Below are positions 1 to 37,550 of a stretch of 37,550 nucleotides of DNA, one piece after another. Made by a program: the position numbers and the translations under genes. The first letter of the stretch is position 1, and every line of letters begins with the position of its first letter. Origin of the DNA: Nitrosomonadales bacterium. Lineage in GTDB: Bacteria > Pseudomonadota > Gammaproteobacteria > Burkholderiales > Gallionellaceae. The notes beneath the pieces are model-generated. The model was not told where the DNA came from, made no database searches, and was given only the letters and a program-made list of their open reading frames with translations. Location: contig JACREC010000081.1 of assembly GCA_016218445.1 (NCBI GenBank), forward strand, positions 1 to 37,550, read 5' to 3'.

Positions 1-89
1 GCCTCTTCGCTGATGGTTTCCATCCGGCTAGCATAGCGCTTGATTCGCCCCCAGCCATATATCCCGTAGCCTTGTTCTAGTTGTTGCAT
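1..89 (-). CDS. Partial unidentified CDS running off the left edge
   Basis: An open frame starts at the ATG complementary to 87-89 and stays open to the window edge (about 29 codons, beginning MQQLEQGYGIYGWGRI). A purine-rich GGAAGG lies about 4-5 nt before the ATG, a reasonable ribosome binding site. The peptide is rich in Gly, Tyr and Arg and shows no family motif I recognise. It is on the same strand as the cytochrome and Qmo/Hdr genes and lies about 150 nt downstream of the cytochrome gene, so it could be the next gene of that region. Product unknown; the coding call rests only on the open frame and ribosome binding site. Confidence 0.4.
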   Translation of the reverse strand, partial: MQQLEQGYGIYGWGRIKRYASRMETISEE

Positions 90-99
90 CCGCCTTCCT

Positions 100-116
100 C
101 ACTCTGTCAAAGAGTG
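100..116. promoter_or_regulatory. Short perfect inverted repeat in the leader of the left-edge gene
   Basis: CACTCT and AGAGTG form a perfect 6-bp inverted repeat around a 5-nt spacer, 11 nt upstream of the partial gene's start codon. It could be an operator or a small RNA hairpin. There is no T-run, so it is not a convincing terminator. The rest of 90-237 is AT-rich and shows nothing else that I can support. Confidence 0.25.
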
Positions 117-237
117 CAATATGTTTCTGGCGGAAAGCATAACCAACAAAGGTAGCATAGAGATGGCTCATTAGGGTTATTTTACTTTTTTATTATATAT
201 TTCAGTCACTTCTAATGGTGACCGCAACACACATGTC

Positions 238-864
238 TCATTGAAAGCTACCGTAGTAATTGATAAGTGCTTCAATGTCAGCCTTATCGAGCTTGTCTAT
301 GATCAGCTTCATCGGTTTGGGGATTGGGCGCTTATCGGAACGGAATTCCTCGCACGCCTGTATAAGGTATGGCATCCACTGGCCTGCCGGCATGCCGGTG
401 CCGTCAGCAGCAACGGTCCCACCTTCAGAGTGGCATACTTCACAGTACGTCTCGTGTATTTCCTTGCCTCTCTTTGCCAATACCGGATCAAACTTCTGCT
501 TGGCGCGGACAAACTTCTGCTTCGCAAAAAACCGGGCAATCTGCGTCATGTTATTGTCATTCAGGTTCTTGGTCACTTGGCACATATCGGTTCTTGTTCC
601 CTTCTTGCTCCCTGAACGGTATTGGGTCTCGGGGCAATCTCTTTCATTATTCTTGTATGACGTCAGGTTATGGATGATGAATTCCTCAGAATATCCGCCA
701 ATGATTGGTGTATCGGATTCTGTGCTGGCACCACCTTTGCCATGGCAGTTCTCGCAGGCCTTGATCAGTTTGTCCGCATTACTCGCCCAAGCACCGCCCA
801 CAAGAGAAAAGCAGCATAGAGCTGCACAAACCAGCAATTTATATTCGATATATTTTTTCTTCAT
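238..864 (-). CDS. Secreted dihaem cytochrome c (c4 / flavocytochrome-c subunit type)
   Basis: Predicted 208-aa periplasmic electron carrier. A signal peptide spans about residues 1-27 (hydrophobic core, cleavage likely after AWA). Two c-type haem sites are visible, CENCH at 37-41 and CEVCH at 141-145, one in each half, so the protein is a tandem of two class I cytochrome domains as in cytochrome c4 and in FccA, the cytochrome subunit of sulfide dehydrogenase. Candidate distal Met ligands are M107 in the first half and M159 in the second. No FccB flavoprotein adjoins it; the next gene upstream in transcription is hdrB, 132 nt away. It may accept electrons from sulfur oxidation, but the partner is not shown. 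Confident on dihaem cytochrome c, uncertain on subfamily. Confidence 0.85.
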   Translation of the reverse strand: MKKKYIEYKLLVCAALCCFSLVGGAWASNADKLIKACENCHGKGGASTESDTPIIGGYSEEFIIHNLTSYKNNERDCPETQYRSGSKKGTRTDMCQVTKNLNDNNMTQIARFFAKQKFVRAKQKFDPVLAKRGKEIHETYCEVCHSEGGTVAADGTGMPAGQWMPYLIQACEEFRSDKRPIPKPMKLIIDKLDKADIEALINYYGSFQ

Positions 865-996
865 GATGTTGTCGTCTCAGTTGTGGCTACCGTCAAGTAT
901 TTCCAGCAAGTTATTAAAATCAAGATCAAAACAAAATCTGCAATCGTGCGGGGAAGACAATATTGAGTACATTAAAGGACAAACCGTTTACATTGA

Positions 997-1902
997 CTAT
1001 TTTTGCCGCACCGCGATTTGCTGTAGTTTTTCCGGCTGAATGACGTGCCCGTCCAAACCGGCTTGTTTCAGGCTGCCGCCGTAGGCCACCGTCAGCAGTT
1101 GCGAGTAGTACACCACCGGCATGGCGAATTTCGTCCCCTGTTTTTTATTGATTTCGGACTGGTAAATCTCAACGTTGGCCTGACACAATTGGCAGGGCGT
1201 GACAATCATCTCCGCGCCGTGGTCGTAGGCGGATTCGACGATGTCGCGAATCTGCTTCTGCGATTTGTCCGGCTCGGAAAAGGCCAGCGCGCCGCCGCAG
1301 CAGGTCACCTTCTGCTCATAACCGCTGGCCGGCTCCGCCCCCACGGTTTCGATCATCTTGTCGAGATACTGCGGGTTCTCGAAAGATTCTCCGGCGATGC
1401 CGAACGGACGATTGGTCTGGCAGCCGACGTAGCCCGCGATCTTCATGCCTTCCAGCGGTTTGACGACGGGCTGTTTCATGCCCGCAAAGCCCACATCCTC
1501 AACCAGCACTTCGACGATGTGGCGCGCCCTGACCGTGCCCTTGAAACTCAGCCCCGCTTCCTTGAGCGCCTCGTTGGCCTCGGCCATCAGACTGCCGGAT
1601 TCGTGCAGCTTTTCTGCCGTCTCGCGGGTGGACAGCCAGCAGGCCGGACAGCCGGAAACCATATCCTGCCCCGGCAGATGCTGCTCGGCCAAGGCCAGAT
1701 TGCGGGCATTGAGCACCAGACGCGGCAACAGGCCGCCATCCCCGTAGCCGATGGATGCGCTGCAGCAGTTCCAGTCGGGAATCTCGTTGAGCTGGATGCC
1801 CAGTTTCTCGCACATCACTTCGATCGAGGTGGCGAAATTCGATGCCGAAGCGCCCTTCTGCGAGGAGCATCCGGGGTAGAACGCATATTGTTTTTTAGTC
1901 AT
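997..1902 (-). CDS. hdrB: HdrB-like subunit with two CCG domains
   Basis: A 301-aa soluble protein of the heterodisulfide reductase B family. Both CCG (cysteine-rich) domains are complete: C12, C46-C47, C85/C88 and C161, C201-C202, C237/C240. In true HdrB these motifs bind the non-cubane [4Fe-4S] clusters that handle disulfides or thiols. The frame opens further upstream, but homologues usually begin close to the YPGC motif, so I chose the ATG at 1902; an ATG at 1914 is also possible and sits 2 nt from a TGAGG that overlaps the hdrC stop. It is the last gene of the phosphoesterase-qmoA-qmoB-hdrC-hdrB run, 16 nt after hdrC. It probably exchanges electrons with HdrC; the thiol or quinone substrate cannot be told from sequence. 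Confidence 0.88.
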   Translation of the reverse strand: MTKKQYAFYPGCSSQKGASASNFATSIEVMCEKLGIQLNEIPDWNCCSASIGYGDGGLLPRLVLNARNLALAEQHLPGQDMVSGCPACWLSTRETAEKLHESGSLMAEANEALKEAGLSFKGTVRARHIVEVLVEDVGFAGMKQPVVKPLEGMKIAGYVGCQTNRPFGIAGESFENPQYLDKMIETVGAEPASGYEQKVTCCGGALAFSEPDKSQKQIRDIVESAYDHGAEMIVTPCQLCQANVEIYQSEINKKQGTKFAMPVVYYSQLLTVAYGGSLKQAGLDGHVIQPEKLQQIAVRQK

Positions 1903-1918
1903 GACTGTACCCATTACC

Positions 1919-2542
1919 TCAGGAAGTGAAGCCCTGCTTGCGCTCTTCGATTTCGCGCGCCTTGGCAATCATCTTGTGGATGCCGTCCTTGTCCCTGCAT
2001 TTGTGTCCGCCCAGTATCTCCATCGGATTAAGGCGTTTGGCCTTCATCAATCCGATGCCGATTCCCTGCATCGCCAGCGAGTTCTTGATGCCCTGCACAA
2101 AACCGTCCTTGAAATACATCGCCAGAGAGAACCTGAGTTCGTTGACCCGTCCGCTCCTGGCCAGATTGTTCCAGAACAGCCTGGCGACCTCGCGCGTGGG
2201 TTGGCCTTTCGGTGCGACTCCCAGCCGGTGGGCATAATGCGCCAGGCCGTGCATGATATGGGTGATCGGCAGTTTCCTCGGGCAGCGCACGATGCAGTTG
2301 TAGCAGGAAGTGCACATCCACATGGAATCGGAAGCCAGCACCTCTTCGCGCTTGCCGGCGCGGATCATCATGAAAATTTTCTGCGGCGAATGTTCCCAGT
2401 GCGGGCCGAACGGGCAGGAACCGGCGCACACGCCGCACTGCATGCACATCTTGACCCACTCGCCATCCTCGACGCGATCCTCGACCTCCCTCAGGAAGTT
2501 GTTGCGGTAATGGGCAACGGCATGCTGATTGTGATCGCTCAT
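1919..2542 (-). CDS. hdrC: HdrC-like iron-sulfur subunit
   Basis: A 207-aa protein with two classic [4Fe-4S] ferredoxin motifs: C33, C36, C39, C43 and C77, C80, C83, C87. This matches HdrC, which wires the flavin subunit (HdrA/Qmo) to HdrB. There is no transmembrane helix, so unlike QmoC, whose N-terminal half resembles HdrC and whose C-terminal half is a cytochrome b-type membrane domain, this is a soluble protein. A GGGG-containing ribosome binding site lies about 8 nt before the ATG. It is followed at once by hdrB (16-nt gap) and preceded by a 312-nt gap after qmoB that is filled with inverted repeats. Confidence 0.9.
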   Translation of the reverse strand: MSDHNQHAVAHYRNNFLREVEDRVEDGEWVKMCMQCGVCAGSCPFGPHWEHSPQKIFMMIRAGKREEVLASDSMWMCTSCYNCIVRCPRKLPITHIMHGLAHYAHRLGVAPKGQPTREVARLFWNNLARSGRVNELRFSLAMYFKDGFVQGIKNSLAMQGIGIGLMKAKRLNPMEILGGHKCRDKDGIHKMIAKAREIEERKQGFTS

Positions 2543-2854
2543 GATTTATCCCCAAAAACATAACTAGCCAAGGATGAACACGGATTCACACGGATAAAAC
2601 CAGAACCAAACTGTCCCTTCCCCCTGGCAGGGGGAAGGTTAGGATGGGGGTAAGCACGGCGGAAATGCTGCGGGTCTACCCCCTCCCTAGCCCTCCCCCT
2701 GCAAAGGGGAGGGGACATTGTGTCTATCGGATTAGACAGGGCAAAACCAATTGCTTCCGTGAGTTCTTTATGAACTTTCCGGGTACATTTAACGCGCTGT
2801 GCAATTTGTTTATTATCTGTGTCCATCCGGGTTAATCCGTGGTTGATATTTTCC
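2543..2854. repeat. 312-nt gap with nested inverted repeats between qmoB and hdrC
   Basis: The gap holds no gene. Two 40-nt GC-rich arms (2613-2652 and 2677-2716) are near-perfect inverted copies separated by 24 nt; the arms contain smaller hairpins themselves (CCCCCTGGCAGGGGG). Outside them lies a second, weaker pair built from a decamer around ACACGGAT (2578-2595) and its complement around ATCCGTGG (2824-2842). These are typical of dispersed intergenic palindromes. Because the gap is inside an apparent operon, the RNA would fold into a large hairpin and could set the ratio of QmoAB to HdrCB; that effect is inference. A short frame at 2539-2826 is an accident of the repeat. Confidence 0.8.
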
Positions 2855-5101
2855 TCAAGCGAAGCCCTTCATCGGCGAAGGCCCCATCTCCACCAGCTGC
2901 GCGACATATTCGTTGATGAACTTTGCCACGCGGGCGTTATCGGTGATCGCCACCTCATAACTGGACACTCGCTCGGGCTCCAGCCCCATCTGGGTCAGCG
3001 TGTCGCCGATCTTGCCCATGCGGTAGCCGGCAAGCTCCGATCCCTTGACGAAGTGGCACTGGTAGTCATCGCCCTTTTTGCAGCCCATCATCATCACGCC
3101 GTCGTAACCGGAGTTCAGCGCGTCGGTGATCCAGATGGTGTTCACCGAGCCGAGGCAGCGTACCGGAATGATGCGCACGAAGGCCGAGTAGACGATGCGC
3201 GACAGGCCCGCCATATCGAGCGCCGGGTAAGCATCGTTTTCACAGGCCAGGATCAGGACACGCGGTTTCTCCGAGAATTCATCCGGGATTTCCACTGCCT
3301 TGAGCTGGCTGCCCACGGTGTCCACCGAATAATTCTCGAATGAAATCACCCGCACCGGGCAGGCGCCCATGCAGGTGCCGCAGCGGCGGCAACGCTGTTC
3401 GTTGAATACCGGGAAGCGCCGTTCGTCCTCATCAATCGCGCCGAATGGGCATTCCACCGTGCAGCGTTTGCACTGGGTGCAGCCTTCCAGCCGCACCATC
3501 GGAAAGGACAGGTCGCCGGAGCGCGGATGGGCGGCGCGCCCGAGGCTGGCATTCTCGACGGCCTGAATGGCCTTGAGCGCGGCGCCGGTGGCGTCCTCGG
3601 TGGCCTGCAGCATGTCCATCGGGCGGCGCACCGGCCCGGCAGCATAGATGCCGGTGCGGCGCGTCTCGTAGGGGAAGCAGATGAAATGCGAATCGGCAAA
3701 GCCGTACTTGAACTGGGGCATGTCCGGCCCCTGCCGGTAAGTCAGATTCAGTATGGAAGTCCTCTGCATTTCAGACTTGTTCTGCTTGGCCGCTTCCGAG
3801 CCGCCATCGGCTTCGCTGACGACCTTGTCCCAGGCATCGAGGTTCACCCCGGCGCTCGGCACCTGGCCGGTAGCCAGCACGACCAGATCGGCATCGAGCG
3901 TAGTGTCTTCATCCAGAATCAGATCCCTGAAGTTCACCTTGCAGCTATCACCAACTGCTTCAACCCCACTGGCCTTGCCCTTGGTGAAGAGGACACCCTT
4001 GCTCTGGGCGCTGCGGTAGAAATCCTCGCCCATACCCGGCACGCGCAAATCCGTGTACAGCACCACGGTGTCCGTATCGGGATTGGCATCCTTGAAATAC
4101 ATCGCCTGCTTGATGCTGGTGGCGCAGCAGTGGCCGGAACAGTAGGCGAGATGCTTGCCGGTTTCGTCGCGCTGCCCGGCGCATTGCAGGAACACCACGG
4201 ATTTTATTTCCTTGCCGTCGGCGCGTTTGAGCACGCCGCCATTGGCGGTTTGCGCCAGAGCTTCGAGGCCCGCCTGATCCACCACGTTGGCCTGGCCACC
4301 GCCCAGTTCGGGCAATTTGGCGATGTCGTAAGTGGTGAAACCGGTCGCCTGAACAATGGCGCCGACCGATTCTTCCGTCACCGCGCCGGACTCCTGCGCC
4401 ACCTTGACGCTGAAGCGGCCCGGCGCACCAGCTGTTTCAGCGACAGTCGAATTAAGGTGCACCCTGATGTGCGGATGCGCACTCACCTTGGCAACGAGTC
4501 CGGCAACGCCGGTATCCTGCGGCTCGGCATAGGGGGCATTGAACGGCACTCGCTTCCACAATTTGTTGGCCCATCCGCCGAGCTGCGCCTGCTTCTCGAC
4601 GATGACCACTTCGTAGCCGGTCTCGGCGGCCTCGAATGCGGCAGTGAGGCCGGACATGCCGCCGCCGACCACGAGGATGTTTTTCTGCCGGGTAGTGTCC
4701 GGGTTGCCCTGCGGCAGCTTGACCTTCTTCAGTTCGGCGCAGCCCATGCGCACGTAGTCGTCGGCCATTTCCTGGCGCACTTCGTCATGTTCGCTGCCCT
4801 CGGCGACCACCCAGATGACGCCTTCGCGCAGGTTGGCGCGGGTCATCGCTACTGCCGGAAAATGGAAAGCCTCGGTCTTGGCGCGGCGCGAACAGGCGGC
4901 GATGCAGATGTGCGTAACACCTTCCTTCTCGATGTCGTCGCGGATCATCTGCACGCCTTCACTGTTGCACAGAAAGGCGTGGTCGCGCACCAGCGCCATC
5001 TTGCCTTCCTTCAGCGCGATCTTGCCCAGTTGCGGAATGTCCAGCTGGTCGCCCAGGCCACAGCCTGAACAGATGTAGGCGGCGGTTTTCATCTCACTCA
5101 T
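2855..5101 (-). CDS. qmoB: QmoB / HdrA-type FAD iron-sulfur protein with MvhD tail
   Basis: A 748-aa flavoprotein. In order: an N-terminal HdrA-like Cys region (C11, C14, C45, C66, C70); an FAD-binding GGGMSG at about 146-151; the HdrA mid-region cysteine set C307, C321, C325, C326; two [4Fe-4S] motifs at C541-C551 and C571-C581; and a C-terminal MvhD-like [2Fe-2S] domain from about 612 with C620, C649, C674 and C682. This layout and length are those of QmoB, known as partner of QmoA in electron transfer with APS reductase, and of HdrA-MvhD fusions. It sits between qmoA and hdrCB on the same strand. A GGGG before the ATG, about 8 nt away, comes from the inverted-repeat element that fills the upstream gap. 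Confidence 0.9.
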   Translation of the reverse strand: MSEMKTAAYICSGCGLGDQLDIPQLGKIALKEGKMALVRDHAFLCNSEGVQMIRDDIEKEGVTHICIAACSRRAKTEAFHFPAVAMTRANLREGVIWVVAEGSEHDEVRQEMADDYVRMGCAELKKVKLPQGNPDTTRQKNILVVGGGMSGLTAAFEAAETGYEVVIVEKQAQLGGWANKLWKRVPFNAPYAEPQDTGVAGLVAKVSAHPHIRVHLNSTVAETAGAPGRFSVKVAQESGAVTEESVGAIVQATGFTTYDIAKLPELGGGQANVVDQAGLEALAQTANGGVLKRADGKEIKSVVFLQCAGQRDETGKHLAYCSGHCCATSIKQAMYFKDANPDTDTVVLYTDLRVPGMGEDFYRSAQSKGVLFTKGKASGVEAVGDSCKVNFRDLILDEDTTLDADLVVLATGQVPSAGVNLDAWDKVVSEADGGSEAAKQNKSEMQRTSILNLTYRQGPDMPQFKYGFADSHFICFPYETRRTGIYAAGPVRRPMDMLQATEDATGAALKAIQAVENASLGRAAHPRSGDLSFPMVRLEGCTQCKRCTVECPFGAIDEDERRFPVFNEQRCRRCGTCMGACPVRVISFENYSVDTVGSQLKAVEIPDEFSEKPRVLILACENDAYPALDMAGLSRIVYSAFVRIIPVRCLGSVNTIWITDALNSGYDGVMMMGCKKGDDYQCHFVKGSELAGYRMGKIGDTLTQMGLEPERVSSYEVAITDNARVAKFINEYVAQLVEMGPSPMKGFA

Positions 5102-5248
5102 TTGGATACCCCAATAAATTCATTTTTCGGGCGCATCGCGGCGTTGCACGGTGCTCGCTCTGTCGCCTATCCATTCGATATGTCTCGGTCGCTGCGCGCC
5201 GTGCGCCTTGCGCTGCATCCCGAAAATCTGAATTTCTCGAGGTATCCA
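5102..5248. repeat. 147-bp near-palindromic element filling the qmoA-qmoB gap
   Basis: The whole gap between qmoA and qmoB is an imperfect inverted repeat. The outer arms (5102-5133 and 5216-5248) share, in inverted order, GGATACC, AAATTCA and TTTCGGG, with one 2-nt indel. The inner part continues the symmetry less well around GCACGG(T/C)GC on both sides. The ends fall almost exactly at the qmoB start and the qmoA stop. No open frame of note lies inside. Its size and symmetry resemble a MITE or REP-type mobile palindrome; no transposase or target-site duplication is visible. Confidence 0.72.
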
Positions 5249-6541
5249 TTACTTGCTTTCGACAGTCGATGTTTTATGGACAATCTGTATCGCGCGCAAT
5301 GCCGCCGCCGTGGCGCTTTGCACCGAGCGATTCACGTCGAGCGGGCTGGTTGCGGCACCCGCTCCGAACATGCCCTCATCCCCCAACGAAACATTTGACC
5401 CTTCGATAAAACCCGATGAGTCGAGCAGCATGTCGTCCGGCAGCTTGATGCCGTTGGTCTCCGGCTCCATGCCGACTGCCAGCACGACCAGGTCATGCGC
5501 CGTGGCATAGCGGTGATAACCCTCGGTATCCACACCATGCAGCACCGGGTTGCCATCCTTGTCTTCGACGATGTTGGCAACCTTGGATTTAACGAAACTG
5601 ACCGTCGCATCCTGCTGCACTTTCTGGTAAAAATCCTCGAGCCGGTCTATGACGCGGATATCGATATAGTAGATCGTCGATTTTCCGGATTCGCCATGAG
5701 CCTCGCGCACGTAATGCGTCTGCTTGAGCGAGGCCATGCAGCAGATGCGCGAGCAATGGCGCAAATGGTTTTCATCACGCGAACCGGCGCACTGGATGAA
5801 GGCGATGTTCTTCGCTTCCCTGCCATCGGAAGGACGCAGCAGCTTGCCGCCGGTCGGGCCGTGCGGGTCGGCGAGCCGCTCAAATTCCAGGCTGGTGATC
5901 ACGTTGGCGAAACGGTCATAACCATAAGGCTGAATTCTGGACGCGTCGTAAGGCTTCCAGCCGGTCGCCCAGACGATCGCGCCCGCCTTCAGCTCGACCG
6001 TCTCGGCCTGCATGCCGAGGTCAATTGCGTCATATTTACAGGCTGCCTTGGCTTTCTCCGCATCCGCTGTGCCGATGATCGAAGGGTCGAGCACATAGTG
6101 CATCGGATACGCCATCGCATGCGGCAGATAGGCCGCGCGCATCTTGCTCAGGCCATATTCGTAAGGGTTCGGAATCTCCGCCTCGACTGCGGCAGCGCAA
6201 TCGCCGCAGGCGGTGCAGTTTGCATTGACATAGCGCGGAGCCAGTTGCAGCGTCACCGTGTAGTCGCCGCGCTGTCCGGCCACTCTGCTCACCTCGGCCA
6301 TCGTCATCACGCGCACGTTGCGGTTGCCCTTCAGGCGGCGCAGGTTGATCTCCAGTCCGCAGGTCGGGTGACACATCTTCGGGAAATAGCGGTTCATCCG
6401 CGCGGTGCGGCCGCCCAGGGTCGCATTGCGCTCGACGAGTATCACCTGCTTGCCGCATTCGGCGGCTTCCAGCGCCGCGGTCATGCCGCCTATCCCGCCG
6501 CCCACGACCAGGATGGTCTGGTTGGTTGCGATTGAATCCAT
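5249..6541 (-). CDS. qmoA: QmoA / HdrA-type flavoprotein
   Basis: A 430-aa FAD protein of the HdrA/QmoA family. The dinucleotide fold GGGIGG lies at about 14-19, and the HdrA cysteine set C251, C263, C267, C268 is present, together with C57/C61 and C109/C112/C115. It lacks the C-terminal ferredoxin and MvhD domains of QmoB, and its length matches known QmoA (about 410-430 aa). I start at 6541 because GGAGG lies 9 nt upstream and the flavin fold then begins at residue 10; the frame stays open 26 codons further. The Qmo pair is known to pass electrons between APS reductase and the quinone pool; aprBA is not in this window. It follows the phosphoesterase gene by 52 nt on the same strand. Confidence 0.88.
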   Translation of the reverse strand: MDSIATNQTILVVGGGIGGMTAALEAAECGKQVILVERNATLGGRTARMNRYFPKMCHPTCGLEINLRRLKGNRNVRVMTMAEVSRVAGQRGDYTVTLQLAPRYVNANCTACGDCAAAVEAEIPNPYEYGLSKMRAAYLPHAMAYPMHYVLDPSIIGTADAEKAKAACKYDAIDLGMQAETVELKAGAIVWATGWKPYDASRIQPYGYDRFANVITSLEFERLADPHGPTGGKLLRPSDGREAKNIAFIQCAGSRDENHLRHCSRICCMASLKQTHYVREAHGESGKSTIYYIDIRVIDRLEDFYQKVQQDATVSFVKSKVANIVEDKDGNPVLHGVDTEGYHRYATAHDLVVLAVGMEPETNGIKLPDDMLLDSSGFIEGSNVSLGDEGMFGAGAATSPLDVNRSVQSATAAALRAIQIVHKTSTVESK

Positions 6542-6593
6542 CACGCGAGCCTCCGTCGGAAATGATTGCTGTAGTGCTGAGCCATGCACATGG

Positions 6594-7121
6594 TCAGTGC
6601 TCCAGCGTATGAATTTCAAAAGCCATGCTGGTCAGATCGCCCAATATCCAGGTGAACGCCTCCTCCACGCCGGGCGTGCCGATGCCGGAAACCGAACCGG
6701 GGTTGACCAGCAAAGTCTGGCCGCCTTTAATGTTGGGCTGCCAGGCAATCTCCGCGACATGGCTGTGGCCGCAGCAAACCAGGTCGTAATCTCCGGTGCA
6801 GGCCAGCGCGCGGCCGTAGTGCGGATAGTGGGTTGCGAAGATGCGCCGGCCGCCGAGTTCCAGCTCCGCATCCTGTCCATGATAGGTGAGCAATCCACCA
6901 GACTTTGCCATCAGTTTGTGCATCGCCATCGGATCGCCGAGATTGTTGCCATGCACCACGTGCAGCGGCATCCCGAGCTTGATGGATTCACGCAGGGTAT
7001 TCGCACCGATCAGATCGCCGCAATGGATGACAGCCTGCGCCCCGGCCGCTTGCGCCTCGGCCACAGCCGCGGCGAGCGGCCCTGCACGATCATGACTGTC
7101 GGAGACGATGCAGATTTTCAT
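6594..7121 (-). CDS. YfcE/MJ0936-type metallophosphoesterase
   Basis: A 175-aa protein of the small calcineurin-like phosphoesterase family. The metal-binding motifs are present in order: D8-x-H10, GD at 35-36, HGNN around 57-60, H98 and the GHSH at 118-121. The length is typical for the YfcE/MJ0936 group of cytoplasmic phosphodiesterases. The physiological substrate is unknown. It is the first gene of the leftward run that continues into qmoA 52 nt downstream, so it may share a promoter with the Qmo/Hdr genes, although a functional tie is not evident. Confidence 0.85.
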   Translation of the reverse strand: MKICIVSDSHDRAGPLAAAVAEAQAAGAQAVIHCGDLIGANTLRESIKLGMPLHVVHGNNLGDPMAMHKLMAKSGGLLTYHGQDAELELGGRRIFATHYPHYGRALACTGDYDLVCCGHSHVAEIAWQPNIKGGQTLLVNPGSVSGIGTPGVEEAFTWILGDLTSMAFEIHTLEH

Positions 7122-7212
7122 TTTGTATTGTCGCGTTCCACGAGCATCCGGTGTTGGCTGTTACGGTCAACTTGCAATGCTCCCATTAAGCCCAATTGGT
7201 GGTTTTTGTGTC

Positions 7213-7258
7213 TATAACCACAACGGGGGTGCAACAATATAACCCGAATGGGGGTATA
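7213..7258. promoter_or_regulatory. Tandem operator-like repeats in the divergent region
   Basis: Two copies of TATAACCnnAAnGGGGGT start at 7213 and 7238, exactly 25 bp apart. The second copy sits in a 21-bp palindrome (TATA-A-CCC ... GGG-G-GTATA, two mismatched pairs). They lie about 90-120 bp upstream of the leftward phosphoesterase/qmo run and about 150-200 bp upstream of the rightward kinase gene. The form suits a dimeric regulator; the GGGGGTA/TACCCCC half-site loosely resembles NarL-family heptamers (TACYYMT). Which promoter they serve cannot be decided from sequence. The rest of 7122-7409 holds no gene that I accept. Confidence 0.5.
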
Positions 7259-7262
7259 CTTT

Positions 7263-7274
7263 CCAACATGTTGG
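7263..7274. promoter_or_regulatory. Perfect 12-bp palindrome next to the tandem repeats
   Basis: CCAACATGTTGG is a perfect palindrome 4 nt to the right of the second tandem repeat. It may belong to the same control region or be a separate operator. No other evidence. Confidence 0.35.
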
Positions 7275-7382
7275 CTTGGGGAAAATTCATCGACTCGTTA
7301 TGTTTTATGCCATTCAGGAAAATGCAGCATCCCCTGGACAATCCGGCATCCTCACACTTAGGGGAACCTTCTAAACAAGCGG

Positions 7383-7409
7383 AATTTAACAAATCACTTT
7401 GTTGAATTT
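7383..7409. promoter_or_regulatory. Hairpin abutting the kinase start codon, in place of a Shine-Dalgarno
   Basis: AATTTAACAAA and TTTGTTGAATT pair (one G-T or mismatch) around a TCAC loop, ending directly at the ATG at 7410. No ribosome binding site is visible before this ATG, and no alternative ATG, GTG or TTG is in frame before the stop at 7359. Translation may therefore be weak, leaderless or controlled by this structure. Confidence 0.45.
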
Positions 7410-8642
7410 ATGAGTAAAAAAACAAGCCCGGTAGAGAATCCGGTTCACGCAAAATTTGCGTGGGCGGGCGATGCTGATTTTATTCCCCCTGGAACAGGCG
7501 AAAGTGCCGCAACGTGCAAAATGCTTGCGCCTGCTGCCTCTCGGGTAGATGATCTTAAACCTCTACTGGAAGAATTTCTTGAGGTGCTCATCGGCACGGT
7601 ACAGGCGACCGCCGGAGTGGTTCGGATACTGCCCCCCCATGGCCAAACCCTGCACATCATCAGCTCGGTCGGCTTGCCCGCCAAAATGCTTGAAGCCGGG
7701 AGTATCGTTGATCTGGATTGTGAAGTGCGCGGCAAAGCGGCTATCGGGCGCGGCATTTATTCATCTGACATCAGTGAATGCATAATACGGCAGGGGTGCC
7801 ATAATTTCAGCTGTCAGTTTAAATCGACGATTGCCGCCCCGCTTGAAAGCCATAGTTCCCCTGAAAATCCAATCGGAATTCTCACCCTGTTTTTCAACAC
7901 CCCGCAAGAAACATCTGATCGTGTTTCGGCAACTGTTCTGGCATTCGCCAGGCTGCTGAGCGCCATCATCGAGCATAACAAATTAAATCGCGAGGCTAAA
8001 CGGGCCGAGCTGATTGCCGAACGACAATCGATCGCCAATGAGATTCATGACTCATTGGCACAAACGCTGGTATATGCACGGATGCGCACGAGTTTGTTAA
8101 TTGAATCCATACGGACACGCAATGAACTCATGGCAGACAAGTACGCGCGCGATATTGATGAGGCTCTGGAGAAGGGTCAAAAAACAGCGCGTGAATTAAT
8201 TACTGATTTCCGTTGCACAATGGATCCTGCAGGATTGCTGCATGCCCTGCAGACCCTGACTGGGCAATTTTGTCATCGAAATGATATTGCGCTCGAATAC
8301 ACCAATCGGGCAGCCGATCTCGAATTACCCCTCGAACACGAAATTCAGGTGTACCACATAGTGCGGGAAGCGCTGGCCAATATTGCCACCCATTCCGGCG
8401 CGACACATGCACGCCTGATTGTAGATTACACCCATGATTACTACATCTTTACTATTGAGGATAACGGCAGTGGGGGAGGTACTTTCACGCCTGTTGAAGG
8501 GCACTATGGGATAATGATCATGCGCGAGCGGGCACAACGTATCGGTGGCGAAATAAAAGTAGAAAGCTCAAAGGGTTTCGGCACACGCGTGCAGTTATTT
8601 TTTCCTGCGCCATTGTCAGGCTGGAGAGCGGCTAATGAGTGA
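7410..8642 (+). CDS. Soluble GAF-domain NarX-family histidine kinase
   Basis: A 410-aa sensor kinase without membrane segments. A GAF domain covers about 45-190, followed by a HisKA_3 dimerisation domain with the phospho-acceptor H213 (in NEIHDS) and a HATPase with N324, the DNGSG at 351-355 and a second glycine box at 364-390. This is the NarX/NreB class that pairs with LuxR-type regulators, and the next gene is one, overlapping by 8 nt. The GAF domain carries C104, C124, C130 and C135, a clustered cysteine set that could bind a metal or iron-sulfur centre or sense sulfur or redox state (inference). A hairpin and no Shine-Dalgarno precede the start. Confidence 0.88.
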   Translation: MSKKTSPVENPVHAKFAWAGDADFIPPGTGESAATCKMLAPAASRVDDLKPLLEEFLEVLIGTVQATAGVVRILPPHGQTLHIISSVGLPAKMLEAGSIVDLDCEVRGKAAIGRGIYSSDISECIIRQGCHNFSCQFKSTIAAPLESHSSPENPIGILTLFFNTPQETSDRVSATVLAFARLLSAIIEHNKLNREAKRAELIAERQSIANEIHDSLAQTLVYARMRTSLLIESIRTRNELMADKYARDIDEALEKGQKTARELITDFRCTMDPAGLLHALQTLTGQFCHRNDIALEYTNRAADLELPLEHEIQVYHIVREALANIATHSGATHARLIVDYTHDYYIFTIEDNGSGGGTFTPVEGHYGIMIMRERAQRIGGEIKVESSKGFGTRVQLFFPAPLSGWRAANE

Positions 8643-9312
8643 AAAGTTGAAAATTGTCCTGGTTGACGATCAAAGCCTGTGCCGGAGCGGGTTGAGTGAA
8701 CTGCTCGGCAGTTGCTATGGCTTTGCTGTCCTTGGCGCAACGGGTGATCTCGATGGGCTGCGCGTGCTATTGGGTGAACAACCCGATCTGTTAATTATGG
8801 ATTTGCGCATGAAACCTCTGGATGGCCTGGCCATGCTGGAACAAATTCGCCGGGAAGGCTGCTCGATACCCGCTGTTATCCTGACCATGAGCGATTCCGA
8901 GGTTGACCTGACCAACGCGATACGCGCGGGCGTGCGCGGCTATCTGCTCAAGGATATGGCGCCCGAAGATGTCGTTGATGCCATTCGGCGGGTTGCGGCA
9001 GGTGAACTGGTCGTCGCTCCCACCATGACCATCAAAATGATCGAGATGTTGCGCGGTGACCAGCAGGATCAGGAGCCGAAGAGTTCCCTCAAATTACTCA
9101 CCGAGCGTGAACGGGAAATACTGCAATTATTGGCGCGCGGGGAAAGCAACAAAGCCATCGCCCAAACGCTGGCGATCAGTTATGACACCGTAAAACAGCA
9201 TGTTCGCCATATTTTGAACAAACTTAATTTGTCTTCAAGGGTTAAAGCGGCAGTTTTGTTTACAACCGAACAAAACATTTCCGGTAGCGATGATGCGCCG
9301 CCGCGCTATTAA
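8635..9312 (+). CDS. NarL/FixJ-type response regulator
   Basis: A 225-aa two-component regulator. The receiver domain has the acidic pair D11-D12, phospho-acceptor D56 and the conserved Lys in the YLLKD motif near 105. A LuxR-type helix-turn-helix fills about 155-215 (LTEREREILQLLARGESNK). It overlaps the kinase gene by 8 nt, so the two are translated together and almost surely form a pair. The sqr gene follows on the same strand after 96 nt, with a 7-2-7 palindrome between them, suggesting sqr as a target (inference). Confidence 0.93.
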   Translation: MSEKLKIVLVDDQSLCRSGLSELLGSCYGFAVLGATGDLDGLRVLLGEQPDLLIMDLRMKPLDGLAMLEQIRREGCSIPAVILTMSDSEVDLTNAIRAGVRGYLLKDMAPEDVVDAIRRVAAGELVVAPTMTIKMIEMLRGDQQDQEPKSSLKLLTEREREILQLLARGESNKAIAQTLAISYDTVKQHVRHILNKLNLSSRVKAAVLFTTEQNISGSDDAPPRY

Positions 9313-9364
9313 CAACAGAGCGTTGTCATACCAGCTGAAATAGTCGTTGCATGCAGGATTATAA

Positions 9365-9380
9365 GGAATGAAGTCATTCC
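9365..9380. promoter_or_regulatory. Perfect 7-2-7 palindrome upstream of sqr
   Basis: GGAATGA-AG-TCATTCC is a perfect inverted repeat with a 2-bp spacer, ending 28 nt before the sqr start. NarL-family regulators bind heptamers in exactly this 7-2-7 arrangement, although the sequence is not the NarL consensus. It is a candidate site for the regulator encoded just upstream. Confidence 0.5.
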
Positions 9381-9408
9381 GTAAATCAACCGAATGAGGA
9401 GGCGCAAC

Positions 9409-10680
9409 ATGGCACATATTGTAATCATGGGTGCAGGGATCGGCGGTATGCCGGCAGCCTACGAAATGCAGGAAAAAATCCGCAAGGGCGACAAGGTGAC
9501 GGTCATCTCGAACGGCGAGACTTTCCACTTTACGCCGTCGAACCCCTGGGTGGGCGTGAAATGGCGCACCCGCAAGGATATAGAATTTCCGGTACGCGCC
9601 TATCTGGAACGCAAGGGCATCAACTTTATCTCCTCAGGGGTAAAGCGCGTGCATCCGGAAAAAAATCAGGTTGAACTTGGCGACGGGCAAATGGTTGATT
9701 ACGATTATCTGGTGATTGCCACCGGACCCAAGCTGGCCTTCGAAGAAGTCGAGGGACTCGGGCCGAATGGCGGTTATACCTATTCGGTTTGCAACGTGGA
9801 TCACGCCATGAAATCACATGACGAGTGGGAACATTTCACGAAAAATCCCGGCCCGATTGTCGTCGGCGCAGTGCAGGGCGCGTCCTGCTTCGGCCCGGCT
9901 TACGAATACGCCTTTATCATGGAAACCGATTTGCGCCGCCGCAAGATACGCAACAAGGTGCCGATAACTTTTGTGACTGCCGAGCCCTATATCGGTCACT
10001 TGGGTTTGGGCGGCGTGGGAGATTCCAAAGGCATGCTCGAATCTGCCATGCGCGACAAGCACATCAAGTGGATTTGCAACGCCAAGGTCACCAAGGTCGA
10101 AGCGGGCAAGATGTACGTCACGGAAGTTGACGAAACGGGCATCGAAAAAAAGAAGCACGAGTTGCCGTTTGCCTACAGCATGATGCTGCCCGCCTTCAAG
10201 GGTGTGGATGCAGTATTTGGTATTGAGGGGCTGACCCAGGCGCGCGGCTTCATCATCGTGGACGAACACCAGCGTAATCCCAAGTACAAAAATATCTTCG
10301 CGGTGGGCGTATGCGTGGCCATTCCGCCGGTTGAACCCACTCCGGTGCCGACCGGCACACCCAAAACCGGCTATATGATTGAATCCATGGTGACGGCAAC
10401 CGTGGAAAACATTCACGCCGAATTAAACGGCAAACCGGCGGATAACAAGGCGACCTGGAATGCGGTTTGTCTGGCAGATTTCGGCGATACCGGAATCGCC
10501 TTTGTGGCATTGCCGCAGATTCCGCCGCGCAACGTAAACTGGTTTTCGGAGGGGAAGTGGGTGCATTTGGCCAAAATTGCATTTGAAAAATATTTCATTC
10601 GCAAGATAAAGAAAGGCTCTTCAGATCCATTCTATGAAAAGAGCCTCCTCAAAATGATGGGTATTGAAAAGCTGAAATAA
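9409..10680 (+). CDS. sqr: Sulfide:quinone oxidoreductase
   Basis: A 423-aa FAD enzyme that oxidises sulfide to polysulfide/sulfur and reduces quinone at the membrane. The FAD fold GAGIGG is at 8-13. Three cysteines, C128, C160 and C354, sit almost exactly where the catalytic Cys128, Cys160 and Cys356 of the Acidithiobacillus ferrooxidans enzyme lie, and a C-terminal amphipathic stretch (about 380-420) can serve as membrane anchor. An in-frame ATG at 9394 exists, but GAGGAGG overlaps it and is well placed for the ATG at 9409, which I use. There is no signal peptide. It follows the two-component pair on the same strand and gives the likely signal: sulfide or polysulfide. Confidence 0.93.
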   Translation: MAHIVIMGAGIGGMPAAYEMQEKIRKGDKVTVISNGETFHFTPSNPWVGVKWRTRKDIEFPVRAYLERKGINFISSGVKRVHPEKNQVELGDGQMVDYDYLVIATGPKLAFEEVEGLGPNGGYTYSVCNVDHAMKSHDEWEHFTKNPGPIVVGAVQGASCFGPAYEYAFIMETDLRRRKIRNKVPITFVTAEPYIGHLGLGGVGDSKGMLESAMRDKHIKWICNAKVTKVEAGKMYVTEVDETGIEKKKHELPFAYSMMLPAFKGVDAVFGIEGLTQARGFIIVDEHQRNPKYKNIFAVGVCVAIPPVEPTPVPTGTPKTGYMIESMVTATVENIHAELNGKPADNKATWNAVCLADFGDTGIAFVALPQIPPRNVNWFSEGKWVHLAKIAFEKYFIRKIKKGSSDPFYEKSLLKMMGIEKLK

Positions 10681-10707
10681 GCAACAGTCAGCCTAAACCC
10701 GCTTGCC

Positions 10708-10732
10708 GGCACTGGATTAGGGCGCGAGTGCC
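10708..10732. other. Small hairpin after sqr
   Basis: GGCACT and AGTGCC pair across a 13-nt loop, 28 nt after the sqr stop. No T-run follows, so it is at best a weak or factor-dependent terminator or RNA-stabilising stem. Confidence 0.3.
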
Positions 10733-10775
10733 AATTCCACATCCGGCTTGCTGGATAGAGTATTGGTTTCCGAAG

Positions 10776-11801
10776 ATGAAAAGGCTTGGTGAGAGGGAAT
10801 TGCGGAAGCTATTTGTATTTCTGATGGCGCTGATGTTTTGCCATGCCGCTTATGCGGCAGAACTGTTCGGCACCGTTGATGCCCTCTCTGGCAGCGCCTA
10901 CGTATCGGACAATTCCGGCAAGTCCACTCCCGTCATCGTCGGCCAGAAGATTTACGAGGAACAGACCATCAACTCCGGCCCGGACGGCGAGGTGCATCTA
11001 GTCACCGAGGATGGCGGCATTGTCGCCATCCGTCCGGACACCGTGTTTCGCGTGGACCAATACAAGGCCGAGAGTAGCTCTGCCGACAAGATTTTCATGT
11101 CGCTGTTCAAGGGGGCGATACGTTCCGTCACCGGCTGGGTCGGCAAGCACAATTCATCGGCCTATCTCATCATCACGCCTAACGCCACCATCGGCATCCG
11201 GGGCACCGACCATGAGACCGCCGTGATCGACAAGGGCGACGGCGATGAGCCGGGCACCTACGACACCGTCAATGAAGGCGCCACAGTATTAAAAACATTG
11301 CAAGGCGAGGCCGAGGTGATTCCCGGGAAATTCGCCTTTGCCCCAAGTGGCCGGGCGGTGGCTCCAATCTTCCTGGCACAGCGACCGCGCTTCTTGGCGC
11401 TACGCAAACTGAAGATCGAGCAACGCATCCAGCAACGCAAGGAGTTCTTCCGCAGCCATATGGAGCAGATGCGCGAAAAGCGCATCAAGCGGTTGCAGGA
11501 AATTCACGCTGGGCGTGCCAAACAAGCCAGGGGACATCAAGGCGGTTTGCGCCAGCAGGAGCGAATGGCGGAAAGACGCAAGGAGATTCGTGGGAATCGG
11601 ATGGAACAACAGGCCGGGCAGAAGCTGGGGGCCGGGCGTATGGAGGCTATGCGCCGCCGCGAGGAGAAAGAGGGTGGAATGCACGCGCCTCGTCAGCAGC
11701 ACCGTGAAATGATGCAAAGGGGGGGCGGTAACAAGGCAGAAGAACACGCCAACCAAAACCGTCAGCAGGAACGGCGTCGGGAAAAGAAAGTTGATCGTTG
11801 A
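10776..11801 (+). CDS. Secreted FecR-domain protein with long basic tail
   Basis: About 341 aa. The signal peptide covers residues 1-27 (cleavage likely after AYA). A FecR-type beta domain spans about 28-165: short Gly-rich strands, the ITPNATIGIRGTD stretch and VNEGATV are typical of periplasmic FecR-like proteins without the transmembrane anti-sigma part. From about 225 to the end the chain is very rich in Arg, Lys, Glu and Gln, with predicted helix or coiled coil, strongly basic and free of cysteine. The start is uncertain: ATG 10776 gives a good signal peptide but has little ribosome binding site; an ATG at 10728 and a TTG near 10800 are alternatives. Role unknown; similar architectures occur in extracytoplasmic and surface proteins. 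Confidence 0.75.
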   Translation: MKRLGERELRKLFVFLMALMFCHAAYAAELFGTVDALSGSAYVSDNSGKSTPVIVGQKIYEEQTINSGPDGEVHLVTEDGGIVAIRPDTVFRVDQYKAESSSADKIFMSLFKGAIRSVTGWVGKHNSSAYLIITPNATIGIRGTDHETAVIDKGDGDEPGTYDTVNEGATVLKTLQGEAEVIPGKFAFAPSGRAVAPIFLAQRPRFLALRKLKIEQRIQQRKEFFRSHMEQMREKRIKRLQEIHAGRAKQARGHQGGLRQQERMAERRKEIRGNRMEQQAGQKLGAGRMEAMRRREEKEGGMHAPRQQHREMMQRGGGNKAEEHANQNRQQERRREKKVDR

Positions 11802-11863
11802 CATGCAGATTGCGATACCCGGAAATACATAGATACAGTAACTCAACCTGCGAAGACGAACTT

Positions 11864-11879
11864 GTTACAAATCAGTTAC
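11864..11879. promoter_or_regulatory. Direct GTTAC repeat with 11-bp spacing
   Basis: GTTAC occurs at 11864 and 11875 in AT-rich surroundings, about 85 nt before the next start codon. An 11-bp direct repeat is the usual layout for OmpR/PhoB-type regulators. No such regulator gene is nearby, so this is only a suggestion. Confidence 0.28.
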
Positions 11880-11964
11880 ACATTCCAGCCATCTGAATCG
11901 CTGGTCATTCGTTATATGTGGCGTGACAAGAGTAATGACATACAACTTTACTAAATGAGAGAAC

Positions 11965-12309
11965 ATGTTTAATCAAGAGAATGCTGGGGAATCGGTTGCT
12001 ATCGCTCTGCTGGCTGTCTTCGCTGTTGGAATGACTACAGCCATGGCTGATGAATCCAAGTTCAACAAAACCCACCCGCGACGCCATGAAGTGAACCATC
12101 GGCTCAACAATCAGAACAAACGCATCCACCGGGAAGTGAAAGAAGGCGAGATGAGCAAGGGCGAGGCAGCGAAACTGCATAAGGAAGATCGCCAGATTCG
12201 CCAGGAAGAACGAAACATGGCCAGCCAGAACGGCGGACATATCACCAAGCAGGAACAGCGCACGCTCAACAGCCAAGAAAATGCCGTCAGTAAAAAAATC
12301 GGGAAATAA
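11965..12309 (+). CDS. Small secreted basic protein, unknown function
   Basis: A 114-aa protein with a signal peptide (hydrophobic core 11-25, cleavage likely after AMA at 28) and a mature part of about 86 residues that is very hydrophilic, with many His, Arg, Lys, Glu and Gln and no Cys. It looks helical, with repeated HRxNNQNKRIHRE-like and KEDRQIRQEER-like segments. A GAGAG precedes the ATG by about 3-5 nt. I do not recognise a named family. It lies between two other secreted, charge-rich products (FecR-domain protein and the broken gene), which suggests a small surface or periplasmic cluster. Confidence 0.7.
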   Translation: MFNQENAGESVAIALLAVFAVGMTTAMADESKFNKTHPRRHEVNHRLNNQNKRIHREVKEGEMSKGEAAKLHKEDRQIRQEERNMASQNGGHITKQEQRTLNSQENAVSKKIGK

Positions 12310-12353
12310 GCCTAGCTTGGACAGCGTGTAGCAATCCATGGGAAAAGAAAACC

Positions 12354-12683
12354 ATGAAAAAGAAAATAGCGGTGATCAGCACGATTGCATTGGCGATGGC
12401 GTCTTTTGGGGCAATGGCACAATAGCCCACCCAGCAACAGGGTGGGCAAGGTGCGCAACAAAACCCGCAACACCGCCAGGAGCATTTCGAGGACATGAAG
12501 CAGAAATTAGCTCAACGGATCCAGGATCGAATCGGCAAGATGCAGGAACGCCTTGATTGTGTGCAAAATGCGCAGGATCCAGAATCTCTTCGGGTATGTT
12601 TCCCAAAGCGTGATGGGCGCGGTCCGGACCGGCCAAGAGCAGAGCAAGGTGGCAGTCAGGGCGGTTCCGGTGGTGGCCGTTAA
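12354..12683 (+). pseudogene. Small secreted protein gene interrupted by in-frame TAG
   Basis: An ATG at 12354 starts a textbook signal peptide (MKKKIAVISTIALAMASFGA, ending AMAQ). Codon 24 (12423-12425) is TAG, and the same frame then runs on for 85 more codons as a Gln/Gly-rich, charged region with two Cys (C97 in EERLDC-type context and the VCFPK segment) and stops at 12681-12683. The TAG sits where CAG (Gln) would fit the Gln-rich run that follows. It is therefore one gene broken by a single C-to-T change, a sequencing error, or a read-through case. The internal ATG at 12495 would give a 62-residue product without signal peptide, less likely. Confidence 0.65.
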
Positions 12684-12815
12684 TGATGGTGGTGACGGTC
12701 AGGATGTTTTCAGGCAACAATCTGAATGATAGGGAATCACAACTTCCCAGTGCCCAGGGTTTATCTCTTGGGGCGCGCCAAGCCAGGAGCAGTAATCAAA
12801 AGATATGTTCCAAAC

Positions 12816-12847
12816 AAAAAGCCCCTGTCGAATGACAGGGGCTTTTT
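12816..12847 (-). terminator. Rho-independent terminator after cbbM
   Basis: GCCCCTGTC and GACAGGGGC form a perfect 9-bp GC-rich stem around a short loop, flanked by an A-run on the left and a T-run on the right. It lies about 24 nt past the cbbM stop, and it can also stop transcripts arriving from the left. It shows that cbbM is not co-transcribed with anything downstream. Confidence 0.92.
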
Positions 12848-12870
12848 TCTATTCAACCTGAACGTTCAGC

Positions 12871-14250
12871 TTACTTGTGAACGCCCAGCTTCTGGCGCCA
12901 GCCGGGATACAGTTTGTCAGCATCGTTCGGGAACGATTCGAAGGCACGGGCAAACTCTTTATGTTCTTTCGCCCATTCGATCGGGTCTGCGCCGGCCTTC
13001 CAGCATTCGTAGGACTGACGCAGGGAAATCGCGCCGGCAGCCGGGCTGTCGATGTGGCCGTAGGCGCCACCGCCGGCGGTGTTGATCACGTTGCCGTGAC
13101 CCAGATTTTCGAAGAAACCCGGCAGACGCAGCGCATTCATGCCGCCTGAGATGATCGGCGTGGTGGCCTTCATGCCGTACCATTCCTGATGGTAGAACGG
13201 GCCGGTGCAGGAATCGCGCTCGATCATGTAGGCGATGATGCGGTCGTCCTTGCCGCCTTCCATTTTGCCGTAGCCCATGGTGCCGACATGGATGCCGGAA
13301 GCGCCTTGCAGGCGCGACATCTTGGCCAGCACAAACGCGGTGTAGCCGCGCCTGGAGGAAGGCGATGTGACCATGCCGTGTCCGGCACGGTGGTAATGCA
13401 AAAACTGGCCGGGGTACTGGCGGCGTGCGGTGGTGATCATGCCGGGGCCGCCGACGAAACCATCCACCAGGAAGGCAACCTTGTCCGCATCCGGGCCGAA
13501 AGTTTCCAGCGCAAAGTCGGCGCGCGCGCACATTTCATAGTGGTCGTCAGCGGTAATGTTCATGGAGAACAACTTGGCCTGACCGGTTTCGTCCTGAGCA
13601 CGCTTGAACGAGTCATAAACCAACGGAAGAACTTTCTTGATCGGGCAGAACACCTGATTGCCTTGCGGTTCGTCGTTCTTGATGAAATCGCCGCCCAGCC
13701 AGAACTGGTATGCGGCGTGCGCAAACGGCTCGGGGCGCAGACCCAGCTTGGGCTTGATGATGGTGCCGGAAATGTAGCCGCCGTTTTCCACCGGACGGCC
13801 GAGGATGCGCCACAGGTCGGAGATGTTCTTGGCGGGGCCGTCGAACAGTTGCAACATGCGCGGCGGCATATAGAAATCCTGCATCTGCGAGTTTTTTATG
13901 TCGCTCATGCCCTGGTTGTTGCCGATCGCCAGGGTCAGGAAGGAAACCAGCATGGCGCGGCCATCGGTGATGTTGCGGTCGAACAGATCAATCGGGTAGG
14001 CGATCTTCATGATGCCTTTGGCCTCGTCGATCTTATACACCAGCGCGTCCACGCCCTTGGTGAAGTCGTCGGTGGTTGACACCTCCACGTTGGTGCCGGT
14101 GGAAGATTCGGCGGCAAAGTGCGCGGCGGCTTCCAGATAGCCGTGGCCTGCGGCGGGTTCCATGGTGTAGGCCACCAGCACGTGGTTGCCGCCCTTGATC
14201 AAGTCTTCCTCTTTCAGACTCAGATCGGCATAACGATTTGATTGATCCAT
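12871..14250 (-). CDS. cbbM: Form II RuBisCO large subunit
   Basis: A 459-aa form II ribulose-1,5-bisphosphate carboxylase, which acts as a large-subunit-only enzyme. The active site is intact and numbered like Rhodospirillum rubrum: K166 (in IIKPKLG), the carbamylated K191 with D193 and E194 (GGDFIKNDE). No small subunit is present, as expected. I start at 14250 because GGGAG lies 7 nt upstream; the frame opens 8 codons earlier. cbbR is divergent 134 nt away and should control it. The frequent downstream partners cbbQ and cbbO are missing here: a terminator follows immediately. Form II enzymes suit high CO2 and low O2. Confidence 0.97.
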
Positions 14251-14345
14251 TTCTTTCTCCCGGTTGATGAACAATATGAATTGCGATGGGGTGAACTATA
14301 AAGCCGCATAATCATAAATAATAGTCAAACTTTTTTATAAGAACC

Positions 14346-14360
14346 ATAAGCAACACTTAT
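14346..14360. promoter_or_regulatory. Probable CbbR (LysR-type) binding site
   Basis: ATAAG-CAACA-CTTAT is a perfect inverted repeat containing the LysR T-N11-A core, located 24 nt before the cbbR start and about 95 nt before cbbM. A further ATAAG lies just to the left, near 14336. The cbbR-cbbM divergent gap is otherwise AT-rich. The position fits autorepression of cbbR plus activation of cbbM. Confidence 0.6.
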
Positions 14361-14384
14361 ATATTGGTGTAGAATGCCTGCACC

Positions 14385-15338
14385 ATGTTTCATGTCACCT
14401 TACGCCAATTGCAGGTATTCGAAACCGTCGCGCGGCAACTGAGTTATTCGCGCGCGGCCAAGGCACTATACCTCAGCCAGCCAGCCGTTTCCATGCAGAT
14501 CAAGCAACTGGAAGAAAATATCGGCCTGCCGCTGTTCGAGCAGATGGGCAAGAAAATTTTTCTCACCGAAGCCGGCAAGGAGCTGTTCCAGTGCAGTTGC
14601 GCCATCACGCAGCAGCTCGCGGATGCGGATGTACTGTTCAGTGAAATGAAGGGTCTGGAGCATGGCCGCCTGAACATTTCGGTGGTCAGTACGGCCAATT
14701 ATTTCACCCCGCAACTGCTGGCCAAATTCTGCCAGCGTCATCCCAGCATCAATATTACTTTGAACGTGGCCAACCGCGACGCGGTACTCAAGCAGCTCGC
14801 CGACAATGCCACGGACCTTGCCATCATGGGCCAACCGCCGGAAAACGCCGAAATGCTGGCGCAGCAATTCATGAAAAACCCGCTGGTAGTGATCGCGCCT
14901 CCCGGTCATCCGTTATGCAAACTGAAACGCGTCAAACTCAAGCGGCTTGAACAGGAAACTTTCCTGCTGCGCGAACAAGGCTCCGGCACGCGCGGCGCGA
15001 TGGAGCGCTTCTTCGCCGGGCACGGCATCAAGTTCCATGCCGGGATGGAGATGGGCACCAACGAGGCGATCAAGCAAGCGGTGCAGGCAGGCATGGGGCT
15101 GGGCATACTCTCGCTGCACAGCGCCGAACTGGAGCTGGAGACCGGACGGCTGGCCGTGCTCAACGTGGAGCACTTTCCCATCGTGCGCCACTGGTACATC
15201 GTGCATCGCAAGAGCAAGCGCCTGTCCACCGCTGCGCAGGCGTTCAAGCAATTCCTGCTGACCGAGGCGGAACACCTGACCGCGCAAGCCGGCGGCAAAC
15301 ATAGAAAATCGCCGTCGAAATCTGGTAAGGCGGTGTAA
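14385..15338 (+). CDS. cbbR: LysR-type regulator CbbR
   Basis: A 317-aa LysR-family regulator. The winged helix-turn-helix occupies residues 1-65 (FHVTLRQLQVFETVARQLSY ... LSQPAVSMQIKQLE), followed by a substrate-binding-type effector domain (about 90-295). Its position divergent from cbbM and the CbbR-like HTH identify it as the Calvin-cycle regulator. The length is typical (about 300-320). The basic tail after 295 is probably disordered. The family senses metabolites such as RuBP, PEP or NADPH. Confidence 0.9.
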   Translation: MFHVTLRQLQVFETVARQLSYSRAAKALYLSQPAVSMQIKQLEENIGLPLFEQMGKKIFLTEAGKELFQCSCAITQQLADADVLFSEMKGLEHGRLNISVVSTANYFTPQLLAKFCQRHPSINITLNVANRDAVLKQLADNATDLAIMGQPPENAEMLAQQFMKNPLVVIAPPGHPLCKLKRVKLKRLEQETFLLREQGSGTRGAMERFFAGHGIKFHAGMEMGTNEAIKQAVQAGMGLGILSLHSAELELETGRLAVLNVEHFPIVRHWYIVHRKSKRLSTAAQAFKQFLLTEAEHLTAQAGGKHRKSPSKSGKAV

Positions 15339-15402
15339 TTCCGAATCCACCAGCCTCCCCCGCGTTGGATATAATGGCGGCGAACTACAAAGGAACCATG
15401 CT

Positions 15403-15693
15403 ATGCGCCCCTCTTTGGCACTGCAACAACACCGCGATGAAATCCGCCGCATCGCACTGAAGCACCGCGTTACCAACGTGCGTGTGTTTGGCTCTGCGCT
15501 GCACGGGGACGATACCGAAGACAGTGACCTCGACCTGCTGGTCGAACCCACATCGGAAACCACGCTGATGGATATTGGTGCTATCCGCTATGAGCTGAAA
15601 AAACTGCTCGGTATATCTGTGGATGTCCTTACCCCCAAAGCGCTGCCCGACAGTTTCAGGGAGCGCGTTCTTGCAGAGGCCACGCAGATATGA
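15403..15693 (+). CDS. mntA: MntA-type nucleotidyltransferase antitoxin
   Basis: A 96-aa minimal nucleotidyltransferase. The signature GS(x)3G at 30-35 and the catalytic SDxD at 41-44 are intact, followed by the LLVE strand. In the MntA/HepT (type VII) systems this enzyme modifies the HEPN toxin with AMP units and so silences it. The last codons overlap the toxin gene start by 4 nt (ATGA), so the two are translated together. It lies 64 nt after cbbR on the same strand and begins a defence region that continues to 22535. Confidence 0.9.
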   Translation: MRPSLALQQHRDEIRRIALKHRVTNVRVFGSALHGDDTEDSDLDLLVEPTSETTLMDIGAIRYELKKLLGISVDVLTPKALPDSFRERVLAEATQI

Positions 15694-16052
15694 GCAAGAC
15701 CGACAGTCTGCGTTTGCCTGAATACCTCCGCCACATTATTGAGGCTATTGAGCGCATTCACCACTATGTTGAAGACATGAGCGAAGTTGCATTCCTGGAA
15801 GATACAAAAACTCAGGATGCAGTCATCCGCAACTTTGAAATCATCGGCGAAGCCTCACGCAACATTGGACGCTACCATCCGAGATTTGCCGAGGAACATT
15901 CATATCTTCCGTTGGGATTCGCCTACGAAATGCGCAATGCGCTTTCTCACGGATACTTCAAGATTGATTTGGAAATCGTCTGGAAAACCATACACACCAG
16001 CCTGCCGCAACTGCATGCGCAGATCAAGCAACTGCTCGAACAAATCAAATAA
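15690..16052 (+). CDS. hepT: HepT-type HEPN ribonuclease toxin (DUF86)
   Basis: A 120-aa all-helical HEPN protein. The active RNase motif R-x4-H-x-Y is intact at R82, H87, Y89 (MRNALSHGYF). The tyrosine is the residue known to be AMPylated by MntA in this family. The 4-nt overlap with mntA and the antitoxin-first order are typical. The pair is convergent with the type I restriction operon to its right, a common arrangement in defence islands. Confidence 0.9.
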   Translation: MSKTDSLRLPEYLRHIIEAIERIHHYVEDMSEVAFLEDTKTQDAVIRNFEIIGEASRNIGRYHPRFAEEHSYLPLGFAYEMRNALSHGYFKIDLEIVWKTIHTSLPQLHAQIKQLLEQIK

Positions 16053-16090
16053 GCCAAGCAAGCCGGACGGCGGGGATTTTCGCGCCAGAG

Positions 16091-16209
16091 TTATTGTGCA
16101 GCCAGCCTGTTGAGCACAAACTTTCTCGGGAATTCCAGCTTGCCGTTGATGCCCACGATATGGCCAGCCAGCAGCGCGTCAAAGGTGGCTTGCGCCTCGG
16201 CAACCGCTG
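16091..16209 (-). pseudogene. Orphan 3'-end fragment of an hsdS-like gene
   Basis: On the minus strand, 16209 down to the stop at 16091-16093 encodes about 38 residues ending ..AEAQATFDALLAGHIVGING.. and a short basic tail. This is closely alike to the last codons of the intact hsdS (KAQATFDALLAQVFSINGG). At DNA level 16173-16201 matches 16882-16910 in 26 of 29 bases in direct orientation. The fragment has no start and is cut off by a TGA just upstream. It looks like the original end of hsdS, displaced when the 209-aa gene came in, or a relic of another hsdS copy. Confidence 0.7.
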
Positions 16210-16212
16210 TAA

Positions 16213-16842
16213 TTAGTTTAGATTTTCAGAGTCCTGCCCGGCAAGATGCTTTTGATGCTCAGCTTGTGCATTCTGGAGCAAGTCTTCCATCCCCGATGGA
16301 ATCGTTAGTGGGGATTTCAGTATGTCATTAACCCGCCGCTTTGTGGCACCATCATGCAAGCGCGCCAGCTCCTTGATCGCTTTTTCAAGAGCTGGAATGA
16401 GCATCCCTTTAAGCTGCCTCTCCACCAACAAAATTTCTTCGGCAGACGCCCCCTGAAGTGTTGCCATTGCCGGGATAGCGCTCAGTAGCCGGGAGATTTT
16501 TGCTCGTTCCCTCAGTTCGAATGCAGTGACTGGGTCTGTCTCGGAAAGTTGATCTATCGCTTCCCCATACCGAGTCACGAATTCATCTCCCTGCGGTAGC
16601 ACATATTCGAACGACGACTTATATGCTCGCCTACCGGATTCTGGCAGTGACAACTGTTTGACAAGGTGATCGGTGCATCCTTCAATTACGCGCACCCGAT
16701 GATGGAGAGCGAGGAGGTTTGATAGTGCCCGTCCAATGATGGCGCGTCGCTCTCGACTCAGTTGGAAGCGTTTCGACATCTCGTTGAGAAGCCACCCGGC
16801 AAGAATGCCGACCAATGAAAAAGCAAAACCCTCCCAAGACAT
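16213..16842 (-). CDS. Unknown protein with N-terminal membrane helix, last gene of hsd operon
   Basis: A 209-aa protein. One hydrophobic helix at about 5-20 (FAFSLVGILAGWLL) suggests a membrane anchor; the rest is helical and charged, with possible coiled coil around 25-60 and 135-170. No catalytic motif or known domain is apparent. It starts 5 nt after the hsdS stop, so it is in the operon. It lies between two related hsdS 3' ends, which suggests that it was inserted. Function unknown; a defence accessory role is a guess by location. Confidence 0.65.
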   Translation of the reverse strand: MSWEGFAFSLVGILAGWLLNEMSKRFQLSRERRAIIGRALSNLLALHHRVRVIEGCTDHLVKQLSLPESGRRAYKSSFEYVLPQGDEFVTRYGEAIDQLSETDPVTAFELRERAKISRLLSAIPAMATLQGASAEEILLVERQLKGMLIPALEKAIKELARLHDGATKRRVNDILKSPLTIPSGMEDLLQNAQAEHQKHLAGQDSENLN

Positions 16843-16847
16843 AATAT

Positions 16848-18020
16848 CTATCCCCCGTTAATAGAAAACACTTGTGCCAGTAGCGCGTCGAAGGTGGCTT
16901 GTGCCTTGGCTGTGGCGGCGGATTGCTGGGATTGGATAGAGCGAATTTGCTCGCATTTCTCGCTAAACATAACCTGATCATCCATGCTTGGATAAATGAA
17001 ACGCATACGCTTCAGTGCTTCCGTTTCAATATTTTGCACCGTCGCACCAACACGTACCAAGCCAAGAATTTCCTTCGCGCGAATTTGGCATTGAGACAAA
17101 AGAAAATGGGGAGCAATTTCCTTGTGCGGCACAAAGGCTTTTATGTCCTGATTTATGGCAACCTCTCTCGACGTGATTGCACAAGGCACTGTGTGCTTGA
17201 GCACACCGCTTCGAGTAACGATTAGAACTGAACCAACCGGGATCAAGTTTGTTGCGCTGTTTTTCACCGCATCCACAGAAATATGGTCTTCCGCATTTTC
17301 AATAACATCCACACCACTCATGTCTTTTGGGGACACCCACGGAATTTCTCCAATCCAGAAAGCAGGATTTTTCTTGGATGGAGTTCCTCCACCTTTAACA
17401 TCGCACAACTCCCCAAGAAGCGCTGAAGGACACCCTTTCGGATTTGTCGCCGGGTCGCCAAACATGTCGAGGAATAATGCGGGGATCAGCTCGGCAGCTT
17501 TTTTCTCAGCCTCGCGCCGCAGCCGCACGATGCCCTCGGCGCGGGAGAGAATATCCACGATGCGGCGTTGCTCAGCGAGTGGCGGCAGCGGTACATCAAT
17601 GTCTTTTAGTATTCCTTGATTGATATTTGGTTGAGCAACTCCGCGAGCAACACGATTCAACTCACCGTGCTGTGAATCTAAAAAATATCGCAGATATTGA
17701 GAATCGAGTTGGGCATTGTCTTTCGGAACAACACCCGCTATCGCTTGATTGGTTGCCGCCTCAATTCCAAGAACCGCAGTGCGCCCAATGGTGGCAAAAA
17801 TTGAAATCAGCACCGTGCCAGGTGGCATCAGCTTGGCACTACTGTTCTCGATGCCTGCGGCTGTCAGTGACTCATCTGTTGAAATCACCGTGCCTTGAAG
17901 CATGTCAGTGATTTTCACCCAAGGTATTCCGCCACCGAAGTATTCCAACTTCGTTCGTGATGGTGTTCCGCCGGTAAGGACTTGGCACACTTCGCCTAGC
18001 TTACGTGCTTGATGCGTCAT
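16848..18020 (-). CDS. hsdS: Type I restriction-modification specificity subunit
   Basis: A 390-aa HsdS, the DNA-recognition subunit. It has two target-recognition domains in tandem: the first at about 1-170 (KLGEVCQVLTGGTPSR ... PWVKITD) and the second at about 195-375 (LGELCDVKGGGTPSKK ... PWVSPKDM), each followed by a conserved helical spacer (PLPPLAEQRRIVDIL; and a second at the end). The recognition sequence cannot be predicted. It overlaps hsdM by 4 nt. The C-terminus (SINGG) is shorter than the related fragment at 16091-16209, so the gene may have lost its original tail. Confidence 0.93.
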   Translation of the reverse strand: MTHQARKLGEVCQVLTGGTPSRTKLEYFGGGIPWVKITDMLQGTVISTDESLTAAGIENSSAKLMPPGTVLISIFATIGRTAVLGIEAATNQAIAGVVPKDNAQLDSQYLRYFLDSQHGELNRVARGVAQPNINQGILKDIDVPLPPLAEQRRIVDILSRAEGIVRLRREAEKKAAELIPALFLDMFGDPATNPKGCPSALLGELCDVKGGGTPSKKNPAFWIGEIPWVSPKDMSGVDVIENAEDHISVDAVKNSATNLIPVGSVLIVTRSGVLKHTVPCAITSREVAINQDIKAFVPHKEIAPHFLLSQCQIRAKEILGLVRVGATVQNIETEALKRMRFIYPSMDDQVMFSEKCEQIRSIQSQQSAATAKAQATFDALLAQVFSINGG

Positions 18021-19678
18021 GCAGCTTGCTCCGCCAAGACTACCCGCAACGCTTCCACTTCCTCGGCAATCTCCACCTCAATCGCTGCCAGCTCATCCAG
18101 CAGTTCGCGCGGGTCGCGATGCTCGACGGCGGTTTGGCTCATCGGGCGGTAGCGTCCGGCAGAAAGGTTGAAGTCGTTGCTGCGCAAAGTGACTGCATCG
18201 GCGAACCACCATTGTTGAGTCCATTCCGCAACCCTCTCTCCCTGCCCCTCTCCCGCCCGCGGGCGAGGGGAGAAATGCGCTTGCCATTCCGTCCATCGTG
18301 CTTCCCGGCTGCGGTAGGCATCTGCCAGCATCGGCAGATCGTCGGCATCAATCGGTGTATCGTGGTTGGCATCCAGCTTGTAGCCATCGTTATCGGCATG
18401 CAGGAACATCACCTTGTCGGTCGTGCCGCCTTTCTTGAAGAACAGCACCGAGGTCTTCACTCCGGAATACGGTTGGAACACACCACCGGGCAATGACAGC
18501 ACTGCTTCGACCGTGTTGTTTTCGATCAACTGGCGGCGCAACTCCTTATGTGCGCCGGTGGAGCCGAACAGCACGCCTTCGGGAATGATGACACCGCAAC
18601 GCCCACTGGGACGCAGGCAGTCCATCATGTATTTCAGGAACAGCAGTTCGGTGGCGGTACTGGTGCCGACCTTCACTTCGTCCACGATGCGGTCTTTATC
18701 CACGCGACCGGAGAACGGCGGATTCGCCAACACGACGTGGTAGCCTTCCAACGGCAAGCCCAGTTCGCGCTTCTTCTCGTTGCCCAGCGTAGTAGTCAAG
18801 ACGTTGCGCAACAGGATGCGCACGTTGGGCAGGCCGCGCAGGGTGAGGTTCATGGTGGCGAGGCGCACCATCTTTGGATCAACGTCGTTGCCATAGAAGG
18901 TGCTGTTTTGCAACACGGATACTTGCGCCGCCGACAGTCTGTCGCCGATGCCGCGCTTCTGCAGCTTGCCGTCTGCTTCTGCTTCGCTGATTCCGCTGGG
19001 CGATGAGTTGGCCAGGCGGATATGGTTGAAGGCGGCGGCAAGAAAGCCTGCTGTCCCTGCGGCTGGGTCGTAGATGGTTTCGCCGATCTTCGGGTCGAGC
19101 ATGTCCACGATGGCGCGAATGATGTGGCGTGGAGTGCGGAACTGGCCGAGTTCACCGGCCTGCTTGATCTGACGCAGCACATGCTCGAACAGGTCGCCCT
19201 TGGTATCGGCATCCGCCTGATCCAGCCGCAGGCCATCCACCAGATTCACCACTTGGGTCAGCACGGTGGGTTCATCGATGGAAAGACGCGCACCATTCAT
19301 AAAATTGAAGGCGGAACGCTCGGCCACCTCCGTAAAGAACGGAAACACCTCATCGCGGACGAAGCGCACCAGCGCTTCCCCATTCAAGCCCTTGGCCCAC
19401 ACCGACCATTTGAAGCGGTCTTTGCTGATGGCCTTGATATTCGGCTCCGGCGCATTGAGCGGGTTGCGCAATGTCCATTCGCCCGCAAACAGCGATTCGT
19501 ATTTCTGCTTGAGCACCTTGGCCTTCATGGTGTTCTCGGCATCGATGCCTTCAATGAGGTAGAAGAAGAACAGGAAGGAAAGCTGTTCGGCGTTGCTCAT
19601 CGGATCGGGATAGCCGCCACCGTAGAGGTAGTTGCGTATCTGCTCGATGGATTGGCGCATTTCTGGGGTTAGTGGCAT
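18017..19678 (-). CDS. hsdM: Type I restriction-modification DNA methyltransferase
   Basis: A 553-aa HsdM, an N6-adenine methylase. The N-terminal helical domain (1-150) is followed by the SAM-binding DPAAGTAGF at 204-212 and the catalytic NPPF at 319-322. Residues 470-483 (SPRPRAGEGQGERV, DNA 18230-18271) look like a dispersed GC-rich palindrome read through in frame; it falls in a loop after the catalytic core and leaves the frame open. The gene overlaps hsdS by 4 nt and follows the 235-aa gene by 8 nt. Confidence 0.95.
   Translation of the reverse strand: MPLTPEMRQSIEQIRNYLYGGGYPDPMSNAEQLSFLFFFYLIEGIDAENTMKAKVLKQKYESLFAGEWTLRNPLNAPEPNIKAISKDRFKWSVWAKGLNGEALVRFVRDEVFPFFTEVAERSAFNFMNGARLSIDEPTVLTQVVNLVDGLRLDQADADTKGDLFEHVLRQIKQAGELGQFRTPRHIIRAIVDMLDPKIGETIYDPAAGTAGFLAAAFNHIRLANSSPSGISEAEADGKLQKRGIGDRLSAAQVSVLQNSTFYGNDVDPKMVRLATMNLTLRGLPNVRILLRNVLTTTLGNEKKRELGLPLEGYHVVLANPPFSGRVDKDRIVDEVKVGTSTATELLFLKYMMDCLRPSGRCGVIIPEGVLFGSTGAHKELRRQLIENNTVEAVLSLPGGVFQPYSGVKTSVLFFKKGGTTDKVMFLHADNDGYKLDANHDTPIDADDLPMLADAYRSREARWTEWQAHFSPRPRAGEGQGERVAEWTQQWWFADAVTLRSNDFNLSAGRYRPMSQTAVEHRDPRELLDELAAIEVEIAEEVEALRVVLAEQAA
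18230..18271. repeat. Dispersed GC-rich palindrome embedded in hsdM
   Basis: The plus strand reads a run of CCCTCTCCC-type units followed by CCCGCGGGCGAGGGGAG. It resembles the arms of the intergenic inverted repeat at 2613-2716 and gives 14 in-frame residues of odd composition (Pro, Arg, Gly, Glu). Repeats of this style are normally intergenic, so this is an in-frame insertion. Confidence 0.55.
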
Positions 19679-19686
19679 TTTTTCCT

Positions 19687-20394
19687 CTAGGTGTTTGGGT
19701 CGCGCAGTCCTGCGATGATGGCTATAAGATTTACAACTGATGTTGTGGCCTCAACGCAGATAGCAGCATCCCTGAATGTTGCTGTTCTGCGGTGCTGTAA
19801 ATGAACCGCCAAGTCGAGTGCCGCTTTTGCGTGTTTTCTCAAGAAATCGTTTGTGCTACCCGGTAATACCGCTGCGATATATGCCTCAAGCATTCGCTTT
19901 GCATCTGTTTGACTGGCCTTGATACCATCTGTTGTCGGATGTTGATTGTGATCAAACACAGCCTGAGCTGTGGATATCAATACCTCACGGCAGAGCAATC
20001 CAACAGCTTGAAAATGTTCCTCTGTGGTTGCTTGCGCTAAGCGGTTTCGAATTTCGGTAATTGTTCGATCCACGCGATTCCAACCGGTTGGCTCAAACTC
20101 TTCCTTGCGCCCCGATTTGATACGCTGCACAAGCTGCGCAAATAAACCGCTTACGAAAGTTCGCCGAGACTGGTATGTCGGCATGTCGCCGCTTGACCAG
20201 CGTCCGTACCAATCCCACAGATCAGAATATGGAAGGGGATTTTCGATGCCGCGAGACCTCAGTTGCTGGTCAATAGCATCGAAGGAAATTAGAAAAGCGT
20301 CATTCACATCCTGAATCTTTGCCCCCCCAGTGGATACTGAGATCATGGTGGATTTGAGGCGATCTAGTGCGGCCAAAAGCTCTACATCATTCAT
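19687..20394 (-). CDS. Unknown HEPN-like helical protein inside the hsd operon
   Basis: A 235-aa, helical, soluble protein between hsdR and hsdM. Its start overlaps the hsdR stop by 4 nt and its end is 8 nt from hsdM, so it is fully built into the operon. The C-terminal 70 residues (RKHAKAALDLAVHLQHRRTA and the following helix) resemble a C-terminal domain often seen in uncharacterised defence-associated proteins; the RKHAK/QHRR positions are reminiscent of HEPN-type helices but I see no clear R-x4-6-H catalytic motif. It could modulate the restriction enzyme or act as a separate abortive-infection element. Function unknown. Confidence 0.7.
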   Translation of the reverse strand: MNDVELLAALDRLKSTMISVSTGGAKIQDVNDAFLISFDAIDQQLRSRGIENPLPYSDLWDWYGRWSSGDMPTYQSRRTFVSGLFAQLVQRIKSGRKEEFEPTGWNRVDRTITEIRNRLAQATTEEHFQAVGLLCREVLISTAQAVFDHNQHPTTDGIKASQTDAKRMLEAYIAAVLPGSTNDFLRKHAKAALDLAVHLQHRRTATFRDAAICVEATTSVVNLIAIIAGLRDPNT

Positions 20395-22535
20395 TGAACG
20401 CTCGATTGAAACGGTTGCGGTGCAAGCTGTTCATTTGATTGATCGCCATGAAATACATTGGCATTGAGGCTTTCCATCGCCTCATCCAGTTGCGCCTTGC
20501 CACCGAAGACGCGCAGCGCATTCTGGTAGCCACCCTGCGAACTGAAGATCGGCAGTGCAAAGTGGTTGCTGGTAAACTTATCCCAAGTCTCGGCATTGGC
20601 GCGAATCTGGCTGCCGACCACGCGCAGCAGGTTCTCTTGGGAGGGGTTGAAGTCGGTGCGCGACACCAGCCACGCCTCGAAGCGCGCGCCCAGTTCGTTG
20701 GCTTTCTGTTCGGATACTTCCGGGAAGACGATGTTGCCGTCCTCGTCCACCGTGACCCACTCGCGGGTAGTCGGGTCGATGTGGTCGTCGATGTCCAGCG
20801 ACAACAGGCGGCGCGGCTCGTAATGTTTCTTGCGCGGTTGTTTGAATACGGTGATACCGCCCTGCGCATAGTCCTCATCATCACCGTGGTAGTCCGCCAC
20901 GCCCACGAAATCGAACATGGTGAACAGCGGCTTGTTTTGCGCCTTGCGCGTGCCGCGCCCGCGCATCTGCTGATACAGGATGACGGACTTGGTGAAGCGG
21001 GCGAATACCAGGTTGTTCACTTCCGGGCAATCGAAGCCGGTATCAAGCATGTTCACCGATACCAGTATCTGCGGGAATTGCTCCTTCTTGAAGCGCTTGA
21101 TCTTGGTCATGCCGTCCACGGTGTCGTCCTGCCCCATACCTGACACGACATAATCGGCATAACGAACATTCGGGGATGGTTTCTTGTCAGCAAAGGCTTC
21201 ATCGAACATCTGCGCCAGCGTTTCGGCATGGCGTTTGGTCACGGCGAACACGATGGTCTTGCCGAGCAGCGGCTTGCGCAGGATGCCCTTGTCCGTATAG
21301 CCGTTGTCCATCACCTGGCGATACTCGCGCACCAGCGCGCGGTTGCGTTCCGGGATGGTGAAGCGGCGCTCCAGTGCGTTCGGGTCGATCATCACGGAAT
21401 CGGATTCCTTGAACAGCACTTCGAATTCCTGCCTGGTCTTGGCATCCATTGCCGTCCAATCGAGTTCGTCGCGCTTCACCTCAAAACCACCCTCGGCGGC
21501 GGTCTTGACGGTCTTGGCCTTGTAAATCTGGTACGGCACGAGATAGCCATCCCGAATGGCATCCCTGAGCTTGTAGGTAAAGGTGGGTTTAGCCACTTCA
21601 AAGAATCTCAGGGTATCGCGCACGAACAGTTTGTCGTCTTCATCCTCGGTGGCGGTCTCCTCGCCGCCGACACATGGCGTTGCGGTCAGGCCGATCTGAA
21701 TGCCGTCGAAATGCTTGAGCACCCCGCTCCATTTGCCGTAGATGCTGCGGTGGCATTCATCCGAGATGATGAGGTCGAAATATCCGGCGGAGTAGTCGCC
21801 ATAGATGTTGATCATGCTTTGCAGCGTGGTGATGGTGATGCGCTTCTCATCCTGGAAGCGGCGGCCTGCACGCAGCACATAGGACGGGTAATCCGGCAGG
21901 TGTTCAGCAAAAGCGTCTTCGGTCTGCAAAGCCAGCGGGATGCGATCCACCAGAAACAACACTCGGGTGACGGCGTTTGCCTCGAACAGCCGCTTGATGA
22001 GTGCAGCGGCGGCACGCGTCTTGCCGGTGCCGGTCGCCATCTCCACCAGCAGCTTGCGCCTGCCCTGCTCTATTTCCTGGCACAGGGTCTGGATGCACTG
22101 TTGCTGGTAGTCGCGTCCGGCGATTTTGACATCAATAGGAATGCTCAAAGGTTTGCGCGCGACTTGCAAAGTGGCAAAGCGTCGCTCCAGATCATCCTGT
22201 TTGAAGAAGGTCTTGACCGAGCGCGGATAGGCTTCGCGCTGCCATTCCCAGAATTGAATCTCGTTGCCGTTGGCAAGGAAGATGTAAGGAACATTGAGTT
22301 GCCTGGCATAGTTCTTCGCCTGCTCGGCGGCATCGCCGGGACTGACCGAAAACCGCTTGGCCTCGATCACCGCCAGCGAGCGACCATGCCGGTCGCACAG
22401 CACATAGTCGGCTCGCGTGCCATCTTCCAACACTACCTCGTAACGGACGCTGGAACCATCGGCAAGGCTCCAGCCTTGAGCGGTGAGCTGGCTGTCGATG
22501 ATGACGCGGGAGAAGGCTTCGTTGGTTGAAGACAT
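20391..22535 (-). CDS. hsdR: Type I restriction-modification restriction subunit
   Basis: A 714-aa HsdR of the EcoEI-like short type. The N-terminal nuclease domain has the conserved Asp and the EAK of a PD-(D/E)xK site (RADYVLCDRHGRSLAVIEAK), followed by SF2 helicase motifs: GTGKT of the Walker A, DECH box, the LTATP motif III and the QMRGRGTR of motif VI. The motor translocates DNA and cuts away from the recognition site. The ATG at 22535 is chosen because MSSTNEAF fits homologues better than the ATG six codons earlier. It is the first gene of the hsd operon, starting about 70 nt left of the fba terminator. Confidence 0.94.
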   Translation of the reverse strand: MSSTNEAFSRVIIDSQLTAQGWSLADGSSVRYEVVLEDGTRADYVLCDRHGRSLAVIEAKRFSVSPGDAAEQAKNYARQLNVPYIFLANGNEIQFWEWQREAYPRSVKTFFKQDDLERRFATLQVARKPLSIPIDVKIAGRDYQQQCIQTLCQEIEQGRRKLLVEMATGTGKTRAAAALIKRLFEANAVTRVLFLVDRIPLALQTEDAFAEHLPDYPSYVLRAGRRFQDEKRITITTLQSMINIYGDYSAGYFDLIISDECHRSIYGKWSGVLKHFDGIQIGLTATPCVGGEETATEDEDDKLFVRDTLRFFEVAKPTFTYKLRDAIRDGYLVPYQIYKAKTVKTAAEGGFEVKRDELDWTAMDAKTRQEFEVLFKESDSVMIDPNALERRFTIPERNRALVREYRQVMDNGYTDKGILRKPLLGKTIVFAVTKRHAETLAQMFDEAFADKKPSPNVRYADYVVSGMGQDDTVDGMTKIKRFKKEQFPQILVSVNMLDTGFDCPEVNNLVFARFTKSVILYQQMRGRGTRKAQNKPLFTMFDFVGVADYHGDDEDYAQGGITVFKQPRKKHYEPRRLLSLDIDDHIDPTTREWVTVDEDGNIVFPEVSEQKANELGARFEAWLVSRTDFNPSQENLLRVVGSQIRANAETWDKFTSNHFALPIFSSQGGYQNALRVFGGKAQLDEAMESLNANVFHGDQSNEQLAPQPFQSSVQ

Positions 22536-22602
22536 GGCGCGGAAGGTTATCACAGCTCAACGGATGTTTCGACATATCTGATGAGGAGGGTATTTGGCCG
22601 AA

Positions 22603-22632
22603 ACAAAAAGCGGCCCGAAGGCCGCTTTTTTG
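22603..22632 (-). terminator. Rho-independent terminator after fba
   Basis: GCGGCC and GGCCGC pair around a CGAA tetraloop, with AAAAA before and TTTTTT after. It lies about 20 nt past the fba stop and ends the tkt-gap-pgk-pyk-fba unit, separating it from the hsd operon that begins at 22535. Confidence 0.9.
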
Positions 22633-22649
22633 TTGGTGCAATTTGTTGC

Positions 22650-23714
22650 TTACTTGACGACCGCCTTCAGTTCACCCTTGGCATATTTGGCAGCAATGGC
22701 TTCCAGCGAGATCGCCTTGATCTTGCCTGCCTGCCCTGCGGAGCCGAAGGCTTCGAAGCGCGATTTGCAGATTTCCTTCATCGCCTTGGTGGTGGCCGCG
22801 AGGAATTTGCGCGGGTCGAAGTCCTTGGGATTTTCCGCCAGGTAGCGGCGTGTCGCCCCGGTGGATGCCATGCGCAGGTCGGTGTCTATGTTCACCTTGC
22901 GCACGCCGTGCCTGATGCCCTCGACAATTTCCTCGACCGGCACGCCGTAAGTCTGGCCCATTGCGCCGCCGTACTGGTTGATGATCTTGAGCCATTCCTG
23001 CGGCACGCTGGATGAGCCGTGCATCACCAGGTGGGTGTTGGGTATCTTGGCGTGGATTTCCTTGATGCGGGAAATCGCCAGCACGTCGCCGGTGGGCGGC
23101 CGGGTGAATTTGTAGGCACCGTGGGAAGTGCCGATGGCGATGGCGAGTGCGTCAACACCGGTCGCCTTGACGAATTCGGCGGCCTCGGTCGGGTCGGTCA
23201 GCAGTTGATCCATGGTCAGCCCGCCTTCCGCGCCGTGGCCGTCTTCCTTCTCGCCATGGCCGGATTCCAACGAACCCAGGCAGCCCAGTTCGCCTTCGAC
23301 GGACACGCCGACCGCATGGGACATTTCCACCACCTTGCGCGTGACCTCCACGTTGTATTCAAAGCTTGACGGGGTTTTCCCGTCGGTCATCAGCGAGCCG
23401 TCCATCATTACACTGGAAAAACCGGAGCGGATGGCCTGGATGCAGACGGCGGGGGAAGCGCCATGGTCCTGGTGCATCACCACCGGAATATGCGGATAGG
23501 CTTCCACGGCGGCTTCGATGAGATGGCGCAGAAACGCCTCGCCCGCATACTTGCGCGCACCGGCGGAGCCTTGCATGATCACCGGGCTGTTGGTTTCGTC
23601 AGCCGCCTCCATGATGGCCTTGATCTGTTCCAGGTTGTTGACGTTGAATGCGGGCAGGCCGTAGCTGTTTTCCGCAGCGTGATCGAGAAGTTGACGCAGA
23701 GATACGAGTGCCAT
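22650..23714 (-). CDS. fba: Class II fructose-1,6-bisphosphate aldolase
   Basis: A 354-aa zinc-dependent aldolase, joining DHAP with GAP (and with erythrose-4-phosphate to make sedoheptulose bisphosphate in the Calvin cycle). Zn and substrate residues sit in [26 protein letters not shown] and KVNIDTDLR. The length and Calvin-type context match CbbA. The start ATG ([10 protein letters not shown]) has a purine-rich GAGAGGAAAAG upstream. It is the last gene of the tkt-gap-pgk-pyk-fba unit, followed by a terminator. Confidence 0.95.
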
Positions 23715-23752
23715 TTTCTTTTCCTCTCAGCAAATAAAAATATTAAATGATG

Positions 23753-23830
23753 AAGTTGGAAGACGTAAGTCTTGAGACGTAAGCAAAACCTCTGGTTTGC
23801 TTTTCAACTTTCGTCTTACGTCTAACAACT
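23753..23830. repeat. Inverted pair of 7-bp arrays between fba and pyk
   Basis: Left arm 23753-23787: AAGTTGG, AAGACGT, AAGTCTT, GAGACGT, AAGCAAA. Right arm 23796-23830: TTTGCTT, TTCAACT, TTCGTCT, TACGTCT, AACAACT. Each arm is five units of exactly 7 bp; the arms are inverted relatives (GACGTAAG on one side, CTTACGTC on the other), with an 8-nt spacer. The outermost unit touches the pyk stop codon at 23829-23831. The transcript would form a long hairpin after pyk. Confidence 0.75.
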
Positions 23831-25268
23831 AATGTTTACTGTGATCCCCGACACGCATGATCTTCATCGTGTTGGTATGCCCCGATTTACCCATCGCTTC
23901 ACCGATGGTCATCACCACCATATCGCCTTCCTTAACCAGGCCCTGTTCCACGAGTGTTGCCTCAATCTGGCGCCATTCTTCCGACTGCCCCCTGGCTTTG
24001 GAATGGAATGCGATGGGATGCACGCCGCTGAATAAAGTCACCTTGCTCAACGTTTCCGGCAGCGGGGTCAGCGCAAAAATCGGCACGCCGGCATTCACGC
24101 GTGACATCCACAACGGTGTCGAGCCGGATTGAGTCAGGGCAATGATGGCCTTCACCTTGAAGTGCGACGCGGCAAACAGTGCAGACATGGCAATGGACTG
24201 GTCAATGCGCGTAAATTTTTGTTGCACAATGCGGCGGTCAAACACATGCTCTTCCAGCTCCCGCTCAGCCTTGAGACAGATGCGTGCCATGGCTTCGATG
24301 GTTTCCACCGGATAGTCGCCTACCGCCGTTTCTGCCGAGAGCATCACCGCATCCGTGCCGTCCAGCACGGCGTTGGCCACATCCGACACTTCCGCACGGG
24401 TCGGGATCGGGTTGTTGATCATCGACTCCATCATTTGCGTGGCGGTAATCACCAGGCGATTTTTTGCGCGCGCCATTTTGATCATGCGCTTTTGCAGGCC
24501 GGGCACGGCCGCATCGCCGACTTCCACGCTCAAATCGCCGCGCGCCACCATGATGGCATCGGACGCGTCGATGATATCGCCCAGTGCCGGAATTGCCTCG
24601 GCACGCTCGATCTTGGCCATCAGCAGACTTTTGCCGCCCGCCGCATGCATCAGCTCGCGCGCCAGGCGCATGTCATCACCGTTGCGCGGGAACGACACCG
24701 CCAGGTAGTCCGCCTTGATCAGCGCGGCGGTCTTGATATCTTCCTTATCCTTGTCGGTCAGCGCCGGCGCAGTCAGGCCGCCGCCCTTGCGGTTGATGCC
24801 CTTGTTGTTCGACAGCACGCCGCCGCGCACCACCCTGCAAATTATCTCGTGGCCTTTGACTTCGACGACATCGAATTCCAGCATACCGTCGTTGAGCAAC
24901 AGCACCGAACCCTTGCTGACATCCCTGGGCAAATCTTTGTAATCCAGCCCGACGCGCTGCTGATTACCCAGCCCCTCCAGCGCGGCATCGAGAATGAAAG
25001 TATCGCCCTTGTTCAGAATGATCTTGTCATTCTCAAATTTGCGCACGCGGATTTTCGGGCCTTGCAGGTCGGCCAGCATGCCCACCGTGCGCCCTACTAC
25101 TGCCGCTGCCGCACGCACCGTTTCGGCACGCTCCACATGATCCTGCACCGAGCCATGCGAGAAATTCATCCGCACCAGGTCAACTCCGGCGCGTATCATC
25201 TGCTCAAGGACTTTCTGGTCGCTGGAAGCGGGCCCCAGCGTTGCAACTATTTTGGTTCTACGCAGCAT
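23829..25268 (-). CDS. pyk: Pyruvate kinase
   Basis: A 479-aa pyruvate kinase converting PEP and ADP to pyruvate and ATP. Start MLRRTKIVATLGPASS is the family N-terminus. Active-site stretches are present: RMNFSHG, the Lys/metal segment MAKIERAEA, GDLSVEVG and the ATQMMESMI motif; the C-terminal allosteric domain is full length. It sits between pgk and fba inside a Calvin/glycolysis cluster. In an autotroph it drains fixed carbon from PEP to pyruvate. Confidence 0.96.
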   Translation of the reverse strand: MLRRTKIVATLGPASSDQKVLEQMIRAGVDLVRMNFSHGSVQDHVERAETVRAAAAVVGRTVGMLADLQGPKIRVRKFENDKIILNKGDTFILDAALEGLGNQQRVGLDYKDLPRDVSKGSVLLLNDGMLEFDVVEVKGHEIICRVVRGGVLSNNKGINRKGGGLTAPALTDKDKEDIKTAALIKADYLAVSFPRNGDDMRLARELMHAAGGKSLLMAKIERAEAIPALGDIIDASDAIMVARGDLSVEVGDAAVPGLQKRMIKMARAKNRLVITATQMMESMINNPIPTRAEVSDVANAVLDGTDAVMLSAETAVGDYPVETIEAMARICLKAERELEEHVFDRRIVQQKFTRIDQSIAMSALFAASHFKVKAIIALTQSGSTPLWMSRVNAGVPIFALTPLPETLSKVTLFSGVHPIAFHSKARGQSEEWRQIEATLVEQGLVKEGDMVVMTIGEAMGKSGHTNTMKIMRVGDHSKH

Positions 25269-25284
25269 GTGTTCCTTTTTAGGC

Positions 25285-25359
25285 TAGTAGCTAGTCGTTA
25301 GTCGCTAGTTGAAAAACTGATTTAACTAATGACTACCGACTACCAACTAACGACTACTT
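25285..25359. repeat. Inverted pair of 7-bp arrays between pyk and pgk
   Basis: Left arm 25285-25312: TAGTAGC, TAGTCGT, TAGTCGC, TAGTTGA (four units). Right arm 25325-25359: ACTAATG, ACTACCG, ACTACCA, ACTAACG, ACTACTT (five units). Period is exactly 7 bp in both, and the arms are inverted copies around a 12-nt spacer. The last unit contains the pgk stop codon (25354-25356). Confidence 0.85.
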
Positions 25360-26550
25360 CTCTGCTCGTTGTTCCAGAATATCCACTGCCGGCAATTTCT
25401 TGCCCTCGAGGAATTCAAGGAAGGCACCACCGGCGGTGGAGATGTATGACACCTTGTCATAGATGCCGTACTTCTGGATTGCGGCGATGGTGTCGCCGCC
25501 GCCCGCCAGGGTGAAGGCTTTGGTTTCTGCAATCGCCATGGCAATTTTTCTGGTGCCTGCGCCGAACTGGTCGAATTCGAATACCCCGACCGGGCCATTC
25601 CAAACCACTGTACCGGCCTGCATGATGATGTCGGCGAGTTCTTGGGCCGACCTGGGACCGATGTCGAAAATCATTTCGTCGTCCGCTACATCCTTCGCGT
25701 TTTTCAAAATGGCCGGCGTGTTCTCGTTACCCGCCACAAAAGGGGCCTGCTTACCGACCACGACATCGGTTGCAATCGGAATGCCTGCGCCGCGCGCGGA
25801 CATTTTCTTCATCAATGCCTGCGCGGTAGGAACCAGATCATTTTCACACAACGATTTGCCGACCGGATAGCCGGCAGCCTTGAGGAAAGTATTGGCAATG
25901 CCGCCGCCGACCACCAACTGTTCACACTTTTCCGACAGGCTTTCCAGCACGGTCAGCTTGGTGGAAACCTTGGAACCGCCGACGATGGCCACCATCGGGC
26001 GCGCCGGGTTGAGCAATGCTTTGGTCAAGGCTGCCAATTCCTCGGTGAGCAAAATGCCCGCTGCCGCTACCGGCGCATACTTTGCCACACCGTGGGTCGA
26101 GGCTTCGGCGCGGTGCGCCGTGCCGAATGCGTCCATCACGAACACATCGCACAGCGCGGCATATTTTTTCGCGGTTTCATCCAGGTTCTTTTTCTCGCCC
26201 TTGTTGAAACGGCAGTTTTCCAGCAACACCAATTCGCCTGCGGCAACGTTAAAGCCGCCATTTACCCAGTCCTTGATCAGCCGCACGGGCTTGCCCAGCC
26301 TGTTGGCGATGACATCCGCTACCGGCTTGAGCGAGTTTTCTTCGGAATAAACGCCTTCTTCGGGGCGGCCCAGATGGGAAGTCACCATCACGCGCGCACC
26401 GGCTTTCAGCGCGAAATTGATCGTCGCCATCGAAGCGGTGATGCGCGCATCCGAGGTTACCTTGCCGTCCTTGACCGGCACGTTGAGATCGGAGCGGATC
26501 AGGACGCGCTTGCCCTTGAGGTCCAGATCGGTCATTTTGATAACGGACAT
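25354..26550 (-). CDS. pgk: Phosphoglycerate kinase
   Basis: A 398-aa monomeric kinase interconverting 1,3-bisphosphoglycerate and 3-phosphoglycerate, the first ATP step after RuBisCO. Family motifs include [29 protein letters not shown] and the nucleotide loop [11 protein letters not shown]. An AGGAG lies 6 nt before the ATG. The stop codon lies inside the last heptamer of the downstream repeat. It belongs to the tkt-gap-pgk-pyk-fba unit. Confidence 0.96.
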
Positions 26551-26569
26551 TTTTTCTCCTGAAAAGAAA

Positions 26570-26671
26570 GTAGCCTGTAGCTTGTAGCGGGTAGCGAGTA
26601 GCTATTCAAGGTGCGCGCTCCGCGCGCGGCATCTAAAGCTACAAGCTACCAGCTACTGGCTACAAGCTGTC
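26570..26671. repeat. Inverted pair of 7-bp arrays between pgk and gap
   Basis: Left arm 26570-26604: GTAGCCT, GTAGCTT, GTAGCGG, GTAGCGA, GTAGCTA. Right arm 26637-26671: AGCTACA, AGCTACC, AGCTACT, GGCTACA and a worn AGCTGTC. The middle (26605-26636) holds its own GC-rich palindrome (GCGCGCTCCGCGCGC). Only the first five bases of each heptamer are conserved; the last two drift. Confidence 0.88.
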
Positions 26672-26683
26672 TTGCCAGCTGAT

Positions 26684-27817
<1,134 letters not shown>

Positions 27818-27850
27818 TTAAATTACGCTTTTAACGGCCTTCACCACGTT
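27818..27850 (-). pseudogene. Second, diverged tkt 3' end
   Basis: The minus strand encodes NVVKAVKSVI and a TAA stop. The intact tkt ends [10 protein letters not shown] and TAA at 27928. Eight of ten residues match, with many synonymous codon differences, so it is not a recent copy. It follows 77 nt after the tkt stop in the same orientation. The simplest reading is that tkt was replaced by a related allele through recombination that left the old gene end behind. Confidence 0.6.
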
Positions 27851-27927
27851 GTGACTACGGCCGGGACTGTGTCCCTTAACATTCGCTATGCTCATGTTAG
27901 CCTGCGCCGCAATGTCGTCGTTACTTG

Positions 27928-29940
27928 TTACAAAACACCTTTAACTGCTTTGACGACATTGTCCGCAGTAATGCCGAAGTGCTTGAACAACTCGGGTGCC
28001 GGGGCGGATTCGCCGAAGCAATCCATACCCACCACTGCGCCATCCAGACCCGCATACTTATACCAGCCGCCCGTCACGCCCGCTTCAACCGCCACGCGCT
28101 TTACACCCTTGGGCAAGACGCTGTCCTTGTAGGCCTGGTCTTGCTTGTCGAACACGTTGGTGGACGGCATGGACACTACGCGCACATTGATACCCGCGGC
28201 AGCCAGCGTTTTTTGCGCTTCCATTGCCAAGGCAACTTCGGAACCTGTCGCGATCAACACGGCCTGGAGCTTTCCTGCGGCTTCCGACAGCACATACGCG
28301 CCCTTGCGGATGCTGGCGATTTGCGCCGCATTGCGTTTCTGAAATGCCAGGTTCTGGCGGCTGAAAACCAGACTGCTCGGGCCGTCCTTGCGCTCGACCG
28401 CGGCAACCCACGCGGCGGCGGATTCAACCGTGTCGCACGGACGCCACAATTCCATATTGGGGATGTAGCGCAAGGTAGCGGTTTGCTCGACCGGCTGGTG
28501 CGTCGGGCCGTCTTCGCCCAGGCCGATGGAGTCGTGGGTGAACACATAGATCACACGCTGCTTCATCATGGCCGACATGCGCAAGGCATTGCGCGCATAT
28601 TCGGAGAACATCAGGAAGGTGCCGCCGAATGGCAGGAAGCCGCCGTGCAACGCCATGCCGTTCATGATGTGCGACATGCCGAATTCCCGCACGCCGTAGC
28701 TGATGTAGTTGCCTATGCTCTTGCCGCGGATATGCTTGCAACCTGTCCAGTTGGTCAGGTTGGAACCGGTCAGGTCGGCCGAGCCGCCGAGAAATTCAGG
28801 CAGTGCCGGAGCCAGGGCATTGATGGCATTTTGCGAAGCCTTGCGCGTGGCGATGGTTTCCGCTTTTTCATTGGTCTTGGCCAGCACGTCAGCCGCATGT
28901 GCTTTCCAGTTGGCCGGCAATTCACCCTTGATGCGACGCTCAAATTCGGCAGCTTCTTTCGGAAACGCGGCGCGATATTCGGCAAACTTGTTGTTCCACA
29001 ATTTTTCCAGGCCTTCACCCTTGGTGCGTGCATCCCATGCCGCGTAAATATGCTTGGGAATTTCAAACGGCGGGTATTTCCACCCAATGTGTTCGCGTGT
29101 CGCAGCCACTTCGGCATCACCCAATGCGGCGCCATGTACGTCATGGGTGCCGGCCTTGTTGGGAGAGCCTGCGCCGATAATGGTTTTGCAGCAAATCAGG
29201 GTGGGCTTGTCGGTGACCGCCTTGGCGGCCTTGATCGCGGCATTGATCGCTTCCGGGTCATGCCCTTGCACGTTGGGGATGACATGCCAGCCGTAGGCCT
29301 CGAAGCGCTTCGGTGTATCGTCGGTGAACCAGCCGCCCACATGGCCGTCAATCGAGATGTCGTTGTCGTCCCAGAATGCAGTCAGCTTGCCCAGGCCCCA
29401 GGTGCCGGCCAGCGCGCAAGCTTCATGCGAGAGGCCTTCCATCATGCAGCCGTCACCCATGAACACATAGGTATGGTGGTTGACGATTTCATGGCCGGGC
29501 TTGTTGAATTCCGCAGCCAGCAATTTTTCCGCCATTGCCATGCCCACCGCGTTGGTGATGCCCTGGCCGAGCGGGCCGCCGGTGGTTTCCACACCGGGCG
29601 TATAGCCATATTCGGGATGGCCGGGGGTCTTGGAGTGCATCTGGCGGAAACGCTTCAACTCTTCCATCGGCAAGTCGTAGCCGGACAGGTGCAGCAGCGC
29701 ATAAACCAGCATGGAGCCGTGGCCATTGGACAACACAAAACGGTCGCGATCAGCCCACTTCGGGTTGGCCGGATTGTGGCGCAAGTGGTGATTCCACAAC
29801 ACCTCGGCGATTTCCGCCATGCCCATCGGCGCGCCGGGGTGGCCGGAGTTCGCCTTTTGCACGGCATCCACTGCCAGCATCCGGATCGCGCCGGTAATGT
29901 CATTAAACTTGGGGGGGGTGATATCACGCGTCGCAGCCAT
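27928..29940 (-). CDS. tkt: Transketolase
   Basis: A 670-aa thiamine-diphosphate enzyme of the regenerative Calvin cycle and pentose phosphate pathway. Motifs: [11 protein letters not shown] near the N-terminus, the TPP-binding GDGCMMEG with the following conserved stretch to WDDN, and the pyrimidine-domain segments QTLRYIP-like and [16 protein letters not shown]. Length and family match. A GGAGG lies about 12 nt before the ATG. It is the first gene of the tkt-gap-pgk-pyk-fba unit (CbbT role). A diverged 3' remnant lies just downstream. Confidence 0.96.
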
Positions 29941-30058
29941 CTCTCACTAAGCCTCCTGAACAACCCTGATCGGGTTGAATTGTCGCAGCCTCAAAGGAAG
30001 GTGATTATGCCGCACTGCCCTGTTTAAGGCAACAGCGGCAAGCCGAGGAAACTCCGGG

Positions 30059-30682
30059 CTAACCGTCCTCGGAGGGCTTCTTGGCGAATTTGATGCCGAG
30101 CTGTTTCAGCTTGCGGTACACATGGGTGCGCTCTAAACCGGCTTTTTGCGCCACACGGGTCATGTTGCCGTTTTCCTTGCGCATATGGTAGTTGAAGTAA
30201 AGGCTATCAAAATAGTCGTGTGCCTCGCGCAAGGGCAGGTCAAACGGCAGCGGGAAATGCGGCACGGCTTCCGCAGGTGCTCCGCCATTGGCCACCTGCG
30301 GGATGCATGGCGCACCTTGCCGAATCGCCTTGGCGACAGTATCAAGCAATTTCTGCAACGCGACGGGTTTTTCCAGAAAATCCGCCGCGCCGATGCGCGT
30401 CGCCTCGACGGCGGTTTCTATGGTGCCGTGACCGGACATCATGATTACCGGCATGGTCAGCAAATCCTGCTCGACCCACTCCTTGAGCAGGGTGACCCCA
30501 TCGATATCCGGCATCCAGATATCCAACAGCACCAGATCTGGCGCCTGTCGGTTGCGGAAGTCGCGCGCTTGCGCGGCATTTTCCGCCAGGTGCACGTGAT
30601 AGCCTTCGTCAAACAGGATTTCCGAGAGCAACTCGCGTATCCCGATTTCGTCGTCCACGACCAGAATTTCTTTGGCTGCCAT
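30059..30682 (-). CDS. ntrX: NtrX-like response regulator lacking the AAA+ domain
   Basis: A 207-aa regulator. The receiver domain (3-120) has D10-D11, phospho-acceptor D54 and the conserved Lys in FLEKPV. A linker leads straight to a Fis-type helix-turn-helix (about 165-200, MTRVAQKAGLERTHVYRKL). The central sigma-54-interacting AAA+ domain of NtrC/NtrX, about 240 residues, is missing with no sign of a frameshift, so it probably binds DNA without activating sigma-54. The ATG at 30682 begins MAAKEILVVDD and is preferred over one 8 codons upstream. It lies 171 nt after ntrY, in the order typical for betaproteobacteria. Confidence 0.82.
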   Translation of the reverse strand: MAAKEILVVDDEIGIRELLSEILFDEGYHVHLAENAAQARDFRNRQAPDLVLLDIWMPDIDGVTLLKEWVEQDLLTMPVIMMSGHGTIETAVEATRIGAADFLEKPVALQKLLDTVAKAIRQGAPCIPQVANGGAPAEAVPHFPLPFDLPLREAHDYFDSLYFNYHMRKENGNMTRVAQKAGLERTHVYRKLKQLGIKFAKKPSEDG

Positions 30683-30749
30683 TTTATGAATACCTCTAAA
30701 AATCAAATTTTCTGATGAAGCTACTGATAAGACTGCTAGCCAGACAAGA

Positions 30750-30810
30750 TGCGCACAAAAAATTGAAGCGCCGCATATGTGGTGTATATAAGCGAAATTT
30801 TATGTGCGCA
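30750..30810. promoter_or_regulatory. Inverted repeat between ntrY and ntrX
   Basis: TGCGCACAAAAAATT (30750-30764) and AAATTTTATGTGCGCA (30795-30810) are inverted relatives separated by 30 nt. A 13-bp palindrome ACGAAAATTTCGT follows at 30824-30836. They fill much of the 171-nt gap and may be an ntrX operator or an RNA hairpin setting NtrX level. Confidence 0.45.
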
Positions 30811-30853
30811 ACGCTGTATGGCGACGAAAATTTCGTGTTTTGAGTGGCATTCA

Positions 30854-32977
30854 TTATGCGATCTCCGTTAACAGGGGCAGGATAAAACTCACACGCGTGC
30901 CCCCTTCCGCCAGGTTTTCGATGGCGATGCTGCCGCCGTGTTCTTCCACGATTTTTTTCACGATCGCCAGACCCAGGCCGGTACCTTTGGACTTGGTTGT
31001 CATGTACGGCTCAAAAGCACGCGCCAGCAGGTGTGCGGGGAATCCGCTGCCATTGTCTTGCACAAATAACTTCAATGCGCCGCCTTCATCTGCCGTGCCC
31101 AGGATAATTTCCGGCCTGGGTGCACCTAGCAACTCATCCTGCGCGTTCTGCAACAGGTTGTGGATCACCTGGCGCAAGCGTGTCGCATCCCCCTTCACCC
31201 AGTGCTGTGTCGCATCCAGGCGCAGGGTAATCGGGTTGTTGTTTGCCTCATACAAGCCGAGCACTTCGCGCAATAACTGATGCATGTCCAGCGCCGTCAG
31301 CTTGGGCGCGGGCGCGCGCGCATAATCGGAAAATTCCATCACCATGTTTTTCATCGCCGCCACCTGGCTCACGATGGTCTGCGTGGCGCGCTGCAGCAGC
31401 TGCGCATCACCCTCGCCCAGCTTTGCACTCAACTTGTGCTGCAAGCGCTCCGCAGAAAGCTGGATCGGCGTAAGCGGGTTCTTGATTTCATGCGCCAGGC
31501 GGCGCGCCACCTCGCCCCATGCTGCCTGGCGTTCCGCTTGCAGCAAATAGCTAATGTCGTCGAACACCACTACATAGCCGTTTTCTGTTGCCGTTGCCAG
31601 CCGGGTGCCGCGCATCAGCAAAATCTGGTTGCCATTCTTGCTGAGCCGCTCGATCTGGCGCTGCCATTCACTGCCGGGAGTCTCGGCGAATGCCTGCATG
31701 ACCGCAGCGGTGAAAGGCCGCAACAAGGGATACTGAATGCCGATTCCCGGCAACGGCGTGCCCTGCATATCCAGCAATGACGCCCCAAGAATCTGCATTG
31801 CGCTGCTGTTGACGGAACGCAGCCTGAATTGCTCGTCCGCCACCAGCACACCCGAGGACAGATGGGCCAGCACGCTTTCCAGATAAGCCTTGGCATTCTC
31901 CACCTGAAGCTGTTGCCGTTCGCTCATGGATTTCGCATCGGCCAGTTGTAGCGTCATCTGATTGAACAGCCCGGTTAGTGCGCCCAGTTCGTCGCTGCTC
32001 TTGACCGGGTGCTGCAGTGAGAAGTCGCCCTGCGCCACCGCGCGCGTGCCTTTGGCCAGCGCGGCGAGCGGCGCACTCAGCCGTTCGCTGATGAAAAAGG
32101 CGGCCGACACCGCGCTCAGCAACACAATCAGCAGCGACAGGGTGAGCGTGATGCCGTATAACCGCTTCAAGCCGAGGCGTGATAACGACAGTTGCTGGTA
32201 ATCGCGATAAACCGACTGCACCATTTCCGCATCGCCGGAAAGCTGTTTCGGCACCGGTTGCACGAATTGCAGGATGCGCGTTTCCTGCGCCGGGCGCGCC
32301 GGGTTGACCGGCACCAGCACGCGCAACGCCAAACTGTTGTCGGGCAAGGTATCAACGGCGCTGTAAAAGCCTTGTTTGCGCACCTCGCGCAGCATCGCGG
32401 CATCCGGCATATCGGGCGACAGCTTGTGGCTGCTGCTGGCAAATGTCAGCAGTTTGCCGTTGCTTTTGAACAACGCCACTTCCTGCGCCGTGCCCTCGTC
32501 TACCAGGCGGGCCAGCGTTCCGGCGTGCCGCTCCGGCGCCTGTTCAGCCAGCAGCAGCGCGATGAACTGTCCCTTCTTACCCAATTCTATGAGTCCGTTT
32601 TCCAGTGAGCTGCGTCCCAGATTCAATCCGCCTTCCAGCGCCTTCTCCACCCTGACATCGAACCACGACTCGATGCTCTTGCCCAGAAACTGCACCGACA
32701 CACCATACACCAACAGGCCCGGCAGAATTGCAATCAGGGTAAAAACCAGTGCCAGGCGCAGAGTGAGTTTCGCGCCAAACACCTGCGCCTTGATTTTGCC
32801 GCGCAGTTGCCAAAGCTGATAGCCCACCAGTACGGCAAGGCACAGTGCCAGCATCCCGGCAAGCGCCAGCAGCCCATAGTAATTGCGCGAGAACAGGTCG
32901 GTGTTGGCGCTGGCGCTCGACAGCAGGTAAAGCAGTAAACTGCCGATCAGGATGCTGATGAATATCAAATACTTCAC
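30854..32977 (-). CDS. ntrY: NtrY-like membrane sensor histidine kinase
   Basis: A 707-aa sensor. Membrane helices lie at about 3-22, 34-57 and 71-98 with a fourth at about 275-303, leaving a periplasmic region of about 175 residues between the third and fourth. Then HAMP (about 305-355), a PAS domain (about 365-470), a HisKA with phospho-His in LAHEIKNPLTP near 495, and a HATPase with NLLQNAQDEL, DNGSGFP and GTGLGLAIV. This is NtrY architecture. The gene is followed by ntrX and preceded by the DUF4390 gene after 13 nt. The signal is unknown. Confidence 0.9.
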   Translation of the reverse strand: MKYLIFISILIGSLLLYLLSSASANTDLFSRNYYGLLALAGMLALCLAVLVGYQLWQLRGKIKAQVFGAKLTLRLALVFTLIAILPGLLVYGVSVQFLGKSIESWFDVRVEKALEGGLNLGRSSLENGLIELGKKGQFIALLLAEQAPERHAGTLARLVDEGTAQEVALFKSNGKLLTFASSSHKLSPDMPDAAMLREVRKQGFYSAVDTLPDNSLALRVLVPVNPARPAQETRILQFVQPVPKQLSGDAEMVQSVYRDYQQLSLSRLGLKRLYGITLTLSLLIVLLSAVSAAFFISERLSAPLAALAKGTRAVAQGDFSLQHPVKSSDELGALTGLFNQMTLQLADAKSMSERQQLQVENAKAYLESVLAHLSSGVLVADEQFRLRSVNSSAMQILGASLLDMQGTPLPGIGIQYPLLRPFTAAVMQAFAETPGSEWQRQIERLSKNGNQILLMRGTRLATATENGYVVVFDDISYLLQAERQAAWGEVARRLAHEIKNPLTPIQLSAERLQHKLSAKLGEGDAQLLQRATQTIVSQVAAMKNMVMEFSDYARAPAPKLTALDMHQLLREVLGLYEANNNPITLRLDATQHWVKGDATRLRQVIHNLLQNAQDELLGAPRPEIILGTADEGGALKLFVQDNGSGFPAHLLARAFEPYMTTKSKGTGLGLAIVKKIVEEHGGSIAIENLAEGGTRVSFILPLLTEIA

Positions 32978-32990
32978 GGCCTATTCACCC

Positions 32991-33629
32991 TCAGTGTACT
33001 GCCGCATCGGGGCGCATGATCCAGCGATACCAATCGGAATCAAGGTTCCAATCGTTGCCGGTCAGGGCGTTGACCTGTAACGGTTTGGGCAATTGCGTCA
33101 CGTCCAGGTGCATGCGTACCGATGCAATGTAGCTGGTGTCCTTTTTCTTAAAAAGTTCTGCCTGAATGGGCGCAGACTGGTGCTTGATGGAATTCAATGC
33201 CTCGTCCATGCCGGCAAAATTCTGGAACAGCGAGCCACGCGTAATTCGGTATTGGCGCGTCAAACTGTTGTAAGACAGCTTGATGGTCTGCTCACTTTGC
33301 GCAACCACCTCATCCATCCAGTACCAGCGGGGACGGGTCAGGGTGAACTCGTTGATGAAATACAGCGACACCCCTCGCGTCAATGCCTGCTCGACGACAA
33401 AATTGAAGCTGATGTCGAAGTCGGCGGAAAGCTGATAGCTGCCGTCGGAAAAGCGCGCCTCCGCTTTGTGCATCACAATACCTTCGGCGAAAACAGGGGA
33501 CAGAGGACAGAGGACAGAGGACAGGAGACAGAGGATGGCGAGGATACTGCGCTTGCAACGGACGAAGCCCGTCCATGCCATGTTATCAAGGCAGGAAGGC
33601 ATTACAGATGTTTTTCTGTCTTCTGTCAT
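32991..33629 (-). CDS. DUF4390 exported protein
   Basis: Up to 212 aa. The region after about residue 48 (AEGIVMHKAEARFSDG and on) matches the DUF4390 family in length, beta-rich pattern and position before ntrY. The N-terminal 48 residues contain a hydrophobic signal-like core (ILAILCLLSSVLCPLSPVFA), cleaved probably after VFA. That core is encoded by the heptamer array 33499-33533, and the ATG at 33629 lies in the partner array. An internal ATG at 33575 (MAWTGFVRCK) would also give a signal peptide and may be the real start. The function is unknown. Confidence 0.8.
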   Translation of the reverse strand: MTEDRKTSVMPSCLDNMAWTGFVRCKRSILAILCLLSSVLCPLSPVFAEGIVMHKAEARFSDGSYQLSADFDISFNFVVEQALTRGVSLYFINEFTLTRPRWYWMDEVVAQSEQTIKLSYNSLTRQYRITRGSLFQNFAGMDEALNSIKHQSAPIQAELFKKKDTSYIASVRMHLDVTQLPKPLQVNALTGNDWNLDSDWYRWIMRPDAAVH

Positions 33630-33648
33630 CAGTCATCTGTCTTCTGAT
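33499..33648. repeat. Inverted pair of 7-bp arrays across DUF4390 start and rsmB stop
   Basis: Left arm 33499-33533: GACAGAG three times, GACAGGA, GACAGAG. Right arm 33614-33648: TTCTGTC twice, ATCAGTC, ATCTGTC, TTCTGAT. Five exact 7-bp units per arm, inverted, with an 80-nt spacer. Unlike the other three pairs, this one lies in coding DNA: it supplies the signal-peptide core and the annotated ATG of DUF4390 and the last four codons plus stop of rsmB. Confidence 0.85.
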
Positions 33649-34910
33649 TTGTGCAACAGCGCATAAAAAAAGCCGTCGTGCTGGTCATCCGGTAGAAATT
33701 GGCCTTCATTCAGGTTGGGTACGGACAGGGGTACAGACCGGGCGTCATCATGCTGTTGCAGGAATTCACTGATGACTTGCCGGTTCTCCCGCGCAAAAAT
33801 GGAACAGGTTGCGTAGAGCAATTTACCATCACTTGCCAACAGCCGCCACAATGCGGAAAGAATTTGCGCTTGCTGTTGCGCGAACCCATCCATGTCCTCC
33901 GGGCGGCGCAGCCATTTTATATCGGGATGGCGACGCACCACACCCGAGGCGGAGCAGGGCACATCGGCGAGAATGCGCTGGAACGGCTGGCCGTCCCACC
34001 AGTCAGCGGGCTGCGCCGCATCGCCAACCTGCAACCGGGCGTGCAATTGCAGGCGCTGCATGTTCTCGCGCACCTGATCCAAACGTTGCGCATCCTTGTC
34101 CAGCGCAAGCAAGTCGAGTTGCGCCAACTCCAGCAGGTGAGTGCTCTTGCCGCCGGGCGCCGCACAGGCGTCCAGCACACGCATACCGTCATGCACATCC
34201 AGCAGGTGCGCTGCATATTGCGCTCCGGCATCCTGCACCGAAACCAGGCCATCGAAGAAACCCGGCAATTTGTCCACCGCCATTGGACGCTGCAATAACA
34301 CGGCATCCGGTTCGATCACGCTGGCCTGGATGTCCTGCTGCGCAAGCAGCTCCAGATAATCGGCAGGCGTAGTGCGGCGGCGATTCACGCGCAGCGTCAT
34401 CGGAGGATGCTGGTTGCCGGCCAGCAAGATGGCTTCCGCTCGCTCGCCATATTGCGCCTTGATTGCATCTATCCACCATTGCGGATAGGAGTAGCGGCCT
34501 TCTTCGCTGCTGGCGGCAACGGCGAGCAGCGCATCCCGGTTGCGCAGGAAATTGCGCAGCACCGCATTCACCAACCCGCTTGCCACCGCATTGCGCTTGC
34601 GCATGGCGCGCACGGCATGATCCACCACCGCATGGGATGCGGCCTTGCTGTATTGCAGTTGATACAACGCAACCAGCAGCAGGCAGCGCAGTTGTGCGTC
34701 CTGCACCGGCTTGTGCAGCAGTTGTTCCAGCACACGCAGCAACTGGCCGTAGAAACGCAACGTGCCGTAGCTCAAATCCTGCAATGCCGCGCGCTGTTGC
34801 GGCGCCAATCCGGGTGCGGCTTGCAGGAATGCGCTCAATGCCTGGTTCAGGTTGCGCCCGCCCAAGACTTGGCAGACCACCTGGCTGGCGCCTTGTTGTG
34901 CTGCGTCCAT
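33633..34910 (-). CDS. rsmB: 16S rRNA m5C967 methyltransferase RsmB
   Basis: A 425-aa RNA methylase. A NusB-like N-terminal domain (1-140) is followed by the SAM-dependent methylase: DACAAPGGKS at 247-256, C319 in DVPCSASG and the nucleophile C369 in YATCSIF, the two cysteines typical of m5C methylases. I use the ATG at 34910, 1 nt after the fmt stop; the frame opens 27 codons earlier inside fmt. The last four codons (SEDR) and the stop are made of the heptamer repeat, so the natural C-terminus may have been changed slightly. Confidence 0.94.
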   Translation of the reverse strand: MDAAQQGASQVVCQVLGGRNLNQALSAFLQAAPGLAPQQRAALQDLSYGTLRFYGQLLRVLEQLLHKPVQDAQLRCLLLVALYQLQYSKAASHAVVDHAVRAMRKRNAVASGLVNAVLRNFLRNRDALLAVAASSEEGRYSYPQWWIDAIKAQYGERAEAILLAGNQHPPMTLRVNRRRTTPADYLELLAQQDIQASVIEPDAVLLQRPMAVDKLPGFFDGLVSVQDAGAQYAAHLLDVHDGMRVLDACAAPGGKSTHLLELAQLDLLALDKDAQRLDQVRENMQRLQLHARLQVGDAAQPADWWDGQPFQRILADVPCSASGVVRRHPDIKWLRRPEDMDGFAQQQAQILSALWRLLASDGKLLYATCSIFARENRQVISEFLQQHDDARSVPLSVPNLNEGQFLPDDQHDGFFYALLHKSEDR

Positions 34911-34911
34911 A

Positions 34912-35847
34912 TCAGGCGGGAGAGGTGCAGCGGTCGCCCGGATGCAGCGCAAATCCCTGCACGAACTGCGCTGCGGGCAATGCCTTGGCATTCGGGCGCT
35001 GCAATACCTCCAGGCACAAAGCGCCTTGGCCGCACGCTACGTTGATACCGTCTTTCCCCACGGACAACACCGTTCCCGCTACGCCGCCCAGATCATCGCG
35101 CGCACTGGCCTGCCAGACCTTAATCGGCATTGCATTGAAGGTGGTGCAGGCAACGGGGAAAGGGTTGTAGGCGCGTATCGCACGTGCGATGTGTGCGGCA
35201 TCGTCCGTCCAATCGATTTGCGCTTCGGCCCTGGTCAGCTTGGCGGCATAAGTCGCCTGCGCGGCATTTTGCGGCACGCGCGCCAGCCGTCCCTGCTCCA
35301 GCAAGCGCAACGTCTCGACGATAGCCCCGGCGCCCAGCGCCGCCAGCTTATCGTTTAACGTTTGCGCGGTGTCATGCGCGCTGATCGGGCAGATTTTTTT
35401 CAGCAGCATGTCACCGGTATCCAGCCCGGCATCCATCTGCATGATGGTGACACCGGTTTCGTTGTCACCAGCCAGGATTGCACGCTGGATGGGCGCTGCG
35501 CCGCGCCAGCGCGGCAGCAGCGAGGCGTGGATATTCAGGCAGCCGTGGCGCGGCAGTTGCAGCACCGCTGGCGGCAAGATCAGCCCGTATGCCGCGACTA
35601 CCATCACATCCGCCGCATAGCCGGCAAGTTTTTTCTGGATGTCGGCATCCTTCAAAGAGTGTGGCTGTAGTACGGGCAAATTGTGCGCCAGCGCCAGCTG
35701 TTTGACCGGACTGGGAGTGAGTTGCATCCCGCGCCCGGCGGGGCGGTCGGGCTGGGTCAATACTGCAGCCACGGCAAAATGCTGCGCCAGCAGCGCTTCC
35801 AGGGCGGCAGCGGCAAAATGCGGGGTGCCGGCAAAAATGATTTTCAA
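34912..35847 (-). CDS. fmt: Methionyl-tRNA formyltransferase (TTG start)
   Basis: A 311-aa enzyme that formylates initiator Met-tRNA. The formyl-transfer residues are N105, H107 and D143 (in [14 protein letters not shown] and the following DAGLDTGD), and the C-terminal OB-fold domain is present. The family N-terminus is MKIIFAGTP; here that Met is encoded by TTG at 35845-35847, preceded by CGGA about 8 nt away and 11 nt after the def stop. The open frame runs 71 codons further upstream over def, but that part does not fit the family. def-fmt-rsmB is a classic order. Confidence 0.93.
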
Positions 35848-35858
35848 GAGTATGTCCG

Positions 35859-36362
35859 TTACAGTGTTTCGCGGCGGTGCTTCTTGATCTTGGCGCGGAG
35901 GCGCGATTGCTTGAGCAGCGAAAGATATTCGACAAATACCTTGCCCTTGAGGTGGTCTATCTCGTGTTGCACACAGGTTGCCTGCAAGCCGTCCATCTCC
36001 AGCGTGAACGGTTTGCCATGAGCGTCCAGCGCATTCACGGTAACACGTTCGGCGCGACATACTTTTTCATACACGCCGGGAACCGACAAACAACCCTCCT
36101 CGCGTTCGATCTCGCCGCTGCTGGCGATGATTTCCGGGTTGATAAACACCATCAGTTGGTCGCGGGTTTCGGAGATGTCTATTACGATAAGCTGTTCATG
36201 CACATCCACCTGGGTCGCAGCCAAACCCACTCCGGGTGCGGCATACATGGTTTCCGCCATATCGCGTATGAGGTTGCGGGTGGCAGCAGTTACCGCAGGC
36301 AAGGGTTTCGCGATGGTATGCAGCCGCTCGTCCGGATATTGCAGTATTTTGAGGATTGCCAT
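35859..36362 (-). CDS. def: Peptide deformylase
   Basis: A 167-aa metalloenzyme that removes the formyl group from nascent proteins. All three family motifs are intact: GVGLAATQ at 44-51, EGCLSVPG at 89-96 (metal ligand C91) and QHEIDHLKG at 132-140 (H133, H137 ligands, E134 catalytic). Length typical of type 1 enzymes. It is the first gene of def-fmt-rsmB-DUF4390-ntrYX and is divergent from lysM, with a 106-nt AT-rich gap between them. Confidence 0.97.
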
Positions 36363-36468
36363 AAATGCTTGCTAATTTAAGAGACTACATGCAGAATTTA
36401 AACCATTGCGCGCCCAGGACCGTAATAATTTGTTCGCGCCGTATTCTATTTATTCCGCAGGGGTTGCC

Positions 36469-37494
36469 ATGCAAAAGTTGATTATATCGTTGATTTGCTG
36501 TTTGTTGCCTGCCTTTGCCCTTGCCGCTGCGCCTGAGATTCGCGACAACGCCCCGGACCGCCACATTGTGGTGAAAGGCGATACGCTGTGGGATATCTCC
36601 GCCACGTTTTTCAAAGACCCGTGGAAATGGCCGCAAATCTGGGGCATGAATAAAGATACCATCAAAGACCCGCATTGGATTTATCCGGGCGATGTAATCG
36701 TGCTGGATCGTGCAACCGGCACACTGCGTATCGGAGGGGAGAGCAAAGCGGGGTCATCCGACAGCGTCGTTAAGCTATCCCCTAAGGTACGCGCGCAGAG
36801 CAGCGAACATAACGCGATCTCCAGCATTCCGGCCAATGCCATCGGCCCCTTCCTCAGCCGACCGCTGATCATCGAAGAAAATGAACTGTCCGGCGCACCG
36901 ACTTTGGTGGGCACCTATGAGCAGCGCGTCATTCTGGGCAACGATGATATTGCTTATGTGAAAGGCCTGTCCGAGGACAAAGGGACGCTGTGGCAAGTCT
37001 ATCGCCCGGGCCAGACGTTTCTTGATCCGGACAGCAAGGAAGTGCTGGGGTATGAGGCCATCTACCTCGGCGACGTAAGCGTCGAAAAATTCGATAACCT
37101 CAGCACCATCAGGATTACCAAGTCGATTCAGGAAATCAACAAGGGCGATCACCTGGTCCAGGCTACCGGCGAACTCGCCAGCAACTATGTGCCGCATGCT
37201 CCGGAAAGCCTGCTTACCGCGCGTGTGATCTCGATTTATGGCGGCGTTTCACAGGCGGGCCAGAATGCCATCGTCACACTCAACAAGGGGCGCCGCGACG
37301 GCTTGGAAAATGGTCATGTGCTGGCGCTGTACCGCAAAGGCGAAACAGTGAAGGAAAAGGGCAAAGACCTCACCCTGCCGGATGTGCGTTATGGCCTGTT
37401 GTTCGTGTTCCGCACTTTTGACAAGGTGGCTTACGCGCTTGTCATGCAAACCCGCTTGCCAGTAGAGTTGCTGGACAGCGCGCTGACTCCCTGA
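36469..37494 (+). CDS. Secreted LysM-domain protein
   Basis: A 341-aa exported protein. Signal peptide 1-20 (MQKLIISLICCLLPAFALAA). A LysM domain spans about 31-80 (HIVVKGDTLWDIS and DPHWIYPGDVIVL), which binds peptidoglycan. The rest, about 110-341, has no motif that I recognise, with beta-rich repeats and conserved RxxVxxxxxGxxxAxQ-like stretches. I use the ATG at 36469, with GCAGGGG 6 nt upstream, rather than one 21 codons earlier that would bury the signal peptide. The order def / lysM-dprA is common in betaproteobacteria. Confidence 0.92.
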   Translation: MQKLIISLICCLLPAFALAAAPEIRDNAPDRHIVVKGDTLWDISATFFKDPWKWPQIWGMNKDTIKDPHWIYPGDVIVLDRATGTLRIGGESKAGSSDSVVKLSPKVRAQSSEHNAISSIPANAIGPFLSRPLIIEENELSGAPTLVGTYEQRVILGNDDIAYVKGLSEDKGTLWQVYRPGQTFLDPDSKEVLGYEAIYLGDVSVEKFDNLSTIRITKSIQEINKGDHLVQATGELASNYVPHAPESLLTARVISIYGGVSQAGQNAIVTLNKGRRDGLENGHVLALYRKGETVKEKGKDLTLPDVRYGLLFVFRTFDKVAYALVMQTRLPVELLDSALTP

Positions 37495-37500
37495 CTCTCC

Positions 37501-37550
37501 ATGCATATGGACGCAGGGCTTGCGTCATGGCTTGCCCTGAACCAGATACC
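37501..37550 (+). CDS. dprA: Start of probable dprA, cut by the right edge
   Basis: After the lysM stop an ATG at 37501 (or 37507) opens a frame reading MDAGLASWLALNQI and continuing to the edge. LASWLALNQIP-like starts are typical of DprA, the RecA loader of natural transformation, and dprA is the usual gene after this LysM protein. Only about 16 codons are visible, so the call leans on context. Confidence 0.6.
   Translation, partial: MHMDAGLASWLALNQI

Follow-up and report, generated by a model that had tools for sequence, protein, structure and literature searches.

HEPN proteins encoded in restriction-modification (RM) operons are already known, PrrC above all, and the PrrC model is described in the available text of PMC3710099. 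In EcoprrI the RM system forms the first line of defence and the PrrC nuclease the second (available text of PMC3710099 and PMC2610378). "Solo" AbiJ proteins in RM operons are likewise on record (PMC3710099, Table 1 and section 12, as available), and the same section describes a modular domain pattern for AbiJ proteins. Here we analyse a gene, called Q below, that lies between hsdR and hsdM of a type I RM operon. Like PrrC in EcoprrI, Q encodes a HEPN-superfamily protein, in its case by predicted fold and as a putative effector, inside a type I hsd operon. In contrast, PrrC, an anticodon nuclease, combines an ABC-ATPase N-terminal part with a working HEPN motif, whereas Q has a helical N-terminal domain of ~96 residues and lacks Rx4-6H; no ABC ATPase of the PrrC/RloC kind was matched in its 235 residues, for which the model is all-helical.

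Other described systems share further features with Q. AbiJ/Abi_C (PF14355) proteins, like Q and its relatives, join a variable N-terminal domain to a helical C-terminal domain and the domains are swapped, but the Abi_C sequences compared carry R(N/H)...HG where Q has HxR. The best structural match of both structure models described below was to the HEPN-T type, exemplified by AF0298 (2hsb), at a sequence identity of 7–9%. HepT of the HepT/MntA toxin-antitoxin systems has the HEPN fold that is predicted for Q, but Q has no adjacent nucleotidyltransferase, its neighbours being hsdR and hsdM, and no HepT-like Pfam match was found for it. Our literature search returned no description of the Q family in an hsdR-hsdM junction. 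The linkage of HEPN proteins with RM is established in the available text of PMC3710099. What is added here is a family without a name, its non-canonical site and a particular slot for cargo.

The window is the whole 37,550-nt stretch of DNA analysed, from a Nitrosomonadales bacterium of the Gallionellaceae (contig JACREC010000081.1, assembly GCA_016218445.1). On its minus strand the operon runs hsdR, Q, hsdM, hsdS and a 209-aa ORF (Table 1), and all three hsd genes were recognised by Pfam and PADLOC; hsdR has an alternative GTG start at 22553. A preliminary description of this DNA had placed Q correctly while omitting its strand, which is minus: the ORF of 235 codons runs from an ATG at 20394 to a TAG ending at 19687. 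The 4-nt overlap with hsdR claimed there is the ATGA at which hsdR ends (20391), and the claimed abutting of hsdM holds as a gap of 8 nt between the Q stop and the hsdM start at 19678. To call Q "fused" into the operon, as that description did in its title, is wrong. Q is a separate ORF, and the overlap, kept in the window and in the related locus L002, is replaced by a 9-nt gap in a third locus, L003.

Table 1. Positions of the RM genes, of Q and of the features at its ends and in its product.
Feature	Position	Strand	Basis or remark
hsdR, type I restriction subunit, 714 aa from ATG	20391..22535	-	HSDR_N_2, ResIII, EcoEI_R_C
ATGA overlap (hsdR stop and Q start codon)	20391..20394	-	also present in L002
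Q, 235 aa	19687..20394	-	ORF, AlphaFold model (pLDDT 88), structure match, relatives
Q helical N-terminal domain (predicted)	about residues 1-96		model
Q HEPN-fold C-terminal domain (predicted)	about residues 101-235		model, structure match
Q codons 201-203 (invariant His201, Arg203)	19786..19794	-	counted from ATG at 20394
GAGGA, probable hsdM ribosome-binding site, overlapping Q stop codon	19683..19687	-	read by eye
hsdM, N6 DNA methylase, 553 aa	18017..19678	-	N6_Mtase 6e-53 (Pfam)
hsdS, specificity subunit, 390 aa	16848..18020	-	Methylase_S (Pfam)

Only a weak GAG purine tract is seen by eye upstream of the Q ATG, in contrast to the GAGGA that precedes hsdM. Because of this difference and of the ATGA overlap, we infer that translation of Q probably depends on hsdR and that hsdM can start independently. 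Scans for promoters and terminators found fewer sites in the real sequence than in shuffled ones and were set aside. Q is present in one copy in the window's own genome, of which the assembly is 85% complete. Since its dN/dS is 0.10 against the 94%-identical L002 copy and relatives occur in several phyla, Q is not a chance ORF; judged from these comparisons, it is a real protein under purifying selection.

The 209-aa ORF (16213-16842, minus strand) begins 5 nt after hsdS and encodes a hydrophobic N-terminus. Pfam, PADLOC and NCBIfam gave it no significant match, and phmmer found no counterpart in L002 or L003. About 160 bp beyond it, at 15403-16052 on the plus strand, an MNT nucleotidyltransferase gene and a HepT-like gene form a HEPN toxin-antitoxin pair that faces the RM operon; the HepT of this pair shows, by eye, a canonical RNxxxH. 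The RM block is embedded within a CO2-fixation gene cluster (12871-30027). On one flank stand what we take, from their sequences, to be form II RuBisCO-like and LysR genes, and on the other presumably those for aldolase, pyruvate kinase, PGK, GAPDH and transketolase. The cbbR-to-fba interval measures ~1.1 kb in a genome of the same genus (L096); in the window ~7.3 kb of it is taken up by the RM-Q block together with the 209-aa ORF and the MNT/HEPN pair. The L002 operon contig also carries a relaxase, a HU-like protein and an integrase. Because of this interval comparison and these mobility genes, Q seems to travel along with the RM operon.

AlphaFold predicts an all-helical structure for Q (24 sequences, pLDDT 88, pTM 0.56). 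When residues 101-235 were compared by VIA-align, the top rows were almost all HEPN: 2hsb ranked first (rmsd 2.7 Å over 114 residues) with a Z of 11.4, a level near 11 that helical bundles can attain through common arrangement, followed by 3mfn (10.9, unnamed function), the sacsin HEPN domain (10.6), 1wol (10.4) and MntA-HepT (9.0). HEPN entries also led the ranking for a second model, built with 13 sequences for the longer relative L005: 2hsb came top (Z 11.6, rmsd 2.7, 116 residues), then sacsin (11.0) and HepT (10.4), and generic helical bundles appeared at about 7.6 and below. Foldseek, run against PDB and BFVD, found nothing at E<=1e-3. On balance a HEPN fold is likely for the C-terminal domain of Q, as modelled. 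The preliminary description had guessed at a helical HEPN/Abi-like defence domain, and the ranking of both models supports it, as do relatives that join Q-type domains to AbiJ_NTD3 and Abi_C (below). It had also named a structural match to a known RM subunit or housekeeping protein as grounds for refutation, and no such match was obtained.

The predicted fold is not accompanied by the usual RNase motif. An Rx4-6H ending at His201 occurs in none of the 24 rows of alignment A1 and in one of the 22 rows of A2, and none starting at Arg203 was found in either. Because this motif is absent, we file Q as a HEPN-like fold and not as a canonical HEPN RNase. The available text of PMC3710099 describes Rx4-6H as usual yet not universal in the superfamily, and its section 6 reports that some HEPN families use other sites; among them is the 2hsb type, in which the usual His is missing and a different His precedes the motif on the N-terminal side. 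In Q, His201 is present in every row of A1 (24/24) and A2 (22/22), and Arg203 in 24/24 and 20/22; as judged from the sequence, codons 201-203 lie near the place where HEPN RNases carry their active-site motif. Six further residues (Arg136, Glu137, His152, Asp164, Lys166 and Arg167) never vary in A1 where a row extends to them, and the more divergent A2 retains each in 18–20 of its 22 rows. The putative His201-x-Arg203 site loosely resembles the 2hsb-type alternative site.

The absence of a canonical motif, together with the position between hsdR and hsdM, would also fit a HEPN-like protein without catalytic activity, one that adjusts restriction by binding RNA or the Hsd complex, in the manner presumed for MtlR; according to the available text of section 14 of PMC3710099, motif-less HEPN domains may be non-catalytic binders. 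We consider such a regulator improbable, since the invariant His201 and the conserved Arg203, Arg136, Glu137, His152, Asp164, Lys166 and Arg167 give the impression of an active site that has been kept, Q is missing from 14 of 17 close operons (defined below), and the family is mostly found without RM.

Searches of Pfam, PADLOC, NCBIfam and PHROGs gave no significant match to Q; the weak hits to RVT_N (0.039) and Cas8a (0.0099) were set aside as chance or as falling short of the cut-off. No sequence relative was found in PDB (best E 0.38), Pfam gave no PF14355 or AbiJ_NTD match at E<=1, and none of the 24 members of A1 matched PF14355. AbiJ_NTD5 (PF18865), considered for the N-terminal domain, was rejected: it did not match Q and occurs in one of 158 genomes of the family (G364). 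Links to Abi proteins come instead from domain combinations. L028 and L029 join AbiJ_NTD3 to a domain 57–60% identical to the C-terminal domain of Q, and L041 joins Abi_C (E 3e-23) to a Q-like N-terminal domain, a likeness that is weak (E 8e-5 among 4,599 pooled ORFs, 3e-4 in the family genomes). Additionally, three Abi_C proteins of the window's family (L074-L076) have an N-terminal part that looks similar, by eye, to that of L029, and L023, L040, L093 and L094 have still other N-termini. Together these sequence comparisons show domain exchange between Q relatives and Abi proteins, the L041 case being weak, and by analogy the swaps follow the modular pattern described for AbiJ proteins. A profile comparison by hhalign of the Q C-terminal domain with Abi_C was not significant (probability 0.6%, on shallow input of 8 Abi_C sequences and a Q-side Neff of 2.4). 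Therefore we do not claim sequence homology between the two; they would be equivalent in architecture and predicted fold.

The Q family is rare, patchy and cross-phylum. Relatives were found at 25 loci in the species-genome collection, in 28 of 72,556 plasmid records, in none of 50,697 phage records and on 2 viral contigs; on one of these, L036, the gene lies on the opposite strand amid capsid, connector and gp10 genes. Counting the window's own genome each time, relatives occur in 2 of 300 genomes of the order, in 4 of 158 of the family (two of them matched in one domain only) and in 3 of 398 of the phylum, the last count being for the C-terminal domain. Full-length relatives are mostly about 350 aa and carry an additional alpha/beta N-terminal domain, which gave weak, mixed structure matches and was left unnamed. 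Two relatives, L022:7611-8693 and L024:4338-5410, are each split into two ORFs, which suggests decay or sequencing error. The plasmid relatives L029 and L033 have in common another neighbouring gene of unknown kind, and L029 also adjoins S8 peptidase and ATPase genes.

We next consider the neighbours of these relatives. Among 225 ORFs within 3 kb of 36 relative loci (the window, repeat copies and the broken copies L022 and L024 excluded), HsdR was the sole family found at more than two loci (L002, L003, L013 and L023; 4/36), and no recurrent antitoxin-like or small partner appeared. In L023 (Proteiniclasticum) the order is hsdM-hsdS-ORF-hsdR followed by the Q-type gene, of which the frame opens 10 nt after the hsdR stop and the first ATG lies about 50 nt after it. 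In L013 (Bacteroidales) the order is hsdS-GmrSD-hsdR-YgjP-Q, and the RM operons of both loci are unrelated to that of the window. Thus a Q-type gene stands close behind hsdR in three settings, with the window lineage counted once; L010, where an EcoR124-type HsdR is followed by a KAP NTPase, an unnamed ORF and Q, is a looser fourth. Hsd-profile matches were found at L002, L003, L010, L013 and L023 among 39 relative loci and L017 gave one weak helicase match, while the other 33 had no Hsd-profile match in the flanking DNA examined, some of it short. The association with hsdR is therefore recurrent but confined to a minority of relatives. The preliminary description had tied the dose of Q to the restriction enzyme and read Q as a restriction regulator or as a back-up abortive element triggered when RM is inhibited. 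It is partly supported: the helical HEPN/Abi-like domain is borne out by the models, and a dose tied to HsdR, triggering by RM inhibition and catalytic activity are suppositions; the canonical RNase motif is missing, and 33 of the 39 loci have no hsd match nearby.

These loci, with relatives mostly alone, on plasmids, on a phage contig or in DNA with no hsd match, bear on a second explanation, namely that Q is a stand-alone Abi-type effector that shares the transcript and the mobility of the RM operon and has no functional gate by restriction. The composition of the gene points the same way, since Q differs from hsdR and hsdM in GC3 and, against L002, in dS, and the junction accepts other genes too (see below). 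Against it, hsdR is the only neighbour that recurs at more than two loci, in three unrelated settings, and the two genes overlap both in the window and in L002. Overall we regard such independence of restriction as possible but somewhat doubtful.

To place Q in its operon we compared 17 close operons: the window, L002 (which includes the DNA of L043), L003, L044-L055, L072 and L073. Outside this count are L056 and L064, which are cut, and L057-L063 and L065-L071, which are 36–45% identical over the match; no match to Q was found at any of the HsdR loci L056-L071. The junction holds Q in three of the 17 (window, L002 and L003). It is empty in ten, with hsdM starting 7–45 nt after hsdR, and carries other cargo in the remaining four: a GIY-YIG gene in three (L046, L047 and L048) and a reverse-strand ORF in one, which we take from its motif to be NUDIX-like. 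The GIY-YIG gene of L047 encodes 97 aa and starts on an ATGA that overlaps the hsdR stop; Pfam confirmed its identity, and the other two were assigned by similar sequence. Could Q be a detached HsdR domain or an essential part of the RM enzyme? Its operon position and its overlap with hsdR are the only points in favour. HsdR has the same length in Q-free sister operons (707–754 aa, the cut rows L053 and L055 aside), hsdM follows hsdR directly in the ten empty junctions, and Q has no hsd-type Pfam match. Such a structural role is highly improbable, and we reject it as largely refuted by the Q-free sister operons.

Q and its neighbours also differ in their divergence. Between the window and L002, dS is 0.36 for Q, 1.14 for hsdR and 0.95 for hsdM; the synonymous divergence of Q (19687-20394 against L002:8001-8708) is thus about a third of that of the flanking genes. 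GC3 in the window is 0.47 for Q and 0.74 for both hsdR and hsdM. Because of the lower dS and the different GC3, the sequences suggest that Q, while under purifying selection, has an exchange history partly separate from that of its neighbours. In the HsdR tree the window and L002 group with the Q-free L044 (support 95/91), and an AU test rejected a single clade of the three Q-bearing HsdRs (p 0.0015), so the presence of Q at the junction is not explained by simple single descent. The three junction Qs group together in the Q tree with support of only 88/86. From these trees, it looks as if what is apparently a single lineage of Q occupies this junction in distinct HsdR lineages through repeated insertion, exchange or loss.

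The explanation that we favour, and to which we give about an even chance, is that Q is an Abi-type effector with a HEPN fold, carried as cargo at the hsdR/hsdM junction and coupled to and gated by the RM system. Q would be a single-gene, two-domain Abi-type defence protein in which the N-terminal helical domain presumably senses or inhibits and the C-terminal domain is the HEPN-fold effector with a non-canonical active site. Inserted as cargo, it would be co-transcribed with and translationally coupled to hsdR, and would be held silent by the restriction complex or by its own N-terminal domain. A phage that neutralises or overwhelms restriction would release Q, and the released protein would cut or block RNA, so that growth stops with an abortive outcome. 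RNA as the target, gating by RM, release by anti-restriction and the abortive outcome are thus proposed steps of this scheme, by which Q is perhaps a second line of defence analogous to PrrC.

More tentatively, and in our view rather less than probably, the Q proteins may form an undescribed family of HEPN-fold effectors with a rebuilt active site, and the hsdR/hsdM junction may be a dedicated slot where coupled effectors (Q, GIY-YIG nucleases) replace one another under the guard of the restriction enzyme. The candidate site in that case would consist of His201 and Arg203, supported by Arg136-Glu137, His152 and Asp164/Lys166/Arg167. Near-identical operons with Q, without Q and with a GIY-YIG gene exist naturally, which makes it directly testable whether restriction guards a second-line killer. 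If this reading is true, type I RM operons would offer a place where back-up effectors can be exchanged, and the abortive-infection repertoire would gain a HEPN-like family that current Pfam, PADLOC, NCBIfam and PHROG models miss. The bacterium itself may then carry a second line of phage defence inside the first.
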